From a virus: a stretch of 57,546 bases of DNA. The stretch is taken from positions 1-57,546 of IMG/VR virus record IMGVR_UViG_3300046171_000107; one strand, given 5' to 3'. Below the pieces are notes generated by a model. It searched no databases. It was not told where the DNA came from and saw nothing but the letters and a program-made list of their open reading frames with translations. A program made the translations under genes and the position numbers. Position 1 is the first letter of the stretch. Each line of letters starts with the position of its first letter. Positions 1 through 57,546 of the stretch are shown one piece after another.

Positions 1-301
1 GGCCCTTGCCTGCGCAGCCAGAGCCCGTGGCCGCGTTGCGCGATTTTTGGTAAATGATTGATTTATCACGGTTTTTGACCCGATACCGGAATCCTAGTTT
101 TTAAGGCCGCCGCCCGCGTTTCGACGCCCGCCGCCCGCGTATCATGCGCCGCGCTATTCGCCCCGCGTTGCCCGTGCCGCGTTCCGCCGCCCGTGAAAAT
201 TTTTAAAAATACCGACGCCCGCGCCCCGCGTTTTTTGGATTGCGCCCCGCCGTGATTTTTCCGCCGTATGTTTTACGCAATCCCCGCCCCGCCGCCCGCG
301 G
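1..301. repeat. Left copy of the 301-bp terminal direct repeat
   Basis: Bases 1-301 recur exactly at 57246-57546. The repeat has no convincing gene and is rich in GCCCGC/CCGCCC words. An exact repeat of this kind at contig ends usually means a circular or circularly permuted genome assembled with an overlap; a true short direct terminal repeat is the alternative. Together with 302-414 it forms a non-coding stretch that shows only the low-complexity GC words and the terminator at 348-382. Confidence 0.95.
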
Positions 302-347
302 CATGATTAACTCTAATAAACGCCCTAGGAAGCCCGACAAGCGGGCA

Positions 348-382
348 TAAAAAAACCCCGCTAGGGTTATAGCCTAGCGGGG
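348..382 (-). terminator. Rho-independent terminator of the 82-aa gene
   Basis: Ten-base arms CCCCGCTAGG (356-365) and CCTAGCGGGG (373-382) pair perfectly around a 7-base loop. On the minus strand the hairpin is followed by seven T residues, directly downstream of the leftward gene ending at 415. Confidence 0.9.
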
Positions 383-414
383 CGTTGCGGGCGTTGTATG
401 GGGCTTAAATCGCC

Positions 415-663
415 CTAAAATGTAAACCCGACAAAGACGGGCGTTTCTTCCGATAAGAATATTTCACGGTTGCTATCGTCAAAAGGCGAAAGCGAATAAT
501 AAGCGGGCTTGCCGCGTTTCGCACGTTCACGAAAATTAATAATATAAACGGTTTTAGAATTAACCGCCCGCTTTATAAAATCGCCCGCGCCCATATTGCC
601 AAGCGCAATTTCCCTCACGACGTCGCCATCATTAGTCTGGAATAGTTTAGATCGTTTAAGCAT
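415..663 (-). CDS. Hypothetical protein, 82 aa
   Basis: The protein begins MLKRSKLFQTNDGDVV and ends VFVGFTF; I do not recognise a domain. It is a single-gene unit: a hairpin terminator lies just downstream and the AT-rich upstream sequence has its own start signals. An in-frame ATG at 678 would add five residues but has no ribosome binding site, whereas GGGAA precedes the ATG at 663. It lies in the GCCCGC-rich island and shares the MLK start and regulatory layout of the next gene. A small host-interaction protein is possible but unproven. Confidence 0.7.
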   Translation of the reverse strand: MLKRSKLFQTNDGDVVREIALGNMGAGDFIKRAVNSKTVYIINFRERAKRGKPAYYSLSPFDDSNREIFLSEETPVFVGFTF

Positions 664-722
664 GATTTTAATTCCCATATAAAGTTAATGAAGCCCCGTT
701 ATCGCATAAAATCGCATAAAAG

Positions 723-749
723 AAAAGCCCCGCATTTAAACGGGGCTTA
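723..749 (-). terminator. Rho-independent terminator of the DUF7227-like gene
   Basis: Inverted arms AAGCCCCG and CGGGGCTT flank an AT-rich loop, and the minus-strand copy runs into TTTTCTTTT. It sits 21 bases beyond the stop of the gene at 771-1493. Confidence 0.85.
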
Positions 750-770
750 TTCGGGGCAAGCGGGGCGGGT

Positions 771-1493
771 TTATTCTTTTCCGATATCGCCCGCCACATG
801 ATGCCGAATAATTGACCGCGGCGGCAATGTTTTAACAAAAGCCCGCAATTTTTCGCCGTCGGTTTTCCCGTCGTCGGCGGCGTCGGTGACGGCTTGCCAA
901 TGAATGCGGGTTTTTCCGCCGTCGGCATAACAGCCGCCCGCGTCGTCGGGGTTGCCCGCTTTCTTTTTGCCCGCCCCATGCGCCGTAAACATGACAAAAA
1001 AATCACGGTCTAGACGGGCGCATAATGGGGCTTTTTCCCCGCCGCAATTAACGCAACCGACGCCCGCCAAATATTCGGCGGGGCAACGCACGCCCCGCAC
1101 GCCGTCGGCGGTTGTGTTTTTCGCATTCCCGTTCTTTTTCCAAAAATCAGTGGCAACGACGACAACGGCTGGAACGCCCGACGCAACCGACGCGGCGGCG
1201 GCTTTAATAGAGGCGGCGGAAAAGTTTATCACCGTTTTAAGCGGGCTTAATTTATGCGCCCAGAAAAGCGGGTTAAAATGGGAGTATGTAAACCCATGCC
1301 CGCCGCGTGGCTTGCTATCCAGAACGGCGTCTAGATATTCGGCGTCTATTTCCGACGGGGCGCAACCGCGCCCGCTTGCGTTTAATTCGCATGAAGCGGG
1401 GCAGGTATCATATTTGTTAGCCTTGCCCGCCCGATAGGTAACGGCGCAACCCGCCGTCTTATTCGCTTGTGATAATTTAACAGTTTTAAGCAT
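771..1493 (-). CDS. Cysteine-rich phage protein, DUF7227-like
   Basis: 240 aa. Cysteine groups are visible: CPASC near residue 31, CVNCGG near 147, and single conserved-looking Cys in VRCPAEY, PLCARLDRDF and GGCYADGG, suggesting metal binding. The overall pattern (GCAVTYR at the start, RGGHGFTYSHF, VPAVVVVATDFW, RHHVAGD near the end) matches a conserved phage/plasmid family that I recall as DUF7227; the name is from memory and the function is unknown. It is expressed alone, from the promoter at 1538-1566 to the terminator at 723-749. Codon use is strongly shifted to GC-rich words compared with the rest of the genome. Confidence 0.8.
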   Translation of the reverse strand: MLKTVKLSQANKTAGCAVTYRAGKANKYDTCPASCELNASGRGCAPSEIDAEYLDAVLDSKPRGGHGFTYSHFNPLFWAHKLSPLKTVINFSAASIKAAAASVASGVPAVVVVATDFWKKNGNAKNTTADGVRGVRCPAEYLAGVGCVNCGGEKAPLCARLDRDFFVMFTAHGAGKKKAGNPDDAGGCYADGGKTRIHWQAVTDAADDGKTDGEKLRAFVKTLPPRSIIRHHVAGDIGKE

Positions 1494-1537
1494 GGTAAGC
1501 CCCTTTAGAAAATTTAAAACTTTCCGCTTTATCTCAT

Positions 1538-1566
1538 ATTATCCCATATATGGCAAGCCCTAACAA
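1538..1566 (-). promoter_or_regulatory. Promoter of the DUF7227-like gene
   Basis: Minus strand: TTGTTA, 17-bp spacer, GATAAT preceded by TGG, giving an extended -10. The same TGn-GATAAW element recurs at 2825, 7489, 9788 and 10002. Confidence 0.65.
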
Positions 1567-1593
1567 AAAGCCCCGCTTTTTAAGGCGGGGCTT
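1565..1593 (-). terminator. Rho-independent terminator of the DUF932 gene
   Basis: Arms AAGCCCCGC and GCGGGGCTT (with one extra G) enclose TTTTTAAG; the minus-strand stem runs into TTTTTG. It lies between the DUF932 stop at 1615 and the next promoter, whose -35 overlaps its T tract. Confidence 0.85.
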
Positions 1594-1614
1594 GTCGTCG
1601 TTATATGGGGCGAT

Positions 1615-2754
1615 TTATGCCGCAATGGCAACCCGTTGCCAGTCGGCGGGACGCATGGATAGCAACGCGCCGCCGCGTTGTTGCCACAAGTCGACGTCGT
1701 CGGCGTCGGCTTTATGTGAAACGGCGGTTACGGCGTTAATGAGGGTTGCACGGGAAAGCGGCTTTTCCCGTTCATAGCCCGCTTGCCCGATAGTATCAAG
1801 CAACCCGTTTAAAACGTCGCCTGTTTCTTTTTTGGTTAATTTCATAACCGCGCCCAAATTATCGACGACGGCGGCCTTGTCGGCGTCGGCGTCTATAACG
1901 TCGGCGGCGGCGGCTTTCATGCTTTCCAAAACGGCGTCAAAACTATCGCGACTTGAATAAACCCCGACAAGGTCACGGATTTTTAATTCAAGGGCGCGGT
2001 TGTCGGCGTCCTTGGCCTGATCGGAAAGCAAGCCCCAGTCGTCGGCATCCCGCCCGCTTGTAATATGCGACGAACGGGTTTTATTTTGGGTTTGCATTCC
2101 ATTAAGGCAAGCCAAAGTCCATGCGATTTGATAAACAGAAACAGAACCCGCCCCGACTTCGCTATTCTGCAAGCCGATACCGTTCGCCATGATATCACCG
2201 ACGCCCGCGCCCTCGCCCATATGGACAAGGGATTTAAGGCGCAGATATAACCGCTTATCGGTCACGGTTGCGTTTACAACTTGAAAGCGGGCGTCGCTTT
2301 CCATAAGTTGAGGCAACGCCGATTGAAGCAAGTTGACGTTGTCAAAAGTTTTAAACTTGTCTGAGACGAAAGCCCGCAATTTACCGCGCCCGCCGTCGGT
2401 TAGGGCAAGCCCCTCATATGAGCGCAACATACGCACCGACGGTTCTTTTTGCCAAATAGCGTTGATAAGCCCGTCGAATTGATCCGCATAGCCCACTTGA
2501 AGGCGGCGGGCGGTTCTAACATCAATTCCCGCATGACCCGCTATCTGCCCAAATGAAACGTCGTTTACATCCAGAATGGTTGTCGGAACGCCGCCCCGTT
2601 GCTCAATAACAACTTGCGGAACGCCGTTAGCGTCGGTTGTTTTTTGCAAGTCATGCGTCGGGGCAATAAAGTCGGCTTGCCGCGCCGCGTCGTCACGCAC
2701 CTTTTCCAAAAGACGTGTCAGGGTGTTTTGGCTGTTTTCGATTGAATGGTTCAT
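1615..2754 (-). CDS. DUF932 family protein
   Basis: 379 aa. The N-terminal third (TTILDVNDVSFGQIAGHAGIDVRTARRL) and the middle (RSYEGLALTDGGRGKLRAFVSDKFKTFDN, RLYLRLKSL, GIGLQNSEVGAGSVSVYQ, TWTLACLNG-like) follow the DUF932 plasmid/phage family, common in mobile elements. A role in DNA metabolism or anti-host activity is only supposed for this family. It has its own leader, promoter (2825-2833) and terminator (1565-1593), so it is likely an independent early unit. Base composition (long runs of GCCGACGAC-type codons) is unlike the downstream structural genes, suggesting separate acquisition. Confidence 0.85.
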   Translation of the reverse strand: MNHSIENSQNTLTRLLEKVRDDAARQADFIAPTHDLQKTTDANGVPQVVIEQRGGVPTTILDVNDVSFGQIAGHAGIDVRTARRLQVGYADQFDGLINAIWQKEPSVRMLRSYEGLALTDGGRGKLRAFVSDKFKTFDNVNLLQSALPQLMESDARFQVVNATVTDKRLYLRLKSLVHMGEGAGVGDIMANGIGLQNSEVGAGSVSVYQIAWTLACLNGMQTQNKTRSSHITSGRDADDWGLLSDQAKDADNRALELKIRDLVGVYSSRDSFDAVLESMKAAAADVIDADADKAAVVDNLGAVMKLTKKETGDVLNGLLDTIGQAGYEREKPLSRATLINAVTAVSHKADADDVDLWQQRGGALLSMRPADWQRVAIAA

Positions 2755-2763
2755 TTTACTATT

Positions 2764-2833
2764 TCCCGTAGTTTTGGGGCTAGGCCGACGCCCCGTTAAA
2801 AAAGGCCTATGCGTGTTGTCTCATATTATCGCA
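2764..2833 (-). promoter_or_regulatory. Extended -10 promoter and structured leader of the DUF932 gene
   Basis: An extended -10 (TGC-GATAAT, 2825-2833) is followed by a 70-nt leader containing a GGGGC/GCCCC hairpin and the recurrent box ACTACGGGA (2764-2772) that supplies the ribosome binding site. Confidence 0.55.
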
Positions 2834-2875
2834 CCCCGTGCAAGCGGAAATTTTAAAAAATACTGTCGGGGGCAA

Positions 2876-2905
2876 AAATAAACCCCGCCGTGCTAGGGCG
2901 GGGCT
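2876..2905 (-). terminator. Terminator closing the small-terminase operon
   Basis: Arms CCCCGCC (2883-2889) and GGCGGGG (2897-2903); the minus strand continues with TTTATTTTT. It closes the leftward gene run that starts at 4914. Confidence 0.85.
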
Positions 2906-2913
2906 TGTTTAGT

Positions 2914-3009
2914 TTATCGACGACGCCGTCGTCGGGTTCGGGGCTTGCGGGCGTGTCTTTCCCAGTCGTCGCCATGGATCAGGCGGGCTATCCAATACAA
3001 TAAGAACAT
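2914..3009 (-). CDS. Membrane miniprotein with Arg-rich tail, 31 aa
   Basis: The ATG at 3009 overlaps the stop of the preceding gene in a TAATG junction, as seen at many gene borders here. The product MFLLYWIARLIHGDDWERHA continues into a tail with seven Arg in its last eight residues. A short hydrophobic N-terminus plus a strongly basic end suggests a small membrane-associated protein. Stop-start coupling and the terminator just downstream support its being real, but the family is unknown. Confidence 0.55.
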   Translation of the reverse strand: MFLLYWIARLIHGDDWERHARKPRTRRRRRR

Positions 3010-3230
3010 TATTCCTGCAACCCCCAGTCCGCCGCCGTCGTCATATGGATATCGGGGTCTATTGTTTGAACATGACCTGACCGTTCAAAAATTTCCCAGT
3101 TTTCCATATTGTCTAAGGTTCGCTTGAATTGCGCGACGATTTCATCCGGCGTGACTTTGTCGGGGTCAGCCTGAAAAGACGGCACGGTAAAGACAAAATC
3201 GAAGTCGTGGATATATACAGGTTTTGTCAT
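3009..3230 (-). CDS. Hypothetical acidic protein, 73 aa
   Basis: Begins MTKPVYIHDFDFVFTVPSF and contains VTPDEIVAQFKRTLDNMENWEIFER. No family recognised. Its ATG overlaps the previous stop by four bases (ATGA), so it is probably translated by coupling within the operon 4914-2914. Typical of small early phage proteins of unknown role. Confidence 0.7.
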   Translation of the reverse strand: MTKPVYIHDFDFVFTVPSFQADPDKVTPDEIVAQFKRTLDNMENWEIFERSGHVQTIDPDIHMTTAADWGLQE

Positions 3231-3598
3231 GCCGCCACCTCATAATCATCGGTAAAGGTTGCGTTTAGCATCTCCAATATATCATCGGGCAAAAACAATT
3301 CGGGGTCAGTGTATCCGATATATTGCTCAGATATGTTTGTGACGCCGTTTTTAGTCATGCGGGCTATGGTTTCAGCATTCCATGAACCGCGTTCATCATC
3401 AAACAGGATGGATTTACCGTCTTTTTCAATATCCATAATCAGATAATTATGGCATCCCCAACCGTCCGGCACGGTGTTATAGCCAAGGGCGTCTATCGCA
3501 CGACAAACAATGTTTGTCCCGTTCCACCCATCGCCGTCGTCAAAACCAAATTTTGAAAAGGCGTCTTCCCATGTCCATTCAACTACTGTTCTAGGCAT
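3227..3598 (-). CDS. Hypothetical acidic protein, 123 aa
   Basis: Starts MPRTVVEWTWEDAFSKFGFDDGDGW. Trp/Asp-rich with no motif I can name. The ATG at 3598 has a GGGGG-type Shine-Dalgarno and overlaps the end of the upstream gene by eight bases; a GTG/ATG further upstream is possible but lacks a ribosome site. Part of a run of three overlapping small acidic genes downstream of VRR-NUC. Confidence 0.7.
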   Translation of the reverse strand: MPRTVVEWTWEDAFSKFGFDDGDGWNGTNIVCRAIDALGYNTVPDGWGCHNYLIMDIEKDGKSILFDDERGSWNAETIARMTKNGVTNISEQYIGYTDPELFLPDDILEMLNATFTDDYEVAA

Positions 3599-3923
3599 AA
3601 CGCATCCCCCTTGCATCACTATGGTGACCTTCCAAAACCAGTTCGACAGAATAAGTGTCGCCGTCGTTCCAACCGTGTTCTTTTAACGCAACCTCGACCG
3701 CCGCGTCAGCATCAGGGGCTTCGACCAGTTCATAAATGCTATGCGGATGGTCTAAGAAAAACAGAACAGAAAATTTTAATTTTTTCGGCACGGCAAAGCC
3801 AAAAACATATATTTTCTGGTTGTCTTCATCGTCGGTGAAATCATGGTTCACATAAACGCCTGTAGGGCAATCATCGACCCAGTCCCAAAAGCGTTGGTCT
3901 ATTGTTCTATTATTTTCAGACAT
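3591..3923 (-). CDS. Hypothetical acidic protein, 110 aa
   Basis: MSENNRTIDQRFWDWVDDCP at the start; the C-terminal half (ADAAVEVALKEHGWNDGDTYSVELV) looks like a small alpha/beta fold. No family recognised. It is the first gene after the promoter and leader at 3933-3989, so it heads its own transcript in addition to any read-through from the terminase operon. Confidence 0.7.
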   Translation of the reverse strand: MSENNRTIDQRFWDWVDDCPTGVYVNHDFTDDEDNQKIYVFGFAVPKKLKFSVLFFLDHPHSIYELVEAPDADAAVEVALKEHGWNDGDTYSVELVLEGHHSDARGMRYA

Positions 3924-3932
3924 CGTTTTTAC

Positions 3933-3989
3933 TCCCGTAGTTTGTTAACGATGCCCCATCGTATGCGATTATATAGGACTTATCAAGTC
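3933..3989 (-). promoter_or_regulatory. Promoter with dyad operator and ACTACGGGA leader
   Basis: Minus strand: TATAAT (3968-3973), preceded by the dyad GACTT-ATC-AAGTC (3977-3989), followed by a leader with the inverted repeat ACGATG-GGG-CATCGT and the box ACTACGGGA (3933-3941). The -10 overlaps the stop codon of the upstream nuclease gene. No good -35 is seen, so an activator or regulator may act at the dyad. Confidence 0.5.
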
Positions 3990-4436
3990 AAAAATAGTTT
4001 CCCACTGAAAAGGCTGTTCACAACGGAAAATTGGCTCGACCGCTTCAAGCCCGTCCATCTTTAAATCGACCGCCGCATTAGCGGGATACAAAAAGCATTC
4101 GGCGGGTTCTGTCGGCTTGGTTTGTTTCTTAATCAATATCCAGCAACTGGCATGGCTATGCCGCGACAGCCACGCGACTTGCGACGGTTGCAGGGTGACG
4201 GCGTTGCCCGTTAAAAATTTTAGTTCGACAAAATGAAAGTCGCCTTTTTCATCGCAGATCATCAGGTCAGGAATACCCGCCCCGACCCAGTTCTCAATCC
4301 GCGTCAGCAGAAATTTCCTGTTCGACCTCTGCGCGGCTTCCTTCACTTGCTTGTAAAAGCCTGCCTCTCGCTTTGTTGCGATTGCTGGTATTTTCGTCTT
4401 TTTCTGTCGGGGTGACGTCGATGGTGATCGGGGCAT
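3969..4436 (-). CDS. VRR-NUC domain nuclease
   Basis: 155 aa. The PD-(D/E)XK core of the VRR-NUC family is visible: RIENWVGAGIPDLMI (metal-binding Asp in IPDL), then HFVELKF (Glu and Lys of the ExK motif), then LQPSQVAWLSRH. Such nucleases act on branched or damaged DNA and are common in phages, probably resolving replication or packaging intermediates. The ORF overlaps the small-terminase 3' end by 143 bases in another frame; a later GTG inside FYKQVKEA would remove the overlap but cut into the domain, so the long start is preferred. Confidence 0.8.
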   Translation of the reverse strand: MPRSPSTSPRQKKTKIPAIATKREAGFYKQVKEAAQRSNRKFLLTRIENWVGAGIPDLMICDEKGDFHFVELKFLTGNAVTLQPSQVAWLSRHSHASCWILIKKQTKPTEPAECFLYPANAAVDLKMDGLEAVEPIFRCEQPFQWETIFDLISPI

Positions 4437-4914
4437 AACTATTTTTTATCTCCTCAAGTGCTTTCAGGACATCCTCTTTGCTCATGCTGTCGATTGACCC
4501 ATGACGGATTTCCGATTTGCTGACATAGATGTCGCCTTGCGCTTGCCCCCTGCGATACTCAGCCTGAACGGCGGCAGAATAAGCCCCGTTTTCCAACGCC
4601 ATATCCCGTATGGTCTGTAAATCTCTAAGATGACGCTGATAGGTCACCCCGTATTTTTCATCCAGTTCCCGCCGATACGCCTTTATCGCCGCGACGACAT
4701 GAGGCGACATATGCGGGTTGGTAAGTTCATAAGCCCGTGAGTGCGCCGACCCTGCGGCATAGCCCGCGTTTATCGCGGCTTCTCTCAAAGTTATCTGCCC
4801 GTCTTTGCTTACCAGTTCTTTTACAAAAAGTTCCTGCTTGCGTGTCAGGGCTTGCTCCGCAGTGGCCTTCTTTCGACCCCGCGTCTCAGTCTTTACTACA
4901 GATTTTCTCGCCAT
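4294..4914 (-). CDS. terS: Terminase small subunit
   Basis: 206 aa. The stretch LTRKQELFVKELVSK followed by TLREAAINAGYAAGSA and SPHVVAAIKAY is the N-terminal helix-turn-helix pattern of TerS proteins, which recognise the packaging site and recruit the large subunit; the C-terminal half is charged and probably mediates oligomerisation. The start at 4914 (MARKSVVK) has GGAAAG upstream; an upstream start at 4956 has no such signal. Around the circle it lies upstream of terL in the same direction, but about 4.4 kb of accessory genes intervene. Confidence 0.85.
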   Translation of the reverse strand: MARKSVVKTETRGRKKATAEQALTRKQELFVKELVSKDGQITLREAAINAGYAAGSAHSRAYELTNPHMSPHVVAAIKAYRRELDEKYGVTYQRHLRDLQTIRDMALENGAYSAAVQAEYRRGQAQGDIYVSKSEIRHGSIDSMSKEDVLKALEEIKNSYAPITIDVTPTEKDENTSNRNKARGRLLQASEGSRAEVEQEISADAD

Positions 4915-4960
4915 AATCTTTCCACAGTTAAAAAGGTCTACTTGTCTCTTTAACACAATT

Positions 4961-5192
4961 TACACCTATATAGGCTGAAAAACAAAAAATATTTTTTTTT
5001 GATTTTGGGCGCATTAAGGCAGTTTTGCTATTTAACTCTGTTACATTTTAGTAATTATTGGTGTAACACTTTATGTAACAGAAAAAACCTTTGTATTAAA
5101 ACAACTTAACTACGATGTTACATTTGTTACACCTGTTACACCTATTTTTTAACTTTTTTTATTTTTTATAATTTTGAGCCTATATAGGTGTA
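4961..5192. promoter_or_regulatory. AT-rich intergenic region with TGTTACA repeats and inverted-repeat borders
   Basis: Non-coding 4915-5269. The outer elements TACACCTATATAGGCT (4961-4976) and its exact reverse complement (5177-5192) bound an AT-rich core. Inside are TGTTACA at 5039, 5116, 5125 and 5134 (the last three in 9-bp register) and the inverted TGTAACA at 5062 and 5074, plus A/T runs. This looks like a protein-binding array: a replication origin or a heavily regulated promoter for the terminase operon. The sequence alone does not decide. Confidence 0.55.
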
Positions 5193-5241
5193 TCGCGTAA
5201 CAACGCCTTTGAAGAGGAGTATTCGTTCTCTGGGTTTTGAG

Positions 5242-5256
5242 CCGTGATCCGCGGAC
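5242..5256 (+). repeat. Dispersed polar motif CCGTGnnYCGCG (one of 12 copies)
   Basis: CCGTGATCCGCGGAC at this site. Similar 12-15 bp matches, all in this orientation, occur at 5998, 6544, 7287, 8996, 9473, 12778, 16199, 17911, 21623, 54607 and 55313; weaker copies at 25, 12855 and 29738. The sites fall in several reading frames and also outside genes. See findings. Confidence 0.65.
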
Positions 5257-5269
5257 TTATCTTCGCGCT

Positions 5270-5368
5270 TCACCGATCTTTCCAAGCGTCCCAAAAAAGA
5301 TAGGCCAGCAGGGCGAACCCGCTGACCAGATAGGTGATTATGAAGATGTCATCAAATCCAAGAGCCAT
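5270..5368 (-). CDS. Small single-pass membrane protein, 32 aa
   Basis: MALGFDDIFIITYLVSGFAL followed by LAYLFWDAWKDR: one clear membrane helix (about residues 8-26) with a charged C-terminus. It overlaps the 3' end of the 40-aa membrane ORF by 31 bases in a different frame. Too short for homology by eye; a holin/antiholin-like or host membrane-modifying role is conceivable. Start chosen as the only ATG before the hydrophobic segment. Confidence 0.5.
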   Translation of the reverse strand: MALGFDDIFIITYLVSGFALLAYLFWDAWKDR

Positions 5369-5460
5369 TGCGTTGGTTTATACCTTTCCGCCAGCCAGAG
5401 CATTATTGCCATCGTGACAAGGAGTGTCGTTGCGCCCACGGCGTCCATGAATTTTTCCAT
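5338..5460 (-). CDS. Small single-pass membrane protein, 40 aa
   Basis: MEKFMDAVGATTLLVTMAIM followed by LWLAERYKPTQWLLDLMTSS: a membrane helix at about residues 9-26 and an amphipathic tail. GAGGA lies about ten bases upstream of the ATG. The gene overlaps both its upstream neighbour (58 bases) and the downstream 32-aa membrane ORF, forming a tight overlapping set. Confidence 0.5.
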   Translation of the reverse strand: MEKFMDAVGATTLLVTMAIMLWLAERYKPTQWLLDLMTSS

Positions 5461-5681
5461 ATCTCTGCGTCCTCAGTTAGTTTCGCTTCGATTTTTGGAT
5501 GAGATACCCAACTTTTGATGCCCAGTTCATCGGTTCGTTTGAATTGCTGGTATTGTTCGCGCCAGTATGTTGGGTCTTCATCGTTCCATTCTGCCTCTTC
5601 TGCGTAGAATTGGCAAATTTGCATACAGGCGTAACCTGTAAGCCACCCGTCGGGTGTTCTAGTTATTTGTGGTAAGCGCAT
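5403..5681 (-). CDS. Hypothetical protein, 92 aa
   Basis: MRLPQITRTPDGWLTGYACM at the start; Trp-rich (WNDEDPTYWREQYQQF, WKNSWTPWAQR). No family recognised. Its start overlaps the end of the GIY-YIG gene by 23 bases, so it is likely co-expressed with it. The 3' end overlaps the start of the 40-aa membrane ORF. Confidence 0.65.
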   Translation of the reverse strand: MRLPQITRTPDGWLTGYACMQICQFYAEEAEWNDEDPTYWREQYQQFKRTDELGIKSWVSHPKIEAKLTEDAEIWKNSWTPWAQRHSLSRWQ

Positions 5682-6975
5682 TAAATACTTCCTCCAGCGG
5701 TTTATCTTTGTTTTTTAGGATCATGTCCCTGACCGTATGCACTTTTGGTATCCCGTAGGCTTCGCCTATTTCTTTGAGCGTTCGATATGTTTCGCCGTGA
5801 ATTACATAGGTGCGGTAGGGTTTGGGGCGGCTATGTGGCAGAACATCGGTGGTTAATGCGTCCTCTAATGTCCACCCGCTGTTTCTGACCCGTGAGGCGA
5901 CTAATTTGGGGTTTGCCCCGAAGGCTCGTGATGCGTGGGTCATGGACTTATATTCGACACCGAAGGCGATAACGGCTTTTAGCGGCTTATTATAAGGCGT
6001 GATCCGCGGTTCGATTTCCAAGGCTTGTTCGGCAGACCAGTTCAGCACCGCTATGCGGCGGTGGGCTGTTTTGTAGTCTACCGTGCCGAAGTAGTCGCAA
6101 GCGTCGGTCAATGTAGGGAAGATTTCCCCAGAAACGGATATGTCGGTTATTTTACGGACGGAAAACTTGGTTAGGCCGTGTTCTTTTTTAAGACGGTAGA
6201 GGGTGTGCTTAGCCATACCGTATTTTTTGGTTATATCGTCGTCGGTTGCCCCACCTTTAACCTCTTCGATTATTTGTTGGCGGACGGTGTCGTCGTATCG
6301 GACGGTCATTTCGGCGCGGGTTTTGGTTGCCCCTGCTCGTTGCAGGATTCGGTTTATGGTGCTACGCCGGACATCATATTTGTCGGCTAGTTGTTCGGTG
6401 GTGATTTTGTTTTCGGTGTAGTCGTTGATAACGGCTTGGATTTCATCATCTGACAGTTTGATACCATATCCGCCCATCGGTGCGCCGACTAAGCCGTTTA
6501 GATGGACGGCGTCGGGGAAGGCGGCTTGGACTTTGGCAATGAGCCGTGGTTCGCGGTGCGCGATCTCTGTTGCCTTGTATTTTTTACAGAAGATTTTAAT
6601 TTTGCACGGTTGGTCATTTTTTAGGAAAGCGCGGTAGATGAAGCGGTCTCTTTTATTGACGCCGTCTTTGCCGTCGCGCTTTGCTTTTTGGATGTGTTGT
6701 TTGAACCGCAGTTCGGGGTCTGCGCTTGACCCGATATATATGCCTTTTCCATCGACAGTTAAGGCATAAAGTTGGCAAGGCCTGTCGGCATGACCTGACA
6801 GTTCGGCGGGCGCGAGGGGCTTGAGCCCCAGTTTTTTGCCCCAGTTACGGACGATAGCGTAGTCGTTGTTGGACAGGCCTTTATTTCGGCAGGCCTGTAA
6901 CACGGAGATTTTTTCCTGCGCCGCGTGTTCATACATATCGCGGATTTGTTTGTCGGAAAACTTACGACGGGGCAT
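5659..6975 (-). CDS. GIY-YIG endonuclease with HTH repeats (homing-type)
   Basis: 438 aa. A GIY-YIG nuclease core is at residues about 69-100: LYALTVDGKGIYIGSS with the following Arg (R90) and KQHI. After it come helix-turn-helix units (ITTEQLADKYDVRRSTINRI near 193; TDDDITKKYGMAKHTLYRLK near 242) and several NUMOD-like segments near the C-terminus (SMTHASRAFGANPKLVASRV; TLKEIGEAYGIPKVHTVRDM). This is the build of a free-standing homing endonuclease that cuts at a specific site and promotes its own spread. The N-terminal segment has an additional HTH-like stretch. Two copies of the CCGTGnnYCGCG motif fall inside it. Confidence 0.8.
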   Translation of the reverse strand: MPRRKFSDKQIRDMYEHAAQEKISVLQACRNKGLSNNDYAIVRNWGKKLGLKPLAPAELSGHADRPCQLYALTVDGKGIYIGSSADPELRFKQHIQKAKRDGKDGVNKRDRFIYRAFLKNDQPCKIKIFCKKYKATEIAHREPRLIAKVQAAFPDAVHLNGLVGAPMGGYGIKLSDDEIQAVINDYTENKITTEQLADKYDVRRSTINRILQRAGATKTRAEMTVRYDDTVRQQIIEEVKGGATDDDITKKYGMAKHTLYRLKKEHGLTKFSVRKITDISVSGEIFPTLTDACDYFGTVDYKTAHRRIAVLNWSAEQALEIEPRITPYNKPLKAVIAFGVEYKSMTHASRAFGANPKLVASRVRNSGWTLEDALTTDVLPHSRPKPYRTYVIHGETYRTLKEIGEAYGIPKVHTVRDMILKNKDKPLEEVFNALTTNN

Positions 6976-7462
6976 CGTTTGCTCCCTTCAGATACCAGCG
7001 GCGGCGCGTGTCGGTTGACCAGTAGTCATTGTCATACGGATAGTCATTGTCATACGGATATGTTTTTTGCCGGAAGCATTCGTAGACCACGCAGACCTCA
7101 GACTGTGTGTCTTCATCTTTCCAGACGCAGAGGTCGAACATCCGCTCACCGACTTGGATGCCATACCAGTCCATATCATCACTGTCGCGCCCACTATGCT
7201 CATTTTGGATATGGGCATCACTTTCGTAGAACGCGGTCAGATAGCCCTTTTCATAGTCGGACAAAACCAGTTCGTCGTCATCAGAACCGTGATCCGCGGA
7301 CTGCGGGTATTGGTTATCCCAAGTGATTTCCTTTTGAGCGACATCTTCGGCGGTTGAGATAGCCAGAGCAATGTTTCTCCAGCCGTCATCCGCGTGTTCT
7401 GATTGGTCATCACAAATGTCGTATAGATCGGTCAGTTTTTTCAACACTTCCTGCTTTTTCAT
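6962..7462 (-). CDS. Hypothetical acidic protein, 166 aa
   Basis: Very acidic (SADHGSDDDELVLSDYEKGY) with a duplicated YPYDND unit near the C-terminus encoded by an 18-bp direct repeat at about 7024-7061. No family recognised. It heads the operon that continues through the GIY-YIG gene, and is preceded by an extended -10 promoter and the ACTACGGGA leader. Confidence 0.7.
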   Translation of the reverse strand: MKKQEVLKKLTDLYDICDDQSEHADDGWRNIALAISTAEDVAQKEITWDNQYPQSADHGSDDDELVLSDYEKGYLTAFYESDAHIQNEHSGRDSDDMDWYGIQVGERMFDLCVWKDEDTQSEVCVVYECFRQKTYPYDNDYPYDNDYWSTDTRRRWYLKGANDAPS

Positions 7463-7469
7463 ATCATTC

Positions 7470-7497
7470 TCCCGTAGTTGATATAAGATTTATCCCA
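7470..7497 (-). promoter_or_regulatory. Extended -10 promoter and ACTACGGGA leader
   Basis: TGG-GATAAA (7489-7497, minus strand) precedes a short leader with ACTACGGGA (7470-7478) and ATG at 7462. No -35 is obvious, as expected for an extended -10. Confidence 0.6.
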
Positions 7498-7509
7498 TAC
7501 ATAATATAA

Positions 7510-7533
7510 ATAAAAAGGGGCGTCAAGCCCCTT
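7510..7533 (-). terminator. Rho-independent terminator overlapping a stop codon
   Basis: AAGGGGC and GCCCCTT arms around a short loop, followed on the minus strand by TTTTTATTT. It starts within the stop codon of the gene at 7532-7777. Confidence 0.85.
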
Positions 7534-7777
7534 AGTGTTTGGTCTCTGCATCATAATCATATGCGGCGGCGATTACTGCCGCTTGGTTCATGGCGGATGA
7601 CAGCATACCCATTGTGGTATTTGTGTCGGGGCTTTGCACCATAAGACGGAACAGAAGCGCGGTCAGCGCACCGCCCATCACGGCTCCTGCGTTATAGCCT
7701 TCGGCTTCCATTTCATCTAGCAGGGCGTTCATTTCATCCCCTGCAAAATCAAAATCGCGTTCTAGGTCGTTTTTCAT
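7532..7777 (-). CDS. Hypothetical protein with hydrophobic Gly/Ala core, 81 aa
   Basis: MKNDLERDFDFAGDEMNALL opens an acidic N-terminus; the centre (AGAVMGGALTALLFRLMV) is hydrophobic. The ATG at 7777 overlaps the upstream TGA (ATGA) and has AAAGGA upstream, so it is preferred over an ATG at 7798. No family recognised; resembles small regulatory or membrane-associated phage proteins. Confidence 0.7.
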   Translation of the reverse strand: MKNDLERDFDFAGDEMNALLDEMEAEGYNAGAVMGGALTALLFRLMVQSPDTNTTMGMLSSAMNQAAVIAAAYDYDAETKH

Positions 7778-7959
7778 CCCCGTTGTATCCTTTGCCAAGC
7801 CGCCTGTATTTCGGCGGAGCGTTCAACGGCTTCACGGCTAAATTGGCCTTCTGCCGCGATCCGTGATGCGTAGAGCGAGACCACCTGATTGAGGTGTTGA
7901 ACGGCTGTTTGCCAGTCCATCGCCCGTGCCTTCTCATTTACGATATCAGATTTCTTCAT
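7774..7959 (-). CDS. Hypothetical helical protein, 61 aa
   Basis: MKKSDIVNEKARAMDWQTAV is followed by alanine/glutamate-rich helices (QFSREAVERSAEIQAAWQRI). No family recognised. It overlaps its neighbours on both sides by 4 and 14 bases, part of a three-gene operon from the promoter at 8122-8150 to the terminator at 7510-7533. Confidence 0.7.
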   Translation of the reverse strand: MKKSDIVNEKARAMDWQTAVQHLNQVVSLYASRIAAEGQFSREAVERSAEIQAAWQRIQRG

Positions 7960-8089
7960 TTTTGTCTTCCTTTACATAGAATTGGATTTCGACGAGCCCT
8001 TCTTCGGTTCGGCTACAATGCCAGACATCCTGATGGAGGTTTTCAAACAAAAGCAGATACAGTTCTTCGCGAGTTAGTTCTTTAATCAT
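7946..8089 (-). CDS. Hypothetical protein, 47 aa
   Basis: MIKELTREELYLLLFENLHQ then DVWHCSRTEEGLVEIQFYVK. First gene after a strong consensus promoter; the ribosome site is in the ACTACGGGA leader. It overlaps the next gene start by 14 bases. The strong promoter suggests high early expression; no family recognised. Confidence 0.7.
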   Translation of the reverse strand: MIKELTREELYLLLFENLHQDVWHCSRTEEGLVEIQFYVKEDKNEEI

Positions 8090-8096
8090 CTTATTC

Positions 8097-8150
8097 TCCC
8101 GTAGTTATATAAGATAACTCCTATATAGACTTACTACTACATATTGTCAA
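8097..8150 (-). promoter_or_regulatory. Strong sigma70-type promoter with ACTACGGGA leader
   Basis: Minus strand: TTGACA (8145-8150), 17-bp spacer, TATATA (8122-8127), then a leader with ACTACGGGA (8097-8105). The best sigma70 match in the window. Confidence 0.8.
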
Positions 8151-8161
8151 CAAGTAAAAAA

Positions 8162-8191
8162 AGACCCCCAGAGCCTGAACTCTGAGGGTCT
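8162..8191 (-). terminator. Terminator of the zinc-ribbon operon
   Basis: Twelve-base arms AGACCCCCAGAG and CTCTGAGGGTCT with a single mismatch, followed by TTTTTTT on the minus strand. It must stop leftward transcripts that have run antisense through the plus-strand nuclease gene. Between 8192 and 8335 I see only a plus-oriented copy of ACTACGGGA (8193-8201), followed by ATG TAA. Confidence 0.85.
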
Positions 8192-8335
8192 CACTACGGG
8201 AATGTAAAGCTTGGGGGCTCTACAAACCCTAATATAAGCGACTGTATGGGAATTGCAACATATATTTGGGTAATTTAATGGATTATTTTTGCTTAACTTT
8301 TGAATTAAATTAAGTCTTTAGCACGGGAGGTGTTT

Positions 8336-8749
8336 TTGGGGGCTTTTGAAGCGGGTAAACTTGGTGAGTATATCTGTGCGTCGCGGTTGATGAAGTTAGG
8401 TGTTTCCTGCGAAGTAGTCAATTTAGACACAGTGGACATTGTGGCTTATGTCGATCAGCGGCTGATCCGCATACAGGTGAAATCTAGCGTTTTAAAAAAG
8501 CACGGCAAGTCGCTGGGGTATCAGTTTGCTACCAGCATGGGCGGCAGAAAAAAGCCGCTCACTGTAGAGCATTGCGATATAGTGGCTCTTGTGGCTACTG
8601 ATTGTGAACGGGTGCTGTTTAAGCCCGTAGAATGTTTAAAGGGGCAGGTTACTAAGCGTATCCTGCCCCGTAAATTTGATAGAGACGACTTAGAATATAA
8701 GTCTTGGCATCACTGCATGGATTATCTCAATCAAGATCGTCAGGGTTGA
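8336..8749 (+). CDS. PD-(D/E)XK family endonuclease
   Basis: About 137 aa. GAFEAGKLGEYICASRLMKL then VDIVAYVDQRLIRIQVKSS matches the PD-(D/E)XK endonuclease family often found with mobile elements and phages: Asp in VDIV and the (E/Q)xK motif as QVK. The conserved Lys is present while the acidic residue is Gln, which is common in this family. Start: TTG at 8336 with GGGAGG five bases upstream; a GTG at 8330 lies too close to that site. It is one of only two plus-strand genes, and sits inside a leftward block, which suggests insertion as a cassette. Confidence 0.7.
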   Translation: MGAFEAGKLGEYICASRLMKLGVSCEVVNLDTVDIVAYVDQRLIRIQVKSSVLKKHGKSLGYQFATSMGGRKKPLTVEHCDIVALVATDCERVLFKPVECLKGQVTKRILPRKFDRDDLEYKSWHHCMDYLNQDRQG

Positions 8750-9050
8750 TCCAGCCCTTTTCTAAGGCGTCCAACAGTTCGTCGTCAGATAGTCGGTCAA
8801 TGGCTGACGCCGAATACATTTTCTTTTTTTGGCGGCGTTTTGCCACTACTTGTTTTTGGACGGGTTTTGCCACTACTTGCGCTTCGGTAGGTGGTTCTAC
8901 ATCCACTACCTTTTTAATATCCGCTGATACCTCAATTGTGGCATAACGGTGGCTACATTTAAGACACTCCCTGTTCCGGCGAATTGTGCCGTCGTCCGTG
9001 GGTCGCGAGTTGTAGACCTTACTCTTTGATTTGCATTTTGGACATATCAC
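8727..9050 (-). CDS. NrdR-like zinc-ribbon protein
   Basis: 107 aa. The N-terminus MICPKCKSKSKVYNSR then RRNRECLKCSHRYATIE reproduces the zinc-ribbon of the NrdR repressor (CPxC...RRRRECxxCxxRFTT) but the ATP-cone is absent. The C-terminal half is a Lys/Gln-rich linker and a short acidic helix (SDDELLDALEKGWINPDDLD). GTG at 9050 is preferred: GGAG lies seven bases upstream and it gives the normal NrdR start; TTG at 9062 is an alternative. Likely a DNA- or RNAP-binding regulator. The 3' end overlaps the plus-strand nuclease gene tail to tail by 23 bases. Confidence 0.7.
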   Translation of the reverse strand: MICPKCKSKSKVYNSRPTDDGTIRRNRECLKCSHRYATIEVSADIKKVVDVEPPTEAQVVAKPVQKQVVAKRRQKKKMYSASAIDRLSDDELLDALEKGWINPDDLD

Positions 9051-9204
9051 GATAGTCTCCAATAGTTAGTAGGCAGACCTTACAGGTTACTGACCCGTCG
9101 TCCGCGGGCTCTGGCAGGTTAATCAGGCACTTTGGGCATCTGCCCGCGTCTAACGCCTTTTGTATTACACCAGCATCCCCGAAGGGTTCCCTATTCTTCG
9201 TCAT
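9019..9204 (-). CDS. Zinc-ribbon protein, 61 aa
   Basis: A CPKC pair and a CKVC pair lie 17 residues apart (RCPKCLINLP and VTCKVCLLTI), forming a zinc ribbon. Overlaps both neighbours. No named family. Member of a cluster of four consecutive metal-binding proteins. Confidence 0.65.
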   Translation of the reverse strand: MTKNREPFGDAGVIQKALDAGRCPKCLINLPEPADDGSVTCKVCLLTIGDYRDMSKMQIKE

Positions 9205-9355
9205 TTTCGACCTCCCCTGACCCGCCGCAGAGTTCGCACTCCATCATACGGCCTTCTAGCCAGCCGCCGCGCCATGCCATAGGGGCGGGGACAGCGACTT
9301 CATATTCACACTGTCCCTCACCCCCGCACTCAGGGCAAGTAATATACTCAGGCAC
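9191..9355 (-). CDS. DnaJ-type zinc-knuckle protein, 54 aa
   Basis: Two CxxCGGxG units, CPECGGEG near residue 7 and CELCGGSG near 40, as in the DnaJ cysteine-rich domain, separated by a Trp-rich loop. GTG start at 9355 overlaps the upstream stop by eight bases. DnaJ-type knuckles are frequent in small phage proteins; a protein-binding role is supposed. Confidence 0.6.
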   Translation of the reverse strand: MPEYITCPECGGEGQCEYEVAVPAPMAWRGGWLEGRMMECELCGGSGEVENDEE

Positions 9356-9758
9356 GGCCTAGATCCCTCTGGCGTTGATACCAATTACGGTTGTGCTGTT
9401 TTACGCGCTCATTATTATTTTTGTTCCAATGCTTTTTGGAGCATTTCTTTGAACAAAACTTGCGCTGTTGACCCGTGAGCCGCGTTCCGCAGTTCGCGCA
9501 GTTTTTTCTGCCGTTCTTGCGCTTTTTAATTGGTGCGCGTTCCGGCATTGACACGACATTAGTAGGCGGGGCAGGTTCTGCGGCCTGTTTTTTAGCCTTT
9601 TCCCTAGCAAGGGCTTCGGCTACTTCGCCTTCAATTTCATAACGGAGCAAGATAGCCCGTGCGCCCAGCATTTCCATCGTGCGACGGCTCACGGCTCCTG
9701 TTTCGTCATACTCGTGCAGAACAAACTGCAAGGCATAAAGTGTATTGTGCTTTTCCAT
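9348..9758 (-). CDS. Protein with C-terminal zinc finger, 136 aa
   Basis: Helical N-terminus (ALQFVLHEYDETGAVSRRTM; EIEGEVAEALAREKAKKQ), a basic linker, then CANCGTRLTGQQRKFCSKKC followed by KKHWNKN, a treble-clef-like zinc finger seen in phage DNA-binding proteins. First gene of the zinc-ribbon operon, preceded by an extended -10 promoter and GGGAGA ribosome site. Probably a nucleic-acid-binding regulator; substrate unknown. Confidence 0.7.
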   Translation of the reverse strand: MEKHNTLYALQFVLHEYDETGAVSRRTMEMLGARAILLRYEIEGEVAEALAREKAKKQAAEPAPPTNVVSMPERAPIKKRKNGRKNCANCGTRLTGQQRKFCSKKCSKKHWNKNNNERVKQHNRNWYQRQRDLGRA

Positions 9759-9765
9759 TCCGGTC

Positions 9766-9796
9766 TCCCGTATAAGAGTTGATAGAAATTATCCCA
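9766..9796 (-). promoter_or_regulatory. Extended -10 promoter of the zinc-ribbon operon
   Basis: TGG-GATAAT (9788-9796) followed by a leader that contains the variant box TACGGGAGA (9766-9772 core) in front of ATG 9758. Confidence 0.6.
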
Positions 9797-9809
9797 TACC
9801 ATAGGTAAA

Positions 9810-9839
9810 AAAAGAGGTCAACTACATATAGTAGTTGAC
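9810..9839 (-). terminator. Terminator of the RHH gene
   Basis: Perfect 9-bp arms GTCAACTAC (9817-9825) and GTAGTTGAC (9831-9839) around ATATA; the minus strand continues TCTTTTTTT. It overlaps the last base of the RHH stop codon and may double as an operator for this protein. Confidence 0.85.
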
Positions 9840-9997
9840 TACTTATTTTTTAAATATTCGATACGGGTTTCTTTATAGACTTCCCACATAATGCGAAGTT
9901 GGCCGCTAATCGTGCGGCCTTCTGCTTTTGCGATTGTCTTTATCTGCTCGTAGACCTCTATCGGCACGAGAACAGACTTCCATTTGGTGATATCCAT
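9839..9997 (-). CDS. Ribbon-helix-helix DNA-binding protein, 52 aa
   Basis: WKSVLVPIEVYEQIKTIAKA then EGRTISGQLRIMWEVYKE has the Arc/CopG pattern: a short beta strand with alternating residues (SVLVPIE), helix A, a G-R-T turn and helix B. Such dimers repress phage early promoters. It lies between a promoter-like element and a perfect-hairpin terminator as a one-gene unit. The 9-bp dyad at 9817-9839 and the dyads near other promoters are possible targets (inference). Confidence 0.75.
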   Translation of the reverse strand: MDITKWKSVLVPIEVYEQIKTIAKAEGRTISGQLRIMWEVYKETRIEYLKNK

Positions 9998-10001
9998 TAA
10001 A

Positions 10002-10010
10002 TTTATCCCA
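10002..10010 (-). promoter_or_regulatory. TGG-GATAAA element before the RHH gene
   Basis: Same element as in the other extended -10 promoters but only four bases from the ATG, so transcripts from it would be leaderless; GGGA could instead serve as the ribosome site, with transcription from TATATA further upstream (10035-10045). Confidence 0.4.
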
Positions 10011-10061
10011 ATATATTGTGTTCTGTAAGCGAATATATAGGAGATATAGTATTAAGGCAAG

Positions 10062-10093
10062 CAAAAATGTGGCTCTAGGCAATGCCTAGAGCC
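10062..10093 (-). terminator. Terminator of the polymerase operon
   Basis: GGCTCTAGG and CCTAGAGCC arms around CAATG (10071-10093); the minus strand continues ACATTTTTG. It ends the leftward run that begins with the primase. Confidence 0.75.
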
Positions 10094-10118
10094 GAGTTTA
10101 GGGAGGAAATGCGTAAAA

Positions 10119-10205
10119 CTACTTACTTTTGAGTTGGTAAATGATAATAAGCATCAGGGCTATCTGAATAGCGTCGATCCAAGGAACCCCAAAACCCGTT
10201 GTCAT
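10119..10205 (-). CDS. Membrane miniprotein, 28 aa
   Basis: MTTGFGVPWIDAIQIALMLI then IIYQLKSK: one membrane helix and a basic end. It lies two bases from the polymerase stop (TGATATG), before the terminator. Single-pass miniproteins like this are common in phages and usually escape annotation. Confidence 0.55.
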   Translation of the reverse strand: MTTGFGVPWIDAIQIALMLIIIYQLKSK

Positions 10206-10206
10206 A

Positions 10207-12099
10207 TCATTCCGCCTCTCCCCAGCTTGGGCCGATCTCGACGTCACACTTGCTGGGTATCTCTAATGGTACAGCATTTTCCATAATTTTGGCAATACTT
10301 TCTGCATCTTCACGATTTTTCACAGAAATTGCTATCTCATCGTGGATTTGAATGAGCGGGGTGCGCTCTTGTTCATAAATATTCACCATTGCTTGCTTTG
10401 TCATGTCTGCGGCGGACGCTTGGATAAGCCTGTTCAGGGCTTTGTAGGTGTATGCCCGCTTCAAACGGGTGGTCTCACCGTATTCTTTGACGGCATCTTG
10501 GTAGGGCAGAGCCTTATTCATGGCGAATGTATCGGGCTCCCAGAGGTCAAAACGGCACTTTCTGCCCAGTATAGAGCGGACAGAGCCGCTTGAGCCGCGG
10601 TCGTTGAGCCGCGCTTGGACGCCATTCATCAGGCCTTTAACAAAGGGGACACGCTCATGGTACTGACGGACTAGGCCTTTGGCTTCATCTACATCAATAT
10701 CTAGCTGGTCAGACAGTTTGTTCACCCCCATGCCATACATCATGCCAAGATTGATTGTCTTTGCCTGTTTGCGCGGGATCGACGCCATTTCTGCCACCAT
10801 CGTATGGAAGTCCATATTGGGGTCGTTGCGGTAGGCATCGACAAATTCTTCGACGCCAGCCATCTGCTTGCCGCGGGATTTGCCATATACATATGAGTAA
10901 TGCACCAAGATGCGTGGTTCCTGTTGCGAGAAATCAATCGCCGCCCACTGTTCCCCCTCTTCCGGCAGGAACAGGCTACGGATCATCGGGCCAAGTTCTG
11001 GGTCGCGGGCAGGGATTTGCTGCAAATTGGGGTTGGACATGGATATGCGCCCCGATACCGTGCCGCCGTCATCGGAGCGGATCTGGTTGATATGCCCGTG
11101 GATACGCCCGTCACTACGGCAATGCTTCATAATCGTGTTGATAAAGGTGCCGCTGGTCTTGTTCAAGTTGCGGGCTTTAACAATTAGCTGAGCCAGTTCA
11201 TGCGGATGGTCTGCAAGAAATGATTTCGTAAAAGACGGTGCGCCTTTTTCTGTGCGCGGGTAGGCAATGCTTAATTTATCAAAGGCCTTGGCTATTGACG
11301 CCGCCGCCCAGAGCTCTACATCAGAACCAGCCACGGATTTAATCCGTTTGATAACCTCTTTTTCCTGCTTAATTAAATAATTTCTGGTGCGCTCGACACG
11401 GTCTTGGTCAACGCGGACGCCGCGCCATGTCATGTCGATCAGGCAGGGCAGGAGTTTTAGTTCGAGTTCGGCGATAGGCCAGAGGTCTTCTTTAGTCAGT
11501 TGCGTAGACAAGTGATTCCACAAGTCGAGCGTGATTTCTGCGTCGTTCTGGGCATACGGCCCGACATACATAGCGGGCATCTTCCACATCTCAGCTTTTG
11601 GGTCGAGCCCGAACTCGCGGGCGGCCTCCTGTAGTGTCTTCTCTGTTTTAATTTTGCCCAGAAGGTCGTAACAGAGGCTGTTCAGGCTGTAACTGAAGCG
11701 GTTCTCGTCGAGTAGCGCGGCGATTAGCATCGTGTCGATGATTTTGCCGTTTAGCGTGAAGCCCATACGGCGTATCCAGCCCGCATCATATTGTGCGTTG
11801 TGCATGATCTTGTCGGCGGGGCACTCAAATACTTTCTTGAGCCATTTGTTGACGATGCGTTCGTCGAGATTGCCGCCACCAAGGTGGCGGATCGGGATAT
11901 ATCCTGCCCAATCCGCTACCGCGATAGCGTAGCCCACTACCTCACCATCTCCCGTAGGCCATCCGGGGCCGTTTGTCTTGATGTTTGGGTCGCGGGTCTC
12001 GACATCTATAGCAATTTGCTTTGCATCAAAGATGTCGGGTAGCTCTGCGGGTGGCACCCATTCACTCTTGGGGCCGAACATGGTCATCTGTAGTGCCAT
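10207..12099 (-). CDS. polA: DNA polymerase I family (PolA) with 3'-5' exonuclease
   Basis: 630 aa. Exonuclease motifs: IDVETRD (31-37), HNAQYD (100-105) and YAQNDAEIT (182-190). Polymerase motifs: A as DFSQQEPR (389-396), B as RKQAKTINLGMMYG (443-456), C as QIHDEIA (584-590). There is no 5'-3' exonuclease domain, as usual in phages. The O-helix residue equivalent to E. coli Phe762 is Leu451. The start at 12099 sits in a TGATG overlap with the small gene upstream; an ORF start at 12135 lies inside that gene. It is the replicative polymerase, co-transcribed with helicase and primase. Confidence 0.95.
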   Translation of the reverse strand: MALQMTMFGPKSEWVPPAELPDIFDAKQIAIDVETRDPNIKTNGPGWPTGDGEVVGYAIAVADWAGYIPIRHLGGGNLDERIVNKWLKKVFECPADKIMHNAQYDAGWIRRMGFTLNGKIIDTMLIAALLDENRFSYSLNSLCYDLLGKIKTEKTLQEAAREFGLDPKAEMWKMPAMYVGPYAQNDAEITLDLWNHLSTQLTKEDLWPIAELELKLLPCLIDMTWRGVRVDQDRVERTRNYLIKQEKEVIKRIKSVAGSDVELWAAASIAKAFDKLSIAYPRTEKGAPSFTKSFLADHPHELAQLIVKARNLNKTSGTFINTIMKHCRSDGRIHGHINQIRSDDGGTVSGRISMSNPNLQQIPARDPELGPMIRSLFLPEEGEQWAAIDFSQQEPRILVHYSYVYGKSRGKQMAGVEEFVDAYRNDPNMDFHTMVAEMASIPRKQAKTINLGMMYGMGVNKLSDQLDIDVDEAKGLVRQYHERVPFVKGLMNGVQARLNDRGSSGSVRSILGRKCRFDLWEPDTFAMNKALPYQDAVKEYGETTRLKRAYTYKALNRLIQASAADMTKQAMVNIYEQERTPLIQIHDEIAISVKNREDAESIAKIMENAVPLEIPSKCDVEIGPSWGEAE

Positions 12100-12200
12100 C
12101 AATCTTTCCTTACTGTGGCCATTTCCTTGCCACATTTAATGAGCACCCAGCCTTGGGCTAGGTACTCTTCCAAATGTTGTATCGGGATGAAGCGAACCAT
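12099..12200 (-). CDS. Hypothetical miniprotein, 33 aa
   Basis: MVRFIPIQHLEEYLAQGWVL then IKCGKEMATVRKD. Start overlaps the upstream stop (TAATG) and its stop overlaps the polymerase ATG (TGATG), so it is translationally coupled on both sides, strong evidence for a real gene. The HLEEYLAQGW pattern is typical of short phage proteins; function unknown. Confidence 0.65.
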   Translation of the reverse strand: MVRFIPIQHLEEYLAQGWVLIKCGKEMATVRKD

Positions 12201-12454
12201 TAGTCCTCTCCACCCAGTGCGCCGTAGCCGCAGATATCTACCCAGCTATCTTCATGTTCTGGGGTTACGACGAGCCGTGCCAATTTGACCGCCACCATAC
12301 ATTGGTAGACTTGCGAGACAGAAACCTCTTTGTCCAGAAGCACAGACCACATCTTGGCAATGCGCTCATGGTTTTCGTAGGCATCGCCATAGGCTTTGGC
12401 CCGTGGGCCGTTGACTAGGCTCTCTGCCTTATTAAGAATTTCTTCGCGTTTCAT
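12200..12454 (-). CDS. DUF6378-like protein
   Basis: 84 aa. RAKAYGDAYENHERIAKMWS, then VSVSQVYQCMVAVKLARLV and HEDSWVDICGYGAL follow the conserved phage family I know as DUF6378 (YG..n..rIA.lW...; lKlAR; Ds..DiagY). Function unknown, often next to replication genes. Start at 12454 (MKREEIL) is preferred; ATG at 12469 is possible. Confidence 0.75.
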   Translation of the reverse strand: MKREEILNKAESLVNGPRAKAYGDAYENHERIAKMWSVLLDKEVSVSQVYQCMVAVKLARLVVTPEHEDSWVDICGYGALGGED

Positions 12455-12677
12455 TGCCGAGCTCTTCATCTAAATTTTGAATGTATCCCCCCCAAAATTC
12501 GTCAATGTCGATTTTTGTGCTGGGGCAGGTGTGGTAAAGCTTTTGTAACAAAGACGCCACCAAATTAGTGTGCGGTTTATGCCAGCCCACATCATTTAAT
12601 TTATGTTCCGCAAGAATGCGAAAAGGCACGGGATCATTAGGGTCTACATCATAATAGCCGTCTGGTTTCATAGTCAT
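12432..12677 (-). CDS. Hypothetical protein, 81 aa
   Basis: MTMKPDGYYDVDPNDPVPFR start; WGGYIQNLDEELGNETRRNS end. ATG at 12677 overlaps the helicase stop (ATGA); a TTG at 12683 is less likely. No family recognised. Overlaps the next gene start by 23 bases. Confidence 0.65.
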   Translation of the reverse strand: MTMKPDGYYDVDPNDPVPFRILAEHKLNDVGWHKPHTNLVASLLQKLYHTCPSTKIDIDEFWGGYIQNLDEELGNETRRNS

Positions 12678-14203
12678 ATCCAATAACTCCTGTTCGTGTC
12701 TTCGGGTTCAACCAAGTAGAGGTTCTGCTTGGTTCTGGTTACACCTACATAAAACACTCTATGCAGGTCATCTGGCGCGTGTTCCGCGGCGGATGCGGCG
12801 GCAGGAGACAAGTCTGTATATAGCACAACATTGTCTGCTTCGCCTCCTTTAGATCCGTGGATCGTGGACAATTCAATGCGGGGTATGGCGTTAAACTTTT
12901 CGCCGCGCCGCAGAAGAGCCGTGATGTACGCACGGTCGCTGTCGGGCAATTTATCCATTGCCTCGTGCCATATCATGTCGATAGTGGCTAGCAGGCCGTG
13001 GTTTTGTTGCAGTTCTTCTAGGCTGACTGTTTCGTCGTCATCTACAGCGGGTAATTTCTTAAATCCGCGCTTGACTCTGTCACCGACTGACATATAACTG
13101 TACACGGTTCGTGCGGCCTTTCCGGTTATTCGCTTGCCTTTTCTCATTTGTTCCCAGCCATTGACGGCTTCACTTAGTCTTTCTGAGATTGAGCGATAGC
13201 CTTTCCGGCTAAAAAGGAATCCACGGCTTTTCAAGTCTTCCGCAGTGGAGTCAAGAAAGTATCCGGCTTGAGCCAGCACGAGCCACGAACCCTCAGAAAA
13301 ATCTAGCTGTCCAGTATCTATGATGCGCTGTACTTTGCCTGCGTCTTTGCGTGGCAAGTAGGTCTTTGGTACGCGGCGTCTGATGCGTTGGACAATGCGC
13401 TCTGCTAGCGGATGTACGGTAGCAGGTACGCGGTAGGACTGCTCTAACACTTCGTAGCCGCCATTGAGGCCGATAAAGTGTTCGACATCGGCACCTGCCC
13501 AGCGGTAGATGGCTTGGTCGTCATCCCCAGCGCAGTAGATGCGGTCTGAGTGCTGTTCTAGCACATGAGCCACGTCCCACTGTAGGGGCGACAAGTCCTG
13601 CGCTTCGTCGATGAAAGTTATGGCTAGGCGGGGGCAGAACCCTGCGCCGTCACGCACAAACACTTCCAACATATCGGTGAAGTCGTAGAGGTTAAACCTG
13701 TTCTTATATTCCTGTAAGCCGTCGGCTACATATTTGACATAGCTCCACGACATCGACATTTGTGTCTCGTCATATTGTTGCCGCAAATCAACTTTGCGTA
13801 GGCGGGCGAGGTTAATCAGGCTGATTAGTGGGTTACTATTTTTGTTCAGGTCGAACAGTTCGTCGCCGCTGATCTGAGTTGCATCTACCCGCAAGTCAAT
13901 GCCGCCCAAGGCATGGCCTAGTTCTTTGTAGTGCTCTGCCTGCATGACCTGTTCTTGGCGAATACCGGACAACTTTAAGGCAAAACTGTGCAGAGTGCGG
14001 AACCACGGCAGTTGTGATTTATCTAGTTTGAAGCGAGTGCAAGCGCGTTCGACAGCCTCGTTAGCCGCTTGGCGGGTAAAGGCAAAGTAGCCGATATGAG
14101 CGGGGTTTACGCCTGCTTCTAACGCCTCGTCTACTTTGTTGAGCAGGGCGGTAGTCTTTCCTGTTCCGGGCGGGCCGTATATACGGAATATCTTAGTATC
14201 CAT
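12674..14203 (-). CDS. UvrD/Rep-like superfamily 1 DNA helicase
   Basis: 509 aa. Walker A GPPGTGKTT (10-18), motif II TFIDEAQDLSP, motif III AGDDDQAIYRWAGAD, then LSTIHGSKGGEADNVVL (motif V region) and VFYVGVTRTKQNLYLV (motif VI). This is a 3'-5' SF1A helicase, here probably the replication or recombination helicase working with the PolA. The protein is shorter than bacterial UvrD, lacking much of the 1B/2B insertions. It overlaps the regulator gene upstream by 11 bases. Confidence 0.9.
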   Translation of the reverse strand: MDTKIFRIYGPPGTGKTTALLNKVDEALEAGVNPAHIGYFAFTRQAANEAVERACTRFKLDKSQLPWFRTLHSFALKLSGIRQEQVMQAEHYKELGHALGGIDLRVDATQISGDELFDLNKNSNPLISLINLARLRKVDLRQQYDETQMSMSWSYVKYVADGLQEYKNRFNLYDFTDMLEVFVRDGAGFCPRLAITFIDEAQDLSPLQWDVAHVLEQHSDRIYCAGDDDQAIYRWAGADVEHFIGLNGGYEVLEQSYRVPATVHPLAERIVQRIRRRVPKTYLPRKDAGKVQRIIDTGQLDFSEGSWLVLAQAGYFLDSTAEDLKSRGFLFSRKGYRSISERLSEAVNGWEQMRKGKRITGKAARTVYSYMSVGDRVKRGFKKLPAVDDDETVSLEELQQNHGLLATIDMIWHEAMDKLPDSDRAYITALLRRGEKFNAIPRIELSTIHGSKGGEADNVVLYTDLSPAAASAAEHAPDDLHRVFYVGVTRTKQNLYLVEPEDTNRSYWI

Positions 14204-14561
14204 CGGGTAACTCGTAACCGTGTTGAGCTAACTTTGTTTTAATCTCCCGCAGACTTACTTTGCCTAAGTTTGGTATCCTGCGAAGGTCGTTTGTTTTGGT
14301 GTATTCAACAAACTCCGCTAGGAACATCGGCGTGAGGTTTTCGTTACGTAGGCAGTTATACGTCCTGCGAGTCCATTGAATGTTGAAAACCCGAACAGGT
14401 GTTTCTGGAAAGTTTTTCTCAAGCTCGTTATCTTTGCCCACTTTTCTTACTATTTGGCGTACCCGCTCACGACTAATTGCATATTTATTGGCAATAGCTT
14501 GAAGCGTTCTCTTTTCTTCTACCCGTTCTCTGTAGATTTCCTGATTTCTAGTCAACATCAT
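14193..14561 (-). CDS. Sigma region 4-like HTH fused to an RNA polymerase alpha-CTD-like domain
   Basis: 122 aa. Residues 19-41, TLQAIANKYAISRERVRQIV, match the sigma70 region 4 helix-turn-helix. Residues 62-118 match the alpha subunit C-terminal domain: TRRTYNCL, then LRRIPNLGKVSLREIKTKL. E. coli alpha residues R265, N268, C269, G296, S299 and E302 have counterparts here; K298 is Val. Such a protein could bind a -35 or UP-like element and contact host RNA polymerase, acting as an activator or anti-sigma-like factor. It sits between primase and helicase genes. ATG at 14561 or 14558 are both possible, with GGAG upstream. Confidence 0.75.
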   Translation of the reverse strand: MMLTRNQEIYRERVEEKRTLQAIANKYAISRERVRQIVRKVGKDNELEKNFPETPVRVFNIQWTRRTYNCLRNENLTPMFLAEFVEYTKTNDLRRIPNLGKVSLREIKTKLAQHGYELPDGY

Positions 14562-14790
14562 ACAACTCCTCCACGTTGTTGACTCGCTTCACAAACAAAG
14601 GTGTGGTATCTCCCACCCATGCCCCGACTACGTTGTAGTACATAAAGTCCACAGCCTCATCTATGCTCATGTTGTCTCGCTCACATAGAATGGCTACGCA
14701 TTTATCAAAGTCATACACCACTATGGGGGGTTGCCCCGCCCTTTCTCCCATGCCGATAACGGCATCATTAAATCCGTCCGCTAGTAACAT
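14548..14790 (-). CDS. Conserved hypothetical protein, 80 aa
   Basis: MLLADGFNDAVIGMGERAGQ, then PPIVVYDFDKCVAILCERDN, MSIDEAVDFMYYNVVGAWVG, and a C-terminal TPLFVKRV. This pattern is familiar from many phage genomes near replication genes, without known function. ATG overlaps the primase stop by one base (TAATG). Confidence 0.7.
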   Translation of the reverse strand: MLLADGFNDAVIGMGERAGQPPIVVYDFDKCVAILCERDNMSIDEAVDFMYYNVVGAWVGDTTPLFVKRVNNVEELYDVD

Positions 14791-16331
14791 TAGAAAGGTG
14801 CCTCCGTTTGTTCTGACCCAAAGTTAGGGCTGTTAAACTCAATATCTCCTGACTCAAATGCTGGAACCTGCCATACCCTGACAGTTCGAGACTTGATGCG
14901 CAGAACAGTGCTGTCGCCGCCCCTGTCCCGTAGACGCTGGGCTATCTTGTGTGACTTGTACTCAAAGAACTTGTTGCGCTTCAGGAAGGACTCAAAGTCT
15001 TTAAGGCGGAAATATGTCACGCCCTCTTCCTCATCTGTCCAAGGCCGCTTGAGCAGGATCTCCTCTTTGTCATTAGCCTTCTGCATATGAGCGCAGAACT
15101 CTTCCAAGTAATCGTAGAATTGACCGCTGATGCTGGCATCTTCCGCCACTTCCATAATTGCGCTTTCGTTGTCGCGCATCTCATTCATCAAAGCACCGAT
15201 ACGCCCCTCCCAAATCTGCTTGCTGACAGAGCGTGGCATGAAGTTAAGTTGCTCCATACAGGCCTTCTGGAATACCGGCTGGCTCATCAGAGCCTCTGTA
15301 TCAAGTTCTACGGGCTCCCCGTTTACATCCACAAACCAGACGGGCGGGACAGAGTTGTATTTACGCAGGTTAGCGATAGCCGCGCCTTGAATAGCCGCCC
15401 CGACACCGTGCTTACGGGTCTGACACAATTCTTTGTTACAGTGCGCGTTGATAGGCGCATCACTACACTTATATGTGTAGTCTTTGCGGTTTAGCTGCTT
15501 GGTTATCACAGTGACTTCGTTGATAGCCAAGGGCGGATCTAAGTATTGCAGGTTGTATGTCATAATTTCGGTCTCCCAGCTATCTGGGTAGGCCTTGCGT
15601 ACATACACGCCTAAATTAAACAGCCCGTTGTTGCGGGCACCTTCGCCTATTTTGTTTTTAACCAGAAACTGTAGACAGGGCGGCCCGTCTTTTAGCGTGG
15701 CAGACTCCGCCTCGTCACCTATTTGCAGTTGCAGTAACTGCTCTGGTGTCTGCTTGTGCGTCTCATATAACTCAAAGAACTCGTCGAGCGTGGCAGACGT
15801 GCCGTCATCTTTAATCGCGTAGCGTAGGCCGTCTTCCGCGTCGTAATAAGGTAGGTTCAGGAAGTTGCCAACATCGTCGCGGTCAAGATGCAGTTTTACC
15901 TGCTTTGGAAATATCTCACTGCCGCCATATCCCAATGCGGCAGAAATCTGTTGCAGGGTAGCCTGCATATCTTTGGCTTCTACCCACTCTGTAGTGAACA
16001 GGAAGCAGTGTGCGCCGCCGGACTTAGAGCGGCAGACAACAAGCGGTAGTTTTAACTTACGGATCTTTTCTACCAGTAGCTTGTGGTCAAGCGGATACTG
16101 GTCAACATCAATACAACCCCAGACACAGTTGTTGTCTTCGTTAATCGGAATAATACCAATAGCACGGCCTTTGCCGGACAGGTGCCCTTCCCAAAGTGCC
16201 GTGGTGCGCGGTTCGCGCATGATAGCGGCACGGCCCGTGTTCTTCCCGTTGGCCTGCTTCTTTTCGACTTTATATGTGCCGTAGGCCAACTGTAGGCCAT
16301 TAAATACGGCGGAAAACTTTTCTACAGACAT
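14790..16331 (-). CDS. Archaeo-eukaryotic-type primase (PrimPol)
   Basis: 513 aa. AEP catalytic signatures: CIDVD (73-77, two metal-binding Asp), SKSGGAHCF (103-110, the SxH-type motif) and a third hydrophobic element GNFLNLPYYD (155-164), close to TOTE-conflict and plasmid primases. Downstream, Cys289, Cys298 and Cys303 (YKCSDAPINAHCNKELC) recall the PriCT region. No helicase motifs, so it would make primers for the PolA and cooperate with the separate helicases. The ATG lies in the T-tract of the preceding terminator. One CCGTGnnYCGCG-type motif falls in EPRTTA. Confidence 0.85.
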   Translation of the reverse strand: MSVEKFSAVFNGLQLAYGTYKVEKKQANGKNTGRAAIMREPRTTALWEGHLSGKGRAIGIIPINEDNNCVWGCIDVDQYPLDHKLLVEKIRKLKLPLVVCRSKSGGAHCFLFTTEWVEAKDMQATLQQISAALGYGGSEIFPKQVKLHLDRDDVGNFLNLPYYDAEDGLRYAIKDDGTSATLDEFFELYETHKQTPEQLLQLQIGDEAESATLKDGPPCLQFLVKNKIGEGARNNGLFNLGVYVRKAYPDSWETEIMTYNLQYLDPPLAINEVTVITKQLNRKDYTYKCSDAPINAHCNKELCQTRKHGVGAAIQGAAIANLRKYNSVPPVWFVDVNGEPVELDTEALMSQPVFQKACMEQLNFMPRSVSKQIWEGRIGALMNEMRDNESAIMEVAEDASISGQFYDYLEEFCAHMQKANDKEEILLKRPWTDEEEGVTYFRLKDFESFLKRNKFFEYKSHKIAQRLRDRGGDSTVLRIKSRTVRVWQVPAFESGDIEFNSPNFGSEQTEAPF

Positions 16332-16340
16332 GACGCCCCC

Positions 16341-16380
16341 AAAAGAAAAAGGGTGACGTTATAACGCTATAACGCCACCC
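16341..16380 (-). terminator. Terminator between SSB-like gene and primase
   Basis: GGGTGACGTTATA and TATAACGCCACCC arms form a long stem with one mismatch; the minus strand continues TTTTTCTTTT. It probably lets the SSB-like protein be made in excess over the replisome. Confidence 0.85.
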
Positions 16381-16387
16381 CAGTTAC

Positions 16388-17179
16388 TTAGAACGGCACG
16401 TCGTCGGAGAGGTTTTCTCCGCTAACATTATCGTCCTGATGCTTCACAACAACGTCACCTGACTGGATACTTGCGTTGAACTCTTTTGCACGGTTGTACA
16501 GGTTCATATCCTCGACAGGACCGACGCGGCTCATTTCCCAGCCGTGCCAGCTACCTTTGCTGTTTTCTTCCAGTTGCGTCTTGAGGTGGTAAACATGGCT
16601 AAAACGTGGCGGGGTAAACGGCCCATTCTTGCCCTGCATTGTTACCGAAGACACCATGCTGTTCCATTTTCTGGACTTCTTTAGCTGGGTGGACTTCATC
16701 GCAATCAACGCAGTCTCAGCAGAGCCGTCGTCGTTAAGGACGATGACAAAGTGCTGGTGCGTCTCTTCGATGTACTGACCGGATCCGTCGTTGACGTATT
16801 CCTTGTTGTCATCAACAGACCGCTCAGTTTTTGGCATCTTTTCACCCGGTGAGTAGATAGCCACGGGAGCGCCCGTTCCTTCGCCTCTAGGGGCCCATTG
16901 GATGAACCGACGCTGGTAGGCTACCGGAATGACGTTGATGCCATCCTTGCCTTTGTAAACCATGCCAGAGACACTGTTCAGGATGTCACCCTTACGGGCG
17001 TCTTCTAGGTCGTCAAGCTCCTTGCTCATACCACCCAGAATTTTCAGGAATGGCAGGGCAAGATCATCTTGACCCATATTTTCCAGACCAACACCAGCAT
17101 CGGCCTCAAACATAGTTGGGTCGAACTGGACGATTTCAGCAGTTTTCTGCTCTGCTACAGCATTCTTTTTCTCAGCCAT
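16388..17179 (-). CDS. SSB-like protein with acidic DDVPF tail
   Basis: 263 aa. The C-terminus NVSGENLSDDVPF mimics the acidic tip (DDDIPF) by which SSB proteins recruit replication partners. The body has aromatic-rich beta segments (VYKGKDGINVIPVAYQRRFI; WNSMVSSVTMQGKNGPFTPP; SWHGWEMSRVG) consistent with an OB-type fold, seen in marine phages as a conserved protein beside primases. I infer a single-stranded DNA-binding role. ATG 17179 has AGAGGAGC upstream; the open frame extends further but only over the neighbouring gene. A strong terminator follows. Confidence 0.65.
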   Translation of the reverse strand: MAEKKNAVAEQKTAEIVQFDPTMFEADAGVGLENMGQDDLALPFLKILGGMSKELDDLEDARKGDILNSVSGMVYKGKDGINVIPVAYQRRFIQWAPRGEGTGAPVAIYSPGEKMPKTERSVDDNKEYVNDGSGQYIEETHQHFVIVLNDDGSAETALIAMKSTQLKKSRKWNSMVSSVTMQGKNGPFTPPRFSHVYHLKTQLEENSKGSWHGWEMSRVGPVEDMNLYNRAKEFNASIQSGDVVVKHQDDNVSGENLSDDVPF

Positions 17180-17180
17180 T

Positions 17181-17759
17181 TTATTTGCTCCTCTTAACAA
17201 CGGCTCGTTGACCAATGTAGGCTCCAAACAATTCCATCGGGAAATCGTCTCCGTTCTCGACGCGCTCTTTAACAAAGGCACGAAGTGTCTGCGGGTGGAT
17301 TTCCGTTTTCTGTTCTGCAAGGAAACCTTCTTTTTCAGCAAACTCCTTAAAGGCGGATGCCTTGTCGTCTTCACCGCGGCCAAACTGACACGCGATTGTA
17401 TTTTTGATGATGTCATCATAGCCTCGCTCCCGTAGCCACTCGTATGCCGCCGGACGATTGTCCACCAGAATGCTTGCGCCGTAGGTTTGCTTGACTGTAA
17501 CTTCTGAGCCGTCATCAAGTTTCATGCTAGACAGACCAATTTCCGCTAACATAGTAGGTAGGTCTTCATCCGTCATTTTGAGCAAAACTTTCTTCTCGTC
17601 CTTCAGCTTCTGCTCAAGGTCGTTGATTGCTTTCTCCTTATCACGGATTGCTCTGGCCATCCCAGCGACTGTAGTTAAGTCGCCTTGGTCCAGTTTTTCG
17701 ACTGATGTAGCCAAACTGTCTTCAAAGTCTTGCTCCATCTGTTCAAAGATATCGCTCAT
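17181..17759 (-). CDS. Conserved hypothetical coiled-coil protein, 192 aa
   Basis: A coiled coil is evident (RAIRDKEKAINDLEQKLKDE) followed by DEDLPTMLAEIGLSSMKLDD, GSEVTVKQTYGASI and an alpha-helical C-terminus. It is found upstream of SSB-like genes in marine phages; no domain name is known to me. First gene of the leftward replication block, back to back with the SNF2 helicase gene, so both are probably controlled from 17760-17850. Confidence 0.7.
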   Translation of the reverse strand: MSDIFEQMEQDFEDSLATSVEKLDQGDLTTVAGMARAIRDKEKAINDLEQKLKDEKKVLLKMTDEDLPTMLAEIGLSSMKLDDGSEVTVKQTYGASILVDNRPAAYEWLRERGYDDIIKNTIACQFGRGEDDKASAFKEFAEKEGFLAEQKTEIHPQTLRAFVKERVENGDDFPMELFGAYIGQRAVVKRSK

Positions 17760-17798
17760 CGCGTTTCTCCTATCGTGGTTAAAGGCACCGTTCGGGCC

Positions 17799-17829
17799 TT
17801 GACAATGTTATATATATGCTTATATTGTC
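17799..17829 (+). promoter_or_regulatory. Promoter with dyad for the SNF2 helicase gene
   Basis: TTGACA (17799-17804), 16-bp spacer, TATATT (17821-17826). GACAAT (17801) and ATTGTC (17824-17829) form a dyad over the promoter, a likely operator. It lies in the divergent gap of 91 bases. Confidence 0.65.
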
Positions 17830-17850
17830 TTAGTGTCAAGGAGAAAAATC

Positions 17851-19299
17851 ATGCGGGATTATAATTTTAAAACGAAGCCGTTCGACCACCAGCAGAAAGC
17901 GTGGGAAGACTCGTGGGCCGCGGACTATTACGCACTGTTCATGGAGATGGGAACAGGTAAGTCCAAGGTGGCGATTGACACTATCGGTGCCTTATATAAG
18001 GCAAAGCGGATTAGTGCTGCTTTAATTCTAGCCCCTAAAGGCGTGTATGACAACTGGGTAAAAGGCGAGATACCTACTCACCTGCCCGATGACATTGAGC
18101 GCATGATCGTGCGCTGGACACCATCTACCGCTAAAAAGTTTCAAGAAGACATGAAGGAACTTGTGTATGGCGAGTTTGACGGGCTCAAGGTGTTTGTAAT
18201 GAACGTCGAGGCGCTGTCCACGCCGCGTGGTACGAAGGCCGCATATTTTTTTCTGAAAGAAAATCCTGACAACATAATGGTGGTGGATGAAAGCACGACG
18301 ATCAAAAACCGCAAAGCGACACGCACCAAAAACATTATGATGCTGGCGAAAGACGCCACATATAAACGCATCCTGACGGGATCCCCCGTGACTAAGTCAC
18401 CGATGGATTTGTACTCACAATGTATGTTCCTGTCCCCCGAAGCGCTGGGCTTTAGTAGCTACTATGCCTTTCAGAACCGCTATGCGCTGGTGCAAAAGCG
18501 CAAGATGGGCACTCGTGCCTTTCAGGAAATTGTCGGCTATCGACGGCTGGATGAACTCAACCTCAAACTGGACCGCTTTAGTAACCGCATCCTGAAAGAG
18601 CAGTGCTTGGATTTACCTGATAAGATGTATATACGGCGCGACGTTGAACTGACGGATGAGCAGAAGCGCGTCTACAAGCAGATGAAGAAACTGGCACTTG
18701 CTAAGTTGGAGAATGGGGAGTTAGCTACTACGGCTAGTGTGCTGACACAGATTATGCGGCTACAACAGATATGTTGTGGTCACCTTCAACCGGATGAAGG
18801 GGAAATTCAGGCTCTGGACAACAACCGCTTGCGGGAGTTGCTGGAGATTACTGACGAGTTACAGGGTAAGGCTATCATTTGGGCGACGTATACACACGAC
18901 ATTCAACAGGTAGCCAATGCCCTGCGCGACCGCTTTGGGCCCGAAGCGGTCGCAACCTATTACGGCGCTACGCCGCAAGATGAACGGCAGGAGATCGTGG
19001 AGCGCTTCCAAGAGAAGGACGGGCCGCTACGGTTTTTTGTCGGTCAGCCCAAGACGGGCGGCTACGGCATCACCCTGACTGCGGCGAATACGGTCATTTA
19101 TTACAGCAATAGTTACGACTTAGAGATACGGTTGCAGTCCGAAGATCGCGCACACCGCATTGGGCAGAGCCGTAAGGTGACTTATATCGACTTGGTGTCG
19201 CCCGACACTATCGACGAGAAGGTGCTGAAAGCCTTGCGTAGTAAGATTGACCTCGCCGGTAAAGTGCTAGGCGAAGAGGCTAGGGCTTGGCTGCTTTAA
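17851..19299 (+). CDS. SNF2/SWI2-type superfamily 2 DNA helicase
   Basis: 482 aa. Walker A MGTGKSK (33-39), motif II VVDESTTIKN, then LTGSPVTKSP (motif III), and the C-terminal RecA lobe with QPKTGGYGITLTAA (V) and SEDRAHRIGQ (VI). It translocates on double-stranded DNA, remodelling or reannealing it, and replaces a DnaB-like helicase in some marine phages. ATG 17851 has AAGGAG upstream; a GTG at 17833 lies too close to the promoter. Its stop overlaps the stop of the convergent late gene by three bases. Confidence 0.9.
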   Translation: MRDYNFKTKPFDHQQKAWEDSWAADYYALFMEMGTGKSKVAIDTIGALYKAKRISAALILAPKGVYDNWVKGEIPTHLPDDIERMIVRWTPSTAKKFQEDMKELVYGEFDGLKVFVMNVEALSTPRGTKAAYFFLKENPDNIMVVDESTTIKNRKATRTKNIMMLAKDATYKRILTGSPVTKSPMDLYSQCMFLSPEALGFSSYYAFQNRYALVQKRKMGTRAFQEIVGYRRLDELNLKLDRFSNRILKEQCLDLPDKMYIRRDVELTDEQKRVYKQMKKLALAKLENGELATTASVLTQIMRLQQICCGHLQPDEGEIQALDNNRLRELLEITDELQGKAIIWATYTHDIQQVANALRDRFGPEAVATYYGATPQDERQEIVERFQEKDGPLRFFVGQPKTGGYGITLTAANTVIYYSNSYDLEIRLQSEDRAHRIGQSRKVTYIDLVSPDTIDEKVLKALRSKIDLAGKVLGEEARAWLL

Positions 19300-20633
19300 C
19301 CGAAATTAGTGCGGGCTAACTGGAGGCCTCCGGGGCTCGCTGACATTAAACTGGGGGAGCCTAGAGCCAAAGAATTACTTTGTGGCGGGGGTGCCATCAT
19401 CGTCGGGTTGCCCCCTGTTTGAACAATGTGGTTTAAGTACGCTTGAACTTCCGGTGGCTTTACATCGCGTTGTGCTAAACGGCCTTGAGCCATTTGAACT
19501 AAACGGTCTGGTGATAAAGTCATCGGCCCGTAAGCTGATTGACCACCGTCGCCGGGATTAAAATAGCTTTGGGCGCTCCCCGCAAAATCAGGAAGGCCGC
19601 CTGCGGCTGCAAGGCTATTGTAGATAAGCGGGTTCATAGGTGTCGGATCGTAAGGCAACTGCATAGGAGGCCCAGCAAACTCCCCGTCATACCCCATACC
19701 CACTGTTGGCCCACCCGGTGTTAGCGGGTCATTAAACCCGGGTTTTTGTGGGGTTGGAAAACCACCATAAAAATCTAACGGCCCCTGTGTAACGCTTCCA
19801 AAACCGTCATTGCCCAAACCTACCGTTGGCCCACCCGGTGTTAGTGGATCATTAAAGCCGGGTTTTTGTGGGGTCGGAAAACCACCAAACCCAAACGCGG
19901 GGTCGTCTTGAGGCCGCCCATCGGGGACAGGTAGCGGTCCGCCACCAAACAAGCCTTCTGGAATATTTGGTTCAGGGCGCTCATATATTGGTTGAGGCAT
20001 ATTAGGAAACGGGTTGCTAAAGTCAAACCCTTGGTCAGGGTTAGGTAAACCGCCACCACCCTTGTAAAATCCACCAGAGAAAAAGCCGCCGCCTTGATCC
20101 GGCTTGATACCAAACTCCTGATACGCGGCATTAGATACGGTTTCCAGAAACGGATCCACGCGCTGCACGTCAATCTGCTCGTTCAAGTAATCGCCAAACG
20201 GCTGAAGCACCGACATAATTCCGCCACTATTTCCGCCGCCGCCGTAACTTGGATACGCAGGCACCATGCCGCCCTCACGAAAACCAAATCCACCAAAGCC
20301 GTAAGCCTCCGGGTTCTGAGCCACGTTGACGGCTGTCTGTAACTGGCTCTGCCGCTGTGTAGCACGGCCCAAAGCCTCACCTTGAAAAGCATCAATATCG
20401 TCTTGTGTAAAGCCCGGCTGGTCTGGTGCAGTCGGCTCAACACCCTCGAACGGGCTAGTGCGGGGGCCCGCGTTCCAATCTTCTATTGCCTTGTTGTAGT
20501 CTTCGACCTGCTGTTTGTAGGTGTCGTAATTGCCCTTATAGGCGTCAATTTGACTTTGGTAGTCATTTAATTGCGCTAAGTCTTCGCTACGAAGTCGGCG
20601 AGGAATAAATATATGTCCCTGATAAAGCGCCAT
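19296..20633 (-). CDS. Gly/Pro-rich virion-associated protein, 445 aa
   Basis: N-terminus has a coiled coil (LNDYQSQIDAYKGNYDTYKQ); the rest is Gly/Pro-rich. A 23-residue block beginning GGFPTPQKPGFNDPLTPGGP is duplicated (DNA copies near 19700-19766 and 19820-19886, offset exactly 120 bases). Carries the GFREGGMVP variant of the [FM]xxGG tag. Last gene of the late operon; I infer a minor virion or ejection protein. It ends head-on against the SNF2 gene. Confidence 0.65.
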   Translation of the reverse strand: MALYQGHIFIPRRLRSEDLAQLNDYQSQIDAYKGNYDTYKQQVEDYNKAIEDWNAGPRTSPFEGVEPTAPDQPGFTQDDIDAFQGEALGRATQRQSQLQTAVNVAQNPEAYGFGGFGFREGGMVPAYPSYGGGGNSGGIMSVLQPFGDYLNEQIDVQRVDPFLETVSNAAYQEFGIKPDQGGGFFSGGFYKGGGGLPNPDQGFDFSNPFPNMPQPIYERPEPNIPEGLFGGGPLPVPDGRPQDDPAFGFGGFPTPQKPGFNDPLTPGGPTVGLGNDGFGSVTQGPLDFYGGFPTPQKPGFNDPLTPGGPTVGMGYDGEFAGPPMQLPYDPTPMNPLIYNSLAAAGGLPDFAGSAQSYFNPGDGGQSAYGPMTLSPDRLVQMAQGRLAQRDVKPPEVQAYLNHIVQTGGNPTMMAPPPQSNSLALGSPSLMSASPGGLQLARTNFG

Positions 20634-21322
20634 TACCGTCTCCGCATCAAACTACCAATGCCTTGGTGGACCTCGCCACCTTTGGCAAATTTCATGCCGT
20701 AGCCAATACCTATATCACCCGACAAGTTTGTGCCAATGCCCAAAGTGCCGGGGCCTACTTGTGTGTTATAACCGAAAGTGTCTGTTCCCGGCACGGAGCC
20801 AAAACCTAAGTTTTGTGCGTTCGCTATTGCCTGCCCAACGGAAGTAGGGGTAGATGGTGCGGATATAGATGGTGCAGCCATAGATATGTCTGCCAGTGAC
20901 GGCATACTAAAAGAAGGCCCAAAACTAGCTGTCTGTGCCGCCGAAGGTGAAGGGCCGGGAGCCGCGGTCTGCGGTCCGGGTGCCATAGCAGTTGGTGCCA
21001 TGTCAGCTAGACTTATTCCGGCAACAGGTGCCTGCGGGCCAACATCAAAAAAGCCACTGTCAAAAACTGCACTGCCCACGGCATCTTGAATGCCCTGCGC
21101 AACAGCCTGTTTTTCTGCTGATATAGCGGACATTTCGGGGGCGGGAGAAGTAGGGCGTCCACGTTCTGGCTCTTGAGCAGACGGATCATATCCCGGCTTT
21201 GTAGAGCCTCCCCCACCAGAAGAGCCGCCGTCACCGCCAAAGCAGCCGAACTTGAGTTCAAATTCGTTTAGATGCTCGAAATCATCGTGTAGGCCGTCCG
21301 ACCAACGCTTTTTATACAGCAC
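20633..21322 (-). CDS. Ala/Pro/Ser-rich virion-associated protein, 229 aa
   Basis: Low-complexity (PTAMAPGPQTAAPGPSPSAA) with a C-terminal tail FAKGGEVHQGIGSLMRRR. GIGSLM recurs at the C-terminus of the 1205-aa protein (21758-25375) and FAKGG at the start of the 996-aa protein, hinting at a shared assembly signal. Function unknown; probably an internal or ejected protein. Confidence 0.6.
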   Translation of the reverse strand: MLYKKRWSDGLHDDFEHLNEFELKFGCFGGDGGSSGGGGSTKPGYDPSAQEPERGRPTSPAPEMSAISAEKQAVAQGIQDAVGSAVFDSGFFDVGPQAPVAGISLADMAPTAMAPGPQTAAPGPSPSAAQTASFGPSFSMPSLADISMAAPSISAPSTPTSVGQAIANAQNLGFGSVPGTDTFGYNTQVGPGTLGIGTNLSGDIGIGYGMKFAKGGEVHQGIGSLMRRR

Positions 21323-21761
21323 AGCAATATCTCCTTACATCTAGCTCTGACTGTACGCCGGTGGCATACCCAACACGCTTGCCTTTCATCTGGCGGATGA
21401 AGTTAGCTCCATCAAATGGATAGGTTTCAATATAACGCTCTGTCAGCCTTTTCTGTACAAATCTTCCTAATTTAAGTGCGTTCTGATACGGCGCAATGAA
21501 ATCTATCACATACAGCATACCATCTTTTGGTCCGAAGCTCCATATCTTAGCAGGCAGTTTTGCCGTTCCGTTTACATATCCTTCGCGTATATCCTGCGGC
21601 AGAAACGCATATGTGAAGAGGCCCGTGGGCCGCGAGTCTTCATACATGATCTCCAATTTGCCTTCCGCGATAGCCGGAAGAACAAGCCGGTCTAAGTCTG
21701 CAATGTACCAGTCCCGGTGCATATCTGATCTCAGCATCAGGTCTAGTGCGTCATAAATCAT
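21312..21761 (-). CDS. HlyC-like toxin-activating lysine acyltransferase
   Basis: 149 aa, the length of HlyC. SDMHRDWYIADLDRLVLPAI (12-31) aligns with the HlyC catalytic-His segment (SPLHRNW...VLPAI), giving His15; WSFGPKDGMLYVIDFIAP (74-91) aligns with the SGD..W.IDWIAP segment, giving catalytic Asp87. The C-terminal IRQMKGKRVGYATG matches the late conserved block. HlyC transfers a fatty acyl chain from acyl-ACP to internal lysines of RTX toxins. Here it overlaps by four bases with a 1205-aa ejection-type protein, so a virion protein could be its substrate (inference). No RTX nonapeptide repeats occur nearby. Confidence 0.75.
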   Translation of the reverse strand: MIYDALDLMLRSDMHRDWYIADLDRLVLPAIAEGKLEIMYEDSRPTGLFTYAFLPQDIREGYVNGTAKLPAKIWSFGPKDGMLYVIDFIAPYQNALKLGRFVQKRLTERYIETYPFDGANFIRQMKGKRVGYATGVQSELDVRRYCCAV

Positions 21762-24700
21762 CCCATAAGGCTCCCAATGCCCTGTTGACGGATCATTGAT
21801 GATGCAATGTCAGTTGGGAACATTGCGGCATAACGGCTCCTGTCCACAGGTCCGCTAGCCACGGGAGGAGGCGCAACGGGCTGTGGTTGAACAGGAGCAG
21901 CCGACGCTAAAGCGGTCGTGGGAGGTGCCACCTGTTGCGTCGGAACTTGTTGAGGTATGAGTGAAGGATCAATAGAAGTCTGGTCTCCGATTTCATTTAA
22001 AAACTCTTCTTCAGAAACGCCCGTTCCAGTGTCCTCCTCTTCCGCCCCTTCTCTAAGCAGATACGGCTGCATTGCTGCGCCACGAACACCAAACTGCTCC
22101 TGTAGAAACCGATTAACCTTCGAGAAAACGCGGGCCTTATCTTTTTGGTTTTGCGGCTTAGCCATTAAAGAAACAGTAAGATCTGGGTCTAAAAAGGTAA
22201 GCTCAAGGAGCTCTAACTTTCTTGAGGCCGGAACACGCATCAATATGTCTTTAGTCATAGACGAGCCGCTTTGCGCCATTTTCAGAGCACCGGGTCCGGG
22301 TTGGCCGCCCGTCAATGTAGAACCTAACTTCGTACCTAACGCAGAACCGGCTATACTCGTATAAAAATCCAAAATGGGGCCTGCTTGTGCCATAAATTCT
22401 GGGTCGTTTAGTTTTCCAGCGGCGTCCGCAGCCTCTACTCGAACAAGCTGTTTGGAAATAAAACGCATTCTACGCATATCTTGCTTAGACATAATATCAT
22501 AGGATTCCATTAAGTCTGCAAGACTAGTTCTGGGATGGTTAGGCAAAGGCTCAAACATAAACCGGTAGAAGGCACTGGGGCTAAATCCTGTACCTTGGCC
22601 GCCCGCTTCCATTAAACCCCTCTGCAAAATAGCTGTTTGCCACGCCTGCTGGATTTGAGGCTTTTCGTCTTTTAAGCTTTTTAACGAAGTAAGACGGAAA
22701 AGTTTCCTGAACTCGTTTATAGGGTTCTTGCTAGAATAAGCGTCATTTATGGCAACGGTAGGCGAAACACCATCAATTAAATCTGACAGATAAGTTTGGT
22801 TTTCTGCTTTTTTCAGTCCCGCATTAGCTCTTTTTGACATTACGTCAAAAGTAGCTTGAGCCGACGCCGCGTTTTCTAAGTCCAGCTTTAGTTGCGGGAA
22901 CAACTCCAACAAATCAGCATTTTCTTTTTTCCAATCAGTCAACCTTTTTGCATTTACGGTAAGTGTTCTTGTTCCGTCGGGGTTAATTTTTTCAGTCAAA
23001 GCTTTCTTCTGGGCATCTCGAAGAGCAGACTCGACCAAATTGTCTACGGTTGTGAAGCTTTCTGAAACGCCCTCAAAGCCTTGATTTTTTGCAAAATCAT
23101 TGATGGCCTGCAACTGCTTCACGCGCAAGCCTGTGATGGAGGCGTTTGACTTTACAAACTCTTCCACCAGCAGTTCCATCGGAACACGTCGTTCACCTGT
23201 CCCCATCTTAGAAAAAGTTTTGCCCAAGATGCCGCGGGTGTATACATCGTTTAATGCTGCGGAATACGCTCGTGCAGCATCGTAGGCGGCCATACCCTCC
23301 GGCACAGCGTTCAAATCATCTAAGATTGCTTCGGCAAACTCTCCCGCAATTCTAGCTGCATCCCGGTTTGGGTTTTGACCACTAGATAGACTTTTTGCTA
23401 AACTCAAGGCGGTAGAGCGCATTTCAATCAGTTCAGACGCGGTCAGCGGCTTCACTTCACGGGAGCCGACCTGCTTACTTAAAGCGTCTAACTCCCGCAG
23501 TTTCCGGTTAAATAAAACAGAAACGGGCAAGTTGGTGGTGCCTTGTTGTGCGGCTTCAATACGGGCTATGTTTTCTGGGCTGAAGTCATTCAAGTCCAGA
23601 CCTTCCGTTAGCTCATCAAATTTCTTACGAGCTTGCGGGTTAGTCTCTTTATATAGGGTGTTGAAAACACCCGTCTCCGGAACAGGGTCCGGAGCCTGTA
23701 GTCCCAACTCAACCCTAGAGTTGTTAACAAACTTAGTTATAGGTTTAAGCGCCTCGTTTATAGTCTCTTGATTTTCTGGACGTTTTTTCTGGTTTTTTTG
23801 CCATGACTGCAAAAAACTAGGCAACGGGCCCCCGGGTTCGATGTTTTCAAACACGGGCACGTCTTCAACGGCCTGCCAAAGTTGTTTTTCTTGTTTGCGG
23901 GCAAAACCAAGTTGTTGGTCTATTACATTACCAAGTTGAAGGGATAAATTAGCGCGAGAAACATTAGCTGTTTGACCCGGTTGATCGGACAACCTTTGTC
24001 TAGCAGTTATTAAATCGTCTACAGCGTTTCTAAGACGAGTGTTGATGGTATCTTCAAACATTGATTTGCGTAGACGAGCAGCCTCCCGCAAAGATGTTTC
24101 GGAGCCTTCTTGAATTAAAGAGTTGATAAATAATAAGCCAAATTCTTTAGCATCCGCATCAGCTTTTTGTCGAGCAGCATCCAACTTCATATTATTAGAC
24201 GCCTGCGCGGACTCCACCGCCATGAGAACAGGATCACCTGTTCTTTGCGCGGCGGTAAACTTAACTCCGGGAAAGAGTTCGTCAAACAGCCCCCTGATCT
24301 CAGGGTTGTTTAACTCTTCCGTAAGTTTTACATAATCGCCGCCATACGTTTCGTAAATTTCATTTATACGATCAAATATACGTTTTTGACGTGCGTTAAT
24401 AGCCTGCTGTTCAATACTTTGAGGGTCCGCCGTCTCAATAATTTTTTCCATTCGAGCCAGTGTTGTAGGCAACGCTCTTGCAACAAACGAGGCAAAAGTG
24501 TTGCCCCCTGCGAACTCGCCAAAAAGACGTGCAGGAGTAGACCCCGGTGCAATACTTTCCGCACCATACGCACCCAAAGATGCACCACCCCCCACAACAG
24601 TTTCTGCAAAAATTGTTGATTTTGGAGCGGCCCTACTTGTTTTACCAAGGTTGCCAAGAAGCTCTTCTGCCGCCGCAGAAAAACGCATTGCTTTGTTAGG

Positions 24701-25375
24701 TTTAACACCTTCAGATAATCCGTTCAAAAGGTTAGCCGCACCCCACCCAACATCTTTTCGGATTTGAAAACCAAAAGACAACCCCCCTATTGACCCGCCC
24801 AGTGTTCGCGCCATTTCTAGTGCAGGGCGTTGTCCGGGTGGAACAACTTGGTCGGGGCCCAAAAGTTGTTCTTCAATGTCGTCCATAAAGTCGTATGTGA
24901 GGAAAGATGCCCCAATTCCGGCGACAACCGGAGTTCCCAACTGCACGGTAGCAGACAGCCAGTTTGTAGGAGGCCGCTTTAAAGTTCGAGCCCCGACAAA
25001 TTTTGCGGTTTCCATTCCAACAGCCACACTAGGGGCCGTCTTGAACATCTCCCCAAAGAACCCTCTCTTTAAGTCGGCGGGCTCCGCGTTGCTAAAAAGA
25101 ACAATAATGTCGTCGGGCATCAACGTCCGATCAATAGGCGGCTTATCTGAATAACCGGGTAACCGATCCAAGATACCCGCGGTGCCGTCTTGCAGCCCTT
25201 CGTAAGTAAGGAAATTTGGGTCTTGTTCTAATTCCGTGGCAAAGTCGCCTTGGAAAGTGTTCACCAAATCCTTTGCAAGTGCTTCTGACGGCTCGTTAGT
25301 AAACAGACGGAAATCGTCAATTACTTCGGGGGTCAGTTGTACACGGTTGCCTTCAAGGCTAATCATATCCGACAT
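21758..25375 (-). CDS. Giant internal/ejection-type virion protein, 1205 aa
   Basis: Mainly alpha-helical with long charged helices (RKSMFEDTINTRLRNAVDDL; ENAASAQATFDVMSKRANAG), a hydrophobic stretch near residue 140 (LGTPVVAGIGASFLTYDFMD), and Pro/Gln-rich C-terminus ending MIRQQGIGSLMG. No enzymatic motif recognised. Size, position after the fibre and neck genes, and helicity fit an internal core or DNA-ejection protein of podoviruses. It overlaps the HlyC-like gene. Confidence 0.6.
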   Translation of the reverse strand: MSDMISLEGNRVQLTPEVIDDFRLFTNEPSEALAKDLVNTFQGDFATELEQDPNFLTYEGLQDGTAGILDRLPGYSDKPPIDRTLMPDDIIVLFSNAEPADLKRGFFGEMFKTAPSVAVGMETAKFVGARTLKRPPTNWLSATVQLGTPVVAGIGASFLTYDFMDDIEEQLLGPDQVVPPGQRPALEMARTLGGSIGGLSFGFQIRKDVGWGAANLLNGLSEGVKPNKAMRFSAAAEELLGNLGKTSRAAPKSTIFAETVVGGGASLGAYGAESIAPGSTPARLFGEFAGGNTFASFVARALPTTLARMEKIIETADPQSIEQQAINARQKRIFDRINEIYETYGGDYVKLTEELNNPEIRGLFDELFPGVKFTAAQRTGDPVLMAVESAQASNNMKLDAARQKADADAKEFGLLFINSLIQEGSETSLREAARLRKSMFEDTINTRLRNAVDDLITARQRLSDQPGQTANVSRANLSLQLGNVIDQQLGFARKQEKQLWQAVEDVPVFENIEPGGPLPSFLQSWQKNQKKRPENQETINEALKPITKFVNNSRVELGLQAPDPVPETGVFNTLYKETNPQARKKFDELTEGLDLNDFSPENIARIEAAQQGTTNLPVSVLFNRKLRELDALSKQVGSREVKPLTASELIEMRSTALSLAKSLSSGQNPNRDAARIAGEFAEAILDDLNAVPEGMAAYDAARAYSAALNDVYTRGILGKTFSKMGTGERRVPMELLVEEFVKSNASITGLRVKQLQAINDFAKNQGFEGVSESFTTVDNLVESALRDAQKKALTEKINPDGTRTLTVNAKRLTDWKKENADLLELFPQLKLDLENAASAQATFDVMSKRANAGLKKAENQTYLSDLIDGVSPTVAINDAYSSKNPINEFRKLFRLTSLKSLKDEKPQIQQAWQTAILQRGLMEAGGQGTGFSPSAFYRFMFEPLPNHPRTSLADLMESYDIMSKQDMRRMRFISKQLVRVEAADAAGKLNDPEFMAQAGPILDFYTSIAGSALGTKLGSTLTGGQPGPGALKMAQSGSSMTKDILMRVPASRKLELLELTFLDPDLTVSLMAKPQNQKDKARVFSKVNRFLQEQFGVRGAAMQPYLLREGAEEEDTGTGVSEEEFLNEIGDQTSIDPSLIPQQVPTQQVAPPTTALASAAPVQPQPVAPPPVASGPVDRSRYAAMFPTDIASSMIRQQGIGSLMG

Positions 25376-25381
25376 TTGATT

Positions 25382-28372
25382 TTACCCCCTATCCAAATCT
25401 TTAGTTTTAGAGGTGTTTTGAACACCGCTGCTACCAAGGAACCGCTCATAGCCCAAAATTGCGCCCGTTGTCTCGCCGATCATGTTTTGCAACTGTGGTA
25501 AAAGGCGTCGTGCGTCACCAACATCTGCTTTTGAATATTCTTCCGGGTTATCCAAAATCATTTTGGTTTCAACATATGTTCGAGCTAAAGTGTTTCTAAC
25601 CACTTTTAACGACTCCAATGCACCCACATCTGTCTTAAACAGACTTGGACGGAAGCCCGAGACCTGATCTTTTAACAACTCCATGTCTAAGGCGAACAAT
25701 TTACCGCTTAACCCTGACCGCTCCAAACGTATTACGTCTTTAGCAAGTTGTTCTAGCTGTTTATCGGCTCTGGCAGTAATTTTACCGGCTTGACCAGCAT
25801 AACCTGAACCAATTCCAATCTCAGAAGCCTGACCGGCAACCGCGTTAAAGAAGCGCTGAATACCGGAAGTAAAGCCTTGAGACTTGGTGTAATCCACCCC
25901 AGTGATAACAAAGGTCGGGTCCGCGGTAGCTACATCAATATTGACTTTGTTTGTCTCTGGATCGACCAGCGGCTTATCTTGAGGCACAAGTTGAGCAAAC
26001 TCTGTTGAAGTAAACCCAAGACTTTGCAACGGAACCGGAGAAGTTAACTCAGGGTTGTTTAACAGTCGTGTACGGATGGCTTGTTTTACATACTCTGGAA
26101 GAGGCCGTTTCTGCATCAAGCCACGAGCATCTGGAACTCCAGCAGTATACAGCGTGATAAATGTCTCCATTTTATCGTCTTTTGCGCCTTGTGCGTATAA
26201 ATCCAATGCGCGAACCCCGTCAATTTCTGCGGTAGCGAAGTATTTAGCTGCTTTATCGGCGCTTCCGCTACCAAAGATATCCGGGGGAGTTTCGGCTTTT
26301 TCATATTTAGTAAGAGCATCTACGCCGTTGTCTTCTTGCACCTGTGCGATTTGACTGTCACTGAGATATATGGGCGTACCCGGTGCAACGGTAACGTCAT
26401 TCACAGTTATTGGCTTCGTGTTGACTACGATTTTAGTAGTTTCGGGTTTAGGTTCTCCTGTAGCGGTTCCTAGCGTCCAACCCTGTTGCGCCAAGCTGTA
26501 ATATTCGGTAGATCCTTCTGGTACGGACTTTGCGTCATCGCCCTTACGCATATTAACAAGCGGCGCAGTTTTAGGATCAAACGCCCCGCGAAGAGTTGCC
26601 CCATCTTTAATAGCCTTCCAATACTCAGGGCTATTCTTTTCAAACGCCTTAACTTCTGTCCCGCCGCCTTCTTTCGGCACGTTCAAGTTGACCGCGTCTT
26701 TCGTTGTGACGGGCACAGAACCAGAAAGCAAGCCGCCTTTTCCGCCTTCAGAAACAGGCTTAATGGCCTTAAGGTAAGGGTCTGTTCCGGGCGTCATAAC
26801 CTGCTGTGACCCGTCGGGGAATATTATGTTTACGTCGCCATTCTTTTCTGGTGCTTTGTAGGGAACGGTAGAGGTCTCAAAACCGTCAATTGTGGTAGCT
26901 TGATCGGGGGTGACGTTAATTACATCGCCTACCGATAGAGTAGCACCTTCATAGATAACCGGTTTAGTAACAGTATATGCCTTCGCGGCAGAGCCCTCGC
27001 CGGGTTTTTCCCACGGCTTCAAAGCATCTGGTTCTACCCTTGCCACCTGTGCGGGCCGCAAGTTCAATAGTTGCCCCGCGGGGTAAGTTTTATCCCCAAT
27101 GGTTACTTGTCTTGTAGTAACAAAGGGTTTAGACGCCTTTACCGCAGTTGTCTCGTTTTTAAGCTTTTGCAAATCACGGGCCTGTTCCGCGGCCACTTCC
27201 GCCGCCAACTTAGTTTCAGCCGACTGCAATGCCGCCAAATCAACTGCCCGCTCTTCCTTCTTAGCCGCTTTCTGCAACTCAAGCTGCTGTTGAGCACGTG
27301 CGCCAATAGTTTGTGGCAGTTTTGTACTAGAAGCCGCCATAGCTAAGCGCTCTGCGGGGCTCAAACCTCTACGCTCACCTTGCATTGGAGCCGCAAAAGT
27401 AAGCGCTGTCTGAGCAATGTCGAACAGCATTTGAGCTTGAGTTAGCTTCTTCTGTTCTTCAAGATCCGCGGCGCGTGATGCGGCGTCCCCTAATCCATAT
27501 TCCCGGTAAATTTCTTTTTGCGCGTCCATCAACTGACGCAAACGACTGCCGTCGCTTTGCGCAGGTGTGTTGCTGGCGGCGTCTATCTTAGCGCGTAAAT
27601 CCTGAAGTTGCTTGGGCGTCGTTCCTATCTGCGGCCCAAAATAAGGGGTTAACGCATCAAAGTCTACGCCGCCATTGGCAAAGTATTTTACCGGCTGGTT
27701 GTCTCCGCGGCGGACCAGCCCGCCTTGATTAAAATTTACGGGCGGGGGACCCCCCATCCCCGCTGGTGGCATCGAAGGAGCCATTTCTGCCGGAGGCGGA
27801 GGAGCTACAGTAGACATAATGCCTTCTGCCATCGCGCCTTCAACGGGCGCGGTCATCTCTTCCGCCGCCAAGCCCCCAATACCTTGGTCAACTGCTGCCA
27901 TCATCATAACCGGCTGAACGAGCGCAAGAACAGACTCTGGAGTCTGACGCGCATCTTCCGGCCCAACAACGCCAGAAAGTTCGTCATAACGATCTTCTAG
28001 CGTGGCATTGTCACCACGTATTACATTCATTACTTGTTCGTAGTCTTCAACTTCGTCCAAGTTTTCTAAATTATCTGCAACCTGCGCAAGCATACCCTGC
28101 ATCGCGCCAGTATCCATTGTTTGTGCGCCCATTGCCTCTGCCTGCTCTTCAGGAACCCCGGAGGCCGCACCCATCATTGCACCAGAAGGTGGCATCATCG
28201 GAGGCATACCTTGTGGAGGCATCATTGGAGCCATACCACCCTCTTGCATCGGGATAACGCCCCGACCCATTAGGATGTCTTTTTGTGTGATCTGGCCGTC
28301 GCCACTATAGTCAGGGAACGCTGCCCCGCCTTTAGCAAACATCTGCCGGTTCATTACGCCTCTGTTCATCAT
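25382..28372 (-). CDS. Large virion protein with EF-hand-like loop, 996 aa
   Basis: N-terminus: FAKGGAAFPDYSGDGQITQK; the loop DYSGDGQITQKD has Asp/Ser/Asp/Gln/Thr/Asp at EF-hand ligand positions. Several GG tags follow (MQEGGMAP, FNQGGLVRRG, YFANGGVDF). A Met/Pro-rich segment, a coiled coil (QAQMLFDIAQTALTF...AAKKEERAVDLAALQSAETK) and repeated beta units containing TVTKPVIYEGATLSVGDVIN-like motifs follow. C-terminal part helical. Inferred to be an ejected or tail-associated protein. Confidence 0.6.
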   Translation of the reverse strand: MMNRGVMNRQMFAKGGAAFPDYSGDGQITQKDILMGRGVIPMQEGGMAPMMPPQGMPPMMPPSGAMMGAASGVPEEQAEAMGAQTMDTGAMQGMLAQVADNLENLDEVEDYEQVMNVIRGDNATLEDRYDELSGVVGPEDARQTPESVLALVQPVMMMAAVDQGIGGLAAEEMTAPVEGAMAEGIMSTVAPPPPAEMAPSMPPAGMGGPPPVNFNQGGLVRRGDNQPVKYFANGGVDFDALTPYFGPQIGTTPKQLQDLRAKIDAASNTPAQSDGSRLRQLMDAQKEIYREYGLGDAASRAADLEEQKKLTQAQMLFDIAQTALTFAAPMQGERRGLSPAERLAMAASSTKLPQTIGARAQQQLELQKAAKKEERAVDLAALQSAETKLAAEVAAEQARDLQKLKNETTAVKASKPFVTTRQVTIGDKTYPAGQLLNLRPAQVARVEPDALKPWEKPGEGSAAKAYTVTKPVIYEGATLSVGDVINVTPDQATTIDGFETSTVPYKAPEKNGDVNIIFPDGSQQVMTPGTDPYLKAIKPVSEGGKGGLLSGSVPVTTKDAVNLNVPKEGGGTEVKAFEKNSPEYWKAIKDGATLRGAFDPKTAPLVNMRKGDDAKSVPEGSTEYYSLAQQGWTLGTATGEPKPETTKIVVNTKPITVNDVTVAPGTPIYLSDSQIAQVQEDNGVDALTKYEKAETPPDIFGSGSADKAAKYFATAEIDGVRALDLYAQGAKDDKMETFITLYTAGVPDARGLMQKRPLPEYVKQAIRTRLLNNPELTSPVPLQSLGFTSTEFAQLVPQDKPLVDPETNKVNIDVATADPTFVITGVDYTKSQGFTSGIQRFFNAVAGQASEIGIGSGYAGQAGKITARADKQLEQLAKDVIRLERSGLSGKLFALDMELLKDQVSGFRPSLFKTDVGALESLKVVRNTLARTYVETKMILDNPEEYSKADVGDARRLLPQLQNMIGETTGAILGYERFLGSSGVQNTSKTKDLDRG

Positions 28373-30204
28373 CCGAATAACCCTGCTTTCTGAGCCCCTG
28401 CTGCCGCTGACAGACCCGCTATGCCCAGCCCCATAAATTGTTGAGCCGGTGATACGCTTGGTGCCGTCGAAGCGGCAATAGTCTGCTGTGTTGACGGAGC
28501 ACCCTTATAAATGTCTGACAAGAATGACAGACGTTGATACGGCTCGTAAAGCTGCGCCAAATCGCTTTGACGCTTGGCTTCCAGAGTCGCCTGTTGCTGA
28601 GCCTGCTGCCGCCCGCCAAGCTCGTATTGAGTTTGTAGGTTACGCAACCCAGTCTGCTGAGCCAGTTCACCAAGGCTAGCCTGCTGAAGACCCAATGTAC
28701 CCAACGCTTGACCGGCTTGCAACCCAAGCTGACCCAGAGCCTGACCGCCCTGTAGACCAAACTGACCGTACTGAAGCCCGATGTCGCCCATCTGACCAGC
28801 CATACCAGCCAGTGCCTGCTGACCCTGAAGGCCAAGCTGACCGCCTGCTTGTGCGCCGGAAAGACCAAGTTGTGCTTGCGCCTGACCCAACTGACCGCCC
28901 TGCTGAGCGATCTGAGCGGCAAGCTGTTCTGTAGAAATACCCAGACGTGCAGCCTGTTCTGCCATAGCCGCCTGCTGTTGTGCGGCGGACAGACCCAACT
29001 GACCCGACTGTAGCCCTGTTTGTGCGGCAAGTTGCTCTGCGGACAGACCCAACTGACCTGCGGCTTGACCCGCTCCAATTCCAAGTTGTGCTTGCGACTG
29101 ACCAAGAGCGCCAGCCTGCTGTGCCGCCTGAAGCGCTGAACCCGCACCAGCTTGACCAAGCTGACCGGTAAGACCTGCCGCCTGTAGCTGACGTGCCCGT
29201 GCCTGCTCGAAAGCGGCCTGTGCCTGTTGCGCTGCACTCTGATAACCCTGCGCCCGCATTTGTGCGGCTGTACGACCCTGCTGCTCCAACTGAGCACGGG
29301 CTGTTTCTGCCGCCTGAACACCAGCGCGAGAACCGCCAAAAGCCCCAGCACCCACCGCCTGTGCGGCCTGCTGTTGCTGCATAATCTGCCCCTGACGCGC
29401 AATATCCTGCATAGCCTGCTGAACTGCGGCATCTTCATAAGGGCTCATATATTGAGCAATCGTAGATGGGTCAAACTGTTGTGCGCCACCGGCAAGACCG
29501 GCTATACCCGCTTGTGCGGCACCCATGCCCATACGTCCGGCGGCCTGCGCCTGACGAATAGCGGCCTGAGTTCCGGGGGCCGCGGCCCCTGCTGCGCCTA
29601 GAATTTGCCGACCGGCTTGTCCCGTGATACCACGAGCGCCCTGAATTGCCTGCTGTGCACCGGTTTGCGCCGTGCCAAGTTGACCCGGAACGAGCCCTGC
29701 GGCTGCTAAAATACTACCAATACCGGCTTGCGATTGGCCGCGGGCCGCGAGAGATGCTGCGTCCATCGCGCTCAACGCGCCGCCAGTTACACCCTGACCA
29801 TATTGAAGTGCGCCTTCAATCCCCTGCTGTGCTGCACCAACCTGAGTTGGAACACCCTGCATCGCGCCCAAAAGGCCCGCTTCTGCCGCCTGACGATAGG
29901 GGTCGGCGGTCTGCATAGCCCCTGTAATATAAGGTGAAGCTGCACCGTATACACCGCCAAGCTGCTGCTGAGCATCGCCCATCGTGTAGCCCGCTTCGGT
30001 GAGATACGGCATATAACCGCCAATACCGCCAGCTTGTTGAGCGGCGGCAAAGGCTAAGTCTTGAAGACCCGTAAACCCAGCTACTTGCTGGGTAGGGAGC
30101 GTAATCCCTTTATCAGAGAGATCTTTTGCAGACTGAAGAAGCCCTAGTTTATAGGCTTCAATCTCCGGGGCTTCGCGGACTATCTGTTCGGTAACTTCAG
30201 CCAT
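28369..30204 (-). CDS. Ala/Gln/Gly-repeat virion protein, 611 aa
   Basis: Dominated by degenerate 11-residue repeats such as LGLSAEQLAAQTGLQSGQ, giving a long amphipathic helix or solenoid, from about residue 300 to 520. The N-terminus (EAPEIEAYKLGLLQSAKDLS) is conserved in marine phage internal proteins. Codon repetition explains the many long false ORFs on the other frames. Probably part of the ejection apparatus. Confidence 0.65.
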   Translation of the reverse strand: MAEVTEQIVREAPEIEAYKLGLLQSAKDLSDKGITLPTQQVAGFTGLQDLAFAAAQQAGGIGGYMPYLTEAGYTMGDAQQQLGGVYGAASPYITGAMQTADPYRQAAEAGLLGAMQGVPTQVGAAQQGIEGALQYGQGVTGGALSAMDAASLAARGQSQAGIGSILAAAGLVPGQLGTAQTGAQQAIQGARGITGQAGRQILGAAGAAAPGTQAAIRQAQAAGRMGMGAAQAGIAGLAGGAQQFDPSTIAQYMSPYEDAAVQQAMQDIARQGQIMQQQQAAQAVGAGAFGGSRAGVQAAETARAQLEQQGRTAAQMRAQGYQSAAQQAQAAFEQARARQLQAAGLTGQLGQAGAGSALQAAQQAGALGQSQAQLGIGAGQAAGQLGLSAEQLAAQTGLQSGQLGLSAAQQQAAMAEQAARLGISTEQLAAQIAQQGGQLGQAQAQLGLSGAQAGGQLGLQGQQALAGMAGQMGDIGLQYGQFGLQGGQALGQLGLQAGQALGTLGLQQASLGELAQQTGLRNLQTQYELGGRQQAQQQATLEAKRQSDLAQLYEPYQRLSFLSDIYKGAPSTQQTIAASTAPSVSPAQQFMGLGIAGLSAAAGAQKAGLFG

Positions 30205-31955
30205 TATGCCATCGCCTTTCCACGAGACTCAAGACCGCGCATCATGTCATACATATTATTGATGCCCTGCCTCATGTTCCCGTTACCCAGACCACGAACC
30301 GCGTCGGTAGTCATTACAAATTCACCCGGCATCAGCATAGCGCGGACGCTGTCCTGACCCGGAATACCCTCATCTGGCATAATGCCGCCCACACGACGTG
30401 GGAAAATCTCGCCGCCTTCTGCCGCATATTGCCCATCAAAAGCATAAATGGGTTGATCTTGTGGCTTCATAAACGGATTAACAAATGTGCCCTGACCGGG
30501 GACAATCGTATACGGAGATGCAATTTCTGTTGGACCGGTCGAATACCGCGGATCAAGGTTTTGAACGCGATACTTTTCAGGGTCTGCCGCAATCAGGTCT
30601 TCACCAGTCGGGCCAGTATACTGAGACATATCTAGCTCTTCCTGCTCTGGAGCAGTAAAGAAGCCTGCACCTGCTGCAAGCGCTGTGCCTGCCGCGGCGG
30701 CTGGGCCAAAGGTGCGGAGAAGACCGGGGCCAATGCTGGAAGCAGTTACGTTTTTCATAGCCTCTAACCCTGCCGCTGCCGCTTGAGACTCTGTAGCCCC
30801 CGGAAGAGCTTTAACCGCATTAAACGCGTCGCTATACGCAGTATTTTTAGCCAAAGCTACTTGAGCTTCAGTCGGGCCTGCGGGCATAAACAGTTCTTTA
30901 CTTGCATCTAAGAAGCTCTTGTCCCCCGTCCCAACGTCCGTAAACATATCAGTTAAGGTATCGCTAATCGTGCTAGGCTTATAGGCTTGAGTTACCGCCT
31001 CCTTCGTAGTAATCGGAACTTCTTTAAGAGTGTCTGTCACCGAATCACGGGTAATCAACTTGTCTGCGAGTTGGTCGGTGCTAGTTGGTGTAGACACCGT
31101 TTTCTTACCAGCCACATCAAAGGTCTGAACCTCTGGACCGGAAAGCTGAGCGCCTTCTGACAGCGCCTTGTATGAAGTGCCCCCTTCTGAAGCAGGGCCG
31201 CCCTTCATGTTAGCAAAAGAAGCACCAGAGAAGTCGCCCGTAAACGCCTTACCGATGTTTGAGAAGCCTTCCGTCAAGTTAGCTGGGTTAGCAGCGTTAG
31301 AAATGCCTGACATGAAGCCTTCACCAGAAATCGCGCCAGATACGCCCGAGAACAGGGCACCTGTACCACCCGAAATCAATGCCGACTTAAAGGCGTCTTT
31401 TATATTTCCGCCATTTATCAAGGTAGCGATACCAGAACCAAGTGCGGCACCGTAAATAGGACCCATGAACATAGACCCGACAATCGGCAGAACAATCGGG
31501 GCTACTTTCTTGATGACCTTTTTGACCGACTTAACAACCTTCTTGACGGCCTTTTTAACTTTACGAAAAATCTTTTTAAGAAAAAACTCTGGCAAACCCG
31601 TGTCTGGGTTAATTGAGTTAGCGTCAGAACCAACAACATAGCGCTCTGGGTCTTCAATACCCATATCGCGCAAATGGTCAAAAATAGAATCCCTGAGTTC
31701 AGGGTTGTCTTCAATCAGAGCTTTTGGAACAATCAATTCACCGGTTTCAGCGTGAACCAGTTTATCGTCACCATAACGGCCATAAGAAGCCATTCGAGAG
31801 GCAACATCCTGAAAATTAGCAATACCTGCGCCGCCAAACTCGCGTTCAGCGTCGGCGCGGTTCATCGCCTCAAATTCATCATCATCTAAATAAAAGTCAG
31901 CAATACCCCCTGCTGGGATGACTAACTCTTCTTCTTTTAATGCTGCATCTGCCAT
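30204..31955 (-). CDS. Internal virion protein with cationic helix and membrane segment, 583 aa
   Basis: Residues about 127-150 (LKKIFRKVKKAVKKVVKSVK) form a strongly cationic amphipathic helix, followed by a hydrophobic segment (VAPIVLPIVGSMFMGPIYGA, about 151-180) and glycine-rich hydrophobic stretches, suited to inserting into a membrane. The C-terminus (GGEIFPRR...DSVRAMLMPGEFVMTTDAVR) resembles the end of many tape-measure/ejection proteins. The ATG at 31955 overlaps the previous stop (TAATG); the longer ORF start at 32030 is not used. Confidence 0.65.
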   Translation of the reverse strand: MADAALKEEELVIPAGGIADFYLDDDEFEAMNRADAEREFGGAGIANFQDVASRMASYGRYGDDKLVHAETGELIVPKALIEDNPELRDSIFDHLRDMGIEDPERYVVGSDANSINPDTGLPEFFLKKIFRKVKKAVKKVVKSVKKVIKKVAPIVLPIVGSMFMGPIYGAALGSGIATLINGGNIKDAFKSALISGGTGALFSGVSGAISGEGFMSGISNAANPANLTEGFSNIGKAFTGDFSGASFANMKGGPASEGGTSYKALSEGAQLSGPEVQTFDVAGKKTVSTPTSTDQLADKLITRDSVTDTLKEVPITTKEAVTQAYKPSTISDTLTDMFTDVGTGDKSFLDASKELFMPAGPTEAQVALAKNTAYSDAFNAVKALPGATESQAAAAGLEAMKNVTASSIGPGLLRTFGPAAAAGTALAAGAGFFTAPEQEELDMSQYTGPTGEDLIAADPEKYRVQNLDPRYSTGPTEIASPYTIVPGQGTFVNPFMKPQDQPIYAFDGQYAAEGGEIFPRRVGGIMPDEGIPGQDSVRAMLMPGEFVMTTDAVRGLGNGNMRQGINNMYDMMRGLESRGKAMA

Positions 31956-32188
31956 TAGCCTGCTCCACCGGACATAGATTCCGGCATAGTTACCGTAATC
32001 ATTGTACTTCTTTTTTCGCTTCCCGTCCATGAATTACCGCAATTTGGGCAATTCCCGCTTGGATACGACAGGATTTCAGCCGGAGTGTCCACTTCGTTGT
32101 CGCAAGAAGCACAACTTACAATGTCCCGGCTCGTTGATGGACGCCACTTACTGCCATCCGCCATAGTAATAATAGTCTCGTCACTCAT
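31955..32188 (-). CDS. Zinc-ribbon protein, 77 aa
   Basis: CASC and CPNC pairs (SCASCDNEVD; NCPNCGNSWTGSEK) form a zinc ribbon; the start TMADGSKWRPSTSRDIVSCA is typical of small late marine phage proteins. It overlaps both neighbours in the late operon. Possibly a structural clasp or regulator; unknown. Confidence 0.65.
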   Translation of the reverse strand: MSDETIITMADGSKWRPSTSRDIVSCASCDNEVDTPAEILSYPSGNCPNCGNSWTGSEKRSTMITVTMPESMSGGAG

Positions 32189-32481
32189 GGTGTTGATACC
32201 GTGACGCTGCCCACGGCCCCTGTTGCTGTGGATCCGCGTGGATAGGGCTTATTAGATACCGTTATCCGTAACTCGTCTCCATGTTGAAATATATCTCCTA
32301 CGCGAAGCTCAAAATTGTCTTGCTGCAAATCCGGCAACGCTAAAGCAGACGCCTGCCACGGCCCCGGATTGTTAACTTGCTGCAAGAATACCGAAAACGC
32401 CCGCACAACCTCTGCCATGAACCGCGGGTCGTATTCCTGCGGTGCGTTTGGAAACAGCGGTTGTACTAGACCCCTCGACAT
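32185..32481 (-). CDS. Late protein with C-terminal VGSVTV tag, 98 aa
   Basis: MSRGLVQPLFPNAPQEYDPR start; conserved in marine phages next to the gp10-like gene. The C-terminus ATGAVGSVTVSTP repeats the unit found tandemly in the 300-aa tail protein (38833-39735) and at the end of the protein at 41123-41425, suggesting a shared beta-strand docking tag. Confidence 0.7.
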   Translation of the reverse strand: MSRGLVQPLFPNAPQEYDPRFMAEVVRAFSVFLQQVNNPGPWQASALALPDLQQDNFELRVGDIFQHGDELRITVSNKPYPRGSTATGAVGSVTVSTP

Positions 32482-34406
32482 TAGCGCCTACCATCTGGTC
32501 GTATATCTACTCGCGGCGAACCCAATCGCCACGCTACACCCATATCACTAGACTCAATCTTCATAGCAAAAGAGCGGCCACGAAGCCTCAAATTCACCTG
32601 ATTAGTAAACTGTTCCACGGGCACCGTAGCTGTCCGTGTTACCGCATCCGTGCTAGTTTGCAGGTACGGGCCGCCCGGATAATTTCTTGTCTGCAAGATA
32701 AAATCAGCTTGTGGCGACGCCGCCGTAGACGCATCGAAGGTCAAATCCGGTATCAAACGGCGCATAAAGATGAAATTCTCCCCATCACCGATGTCCATCT
32801 GACTGCTCTCAATATATGAGGTAATAGCGCTAGCGGGGCTTGTGCTGCCGTCATCAAGGCCTTTTTCATGCAGGTAGAGGTAGCCGTCCTGACTTGCCGC
32901 AATCGGGAACTGGTTAATCCCACGGTCAAGCCATACAGACCGGGCAAGAGCGCCATAATACCAGACCTGCTCTTGGTAATTGTAAATCACATAGCGGTCG
33001 ATATCATCTGAATTAGCCGACGGATACAACCACCAGATCTCAGAGAAACTGCTGTTAATCCCTGCGGTTACTTTTTCTGCCTGCGCGGAGTTAAAGTCAT
33101 TAAACACATATGACCGCACCGCACAAGGCAACTTTTGAACCTGCCCGTTGTAGACATAAAACTCCTCGCGGCCCATCCAGAACACGGTGTCTTCTACCGC
33201 AATAGACGCCAAAGGCCCTGCAATGGTGAGGTTAGTGGATATCTCACTAATACCAAAAGTAAACGGAGGCCCCAAATACTGCATCGCGTGAAGCGACACG
33301 TCCGTAAACACCAGCACCTGCTGCCTTGTTTCAACAGCCGTTACAATCTGTGAGCCAGAGCCGATCCGCAGATCACCGGCAGTGTTGGTAGCCAGAGACT
33401 CCCATGTAGTCGGGCTTTCTTGGCTAGAAAACCGAATAAGTAGCGGATCCTGCACCCCAATGTCATTCTGCGGGTCACATCCAAAAGCAATGATGTGCCT
33501 GTCTCTGTCTGAAACCAAGACCTGCTTTGCAATAGTGGGGGTCGTCGCGTCTGCGCCAGCTAGGTCAGAAAGCGCTACCGCACGGGCAAAAGGAGCCGAA
33601 CTCGTGCTTTTATCCCAATAATAGATGCCGCCATCGCGGATGTTGAAGACCAAGTCTTCACCGAAGTTGTCGTGACCCCAAATCCGTAAAATGTCGCCAA
33701 CCGCCGTCAGACTAGCCGCCGAACCCCAGCCGCCGCGGCCCCATGTGCCTGCACCCCAACCAGTGCCCGCCACAGTCGTGTCCAAGCCGGTATTTACTTG
33801 ATACGCGCCGACTACAGCCGCGCCACCGTTGCCGGTATCTGACGCATTTGCCACGACAAGCGTGGGCGTATATTGCCCATCAATAGTAATGTCCGCCAGA
33901 GTAGCTACTGCGCGGGCTTCAATTTCGTATGTGTTGGAATTTACAATCGCGGTAATCTGATACTCTTGGTTGAGTATGTCCGCGGTAATGTCGCCCCCAA
34001 GCGTTACAGCGCCACTAAATGTCACAAAGTCGTTTTCTAACGCCCCGTGGTTGGTATCCGTTACTGTAATAGTAGACGACCCATTGGTGGCGGCAAAGGT
34101 AACATCGCCTGCCGCAGTAGTTTGCCGCAAAGGCGTAATGTCGTTATACGCGCCGCCCTCGTTGATGTAGTACTTGAGGTGCGTACCCACACTTAGATAC
34201 GACTCCCCGGAGAGTGCTACAAACGGGTGAAGCGCACGACAGGTGCCTAAAAAGCTGTTTACCGACTGTTTTTCCCAGCCGCCTATCTTTTCAGGCGTAC
34301 CAAACCGAAAACGAACCTTGTCACAGTCGAACCACCCGCCCTCATTGGTGTATGAGGTGGTTTCTCTGTTAACACCCGGTCTGAATTGCAGCTTGGTTAA
34401 AGGCAT
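32481..34406 (-). CDS. P22 gp10-like DNA-stabilisation / tail hub protein
   Basis: 641 aa. N-terminus PLTKLQFRPGVNRETTSYTN, then EGGWFDCDKVRFRFGTPEKI and repeated beta segments with Trp (DRHIIAFGCDPQNDIGVQDP; VWYYGALARSVWLDRG) match the gp10 family that closes the neck of P22-type phages after packaging and forms the hub for tail fibres. It sits with gp4-like and SU10-type adaptors as expected for a short-tailed particle. Confidence 0.85.
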   Translation of the reverse strand: MPLTKLQFRPGVNRETTSYTNEGGWFDCDKVRFRFGTPEKIGGWEKQSVNSFLGTCRALHPFVALSGESYLSVGTHLKYYINEGGAYNDITPLRQTTAAGDVTFAATNGSSTITVTDTNHGALENDFVTFSGAVTLGGDITADILNQEYQITAIVNSNTYEIEARAVATLADITIDGQYTPTLVVANASDTGNGGAAVVGAYQVNTGLDTTVAGTGWGAGTWGRGGWGSAASLTAVGDILRIWGHDNFGEDLVFNIRDGGIYYWDKSTSSAPFARAVALSDLAGADATTPTIAKQVLVSDRDRHIIAFGCDPQNDIGVQDPLLIRFSSQESPTTWESLATNTAGDLRIGSGSQIVTAVETRQQVLVFTDVSLHAMQYLGPPFTFGISEISTNLTIAGPLASIAVEDTVFWMGREEFYVYNGQVQKLPCAVRSYVFNDFNSAQAEKVTAGINSSFSEIWWLYPSANSDDIDRYVIYNYQEQVWYYGALARSVWLDRGINQFPIAASQDGYLYLHEKGLDDGSTSPASAITSYIESSQMDIGDGENFIFMRRLIPDLTFDASTAASPQADFILQTRNYPGGPYLQTSTDAVTRTATVPVEQFTNQVNLRLRGRSFAMKIESSDMGVAWRLGSPRVDIRPDGRR

Positions 34407-34412
34407 TGCACA

Positions 34413-34646
34413 TTAGTTCGCTATAGCTGCTTCTTGCTCACCTTCATCGCCGCCTTCTTCAACGGACTGAATGAGCGCAGTAGTAAATGCGTCCTGTGCT
34501 ACCTGCACTTGGTCAAGCTGGAAACGAAGAGAACCGGCCTTTGCTTGCAGATCACGGATCTGATTAATCAGATACATCTGCTGCGCGTCCATAGTGGACT
34601 CTTCATATTCCTTACCTGCAATGGTAATTACGTTTGACTCACTCAT
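34413..34646 (-). CDS. DUF6447-like small tail-region protein, 77 aa
   Basis: ITIAGKEYEESTMDAQQMYL then LINQIRDLQAKAGSLRFQLD is the pattern of DUF6447 (GKEY followed by a coiled coil), common beside tail-fibre genes of marine phages. Probably an assembly factor for the fibre; not proven. Confidence 0.65.
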   Translation of the reverse strand: MSESNVITIAGKEYEESTMDAQQMYLINQIRDLQAKAGSLRFQLDQVQVAQDAFTTALIQSVEEGGDEGEQEAAIAN

Positions 34647-34885
34647 GCTGTGTAGGCCTTCCCTGCTGAAATAGCGGCATTGACTGCTGTCATGTCTTCT
34701 GAAGTCCAGAAGTCTTTGGCGACCATAATTTCCAGATGCTCAACATTCCTGTCAACGCAATCTTGCTTTTCAGTTGCATCAAGTTCTTCCCCTGCTGTGC
34801 CAGCAATAATATCATTGATAAGGTCAACGCTGTGACCCATTGCTGTGTAGTGCTGTGCGATTTGTTCTGCTGTGATTTCGTCCAT
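34643..34885 (-). CDS. Hypothetical tail-region protein, 80 aa
   Basis: ITAEQIAQHYTAMGHSVDLI...NVEHLEIMVAKDFWTSEDMT. Conserved immediately downstream of fibre genes in marine phages, with no known function; a fibre chaperone is a reasonable guess. ATGA-type overlap with the next gene. Confidence 0.65.
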   Translation of the reverse strand: MDEITAEQIAQHYTAMGHSVDLINDIIAGTAGEELDATEKQDCVDRNVEHLEIMVAKDFWTSEDMTAVNAAISAGKAYTA

Positions 34886-34896
34886 TTTAATCTCCT

Positions 34897-37800
34897 TTAG
34901 TTGGACTCAAGTGCGGCTATACGAGCATTAGCCTCATCTAGCTGTTGTTTCAGTTCTTTAACTGCATTAACCAGATACCAAGTCATGTTATCTGGGTCTA
35001 CGGACAGAACGCCTGTAGATTCTTCTTTTACCATATCTGGTAATACTTGCTGTATCTCTTGTGCGATTACACCAAGCTGTAAGCCTTTTTTCCTGATAAC
35101 ATTTTGAGCATCAAGTTCTGTAATTTCATCTTCAGTGCGATACTCAAAGTTACGAACTTGAACTTGTGTGATTGCATCAAGACCAATTGTGTTGTCTACA
35201 ATGTTTTTCTTCAGTCTGCGATCAGATGTTGTTGACCACGAAGATGAGTTGTTTCCTTGATAAACACCACCACCGCCGGGATAAATAAATCCAGTTGATG
35301 TTCCTTTGTCAGTAATGTCTGTGTTATCAGCAACAATGTTGATTGCGTAGTTTGCAGTGCCACTCGACCTTGCTCTACGACCAATATAAACATTACCACT
35401 ACCTGTCGTCAGGCTGACACCAGACCTGTAACCAATAGCCACATTGTCTGTGCCAGTTGTTGTGGTGTATGCAGAATCAGCACCTACATATGTGTTACGT
35501 GCGCCTGTGGTCATTGCCCCACCAGCATAATAACCTAAACCAGTATTAAGTGTGCCTGTGCTAGTCGTGAGAGCACTTCTACCAACAGCAGTGCTATAGT
35601 TAGAAGTTGTATTCGAGTTTAATGCATTGTCTCCAACAGCCGTATTTTGACTGCCTGTGGTATTATCTTGCAGTGCCAGATAACCCACTGCCGTGTTGTT
35701 ACCCCCAATGGTGTTGGAGTATAGCGATTGACCACCAAGTGCAGTGTTGGCTGAACCTGTTGTGTTGCTATAAAGAGGGCGATAACGACCTACAGCAGTG
35801 TTTGCTGTTCCAGTGGTGTTATTGTATCCTGCTTCATAGCCAAAAGCCGCAATGTTGCCTGATGTAGTAGAAAATGCAGCCCTATAGCCAACAGCCGTAA
35901 GATAATTGGCTGTTGTGGTATAACCAGCCTGATAGCCCACCGCTGTGTTAGCACCTACCGTAGTGGAACTAGTCAATGCTTGATGCCCAACAGCGACAGA
36001 ATAATTACCTGTAGTCATCGCATCTAGTGAAAACCCACCAATGGCGACATTATAACCACCAGTGGTGTTGTTGAGCAGGGCATTTTTACCCAAAGCAACA
36101 TTGTTAGCACCTGTTGTGTTACTGGATAATGCGTCAGCACCTACAGCAGTTAGATAAAGACCTGTTGTGTGGTCTCGCCCCGCATTTCGTCCAACAGCAG
36201 TGTTGTTGGTGCCAGTAGTCTGCTCCAATGCGGATTGTCCAATGGCAGTGTTGTGATCACCTGTAACATTTGAAGTGAGTGCGGATCCACCTAAAGCTGT
36301 GTTGTTAGCCCCAGTGGTTGTTGATTGAGCCGCATACCGACCAACAACGGTATTGTTCTGACCTGTAGAAATATTTTGACCAGCGTGAGAACCAATGGCA
36401 GTGGTGTAGGATCCAGTTGTAAGGCTAGACCCTGCTACAAAACCGACTGCTGTGGTTTGGGTGGCAGTAGTGAGGGTGGATAAGGCTGAACGGCCAACTC
36501 CAGTATTACTATCCCCCGTAGTACAAGCGTCTAAGACTAGTCCACCTACTGCTGTATTGTCGGAGCCAGTGGTGTTGTTTTTAAGGGCATCATAGCCCAC
36601 TGCGACCATATAATTATTAGAGGCTACAGTTGGAGCGTGACTCAACAGAGCCTGATAACCGACAGCGGTGTTTCTTTCACCTAATGTGTTTGCTTCAAGT
36701 GCATTATAGCCAAATGCAGTGTTATCTGATGCGGTGGTGTTGCTAGCCAAAGCACCCCTACCAACACCTGTATTACCATCTCCAGTGGTGTTTTCACCTA
36801 AAGCAACATACCCAACTGCTGTATTTGTGGTGCCAGTGGTGTTAGAATAAAGTGCTTGATAGCCAATTGCCGTCATGCTGTGACCAGTGGTGGAGGCCTC
36901 ACCTGCTTTATAACCCATAGCGGTGTTGTTGTTGCCTGTATAGGCTTCTAAAGCCTGAGAACCGACAGCAGTGTTGCCTACTCCTGTAATATTTGAGGCA
37001 ATTGCAAGATAGCCTATACCAGTGTTGTTGGAGGCAGTTGTTTGTGCGCCAAGAGCAGACACACCCATTGCCACATTGTTTCCACCTGTCGTGTTTGCAT
37101 CCGCAGCGTTTAAGCCAACAGCGGTGTTACTGTTTCCGGTAGTGTTTGCCCCAAGTGCATTTGCACCTACGCCCGTGTTCCATATGGCTGTCGTGTTTGC
37201 ATCTAAAGCAGATTGTCCAACTGCGGTGTTCTGATAACCAGTAGAATTTGAGGTAAGAGCCTGATATCCAACAGCAGTGTTGTTATCACCTGTGGTATTC
37301 GTGCCTAAAGCCCCTCGTCCAACAGCCACGCCATTGTTGCCTGTCGTGTTGTTTGTCAGAGCTACATATCCAACTGCTACAAGGCTGCTGCCGGTGGTGT
37401 TGTCGTAACCAGCCTGATAACCTACGGCTGTATTGTTGCCTGCGGTGGTGTTACTCTCAAGTGCCTGATGACCAAGTGCTGTATTATTACTGCCTGTTGT
37501 GTAACGCAGTGCATAGTTACCCGCTGCTACATTTTTTGTGCCAGTGATATTGCTAAATAAAGCATTACTACCAAAAGCCACATTGTCACTAGCTGTGGTG
37601 TTGCTGGATAGTGCTGAATTACCAAAAGCGTTATTGCGTGTGCCAGTGGTGTTTGCATCTAACGAGTATACACCCACTGCTGTGTTGTTAGATGCGGTGG
37701 TGTTTGAAGTTAAAGATTGAAAACCTACGGCGACATTGTTTGAGCCATCGGTGTTTGCCTCAAGAGCCTCTCCACCAACAGCCACGTTTTGTGCGCCAAT

Positions 37801-38820
37801 GGTATTATTTTCCAAAGAAAAAATACCAAAAGCAGAGTTATTACCACCAGTAGTATTTGCCCCTAAAGAATGAACACCTACGGCTGTGTTTTTCTCGCCT
37901 GTGGTGTTAGCGTCCATTGAACGATAACCCATTGCCGTATTTTCTTGACCAGTAGTGTTGGACAACAAGGCTTCATAGCCAACAGCCGTACCAGTTCCGC
38001 CAGTAGTATTGCTAGAAAGGGCTGAATAACCTACTGCGGTTATGTTGTTTGTGGCGTTTACTTTTAGCGCATCTTTACCTACAGCCGTGTTGTTACTCGT
38101 TGTGGTATTATCACGAAGTGCGCCTGTTCCAATACCGGTGTTATTGCTGCCAGTTGTGTTTGAAGACAACGCAACCCTACCTACACCAGTATTTTGGTCG
38201 CCCGTAGTGTTTGCAGTTAAAGCATTTGACCCAATAGCGGTATTTTCATCACCGCCAGTTTGAACACTGTCAAGAGCAGTATCACCCAACGCCACGTTGT
38301 TTGCCCCTGTCGGATAGTTACCGTCCAGTTTAATCGTGCCACCGTCAGAAGTAATGCCGCCCATCTGAACCTGCGACAGAACCTGCGTTACAGTAGCGGA
38401 AGCCCCGCCGCCGTCGAACTTCAAAAGAACATCGTGGCCGTTTTCAATCTCAAAATCATTAGAAGCATTGTAAGTACCCTGAAATACAATCAGGTTACGT
38501 GAGCCAGACAAGCTGTTGCGGATGTGCACGACTTTTTCAGCATCATTGGGGTCAAGCTGAACATATGCCGTTGCGCCAAGATCCGCGCCGTCATTAAACT
38601 CAATAAAGCGATTGCGCCCGTCAGATAGAGCGCCGTTGTTAATTAGCAGGGTGTTAGGTGAGCCCGAAGTACCCGCAGCGGCTAGCGTGACAGTGGCAAT
38701 ACCATTAGTCGCTTGGTCAATAATGTCGAAGTTAGTGTTAGTCGTTACACCCCATGTGCCCGACTGATCGCCGGTCCCCGGCTTCTCAATGCCAATATTG
38801 ACTGTATATGTACTTGCCAT
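34897..38820 (-). CDS. Tail fibre with 17-residue repeats and S74 self-cleaving chaperone
   Basis: 1307 aa. Residues 1-170 form a virion-anchoring start (TVNIGIEKPGTGDQSGTWGV; LSGSRNLIVFQGTYN). About 57 tandem units of 17 residues follow, consensus TGxxNTAVGxxALxxNT, like YadA/trimeric adhesin head repeats. The C-terminus (about 1198-1307) is an S74 intramolecular chaperone: SDRRLKKNI gives the Ser of the Ser-Lys dyad, then LGVIAQEIQQVLPDMV and a coiled coil LKQQLDEANARIAALE. It trimerises, cleaves itself before SDRRLK and leaves the receptor-binding fibre. Confidence 0.9.
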   Translation of the reverse strand: MASTYTVNIGIEKPGTGDQSGTWGVTTNTNFDIIDQATNGIATVTLAAAGTSGSPNTLLINNGALSDGRNRFIEFNDGADLGATAYVQLDPNDAEKVVHIRNSLSGSRNLIVFQGTYNASNDFEIENGHDVLLKFDGGGASATVTQVLSQVQMGGITSDGGTIKLDGNYPTGANNVALGDTALDSVQTGGDENTAIGSNALTANTTGDQNTGVGRVALSSNTTGSNNTGIGTGALRDNTTTSNNTAVGKDALKVNATNNITAVGYSALSSNTTGGTGTAVGYEALLSNTTGQENTAMGYRSMDANTTGEKNTAVGVHSLGANTTGGNNSAFGIFSLENNTIGAQNVAVGGEALEANTDGSNNVAVGFQSLTSNTTASNNTAVGVYSLDANTTGTRNNAFGNSALSSNTTASDNVAFGSNALFSNITGTKNVAAGNYALRYTTGSNNTALGHQALESNTTAGNNTAVGYQAGYDNTTGSSLVAVGYVALTNNTTGNNGVAVGRGALGTNTTGDNNTAVGYQALTSNSTGYQNTAVGQSALDANTTAIWNTGVGANALGANTTGNSNTAVGLNAADANTTGGNNVAMGVSALGAQTTASNNTGIGYLAIASNITGVGNTAVGSQALEAYTGNNNTAMGYKAGEASTTGHSMTAIGYQALYSNTTGTTNTAVGYVALGENTTGDGNTGVGRGALASNTTASDNTAFGYNALEANTLGERNTAVGYQALLSHAPTVASNNYMVAVGYDALKNNTTGSDNTAVGGLVLDACTTGDSNTGVGRSALSTLTTATQTTAVGFVAGSSLTTGSYTTAIGSHAGQNISTGQNNTVVGRYAAQSTTTGANNTALGGSALTSNVTGDHNTAIGQSALEQTTGTNNTAVGRNAGRDHTTGLYLTAVGADALSSNTTGANNVALGKNALLNNTTGGYNVAIGGFSLDAMTTGNYSVAVGHQALTSSTTVGANTAVGYQAGYTTTANYLTAVGYRAAFSTTSGNIAAFGYEAGYNNTTGTANTAVGRYRPLYSNTTGSANTALGGQSLYSNTIGGNNTAVGYLALQDNTTGSQNTAVGDNALNSNTTSNYSTAVGRSALTTSTGTLNTGLGYYAGGAMTTGARNTYVGADSAYTTTTGTDNVAIGYRSGVSLTTGSGNVYIGRRARSSGTANYAINIVADNTDITDKGTSTGFIYPGGGGVYQGNNSSSWSTTSDRRLKKNIVDNTIGLDAITQVQVRNFEYRTEDEITELDAQNVIRKKGLQLGVIAQEIQQVLPDMVKEESTGVLSVDPDNMTWYLVNAVKELKQQLDEANARIAALESN
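35380..38310 (-). repeat. 51-bp coding repeat array in the fibre gene (about 57 units)
   Basis: Tandem 17-codon units coding TGxxNTAVGxxALxxNT, mostly divergent at DNA level. One unit contains an insertion (SHAPTVASNNYM) and one is 18 residues (RYRPLYSNT). No CRISPR architecture: no constant direct repeat with unique spacers. Confidence 0.85.
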
Positions 38821-38832
38821 GCTCTTAACCCC

Positions 38833-39735
38833 TTAAGCTGCTATTTGACCCCAACCCGGCGTCTGGGATGGTACTTCATCCGACCAAGTTGGCGTCTGAC
38901 TTGGGTCAATGCTATTATACCCTGCATTTTGATTTGGCACAATAGTTCCCCAAACTAATACTTGTCCTACGTTTCCAGTGGCTTGCAGGCCTGCTGGATA
39001 CACGTTCCCCTTTGCGTCAACGGTGACATCACCGACATCCGCAGTGGCTTCAAGACCCGTAACAAAAACAAAAGTCTCTGTTTCTACCGTTACAGAGCCC
39101 ACCGACATAGTGGCTTCAAGACCCGTGACCGGTGCCGTTGCACCAGCATTGACGACAATAAAGCCGCCGTAAACAAAGCCTTGCGCTTGGACACCGCTAG
39201 GTATCTCAACTACCGCCCCGGCATCTACAGTAACGGACCCTACGTTGCCCGTGGCTGAAATACCGGTAACCGGCACGTTTGCATCGCCGCTTACCGTAGC
39301 AGTACCGATTTCACCGGTGCCTGCAACCCCCGTCACATTGATGTTAGCCGCAGCGGAGACTGTGACTGAACCTACGCCGCTAGTCGCTTCAATACCCGTG
39401 ACAGGGACATTCGCGTCGCCACTTACTGTGGCAGTGCCTATTTGACCCGTAGCCGCAACACCTGTCGGATAGACATTCGCCGCAGCTATCGTTGTAACAG
39501 AGCCTACCTCGCCAGTAGCGGATACTCCTGTTACGCCTATGTTTGCGTCGGCCTGTACTGTGACAGAGCCGACATTACCCGTTGCCGCCAATCCCGTGAC
39601 TGGTGCATTCGCTTCAGCAACAACCGTTACCGAACCTACATTACCAGTGGCCTTTGGTAGGTCTGTTTGGCCCCAAGGCATTTCGCCCCAGCCAAAGCGA
39701 CCCCAGCCGCCAAGTGGGACGACGACATCGGTCAT
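38833..39735 (-). CDS. Repetitive tail protein with 22-residue VGSVTV units, 300 aa
   Basis: After a Trp-rich start (GGWGRFGWGEMPWGQTD), about nine 22-residue units follow, consensus TGxVGSVTVxAxANVxVTGxxA, suggesting a beta-solenoid or a stack of beta-hairpins. The end NQNAGYNSIDPSQTPTWSDE is aromatic. Located between the fibre gene and head-neck genes; likely a fibre adaptor or spike. The unit is reused as a tag elsewhere (32185, 41123). Confidence 0.7.
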   Translation of the reverse strand: MTDVVVPLGGWGRFGWGEMPWGQTDLPKATGNVGSVTVVAEANAPVTGLAATGNVGSVTVQADANIGVTGVSATGEVGSVTTIAAANVYPTGVAATGQIGTATVSGDANVPVTGIEATSGVGSVTVSAAANINVTGVAGTGEIGTATVSGDANVPVTGISATGNVGSVTVDAGAVVEIPSGVQAQGFVYGGFIVVNAGATAPVTGLEATMSVGSVTVETETFVFVTGLEATADVGDVTVDAKGNVYPAGLQATGNVGQVLVWGTIVPNQNAGYNSIDPSQTPTWSDEVPSQTPGWGQIAA

Positions 39736-40184
39736 TAGGCTATCCGAATGATCGCGTTACTTGCATCTGCGGTTGGGAAAACAACCGTAAAGTCACCTGC
39801 CGTCGAAGTTTTATCCGCGCCAAAGTCCAAAACCACTACCGATGGATTGGTAACAGCAATAGACGTTGTGTTTGGCGTTGAGTTGTAAATCAACGCGCCA
39901 CGTGCGGTAATTGTCGCCGTCGTCCAAGTCTCGTCATCAAAATCAGTTAGCGCCGTAGTGCCGCTAGTTGACGGATCCACATTAGTCAGCGCCTGTCCAC
40001 CAGCAGAATAGCCTGTTCCACTAACTTCATTGGTAGCAGAATAAGCCGTTGTGCTAGCATCCAGCGTAGCTGAGCTAGTATATAGCGCCATATACATAGT
40101 ATCCGCGCCATTTGCAAAATCGTGTACACCAAACAAGAGTTCTTTCTTGAAAGATGTACACATATAGTTTCCTGAAAACGCCAT
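39735..40184 (-). CDS. Virion structural protein, 149 aa
   Basis: MAFSGNYMCTSFKKELLFGV start with a beta-rich, Thr/Ser-rich body (TMYMALYTSSATLDASTTAY; VVVLDFGADKTSTAGDFTVV). Widespread in marine phages between adaptor and fibre genes; presumed tail or neck structural protein. Confidence 0.65.
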   Translation of the reverse strand: MAFSGNYMCTSFKKELLFGVHDFANGADTMYMALYTSSATLDASTTAYSATNEVSGTGYSAGGQALTNVDPSTSGTTALTDFDDETWTTATITARGALIYNSTPNTTSIAVTNPSVVVLDFGADKTSTAGDFTVVFPTADASNAIIRIA

Positions 40185-40185
40185 G

Positions 40186-40479
40186 TCACAGTCTCCTTAT
40201 AAGTTCGGCCAAATCTTTATGGCCTGCGTCATTCAGTGCGTTGTACACCGTTGTTCTATCACTTCTTATGGCTTCGCGCATATAGAAAGTTAGTGTCCTA
40301 ACTAGCTGTTGGCGAAAAGCCCTTGCTTGGTCACGAATAGCTGGGTTAGCGTTGTCAGAGATAGAAATAATCTTATCCGCGCAGCGCTCCGCAACCTCTT
40401 CAGGTGTAAAGCCCCTACCACTTGTGGTGTGAACCTCTACCTGAAACTCTGGATTTATCTGTAATGCTTCTACTTTCAT
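40186..40479 (-). CDS. Conserved hypothetical helical protein, 97 aa
   Basis: VHTTSGRGFTPEEVAERCAD then KIISISDNANPAIRDQARAF are familiar from marine phage neck regions. Helical C-terminus with basic residues. Function unknown. ATGA overlap with the upstream SU10-type adaptor gene. Confidence 0.7.
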   Translation of the reverse strand: MKVEALQINPEFQVEVHTTSGRGFTPEEVAERCADKIISISDNANPAIRDQARAFRQQLVRTLTFYMREAIRSDRTTVYNALNDAGHKDLAELIRRL

Positions 40480-41126
40480 TGTTTCGGCCTAATTACCATT
40501 CCTGTGCGATACTGGTCAGTAACTTCCTTAGACTCACCAAACATCTTGAGACCCATAATCGACTCACCAAACCGCTTTTCATACAGCGCCTGCATATCCG
40601 CCTCACCCTTCATAAAGATGTAAGCTTCCATCAAACTGCCATACAGCATCGCAAGTTCAGCGTTCTCGCTGAGCCATGTCGTTCCTGTACCGGCCCCCGC
40701 AGTTAAACTGGCCGGTCTATAGAAATAGTGCAGTTCTACCGCATAACTACTGTCCGGCGTAGGTCCAATAATAAAGTTGGTTAAATCGAAAACAGCATAA
40801 TACCGCGGCCCACCCTCTACCGTTGGATCCGGGTTAAACTGTTGGACATAATCCGCGTCCTTAAAATCAAGGAAATTTGCGTCATTTCCGGCATCTGTGT
40901 AGGCCAAAGAATACGGTGCAAGAAAGTCTGTAGGACAAGTCAAAAACTTGTTTGAGGCTGTCATGTTACCCGACACGTTCTTCCGAAACAGGCTAAGCTG
41001 CACATTCTTGAGAATGCGCTCTTCAGTGTTACGAATAAACACAGGTATGTTGTTGATGAAAGTCGTTTCATCGTTTTCAGTGTAATCCTGAATAGCCTGC
41101 TGTAGTTCCGCATATGTAAAACTCAT
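40476..41126 (-). CDS. SU10-type head-tail adaptor protein
   Basis: 216 aa. YAELQQAIQDYTENDETTFI then FIRNTEERILKNVQLSLFRK and GPRYYAVFDLTNFIIGPTPD, YGSLMEAYIFMKGEADMQAL fit the phage adaptor family typified by phage SU10. It would attach to the portal ring and bridge to the tail hub. Neighbours (gp4-like, gp10-like) support a neck role. Confidence 0.8.
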   Translation of the reverse strand: MSFTYAELQQAIQDYTENDETTFINNIPVFIRNTEERILKNVQLSLFRKNVSGNMTASNKFLTCPTDFLAPYSLAYTDAGNDANFLDFKDADYVQQFNPDPTVEGGPRYYAVFDLTNFIIGPTPDSSYAVELHYFYRPASLTAGAGTGTTWLSENAELAMLYGSLMEAYIFMKGEADMQALYEKRFGESIMGLKMFGESKEVTDQYRTGMVIRPKQ

Positions 41127-41425
41127 ACTGTCACCGTAACACTACCAACTTGCCCAAAACCCTGTGCGGGCAGCAAGTTAGGTGCCTCTACTAAAGGAAC
41201 CCCAACAAACACGTCTAGCGGCTCCGTTCTATCGGGACGCGCTTCCTTCAACGCTTCCGCATCTACAACCTTACGAAAAGGCCCTAGCTGCGGGTGTTTT
41301 GGCTCCCATTCATCTTTGCCGACAAGCAAACCGTTCCACTCTTTACGCATATCCTTATACCGATACCGGAACCCGGAACGGTCAGATATGGCATATGAGT
41401 CTTTACCTGTCGCATATTTAGACAT
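41123..41425 (-). CDS. Neck-region protein with C-terminal VGSVTV tag, 100 aa
   Basis: MSKYATGKDSYAISDRSGFR then YRYKDMRKEWNGLLVGKDEW is a well-conserved small protein of marine short-tailed phages, always near adaptors. It ends GFGQVGSVTVTV, the same beta-strand tag seen at 32185-32481. Function unknown; overlaps both neighbours. Confidence 0.75.
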   Translation of the reverse strand: MSKYATGKDSYAISDRSGFRYRYKDMRKEWNGLLVGKDEWEPKHPQLGPFRKVVDAEALKEARPDRTEPLDVFVGVPLVEAPNLLPAQGFGQVGSVTVTV

Positions 41426-42093
41426 CAGGTCGTCCTAAAATACTGGTATTGAGGAACGACATTAAAGGAAGCCCGATCCCGGTCTTCTGTAGCCGCCCGC
41501 TCAAATTCTTCTTCATAAATAGCCTTCAAAAGCTGCACTCGATTTGGTGCGCGTTTGACTGCAATGTAATAAGCCAGACCCGCCGCCAAGCACGGATAGA
41601 ACCGGAACGGCACTTCCATCGTATTGATGAAGGTGTCGGCGTCCTCAATGCGTGTCAGCGCATCATAGATAACCACGTCCGTGCTGTTATCTGGAACAGG
41701 CCAAAGCTTTAGTTCTGGTGTAATCTGACGATCCAAGAAGAACTGGTTAGCCCTGCTTTCCGTAGTTTTGGTCGGGATAGACAAGTATTCATCCCGGCTG
41801 AGCCTCTCCAGCGCATAATCAGTGCCGCTGCGCCGCACGATAACAGACAAGATGTCAATCACGTCTGTGCCGAGCGAGTAATTACCGGTGCCTTGCGTTA
41901 CCGTTATGCTGCGCTGGGCAATAGTCCACTGGTTCAACCCACGGTTAGCCCAATCCGCCAACATGAGGTTGAGCGACCGCTTTGCAGACTTAAGGTCATA
42001 ACCAGTACGAACCTCAAGACCACAGCGCTCAAACGCCTCCTCAATATAATCGGAAACGTCTAACTCAAAATCTGTGCTGCCGGATGTAGCCAT
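41425..42093 (-). CDS. P22 gp4-like tail accessory / head-completion adaptor
   Basis: 222 aa. FELDVSDYIEEAFERCGLEV followed by DLKSAKRSLNLMLADWANRG and an all-helical middle (VPFRFYPCLAAGLAYYIAVK) match gp4-family proteins that bind under the portal and start the tail. It belongs to the compact neck module 40186-42093. Confidence 0.85.
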   Translation of the reverse strand: MATSGSTDFELDVSDYIEEAFERCGLEVRTGYDLKSAKRSLNLMLADWANRGLNQWTIAQRSITVTQGTGNYSLGTDVIDILSVIVRRSGTDYALERLSRDEYLSIPTKTTESRANQFFLDRQITPELKLWPVPDNSTDVVIYDALTRIEDADTFINTMEVPFRFYPCLAAGLAYYIAVKRAPNRVQLLKAIYEEEFERAATEDRDRASFNVVPQYQYFRTT

Positions 42094-42094
42094 C

Positions 42095-42232
42095 TTACTT
42101 CTTCTTTACCATTCCGCCGCCGCGCATCTTTTTAACCATGCCACCGCCGCGCATTTTCTTTACCATACCGCCGCCGCGCATCTTTTTGACCGCGCCGCCT
42201 TTCTTCATCATCTTACGGGGTTTCATTGCCAT
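42095..42232 (-). CDS. Basic miniprotein with triple KKMRGGGMV repeat, 45 aa
   Basis: MAMKPRKMMKKGGAV is followed by three copies of KKMRGGGMV and KKK. GGAGA lies upstream of ATG 42232. Extremely basic; like a packaged DNA-binding peptide or a tag. The 27-bp repeat is exact in protein and nearly so in DNA. It overlaps the upstream gene by 20 bases and the adaptor ATG follows one base after its stop. Confidence 0.6.
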   Translation of the reverse strand: MAMKPRKMMKKGGAVKKMRGGGMVKKMRGGGMVKKMRGGGMVKKK

Positions 42233-42800
42233 TTTTCAGTCTCCTGTAAAGATCGTTGCGCCTCTGAAAGATATCTTCTGCGTTATACTCCTCCAGATAC
42301 CTGTCATAATAGCCTTTTTTAACCAGTTTGTCTGCTGATTCCTGCACTTTGGACAAACGCTGCACAAAAATCATTGCATACTCGTCTTCAACTAAGTGCA
42401 TAAAGCTCTGGTCGTCAATGAAGTCATTGGCCTCATCGTGTGGGTGAAAACCCATCAACCAGATGTCCCTGTCTATAAAAACGCCTTCAGATATAGCGTC
42501 GTTCATACTTTCCAGATACTCATGAAAGTCATCGGGATCCTTCTTAAACGCCATGTCTACAATAATAACTAAATCAAATGTGTCTTCCCACTGGGATATC
42601 GTGCTGTACAACACCTGCATATTGGTGTCATACTTAAACAAAATAAGGACTTTATCTTCTTCCCACGCCTTCTGGGCATAAGGACAGGGCGGTAACCCGT
42701 TATAATACGGATTAGGCTTTTGCAAGGTATGCGCTGACCAAGCTAAAATTTCTTGGCATATCTCGCTTTCTTTATCTATGTAAAATGCTGTGTTGTTCAT
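42213..42800 (-). CDS. DUF1415-like protein
   Basis: 195 aa from ATG 42800 (MNNTAFYIDK), which overlaps the upstream stop by four bases. KPNPYYNGLPPCPYAQKAWE, then DDFHEYLESMNDAISEGVFI and DIWLMGFHPHDEANDF resemble DUF1415 (CPFA, then d-Y--F, then FHP). Function unknown in bacteria and phages; it sits oddly among structural genes, so it may be an auxiliary metabolic or assembly gene. An upstream ORF start at 42857 is inside the neighbour. Confidence 0.6.
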   Translation of the reverse strand: MNNTAFYIDKESEICQEILAWSAHTLQKPNPYYNGLPPCPYAQKAWEEDKVLILFKYDTNMQVLYSTISQWEDTFDLVIIVDMAFKKDPDDFHEYLESMNDAISEGVFIDRDIWLMGFHPHDEANDFIDDQSFMHLVEDEYAMIFVQRLSKVQESADKLVKKGYYDRYLEEYNAEDIFQRRNDLYRRLKNGNETP

Positions 42801-43183
42801 GCTTGTGACACCGATCCTTTCGTTCTTTTGCGCCGCCCGTTCATAACAGCGCCACAACCACGTGCCACAGCCGTTCCGGGGATACTACTGCCACGAAATG
42901 GGCGCTTTGCCCTTGTCTCGTAGCCTGCAACGCCCCCATTAGCCATCTTTTTTACTTTAGCCGCTTTGGTATTAGCGACGACAGTCTTTCCCTTAGAGCC
43001 TTCACGCTTCTTTTTACGCGCTGTCGCAGCGCGTTCACTTTTCGATAAACTGCTAGCCTTACGTCTAGGCAAACAACGGTCAGGGTTACGCTTATCCTTT
43101 GACGTACCGCACGGCCCCGCGATATTGCCTTTGCTATCAATTCGGACCCAATCTTCATCTAACCACTCCTTTAATCCGCCCAT
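42797..43183 (-). CDS. DUF5872-like basic protein, 128 aa
   Basis: GGLKEWLDEDWVRIDSKGNI, CGTSKDKRNPDRCLPRRKAS then SLSKSERAATARKKKREGSK fit DUF5872 of marine phages. KKMANGGVAGYE contains the [FM]xxGG tag. Very basic; probably binds DNA or packages with it. Co-operonic with similar basic proteins 43183-43893. Confidence 0.75.
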   Translation of the reverse strand: MGGLKEWLDEDWVRIDSKGNIAGPCGTSKDKRNPDRCLPRRKASSLSKSERAATARKKKREGSKGKTVVANTKAAKVKKMANGGVAGYETRAKRPFRGSSIPGTAVARGCGAVMNGRRKRTKGSVSQA

Positions 43184-43410
43184 TATTTACCCTTTCGCTT
43201 ACCGCCTTTAGACTTTTTGGCGTAATTAGGGTCTTTACAATATTTAGAGGCGGCTAAATTAGCGTAAGCCGAGGGATAGGTATCAAACGTGCGCTTTGCC
43301 CACGCCTTACCTTCAGGGCATATCGTGCCGCCCTTCTTCATCTTAACGACGCCACCTTTTGCCATTTTTCTAACGGAGCAAGCGCCTGCGCCTAAATTAA
43401 CTCGTGTCAT
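43183..43410 (-). CDS. Basic Cys-containing late protein, 75 aa
   Basis: KMAKGGVVKMKKGG followed by CPEGKAWAKRTFDTYPSAYA and NLAASKYCKDPNYAKK; conserved small family in marine phages. Two copies of the GG tag, lysine-rich ends and a Cys pair. Likely a DNA-condensing or minor virion protein; function unproven. Confidence 0.7.
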   Translation of the reverse strand: MTRVNLGAGACSVRKMAKGGVVKMKKGGTICPEGKAWAKRTFDTYPSAYANLAASKYCKDPNYAKKSKGGKRKGK

Positions 43411-43604
43411 GTCAACACCGCCACTAATGCTATTACTGTTGCCGCAAGTTGCAGAGCAATGCCGCCAAGAATAGCCCAGACCTTTACATCCAGACGATCT
43501 ATGTCTTTTTGCATATGAGCAAGATGGTTGGTCTCCAACCGGTGTAAAACGGCTGTGATTACTTCAACCTTCTTGTCTAGTTCTGCAACTGTTGGCTTGC
43601 TCAT
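43407..43604 (-). CDS. XhlA-like coiled-coil membrane protein, 65 aa
   Basis: VAELDKKVEVITAVLHRLET then NHLAHMQKDIDRLDVKVW is a coiled coil, followed by a membrane helix AILGGIALQLAATVIALVAV. This is the haemolysin XhlA architecture, found with holins and lysins, although here it lies away from the muramidase. Probably membrane-bound lysis or superinfection function. Confidence 0.7.
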   Translation of the reverse strand: MSKPTVAELDKKVEVITAVLHRLETNHLAHMQKDIDRLDVKVWAILGGIALQLAATVIALVAVLT

Positions 43605-43605
43605 T

Positions 43606-43893
43606 TTAACATTTCCACCTTTTACGCGCCTGCCTCAAACGGCTGTTTGGATTTTTTGCCGCTTTAGGAAACTTTTTCATTTGTCCCGCAGAACGCGCAC
43701 AGAAAGACTTACGACGCTTTGCATCCTTACTACCTTTTTTGACCTTGCCTGTTACGGCGGTCTTTAACTTTGAGCCGGGGTTTGCCTTTCTGTATGCGGC
43801 TACTCCAGCTTTAGTCATCCCGGCCCCTTTTTTAGTAGGGCGGAAATTCTTCTTGTTGCGCGGGGGCATTTTGGCTTTTTTGCGTTCAGCCAT
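43606..43893 (-). CDS. DUF6321-like basic protein, 95 aa
   Basis: KKGAGMTKAGVAAYRKANPG followed by SKLKTAVTGKVKKGSKDAKR and RKSFCARSAGQMKKFP match DUF6321, widespread in marine phages. Very Lys/Arg-rich; function unknown, possibly DNA packaging. Stop-start overlap with neighbours. Confidence 0.8.
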   Translation of the reverse strand: MAERKKAKMPPRNKKNFRPTKKGAGMTKAGVAAYRKANPGSKLKTAVTGKVKKGSKDAKRRKSFCARSAGQMKKFPKAAKNPNSRLRQARKRWKC

Positions 43894-44642
43894 TACAGAG
43901 CATCCCCGTTGCCGATTAACACGCCATTAAAAGATGCGGACAAAGCGTTCGCTTGGTTTTTATTACAAATACCCCGAACCTCAACGTCGGACTTTTCGGT
44001 TACCTTAATTGGGTAGGCAAACGGATAATAAATCTGACTTTCCACAACATCTATCTTAACTTGCGTTCTAAACACCCCACCAAAAGGCTTTACCAAGAAA
44101 CGCACAGTCATAAACACCCCACCAGATGTTCCGGTGCCGTGTGTGGCAATGCCTTCGTTAATGTAGAGAGTTTTACCCGCAGGAACGGTATATACCGCCA
44201 TTAGCGTTTGGTTTTCACCATTTGTGATCTGAGCATAGGTAGTGCCGCCGTTAGCTATGGTGATATTACCGGTAGGAGAAGTTGAACCGCTTACATACGC
44301 CCTAAAGACACGAAGAAACAGCCCACTGGTGGTAGCTGTCCCGCTAGCGTTCAAAGTTACTTCTTCGTCCAATTCGGCATAATTTGCGTCAAGACCAGAT
44401 ACCAGTACCTTTACACCAGAATCTGTAGCACCCCCTGCGGAGGTGACTGTCATAGCTACAGCGGAACCCGGATAAGCGTATAAGCCACCGGCATCCCAAA
44501 TAGTTTCACTTACATTGATGATGTTAGGATTATAACCGTATTTGAACAGCGTGTTGTGATACGCTATTTGGTCACGAGAAGACTGAAGCTCAAACGGCTC
44601 CGAAGTCCCTACTCTTGATATGGAACTAACTTCACGAGCCAT
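43893..44642 (-). CDS. Virion structural protein, 249 aa
   Basis: SISRVGTSEPFELQSSRDQI, then a beta-rich Gly/Thr body (TVTSAGGATDSGVKVLVSGL; FRAYVSGSTSPTGNITIANG) and a C-terminal VTEKSDVEVRGICNKNQAN. Conserved next to marine capsid genes as a probable head decoration or tail structural protein. No named family. Confidence 0.65.
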   Translation of the reverse strand: MAREVSSISRVGTSEPFELQSSRDQIAYHNTLFKYGYNPNIINVSETIWDAGGLYAYPGSAVAMTVTSAGGATDSGVKVLVSGLDANYAELDEEVTLNASGTATTSGLFLRVFRAYVSGSTSPTGNITIANGGTTYAQITNGENQTLMAVYTVPAGKTLYINEGIATHGTGTSGGVFMTVRFLVKPFGGVFRTQVKIDVVESQIYYPFAYPIKVTEKSDVEVRGICNKNQANALSASFNGVLIGNGDAL

Positions 44643-44654
44643 TCGAGCCTCCTG

Positions 44655-44945
44655 TTATGACAAGAAGACAGTCACGCTATCCAAAGCGGTTTCGTCTATA
44701 TACAGGTCTGTATCGAAACGAATGCCGTCATCTGGAATGTTGACTGAAAAAGTGTCACTTGTTTGAAGGTCAAGTTGTAGCCTGACCGTGCCACTGGCTC
44801 CGCCATCCTTTAAAATGATGGCAGGCGAACCTGCGGCTTCGGTATTTACCGTAAGCTGGCGCAAACGGCACGGTCCACTATAGATCGTGCCGTCTCCGGC
44901 TGTGCCTACGTCCCGATATTTGGAAAATATCAGAGATCCAGCCAT
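44655..44945 (-). CDS. Hypothetical structural protein, 96 aa
   Basis: SLIFSKYRDVGTAGDGTIYS; beta-rich with SDTFSVNIPDDGIRFDTDLY near the end. Probably a small virion protein, judged from position between head and neck genes; no family recognised. Confidence 0.6.
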   Translation of the reverse strand: MAGSLIFSKYRDVGTAGDGTIYSGPCRLRQLTVNTEAAGSPAIILKDGGASGTVRLQLDLQTSDTFSVNIPDDGIRFDTDLYIDETALDSVTVFLS

Positions 44946-44948
44946 ATC

Positions 44949-45032
44949 TTACCCCTCTTTCTTTGTTACAGCCTTTTTCACGGCCTTTACGGCCTTTTTA
45001 AGAGGCTTTTTGCTACCGTTAAGCTTACCCAT
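44949..45032 (-). CDS. Lysine-rich miniprotein, 27 aa
   Basis: MGKLNGSKKPLKKAVKAVKK then AVTKKEG; AGGGG upstream of ATG 45032, and the next gene starts three bases after its stop. Histone-H1-like repeat of KKAVK. Supported by context only. Confidence 0.45.
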   Translation of the reverse strand: MGKLNGSKKPLKKAVKAVKKAVTKKEG

Positions 45033-45044
45033 GATAAGCCCCTA

Positions 45045-45524
45045 TTAAACAGCAGCAGAGAAAGGAGTAGCTTCTGTGCCAGTGGCCGCAGTGCGGACTG
45101 CAACAGAAAACTTGTTGCTAGCAACGTCCTGAATTTCTACCTGCGCACCAAGAATACCGCCAGTTGTTGTACCGTCCATAGTGATGGTGTCGGTGTCAGC
45201 AGCAGTTTCAAAGATAGACGCAGTGTCGCCACCGTCGTTAGCTACAATAGCCATACCAGACATTGTGTCGCTAGAATTAGCAACCTGAATGATATAGTCG
45301 TTTGAAGTAACGGTGGTTGCTACAAAGAACTTGTAGATGTTGCCTGTTCCGCTAGCAGCAGGAAGAGTGACAGTCGCACCGCTTGCAATATCCAAAACCA
45401 TAGTACGGCCTGCGTTTGCGGCAGATGTCATAGTAGCGTTAGCTGTTACGGAAACGAGAGAGTCGGAGCCAGAAATAAAACCGGCAGTGGAGGTCACGGG
45501 ACCCGAAAAAGTTGTAGAAGCCAT
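45045..45524 (-). CDS. Beta-rich virion protein, 159 aa
   Basis: STTFSGPVTSTAGFISGSDS start, then VSVTANATMTSAANAGRTMV and TVTLPAASGTGNIYKFFVAT. Seen downstream of capsid genes in marine phages; likely head decoration or fibre-like. It follows the capsid terminator, so a promoter in 45525-45620 or read-through is required. Confidence 0.65.
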   Translation of the reverse strand: MASTTFSGPVTSTAGFISGSDSLVSVTANATMTSAANAGRTMVLDIASGATVTLPAASGTGNIYKFFVATTVTSNDYIIQVANSSDTMSGMAIVANDGGDTASIFETAADTDTITMDGTTTGGILGAQVEIQDVASNKFSVAVRTAATGTEATPFSAAV

Positions 45525-45628
45525 TTTATCACCTCTTGCACAAGGGTTCGCTCTGTAGTCCGTGCAATGTCAGGTGGGCTTGGATCCTGTCTACAAAGCT
45601 AAAATTACGCCCAAACTCAGTATATAAC

Positions 45629-45658
45629 AAAAAAGGACGACTGTGAAGCCGTCCTTTT
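45629..45658 (-). terminator. Terminator downstream of the major capsid gene
   Basis: AAAAGGACG and CGTCCTTTT arms with the minus strand ending in six T residues, 23 bases past the capsid stop. It would limit transcription into neck genes and raise capsid dosage. Confidence 0.85.
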
Positions 45659-45680
45659 AAGTATCTCAAAAGAGAATTTT

Positions 45681-46586
45681 TTATGCGCCCGGTGTACCGA
45701 ACACACAACGCCAGTCAGAAACGCCAAAGCTGTAACGCTCACGTGCCTTGAACCGCATATTACCGGTGTCAAAATCGCCTTCCATGGCGGTCTTGATTGG
45801 TGCACGGTTGAAGTACTTGAAGCCGTTTGGTGCATCTGTCTTGATGAAGAAGGCATCAGTATCCGTCAGGAAGTGGTTAACCACTGCACCCTCTGGAAGC
45901 ATACCCATGCTCTTCATTGCGTTCAGATCGTTGTCAGCAGTAGCTGAGCGCAGGTTTGAGTTGATTACCCGCTCTGCAATGAATTGCAGTTCTTTCGGGA
46001 TAATCAGCTTCATGCCGCGTACAGCAACCTTCAGACCACGCTCATCAGTGAAGCCTGCAATGTCAATCAGCATCTGCTCAAGAGAAGTCTCGTTGAGGTC
46101 AGCGGCAGTTGACAGCAAGTTACTCTGTGAGCCTGAAAGTGAAGGGTGTGCTGAAGAGCAAAGTGCTGCACCGTCGCCGATTGGGCTGCCCGTGCTGAAC
46201 GCATTGTTCAGGATGGAAGCAGCTTTAATCTGCTTGGTCTGGGCCATTGAGCGGGCCAGAGCCTTGGTGTAGCGTGATGCCAGACGGTCGTACAAGTTGT
46301 CTTCGATAGCTTCCTCAGTGATTGAGAACGCCAGAGCGATTGTTTCATGTGTGTACCGTGCTGTGTAGGTCTCTTGAGCATCGTCAAAGTTGATGGCAGC
46401 GCCTTCACCTTTAACTGGTGCTGTTGAAAAACCACCGAGCATCACCTCTTCTTCAAATGCACGATCTGAAGACTCTTCATCGAAGATTTCAGCGTGTTCA
46501 TTTTCGTAGCGATCATACTCAAGACCGAACAAGGCATTTAGTCCGGGCTCAAGCTCTTTCGCTAGTTGTGCGCGAGAAATAGCCAT
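45681..46586 (-). CDS. Major capsid protein (HK97-type)
   Basis: 301 aa. ISRAQLAKELEPGLNALFGL start; RYTHETIALAFSITEEAIED, then RGMKLIIPKELQFIAERVIN and APIKTAMEGDFDTGNMRFKA, RERYSFGVSDWRCVFGTPGA at the end fit the Mu gpT/phage coat type of HK97-like capsid proteins in marine phages. Scaffold and head-region genes precede it and a strong terminator follows, as for a capsid. Confidence 0.85.
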   Translation of the reverse strand: MAISRAQLAKELEPGLNALFGLEYDRYENEHAEIFDEESSDRAFEEEVMLGGFSTAPVKGEGAAINFDDAQETYTARYTHETIALAFSITEEAIEDNLYDRLASRYTKALARSMAQTKQIKAASILNNAFSTGSPIGDGAALCSSAHPSLSGSQSNLLSTAADLNETSLEQMLIDIAGFTDERGLKVAVRGMKLIIPKELQFIAERVINSNLRSATADNDLNAMKSMGMLPEGAVVNHFLTDTDAFFIKTDAPNGFKYFNRAPIKTAMEGDFDTGNMRFKARERYSFGVSDWRCVFGTPGA

Positions 46587-46601
46587 TTTCTATGTCCCTC
46601 C

Positions 46602-47249
46602 TTAAATGCCAGTGCTTGCTGCTGTAGTCTGAGAGTCAGAGCTAGAGCATGGAGCATTGTGGTGGAAATTAAACCGAACGACGTAATTTACACCTGCTGC
46701 ATCGTAATCGAGGTTAGCACTGTCACCAGTGAGACCTACGACACGCATGAACAGTGTTGCTGTAGTAGCAACTGTGGAAATGTCGAGTTCAGCAGTGGAA
46801 CGTCCATTGTCGGTTGAACCGGACGTTGCGGTTGCCAAAGATGCGTTAGCAAAGATGTTTGACAGTGCAGTTGCACGGTCAGTTGAGCTACCATCTGCGG
46901 CTACCATGAACAACTGGTTTGGATTGTCAGCAACGAAAGCCTTCACAGGGAAGTTTGTGTCTACGCTTACGCTGTTGGCACCGGGCCAGTAGTTGATGAA
47001 GACAGGTTTCTTAGAAACACTATCCACGTACTCTACGCCCATCAGAACCCCAAGTGCGGGAACCGTACCACCGTTTGCATTACCAACAATGTCGATAACA
47101 CCAGCCGCCAGTGGAATTACTGGCGAATACTGATAAATCGCATTAGTGTTGGCTGCTGCAATCTCATATTGAGTTACACCAGTAGTGTTGGCACCTGCGC
47201 CATTAAGCCCGATAGGACGAAGACCAAAGGCAGTATCTTGATTTGCCAT
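46602..47249 (-). CDS. Probable head decoration/structural protein, 215 aa
   Basis: NQDTAFGLRPIGLNGAGANT start, VIPLAAGVIDIVGNANGGTV and VFINYWPGANSVSVDTNFPV. This protein accompanies the capsid gene in marine podoviruses, with beta-rich Gly-containing segments. Decoration or minor capsid role inferred from context. Confidence 0.7.
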   Translation of the reverse strand: MANQDTAFGLRPIGLNGAGANTTGVTQYEIAAANTNAIYQYSPVIPLAAGVIDIVGNANGGTVPALGVLMGVEYVDSVSKKPVFINYWPGANSVSVDTNFPVKAFVADNPNQLFMVAADGSSTDRATALSNIFANASLATATSGSTDNGRSTAELDISTVATTATLFMRVVGLTGDSANLDYDAAGVNYVVRFNFHHNAPCSSSDSQTTAASTGI

Positions 47250-47275
47250 TTTTGTTTCTCCTAATCAGAGCGACC

Positions 47276-47764
47276 CTATCTCTGTGGGCCGCCAAAGGTT
47301 ACACGAGATTGACGATCAGGTTTGTTGATCGTCATGGTTGAATGTGCATTCGTGCTCATCATGTCATTATCAACAGCCTGCATCTGATCCGCGTTCCTCT
47401 GAGAGAAGTACTCGTTTCGTTCTGCAACCGTTTCCAATGGAATACGAGCAAGAATAAGTCCACCTACTCCAAACACACCTTCGTATTTACCTGATTCGAC
47501 TACCGGGGCCTCAAAGTCAGGGTACTCATCCTTACGAACCAGTTCCCAACCTTCGCGCATCTTAGCGCTGACGTTTTTAGTATCGTCAAAACCACGGGTT
47601 TCAGCCCGGATCCAACGATGCTTAAAACCATCCGGTGCAGGTGGTGCATCTAACATAGACGGGGGAGCCCACGGCTTACGCCTTGCCGTTTTTTCCCTAG
47701 ATTGATTTGCGCGAGAAGTACGTTTGATTTCGCCTTCAAACATTTCGTTTTGATCTTCAGCCAT
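47276..47764 (-). CDS. Conserved head-region protein, 162 aa
   Basis: SMLDAPPAPDGFKHRWIRAE then TRGFDDTKNVSAKMREGWEL and VFGVGGLILARIPLETVAER are the conserved core; lies between scaffold and capsid genes, where many marine phages have a homologue of unknown role. The basic N-terminus (ANQSREKTARRKPW) may bind DNA or scaffold. Confidence 0.75.
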   Translation of the reverse strand: MAEDQNEMFEGEIKRTSRANQSREKTARRKPWAPPSMLDAPPAPDGFKHRWIRAETRGFDDTKNVSAKMREGWELVRKDEYPDFEAPVVESGKYEGVFGVGGLILARIPLETVAERNEYFSQRNADQMQAVDNDMMSTNAHSTMTINKPDRQSRVTFGGPQR

Positions 47765-47769
47765 CTCTC

Positions 47770-48636
47770 TTACTCCTTCACGTATTTCGCGTATTCTTCA
47801 AGCGGCACACCCAATTTCTTCGCTATCGCGACTTGGCTAGGGGTGAGTCTAACCTTTTTCCCACTACTGCGCCCAGATGTACTGCGGGATACGGAAGCAA
47901 CCGTCTGAGCGGGCCGTTTGCTACCACCGTTAAGCTTATGCGGAAACTCTGTCTGCATACGCCTGTCAAGTTCATTATAGTAGTCATTTGACTGCGGGTC
48001 AAATCCTTCGTCCTCAACAAGCTTTTTATGTATGCCAAAAGCAGCATATGTCATCGCCTCATCTTCACCAAACCACGCATTTTTCTGAGCCCATTGTTCT
48101 GCTTTAGGGTCAGGCCTACGAGGCTGTTGTTGAGGCATAGGTTGACGTACAGCCGCCTGCTGCTGTGCTTGGATTTGCTGTGCATAGCGTTGCTGCTGTG
48201 CTTTAGCTTGAGTAGCGCGGTCATTTTCAATAGCCAGACGGGTAATCGCCCGTTGAGCCTCAATAACGCCATTTGTGTCGCCCATCTCAATAGCTTTAGC
48301 CAATTTTTCTTCGGCAGAAGCTATCTGTGACTCAACACGAGTGCTGTACTCATTGACATAGTTGGTATCCAGCGTATCCATGCGCTGTTTTAGCTGCTGT
48401 GCTTCAGCCTGCACGTTCTGAGCATACTTCAACGCTTCTTCGCGCTGGCGCTCTGCTTCGCGCATTTTCTTTGTTAGGCGGTCAATGCGCTTTTGCGTGG
48501 CATTCTCCGCTTTGTCAAAATTATCGTCTTCTGACGCCTGCTGGGTCTCTTGACCCTCATCGTCATTAGCTACGTCAACCTCAGTTTCCTGAGAGTCGTC
48601 CAGATCCAGTTCAATCTGTTCTTTTTCTTCTGCCAT
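47770..48636 (-). CDS. Capsid scaffolding protein
   Basis: 288 aa. Acidic N-terminus (QIELDLDDSQETEVDVANDD), then a long coiled coil rich in Glu/Gln/Ala/Arg (RIDRLTKKMREAERQREEAL to RATQAKAQQQRYAQQIQAQQ) and a basic C-terminus (SGKKVRLTPSQVAIAKKLGV). This is the usual scaffold design: an acidic region, helical middle and basic capsid-binding end. Sits just before the head genes. Confidence 0.8.
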   Translation of the reverse strand: MAEEKEQIELDLDDSQETEVDVANDDEGQETQQASEDDNFDKAENATQKRIDRLTKKMREAERQREEALKYAQNVQAEAQQLKQRMDTLDTNYVNEYSTRVESQIASAEEKLAKAIEMGDTNGVIEAQRAITRLAIENDRATQAKAQQQRYAQQIQAQQQAAVRQPMPQQQPRRPDPKAEQWAQKNAWFGEDEAMTYAAFGIHKKLVEDEGFDPQSNDYYNELDRRMQTEFPHKLNGGSKRPAQTVASVSRSTSGRSSGKKVRLTPSQVAIAKKLGVPLEEYAKYVKE

Positions 48637-48645
48637 TTTTAACTC

Positions 48646-49098
48646 CTAGAAATGCAAAATGTCTTCAGGTTCTTGAATACGCGCCAAAATCTCGTCATCG
48701 TTCAAGATGCGGACTTCGCCACCATCAATCTTAAATCGCGAACCGGCATAACGGGCAAACATCACCCAGTTACCCTTTTCGCACCACGGACCAGACGGAA
48801 ACTTTTCCGCGTCCTTGTAAGCTAGGGGCCCTACCTTCAGGACATAGCCAACCTGTGTAGATACATTTTGCTCATCCAAAACTTGGTTTGGTAGGTAAAT
48901 ACCGCCATCGGTCTTACCTTTGCCGCGATACGGCAAAATAAGCAAACGCCAGCCCGTCGGGTCTGGCAATCTTTCTAGGAGGGAACCGCCGATTTTTTCG
49001 GGGTCTAATGCTTTATCAGTTACGTCAACGTAAGCTTCCGCGAGGTTTGCGACGCCTTCACTTACGCCTTCGAGATCAAGTTTTTGCGCTTCAGTCAT
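48646..49098 (-). CDS. GroES-like co-chaperonin
   Basis: 150 aa. PTGWRLLILPYRGKGKTDGG followed by IYLPNQVLDEQNVSTQVGYV and LKVGPLAYKDAEKFPSGPW, NWVMFARYAGSRFKIDGGEV, ILNDDEILARI reproduce the Cpn10 fold: RP-type strand, mobile loop (with GGIYLP), K-x-G-D and the ending R-x-L-x-D-x-E-I. It has an N-terminal extension of about 45 residues. It would help host GroEL fold the capsid protein. No GroEL gene is present. Confidence 0.9.
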   Translation of the reverse strand: MTEAQKLDLEGVSEGVANLAEAYVDVTDKALDPEKIGGSLLERLPDPTGWRLLILPYRGKGKTDGGIYLPNQVLDEQNVSTQVGYVLKVGPLAYKDAEKFPSGPWCEKGNWVMFARYAGSRFKIDGGEVRILNDDEILARIQEPEDILHF

Positions 49099-49288
49099 TG
49101 CTTCGCTCCTGTTTTTCTAGCAGGCCCTTGAGTTCCTGTTCCACGTGATCCAGAGATTTTAAATTTCCCATGAGCTCACGATACTGCTCGATGTTCTTGA
49201 CGTTGTCATAAATTAACAAGTCTTGAACTGCCCTCCGCCGCTCTTTGATAATCCGAAAAGCGGCTTCGGCAAAATATATTTCATCCAC
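49091..49288 (-). CDS. Hypothetical helical protein, 65 aa
   Basis: FAEAAFRIIKERRRAVQDLL then LKSLDHVEQELKGLLEKQER: two amphipathic helices. Overlaps the co-chaperonin start by eight bases. Common small gene in this region of marine phages; no function known. Confidence 0.65.
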   Translation of the reverse strand: MDEIYFAEAAFRIIKERRRAVQDLLIYDNVKNIEQYRELMGNLKSLDHVEQELKGLLEKQERSND

Positions 49289-49320
49289 TCGTATATCTCC
49301 GCGTTAAATCTGATATATTA

Positions 49321-49833
49321 TTATACCATCTCTAGCGCAAAGTCACGTGTTTCTTTGTTCCTTCTTAGCCAACCCTTACCAAAAGTGTTAAACGTCCGAA
49401 GGCTCTTGTAAAAAGCCTCGCGCTCATCAGCCACCGCCTTAATCGTTTCCGCCGCGTCAGCGGCTTCTACAGCTTCTAGGGTCTTGGGGCCTATCGCACC
49501 GTCCGCAGTCGCTCCTACGGCTTTCTGTAGCGCTTTAGCAGCCCTTCCGGGGCCAGAGTTAACCGCCCAATCAAAGATAGCAAAGTCCAGACCCGAAGGC
49601 AGATTATCGCCCTTCACCTTGTCCCAGTAGCCCTGCTTGTAAATCAACTGCACATGATCGTCAGGAATGTTCTTCAACTCATCCACATCTTCCAACGGCC
49701 TGCCCAAGAAATCTGAGTAGGTTTTGTGCGTAATCCCCTTATTAGTTGCCCCACCGGGATCATCCGGGTGGTCAACAAAGCCGCCTTCGTGCTTTAGCAC
49801 CATCTCTAGGCTTTTGAAGAAATTGGCTTCCAT
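49321..49833 (-). CDS. GH108 muramidase (endolysin)
   Basis: 170 aa. HEGGFVDHPDDPGGATNKGI (about 15-34) is the GH108 signature with catalytic Glu in EGG; FAIFDWAVNSGPGRAAKALQ and QKAVGATADGAIGPKTLEAV form the helical C-terminal PG-binding-like part. It cleaves the beta-1,4 link in peptidoglycan to release progeny. It overlaps the holin by one base (TAATG) and lacks a signal peptide, so it depends on the holin. Confidence 0.9.
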   Translation of the reverse strand: MEANFFKSLEMVLKHEGGFVDHPDDPGGATNKGITHKTYSDFLGRPLEDVDELKNIPDDHVQLIYKQGYWDKVKGDNLPSGLDFAIFDWAVNSGPGRAAKALQKAVGATADGAIGPKTLEAVEAADAAETIKAVADEREAFYKSLRTFNTFGKGWLRRNKETRDFALEMV

Positions 49834-50291
49834 TAACGACCTTTCATATACTTGCTCACAGCGCGGTTACCGAACCAAAATGACATAATGGCGGCAAACA
49901 GGCCTTGAGTCTCCGGAGTCCACATAAGCGTTACAGCGTCTTTCCAATCGCCGCCAGACTCCAATACTTTCACAATAATCACGACTTCCGTCGCAGCGAA
50001 CATCAAGAAGAAGGCATAAGTAATAACAGGCCTAACACTACCGCGCAGAGCGTTGACAAATCCGCCAGCGTCAATGCTTCGATCATGCTCATAGATGCCC
50101 TTCGTCTCGGCTATGTCCGCCTGTTTGTCGAGCTCCTCTAATTTTAGCGCGGAGCGCTTCTCCATCAACTCGGCTTCCATCTTCATGGTTTCGAGTTTCT
50201 GTTTGTGCTCCTGCCCCGCCTTGAAGAAATTCAGTACTTCCGGGAGAAAGCTTGTCCCAAAGCCCAGTAAACTCCCAAGCAAACTCATCAT
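49833..50291 (-). CDS. GTA-type holin, 152 aa
   Basis: N-terminal amphipathic hydrophobic segment (SLLGSLLGFGTSFLPEVLNF), long coiled coil (KLETMKMEAELMEKRSALKL) and C-terminal membrane helices (RPVITYAFFLMFAATEVVII and QGLFAAIMSFWFGN). This matches the three-helix holin of gene-transfer agents. ATG at 50291 with GAGGAG seven bases upstream is preferred over a TTG at 50297. Directly follows with the muramidase as a lysis cassette. Confidence 0.75.
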   Translation of the reverse strand: MMSLLGSLLGFGTSFLPEVLNFFKAGQEHKQKLETMKMEAELMEKRSALKLEELDKQADIAETKGIYEHDRSIDAGGFVNALRGSVRPVITYAFFLMFAATEVVIIVKVLESGGDWKDAVTLMWTPETQGLFAAIMSFWFGNRAVSKYMKGR

Positions 50292-50352
50292 TTTCAAGTC
50301 TCCTCTTCATCTCCGCTATGCGGCGTTTCAAATCTGCCACTACCTCATCCAT
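50089..50352 (-). CDS. Possible overlapping ORF inside the holin gene, 87 aa
   Basis: An ATG at 50352 shares the sequence ATGGATGA with the stop of the upstream gene, typical of coupled translation. The product starts MDEVVADLKRRIAEMKRRLE (a coiled coil) and continues, in the alternative frame, 208 bases into the holin gene. It could be a lysis-timing peptide, or a short reading frame that ends by chance in the holin. Support is only from coupling and helical start. Confidence 0.3.
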   Translation of the reverse strand: MDEVVADLKRRIAEMKRRLENDEFAWEFTGLWDKLSPGSTEFLQGGAGAQTETRNHEDGSRVDGEALRAKIRGARQTGGHSRDEGHL

Positions 50353-50815
50353 CGGTAATCGTAAACCGCACATTCGGATGATCCGGGTAATTAACAACCA
50401 CCGGACCTTCAGGACACATATAGTCAATGTGCGCCAACAAAGTGGCTTCACCGGTAGCAACCTTGCTACGATGACGCTCATCAATCGTTATCTTGTAGCC
50501 AAACTTGTCTATTTTATCGTTAGCTGGACCGCTAAACTTAGCTATGCTTGGAACTGCCGGATGCACGATGTATTCGCTATCCCGAACCTCCAACCGAAAA
50601 CTCTCAACGGTACAGTCATCACGCAGCTTCTCCCGCGCAACAATGACCTTAAACTCACCAGTTACCGGGCCGTCTGAAATCTCAAAATATTCGGGAGCCC
50701 ATTCTAAGACAGGGTCTTCAAAACCAATCTTGTCATAAAGAGTGTATCCGCCGCCTATCAAAGCAAACGTGGCGGTGACAACGCCAATCCCTTTTGTGAT
50801 GTTTTCAAAGTCCAT
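50345..50815 (-). CDS. Single-pass membrane protein, 156 aa
   Basis: MDFENITKGIGVVTATFALI then GGGYTLYDKIGFEDPV: an N-terminal membrane helix followed by a soluble beta-rich domain with CTVESFRLEVRDSEYIVHPA and a Cys pair. Near the lysis genes, so a periplasm-facing spanin-like or envelope protein is conceivable. TGATG coupling sets the start at 50815 rather than TTG at 50818. Confidence 0.65.
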   Translation of the reverse strand: MDFENITKGIGVVTATFALIGGGYTLYDKIGFEDPVLEWAPEYFEISDGPVTGEFKVIVAREKLRDDCTVESFRLEVRDSEYIVHPAVPSIAKFSGPANDKIDKFGYKITIDERHRSKVATGEATLLAHIDYMCPEGPVVVNYPDHPNVRFTITDG

Positions 50816-51042
50816 CAATACACCTTTACCGAACCGTCCTTTATGTGTTTAGGCACACAATAGGCCGTCACCCTGTCATCCGGGTGTAGATAATCCAAGC
50901 TCCTATAATTCCCATATCTTTTACTTACCTGAGAAGCATAATAATTACAATCAATTATGCTGGCAAAGTACATATCGTTGCTGACGAGCCTTCGGTCATC
51001 CCCCGTGCCTAAATAAACCATCAACAAAAATACGTGGATCAT
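50815..51042 (-). CDS. Small exported or membrane protein, 75 aa
   Basis: MIHVFLLMVYLGTGDDRRLV has a short hydrophobic start; CNYYASQVSKRYGNYRSLDY and VTAYCVPKH hold two Cys that could form a disulfide in the periplasm. Known from marine phages as a small protein near holins; function unknown. Confidence 0.65.
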   Translation of the reverse strand: MIHVFLLMVYLGTGDDRRLVSNDMYFASIIDCNYYASQVSKRYGNYRSLDYLHPDDRVTAYCVPKHIKDGSVKVY

Positions 51043-51251
51043 TCACTTGGCTTTGCACCCTTGCTGTTTACATACAAACCAAACCACGCGGCCCCCGCGC
51101 CAACGATCACACTGACAAATCCCGCCTGTGCGTTATTCGGGTCGGGCAAGGCCATAAACCAAGTACACGTCTTGTAAAACACAATCATGTAACTGAGGAT
51201 GAGCAACCGCGGAACAATCCGCCACGCATCCAATTTTTCCGGGGTAATCAT
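51039..51251 (-). CDS. Two-helix membrane protein (holin-like), 70 aa
   Basis: MITPEKLDAWRIVPRLLILS starts the family KLxAWRIVPRL common in alphaproteobacterial phages; two membrane helices (LLILSYMIVFYKTCTWFMAL and AGFVSVIVGAGAAWFGLYVN). ATG at 51251 overlaps the upstream stop (ATGA); an ORF start at 51332 is in the neighbour. Likely a second holin or antiholin. Confidence 0.7.
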   Translation of the reverse strand: MITPEKLDAWRIVPRLLILSYMIVFYKTCTWFMALPDPNNAQAGFVSVIVGAGAAWFGLYVNSKGAKPSE

Positions 51252-51724
51252 GCAGAACCTTTCGTTTTGACAAGCCAAATAAACCCTATCAGAACCACTG
51301 CTCCAATAAGGATTGACCCAATTATAACACAAATCTCAATAAATTTCTGCCTGCGCTCACGCTGACGATACAGCGTCTCCTGCCGCTGCTTACGGATGTT
51401 GCCCTCCATGCGAATGAGCTCGTCCCAAGCAGATATACCCATAGTCAGGCTAATCCATTGTTTTAATTCATCTCTTTGGGCTTGCGCTTTGCGTTTAGCA
51501 GCAAAGGCCTCAATGGCCTCCTGCTCTACAGACTTGCCGTTAAATAATTTTTTGAATATAGGGGGGTTCTTGGCTTCTTTTTCCGCTTGGTCAATATCAG
51601 AAAGAGCGCCCATCCATCTGGACAGGTCGCCCACCATTGACTCAACGTCACGCCCTACTGCAAAACCTTTTTTAAGTGCCCCAAACGCCGCTGACGCGGT
51701 CGCCATCGCCGAAACTGGATCCAT
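51248..51724 (-). CDS. Conserved protein with C-terminal membrane helix, 158 aa
   Basis: MDPVSAMATASAAFGALKKG, a helical middle (DIDQAEKEAKNPPIFKKLFN) with KRKAQAQRDELKQWI, and a C-terminal membrane segment ICVIIGSILIGAVVLIGFIW. A frequent gene in marine phages close to lysis genes; no function known. It has its own TATAAT promoter at 51751-51756 and ACTACGGGA leader. Confidence 0.7.
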   Translation of the reverse strand: MDPVSAMATASAAFGALKKGFAVGRDVESMVGDLSRWMGALSDIDQAEKEAKNPPIFKKLFNGKSVEQEAIEAFAAKRKAQAQRDELKQWISLTMGISAWDELIRMEGNIRKQRQETLYRQRERRQKFIEICVIIGSILIGAVVLIGFIWLVKTKGSA

Positions 51725-51731
51725 AACTATT

Positions 51732-51756
51732 TCCCGTAGTTATAATAAACATTATA
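51732..51756 (-). promoter_or_regulatory. Late promoter with ACTACGGGA leader
   Basis: TATAAT (51751-51756) overlaps the stop codon of the 49-aa gene; ACTACGGGAA (51732-51740) lies just before ATG 51724. The same leader box is used in early genes, so it is not stage-specific. Confidence 0.5.
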
Positions 51757-51901
51757 CTCTCTTCTTTTTCTTTTTTGGCTTAGACTTCCCAGCTTCAGAC
51801 AAAGCAATAGCGATAGCCTGCTTCTGCTTGTAGCCCTCGTCCATCAGCTTACTAATGTTCTTGCTGATGGTGGCCTGACTTGATCCCCGTGCTAACGGCA
51901 T
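51752..51901 (-). CDS. Lysine-rich small protein, 49 aa
   Basis: [20 protein letters not shown] then [20 protein letters not shown] with a KKKKKK tail. This is a recurring marine phage miniprotein (SSQ.TIS.NI..L...GY.QKQA.AIAL..AGKS), here next to the portal. Function unknown; the poly-Lys tail suggests DNA contact. TAATG junction with the upstream gene. Confidence 0.75.
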
Positions 51902-52095
51902 TAGCTACAACTATTGTAGCCGCCACCTTTTACAGCAGCACCCATGCCACGAGCCGTTGCACGACCCATGCTCATTGGAACCTTTACGTCGGCTGTCTTG
52001 CCATAAGGAATGCGACCCTGACCCTTAATGTCAGCATATTCTACTGCCTTGGGTGCCGCCCCCGGCTTATTCGTTACGATTTTTACTGCGCCCAT
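51901..52095 (-). CDS. Small conserved portal-region protein, 64 aa
   Basis: [20 protein letters not shown] then [20 protein letters not shown] and [20 protein letters not shown]. Glycine-rich, basic C-terminus ending in Cys. Follows the portal by one base. The longer ORF up to 52617 is a shadow of the portal gene. Confidence 0.7.
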
Positions 52096-52096
52096 T

Positions 52097-54538
52097 CTAC
52101 TGGCCTCCTCTGCCAAGTTTAAGTAATTCACGCTCCATAGCAGACTGGATACGTGCCTGTGTCTGCCGCTCTTGCGCCGCCAACCTCTGCTGGAACTGAT
52201 CCGCCCGCAACTGCTGGTTCTGTGCATCAAGCTGCAATTTGGCTTGGTCATTCTGTGCGTCCGCCTGCTCAGCCTGTGCCTTAATCTGAAGCTCCTGCTC
52301 TTTAAGCTGAACCAACGGATCAGGGCCCTGACCAGACACTTGTGCAGACATCTCTTTGACCATCTGCATACCTTCAGCAACAAACTGTGCTGTAAGTCCC
52401 TCAATTTGCAGCATCTCGTCCTCAGTAGCCGCCTCGCCGCCCGCGGCCTGCCTGCTCTGAATAAACTGCACCGCCGCCTTCTCACGAGCAGCAATCCGAA
52501 CGTGCTCCATGATGTGCTTCTGCAACGACATCGCAATGGCAGGCATACCACCAACCATAGGCGTCGAACCAAAGACCATATGCGCCATAATGTGCGCCTG
52601 ATGCTCCTGACCCTCAAAAGCCTTCAGCGGTATCATGTCCATCGCGTCAATGTTTTCCTGCGCCGGATCCTTCGGAGTCGGCTCATCGTCAGGAATGCGC
52701 CGCATAATACGGTCCACGTCCCGCACACCAAGCGCATCGTACATATCCCGATACACCTCATACATATTGTGCATCTCAGGAGCCGCACCAGCCAACTGCA
52801 ACTTGGTCTGTGCCAAAGCAATCCGCTGCGCCTGACTAAATACATTCGGATCAGAGACCGGTATGATGTCCACGCGGTCATCAAAGTCCTTACGCATCAC
52901 AGTAGCGTCCGCACCCTCTACAGAATACGGATACTCCTGCGGCAAGCTCTCACTCATCACACGAGCCAAAATCCTGAACTCAACCCGCATCGCGTTGTGC
53001 AAGCGCTTATGCACCGCACTCATCACACGAGAGCCCTGCTCCAGCATCGCGATAGTCGTACCAACAGCAGCCTGCTGATTACCATCGCCCACCTTCATGT
53101 CAGTAATGGTCGCGAACCGCTGACCCGCCTGTACTACAAAGCCAAGCAAGTTAAACAGGGTTTGGTCCGGGCCCTTGAATGGCAGCGGCATCAGGCTGTC
53201 ACGAATAGCCCCACCGGGAGCGTCCACATCGCGGAACTCTCCGGGCTGCAACGGGTCGTCGTCATCCCTGATACGCAGTCCACGGGCTTTGAAACCCGCT
53301 GGGAGGTTGGACAATGTACCAGCGTCGATCAACTGTCGCAGCGCCGCCGTGGCAGTCCGTGACAGACCGCCAATGGTGTGAATAAGGCCCAAACCATAAA
53401 AACCAAAGCCCGGAAGGAACTTATAATGCACAAAATACTGTATCTTGCGCTTTAACTCGTCATCCTCACGGTAATTTCGGCGAATTGCCAATACCTGCCC
53501 GTTGTCCTGACTGATGGTGACAACATATGGTACTTTAATACCTGTCGGCTCACCGTCATCGTCAAGCTCCTCATACCCCTCAAGGTCTAAATCAACGTGA
53601 CACTCCAAAATAGTGCAGTCATAGTCAATCTGCGTAGCTGATGTGCCGTCAATACGGTCAATCTCATCACCCACACTGTCCATTTCTGCCTGCGCCGGAA
53701 TAACCGGCACGTCCAAGTAGAACCCCGCAACCTGCTTCTTCCGCAAATCGTTCAATGACATCCGAACAACCTGCGTAATATTTGGGCAAGTGTCCAAATC
53801 TGCCGTCTCATACGGCACAATCAAGTTCTCAGCAGGGATAAACTTACTTACTGCACGGCCCAAAGTCTCGTCATAGTAGACTTTCTTGAATGTACTACCC
53901 GCCAACGGTAAGTAGAACAACATCTGGTCCATGTCAGGGGTGTAATCCTCCATCACATTCGTGATGTAGTAATTCATAAAATGCCTTACGCGCTGCGCTT
54001 GGGACTGCTTTTCTCGTGTCTCGCTTCCCATAATAGCAGTTCGCACGGGGCCGCTGGCAGGCAACAACTCATTGAACGCCTGCGCTTGAAACTGCGTAGC
54101 CGCCTCGGCAAGCAACGGGTGCGTAACCCCAGAAGCTCCTCTAAAAGGCTGGGTCCTCTCCTCGTAGTTGAACCCAAGAAGCTCCAAACCGTTTGCATAA
54201 GCATCTTCCCAATCCTGTCGGCCAGCCTTGTTGGCCTCAAACTCGCCCAACAACTCACCGGCTATACGACCAAGTTCCCTGTCGGGCATCTCCTCGGCCA
54301 AGTTAGTATAAAAATCATCACTCTCGCCGCGCTGATCCGCAGGCTCAAAATCAATAGTGACACCGCCATCCTCTTCCGGCGATATCTCAATTTCCATATT
54401 CTCCGCCGCGCCCTCAAAAGCCACGACATTGTCCATGCTGCCCGGAACCTCTAGCTCCACTTCAGCCGCTAAATCCTCTGGATCCAACTGCGACGGGACA
54501 TTCTTGTCCATCATTCCGCCAATAGGTTCACGTGCCAT
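52097..54538 (-). CDS. Portal protein
   Basis: 813 aa. PFRGASGVTHPLLAEAATQF and RAVSKFIPAENLIVPYETAD in the N-terminal half; long Gln/Ala-rich helical C-terminus (KEQELQIKAQAEQADAQNDQ) as in P22-like portals with barrel extensions. It forms the dodecameric ring at the capsid vertex through which DNA enters and leaves, docking TerL and the neck adaptors. AAGGAG upstream of ATG 54538. Confidence 0.9.
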   Translation of the reverse strand: MAREPIGGMMDKNVPSQLDPEDLAAEVELEVPGSMDNVVAFEGAAENMEIEISPEEDGGVTIDFEPADQRGESDDFYTNLAEEMPDRELGRIAGELLGEFEANKAGRQDWEDAYANGLELLGFNYEERTQPFRGASGVTHPLLAEAATQFQAQAFNELLPASGPVRTAIMGSETREKQSQAQRVRHFMNYYITNVMEDYTPDMDQMLFYLPLAGSTFKKVYYDETLGRAVSKFIPAENLIVPYETADLDTCPNITQVVRMSLNDLRKKQVAGFYLDVPVIPAQAEMDSVGDEIDRIDGTSATQIDYDCTILECHVDLDLEGYEELDDDGEPTGIKVPYVVTISQDNGQVLAIRRNYREDDELKRKIQYFVHYKFLPGFGFYGLGLIHTIGGLSRTATAALRQLIDAGTLSNLPAGFKARGLRIRDDDDPLQPGEFRDVDAPGGAIRDSLMPLPFKGPDQTLFNLLGFVVQAGQRFATITDMKVGDGNQQAAVGTTIAMLEQGSRVMSAVHKRLHNAMRVEFRILARVMSESLPQEYPYSVEGADATVMRKDFDDRVDIIPVSDPNVFSQAQRIALAQTKLQLAGAAPEMHNMYEVYRDMYDALGVRDVDRIMRRIPDDEPTPKDPAQENIDAMDMIPLKAFEGQEHQAHIMAHMVFGSTPMVGGMPAIAMSLQKHIMEHVRIAAREKAAVQFIQSRQAAGGEAATEDEMLQIEGLTAQFVAEGMQMVKEMSAQVSGQGPDPLVQLKEQELQIKAQAEQADAQNDQAKLQLDAQNQQLRADQFQQRLAAQERQTQARIQSAMERELLKLGRGGQ

Positions 54539-54623
54539 GCGTTATCTCCTTCAAGACTAACTTACCATAGTCCTATACATATTTCTAGCAATTGGTGATA
54601 AACGAGCCGTGGGCCGCGGTCCA

Positions 54624-55652
54624 TCAATAATACCCCGAACGACTGGTCTGGAAGAACCCCTGCTCATTGCGCGGGAAATACACGTCAAGGCCACCTTCCG
54701 GAGACCTGAATGAGCGTTCTCCCGGTTCGCGGCCCAAGATCCTGTCCAATTGCTCAAATAATTTACTATCCACCATCTTAGCTAACTGCTGCGGGGTAGC
54801 ATTAACACCTGCCTCCCTCAACAACTTCACGCCAAACGCATTGTTGCGCTTGTCCATAGCCACATCTTCAGGAGTAGCATTACCAATAAGCGGTATAGGC
54901 AAAGCGTCTATACCCTCCGCGAAATTTCCTAATTTAATCGCGGTCTCCGGGCCAAACTGCCTTGCCATCTCAGCAGACATAAGCGCATGAGCCCGCGCAT
55001 CTTCTAACTCCTGAAACGTCGGCATATCATGCCGTGGCCGCTGGTTACGAATGTCTTCGGGGGCATCACTAAACTCACGTGGAACCTCCGCATACCCATA
55101 CTTTTGCTCCAACATCTGTTCAAATGTCGGGGCCCCTTCAGGATAATATGTCTGTGAACCCTCGCTGCTCTCTCTTCCAGAGGTGCGAACAAGATTCTGA
55201 GCCTCCGCGTTTGGCGCGTTATACAAAGCAGACAAAATGCCCGCTTCCTCAATGGCCGGGTTTCCGCCTTCCTGCATATAAAGTTCCGGGGCCCCTTTGT
55301 AACCACGAAGATCCGTGGGCCGCGAACTGAAATCCGGGGTGGACTGCCGCGTCAACGGCTCAGCCATACCCTCATACGGCGAATAGCGGGGCACATCTTG
55401 TTCAAAATACTGGCCTGCCATGCCTCGACTACGAGCGTCAGACCCTAAATCAACGCGATAACCCTCTTCATCAATAAAAGGCCGCGCTTCGTCGTCTACA
55501 AAATAATAGGCTTCGCCCGTCTCAGAGTAAGAGGGCCGTGTGCGGCGGGAAATCTCTACCGGGTCGTTGGTCCCGTATAACGCCTCGTCCATCGACATAT
55601 TACCAAAATCGGTAAAACCGCCCGCCCCAAGATTTACCGCAGAATCCGCCAT
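54624..55652 (-). CDS. Virion-associated protein with DUF6973-like region, 342 aa
   Basis: Low-complexity acidic N-terminus with YMQEGGNP (a GG tag), then a C-terminal region DARAHALMSAEMARQFGPET ... GNATPEDVAMDKRNNAFGVK like DUF6973, found in toxin-immunity and phage contexts (H..., then D..NN..G). Located between TerL and portal. Possibly an ejected effector or a head-associated protein; function unknown. Its start overlaps the TerL stop by one base (TAATG). Confidence 0.6.
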   Translation of the reverse strand: MADSAVNLGAGGFTDFGNMSMDEALYGTNDPVEISRRTRPSYSETGEAYYFVDDEARPFIDEEGYRVDLGSDARSRGMAGQYFEQDVPRYSPYEGMAEPLTRQSTPDFSSRPTDLRGYKGAPELYMQEGGNPAIEEAGILSALYNAPNAEAQNLVRTSGRESSEGSQTYYPEGAPTFEQMLEQKYGYAEVPREFSDAPEDIRNQRPRHDMPTFQELEDARAHALMSAEMARQFGPETAIKLGNFAEGIDALPIPLIGNATPEDVAMDKRNNAFGVKLLREAGVNATPQQLAKMVDSKLFEQLDRILGREPGERSFRSPEGGLDVYFPRNEQGFFQTSRSGYY

Positions 55653-57097
55653 TAGTAATACGCCCTAACCCTTACATTTGTGTCCTCGTCATCCCAATCG
55701 TCACTGGGCAACTGAACAAAGTTACCTTGCCGGTAGCGCATCAAAGCCTGTGTCATACTATCAACCAAGTCATCGTGCTCCCCGTTTGGAAACGCCGCCA
55801 CCTCCTCAATCATCTCATCGGCAAAGACGGTGTCGGGGGCCCAAACCATACCAGCCTCAAACAAAGGCGATACAGAGTGAACTCGTGTTATCTTATCATT
55901 TCCTTTGCTTGGCGTAAAGTTAACAACGGGGATGCCCATGTTTCTTAATTCCTGCGTCAAAGGCAGACCAGAGGCCTTGGCTTCCACAATTACTGTGTCG
56001 GGTTCCCAATACTTATATTGCTCCAAAGCCATGTTTTTTAATTCAGGAAAATCCCACCGGTCCTTTTGGCTGTCCAAAAGTATGAGTCCCGGAGGGCCCC
56101 CAACCTCCTCTGGACGAAATACGCCCCACGTGGTTATCGCGCTAAAGTCAGCCGTCTCGCGTTTACTAAATGCCGTATCATAACTCTGAATGACATATTC
56201 AAGATTTGGAATCTTGTCTTTCTCCCAGCGCCTCCACCATTGACGTGGGATGATCGCGTTCTCTTCGCCCGTCGGATTCTGCTGATACTGCGCGTTCCAC
56301 TTGCTGGGCGGGATAGATGCTTTGACCGCGGTCAGGTCTTCGATTGACCAAAACTCAGGCCAGCACGGGACGCCATCATCAAAAATCGCAGGAAGTTCCA
56401 CAACTTCCCATTGGTCCGCTAGGGGGTCTTTAGCCATCGCCTTCAAAAGCTGGCCCGTCATATCCTTTTCTGACCACCGGGTCTGGACCAAAACAATCGA
56501 CCCACCCGGCTGGAGCCTCTGTCGGGGGCCCCCAGTGTACCAATCCCAAGCATCGTCAAACCCGTTCGCAGACATCGCCGTCTGTTCCGAATGCGGGTCA
56601 TCAATGATTACCAAGTCGCCACCACGACCCGCGAGGTTTGATCCAACACCAACGGCATAGTACATCCCGCCAGCAGAAGTGTCCCAACGACCAGAAGCTT
56701 TACTGTCAGCAGCCAATTTAACATTCGGAAACACCTCCTTAAATTCATCACTATCCAAAAGATTTTTTGTCTTACGGCCAAAGTTGACCGCAAGCTCTGT
56801 CGTGTGCGTCGCCTGAATAATCTTCATCCGCGGGTTCTTGCCCATCATCCAAGCAGGAAACAGGAAGGATGCGAACTCTGACTTCGTATGACGCGGGGCC
56901 ATGTTGATGATAAGTCGCTTTAGGTCGCCTTTTGCAACCCTTTCTAACTTTTCGGCAATAATTTTATGATGACGACCGGCAATAAATTCCGGCCACATAG
57001 ATTTTACAAAAGTCAAAAATTCTTTCTGACAAGCTTCATTCTTCTCGATTTGCGCGAGTCGCAGGCGAAGCTTTAACTCCTGATCTGAAACATCCAT
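55652..57097 (-). CDS. terL: Terminase large subunit
   Basis: 481 aa. ATPase: Walker A-like MAPRHTKS (66-73), Walker B DLVIIDD (161-167), and coupling motif VLVQTRWSEKD. Nuclease: QSYDTAF (305-310, Asp307), VIVEAKASG (369-377, Glu372) and C-terminal HDDLVDSMTQAL, matching Terminase_6C-type RNase H-fold nucleases. It drives DNA packaging and cuts the concatemer. ATG 57097 begins MDVSDQELKL. Preceded by a non-coding stretch with the parS-like palindrome. Confidence 0.95.
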   Translation of the reverse strand: MDVSDQELKLRLRLAQIEKNEACQKEFLTFVKSMWPEFIAGRHHKIIAEKLERVAKGDLKRLIINMAPRHTKSEFASFLFPAWMMGKNPRMKIIQATHTTELAVNFGRKTKNLLDSDEFKEVFPNVKLAADSKASGRWDTSAGGMYYAVGVGSNLAGRGGDLVIIDDPHSEQTAMSANGFDDAWDWYTGGPRQRLQPGGSIVLVQTRWSEKDMTGQLLKAMAKDPLADQWEVVELPAIFDDGVPCWPEFWSIEDLTAVKASIPPSKWNAQYQQNPTGEENAIIPRQWWRRWEKDKIPNLEYVIQSYDTAFSKRETADFSAITTWGVFRPEEVGGPPGLILLDSQKDRWDFPELKNMALEQYKYWEPDTVIVEAKASGLPLTQELRNMGIPVVNFTPSKGNDKITRVHSVSPLFEAGMVWAPDTVFADEMIEEVAAFPNGEHDDLVDSMTQALMRYRQGNFVQLPSDDWDDEDTNVRVRAYY

Positions 57098-57245
57098 CGG
57101 GGGCCCCTAAAGTTGCACATATTACAGGCATAAATATGCACACTTTTTAGTCAGTTAACAAGTCCCATCTAATTGCACAAAAAATAGGCAATGTTTCACG
57201 TGAAACATTCATATCATTTTTCACATGATTATTTGAGAAAAACAT
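57098..57245. other. Non-coding region upstream of terL
   Basis: 148 AT-rich bases: three TGCACA words (57114, 57137, 57174), the parS palindrome, and possible weak -10 elements (TATTTA). With 1-414 across the junction it forms the longest gene-free stretch of the circle, a plausible site of packaging start or of partition. Confidence 0.6.
57190..57209. promoter_or_regulatory. Perfect parS-like palindrome
   Basis: The core TGTTTCACGTGAAACA (57192-57207) is identical to the consensus bacterial chromosome parS site bound by ParB, and the palindrome extends to 20 bp with AAT/ATT flanks. No ParA or ParB gene occurs in this genome. See findings. Confidence 0.8.
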
Positions 57246-57546
57246 GGCCCTTGCCTGCGCAGCCAGAGCCCGTGGCCGCGTTGCGCGATTTTTGGTAAAT
57301 GATTGATTTATCACGGTTTTTGACCCGATACCGGAATCCTAGTTTTTAAGGCCGCCGCCCGCGTTTCGACGCCCGCCGCCCGCGTATCATGCGCCGCGCT
57401 ATTCGCCCCGCGTTGCCCGTGCCGCGTTCCGCCGCCCGTGAAAATTTTTAAAAATACCGACGCCCGCGCCCCGCGTTTTTTGGATTGCGCCCCGCCGTGA
57501 TTTTTCCGCCGTATGTTTTACGCAATCCCCGCCCCGCCGCCCGCGG
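57246..57546. repeat. Right copy of the 301-bp terminal direct repeat
   Basis: Exact duplicate of 1-301. A 20-codon plus-strand ORF (ATG 57244) crosses into it; it lacks a ribosome site and is not called. Confidence 0.95.

Follow-up and report, generated by a model that had tools for sequence, protein, structure and literature searches.

Results

The locus upstream of terL

The window, by which we mean the whole stretch of DNA analysed, is a virus record of 57,546 bp that comprises a genome of about 57.2 kb and a 301-bp exact direct terminal repeat. The phage is a marine virus of bacteria of the HTVC023P type; its terL, its family A DNA polymerase and the record length of 57.5 kb all fit this assignment. 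The terL gene is the first of a long leftward late block of packaging and structural genes, in which genes for the portal, the capsid and other structural proteins follow on the terL strand, and it served as the anchor for finding relatives. The features of the locus are the following.

55652-57097, minus strand: terL, large terminase, 62% identical to HTVC027P terL over its full length, with Terminase_6C among the Pfam matches of the phage
57152-57158, minus strand: TTAACTG element between parS and terL, conserved in relatives
57190-57209, no strand assigned: perfect 20-bp palindrome AATGTTTCACGTGAAACATT, enclosing parS, read directly
57192-57207, no strand assigned: orphan parS, exact chromosomal consensus TGTTTCACGTGAAACA, read directly and conserved in relatives
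57230-57250, minus strand: GGGCCATGTTTYTSNCAAATA, a conserved element beyond parS as seen from terL, with the terminal-repeat boundary (57246) inside it
57246-57546, no strand assigned: 301-bp direct terminal repeat, copy two (copy one at 1-301), rich in GC and devoid of genes

A preliminary description of this DNA had reported a site identical to the consensus parS, within a 20-bp perfect palindrome in a gene-free spot upstream of terL. Both points were borne out, and the site was found to be intergenic, 94 bp upstream of the terL start codon. It has the 16-bp palindrome of a chromosomal-type parS, TGTTTCACGTGAAACA (Livny et al. 2007, as cited in PMC10197239), and judged by its sequence the element is a parS. 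The only other match in the window with three or fewer mismatches has three and lies at 49137. Under a uniform model about 1e-5 exact matches to the 16-mer are expected in 57 kb, in agreement with the earlier view that a random match was very unlikely, and conservation of the site in relatives went far beyond chance.

The TTAACTG element is perhaps part of a late promoter; a sigma-70 promoter scan gave no match. Another palindrome, GGGGCCCC, is present at 57100-57107 just before the terL start codon, and nearly all relatives keep it in the form AGGGGCCCC or AGGGTCCCC. The terminal repeat carries CCGCCGCCCGCG runs. Its edge lies inside the conserved element, 38 bp from parS, and could correspond to the physical end of the genome or to the start of packaging. 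That the repeat boundary is a fixed physical end beside parS is unproven: an end repeat was found in one of ten other long records, where it is 77 bp long and located elsewhere. In other parts of the genome, ORFs matched Pfam HlyC (RTX acyltransferase family, 3e-16) and the RNA polymerase alpha C-terminal domain (6e-10), and a 438-aa protein encoded at 5659-6975, near terS, showed a GIY-YIG nuclease match and several helix-turn-helix domains. No integrase was present among the 25 listed of the 57 Pfam families matched by the 64 ORFs.

Absence of ParB and ParA genes

Profile searches of the window with ParB_N (PF02195), TIGR00180 ParB and ParA/AAA_31 (PF13614) gave no match at E <= 1, while their built-in positive controls did match. 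The phage encodes no detectable ParB or ParA, in line with the preliminary description. PF02195 also failed to match in any of 36 related phage records, and all three bacterial MAGs in the same search were matched. A self-sufficient ParABS partition system was rejected, as parA and parB genes were not detected in the window.

Conservation of parS among relatives

Relatives were fetched with the terL protein, with terL in genome contigs and with an adjacent element devoid of parS, so that the samples were not chosen for the motif; loci fetched by the parS motif itself were excluded. After removal of duplicates, 189 close relatives (1.53 Mb) were retained. The exact 16-mer was present in 78 of them and a site with at most two mismatches in 87. 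In 81 of the 189, and hence in 81 of the 87 site-bearing loci, parS lies no more than 200 bp upstream of terL. Of all perfect 16-bp palindromes in the 1.53 Mb, the two most frequent were TGTTTCACGTGAAACA (78 loci) and its TTCC/GGAA variant TGTTCCACGTGGAACA (15 loci), which are two known parS forms; the next occurred in 7. Composition-matched control palindromes, 839 in number and built from shuffled half-sites, were all absent from the same DNA.

The best match within 300 bp upstream of terL had no mismatch in 75 loci, one in 4 and two in 4, giving 83 loci with an intact parS. No locus had three or four mismatches, the remaining 103 showed the background level of five to eight, and shuffled sequence never fell below four. 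This bimodal distribution indicates that the site is either kept whole or absent. Chance or base composition as its origin was rejected by the shuffles and the control palindromes.

Within one context group, the core columns were 98-100% identical and the flanks 34-98%. The two variable core columns form the symmetric pair 5/12, which ParB tolerates. Substitutions mostly follow the ParB tolerance pattern TGTTYCACGTGRAACA, to which nearly all sites in the close group conform; the few departures were changes of an end base to C or G, one at a last-but-one base and one at the centre.

Absence from close relatives, which the preliminary description had raised as the case against the site, was not what was found: the exact 16-mer was present in 17 of 20 relatives with terL at least 90% identical. 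At 80-90% terL identity about 40% have the site, pointing to repeated gain or loss. About half of all relatives lack parS though they keep the same terL arrangement, and parS is therefore not essential to the group.

Position and turnover of the sites

The flanking contexts of parS in relatives are several and unrelated to each other. The site lies upstream of TTAACTG in 27 loci and downstream of it in 26, and in L015-L018 it is about 1 kb away (near -1058). It may be single or paired at a distance of 24 bp; in a subgroup that includes L027, L031, L032 and L043 it is doubled as a 23-24-bp repeat. The earlier suggestion that the site insulates terL, or acts as an operator, at a fixed geometry is disfavoured, since parS is found on either side of TTAACTG. 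On a terL tree (FastTree) at least 12 changes of state were needed; recombination between relatives can explain some of them, and 12 independent origins are therefore not claimed. GC content below 0.43 was seen in 0 of 81 carriers and 20 of 98 non-carriers; the hosts of the two may differ. Co-occurrence with CtrA sites, considered by analogy with Spo0A in phi29, was dropped, as full CtrA sites in the terL-upstream regions were rare (8 loci against 3 in shuffles).

Occurrence of parS in hosts and in other viruses

The same parS core was present in 233 of 289 Alphaproteobacteria, usually about two per genome; the backward control was found in one. Host assignment from relatives' MAGs was abandoned: the labels conflict (Verrucomicrobia, Rhodobacteraceae, Maricaulis, Euryarchaeota and others), so the binning is unreliable.

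A scan of IMG/VR with the parS 16-mer returned at least 120 stretches. Control palindromes in a complete scan returned 5 (outer bases permuted) and 4 (single symmetric change), and the excess of parS is therefore at least about 24-fold. ParB scored above the curated cut-off in 3 of 50 parS-bearing viral contigs, some of them fragments. Among the matches listed, 32 of 119 IMG/VR parS stretches encode a relative of the window terL (28-93% identity). Two contigs, L097 and L124, each carry five exact parS upstream of a terL 28% identical to that of the window; they represent another phage group, one with an array of parS.

Against cultured phages, a 31-base query containing parS found 316 records, with an identity of at least 99% in 229, and a scrambled query found 2; many of the records are near-duplicates, so that 316 is not the number of independent events. 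Hosts listed were Listeria, Microbacterium, Arthrobacter, Gordonia, Bacillus, Lactobacillus, Enterococcus, Ruegeria, Vibrio and others. Exact orphan sites are present in RpAliso and DSS3_MAL1, cultured phages of R. pomeroyi DSS-3. Phages of Escherichia, Klebsiella and Salmonella, hosts without chromosomal ParABS, did not appear among 60 entries spread over the ranking of the 316. All 13 cultured phages inspected had parS and 12 were free of ParB, the exception being Microbacterium phage NoodlelyBoi. In Vibrio phage phi 3, parS lies inside the left terminal repeat and is repeated near the other end of the record. In a partial literature search, no paper described orphan parS as general among phages. 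Orphan parS is a general phenomenon, common in many unrelated phages, and its distribution suggests that lytic phages may often recruit host ParB.

Discussion

Proposed role of the site

Direct results here are the presence of the site, its conserved state, a degeneracy of the kind that ParB tolerates, and the lack of ParB and ParA genes in the phage. Because of the published precedent of phi29 and Spo0J, we read the site as an orphan parS that would load host ParB. The explanation as a whole, in which the element is a working parS kept by the phage for this purpose, is given a probability of about 55%. Binding of host ParB to the window site is very probable; a role in positioning or co-segregation, argued by analogy, is in our estimate evenly balanced. 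The step from sequence to binding is strong, and the step from binding to positioning or co-segregation, taken from phi29, is weaker.

From these data we infer ParB binding, sliding and benefit as follows. A host ParB dimer would bind the palindrome and close as a CTP clamp, and the closed clamp would slide onto neighbouring phage DNA. The phage genome would in this way gain a partition complex without encoding ParA or ParB. The likeliest benefit, as published for phi29, would be that the phage genome takes up a position with the host origin and segregates along with it while an infection is slow or has stalled; the genome would then not be lost at host division over a long latent period or in a carrier state. 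The varied places of the site, on either side of TTAACTG or about 1 kb away, single or paired, fit a parS that acts from a range of places. Its clustering near terL exceeds what pure tethering needs, although this region is also the gene-free stretch of the phage. Candidates for what the phage gains are positioning, a carrier state, late-gene control and a ParB decoy.

Alternative explanations

The clustering of sites at the head of the late block is what brings in the main rival, regulation of the late operon by host ParB. ParB would repress terL and the downstream genes early, and multiplication of the genome would dilute it over many sites until the operon is released, as in a copy-number timer. 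There is a parallel in Pseudomonas aeruginosa, where ParB at the intergenic parS3 and parS4 represses adjacent promoters (PMC5521831). However, the near-equal split of sites upstream and downstream of TTAACTG and the sites about 1 kb off do not suit such control, nor do the half of relatives that have the same terL arrangement and no site, and orphan sites in other phages lie within genes or far from terL. We regard this explanation as unlikely. Less likely again is a decoy, in which many phage copies of parS pull ParB away from the host origin together with MipZ or SMC, so that host division or segregation is stopped to the benefit of the phage. A decoy would need no more than the site, unaccompanied by ParA or ParB; two-site versions exist, and orphan parS is widespread in phages. 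Yet with one or two sites per genome the sink would be weak at the start of infection, and only after spreading does clamp loading engage many ParB per site.

Two further explanations were considered. The palindrome could be the operator of a phage-encoded or other host regulator and resemble parS by coincidence, considering that it is intergenic, adjoins the putative late promoter and belongs to a phage that encodes helix-turn-helix proteins such as that at 5659-6975. This is highly improbable: each of the two common variants is a known form of parS, the palindrome has no fixed place with respect to the putative promoter, and unrelated phages with different regulators, from the hosts Listeria, Microbacterium, Gordonia, Arthrobacter, Bacillus and Ruegeria, carry the identical 16-mer. 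A chance match or host contamination might be suspected of a metagenomic record, but the site is held in place next to terL across dozens of independent contigs and the controls were at or near zero; the data from relatives already refute it, and its probability is negligible.

Significance

A bolder proposal, possible but on balance doubtful, is that recruitment of host ParB is a widespread strategy of lytic phages of Alphaproteobacteria, Actinobacteria and Firmicutes, and that in the group of the window it serves a role other than partition, diluted ParB timing the late operon or host division being disarmed. If host ParB does load on these phages, the segregation machinery would be a common target of lytic viruses and not a peculiarity of phi29 and the spore. 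Orphan parS would then be a sequence-level marker of carrier-state or pseudolysogenic ability in phages called strictly lytic; for the ocean, with its long latent periods, this ability is under debate. The question is testable now, since sites of this kind are present in cultured phages of Ruegeria, Listeria, Gordonia, Arthrobacter, Microbacterium and Bacillus.

Comparison with known systems

The window site shares with chromosomal parS of bacteria the identical 16-mer and the tolerated changes. The chromosomal sites lie near the chromosome origin, whereas sites of the window type are on a phage, single or paired.

The nearest isolates are the HTVC023P-type pelagiphages (PMC9599517). The terL proteins of HTVC023P, HTVC027P and 023Pt_psg01 are 54-62% identical to that of the window and genome size is similar; the window phage differs in its higher GC content (about 50%), and in these isolates no exact parS was seen near terL. 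The paper describing them does not mention parB (PMC9599517). HTVC023P has no parS site. In HTVC027P, the best-studied relative and a cultured phage described as obligately lytic (PMC12753301), the only site is CGTTTCACGTGAAACA, with one mismatch, at L201:1897-1912, near terS and about 4 kb from terL. Its flanks are conserved as much as its core and its centre varies in relatives; HTVC027P is a weak case and was not counted as support. In pelagiphages CGTTTCACGTGAAACA may be a degenerate parS or another conserved element.

The ParABS systems of phage-plasmids and plasmids (P1, N15, SCP1) likewise have a centromere-like partition site. Each of these supplies a ParA and a ParB of its own, specific to that system, whereas the window phage encodes neither. 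SCP1 was considered as a user of chromosomal ParB and set aside as a precedent, distinct specificities having been reported. CtrA sites in alphaproteobacterial phages (PMC9437464) are also phage-borne sites for a host cell-cycle protein, but the protein and the site are others.

The published precedent for a site of the window type is phi29, a virulent Bacillus phage with four TGTTTCACGTGGAACA sites and no ParB. According to Meijer et al. 2005 (cited in PMC9437464), this genome is trapped in the spore by host Spo0J, the ParB of B. subtilis. Both phages have orphan parS-type sites and no ParA or ParB of their own, the combination expected of phi29-type use of host ParB, and the window phage may likewise be lytic and rely on the ParB of its host. 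phi29 has several dispersed sites, of which at least two are inside genes, and its host sporulates, whereas in the group of the window there are one or two sites, clustered upstream of terL.
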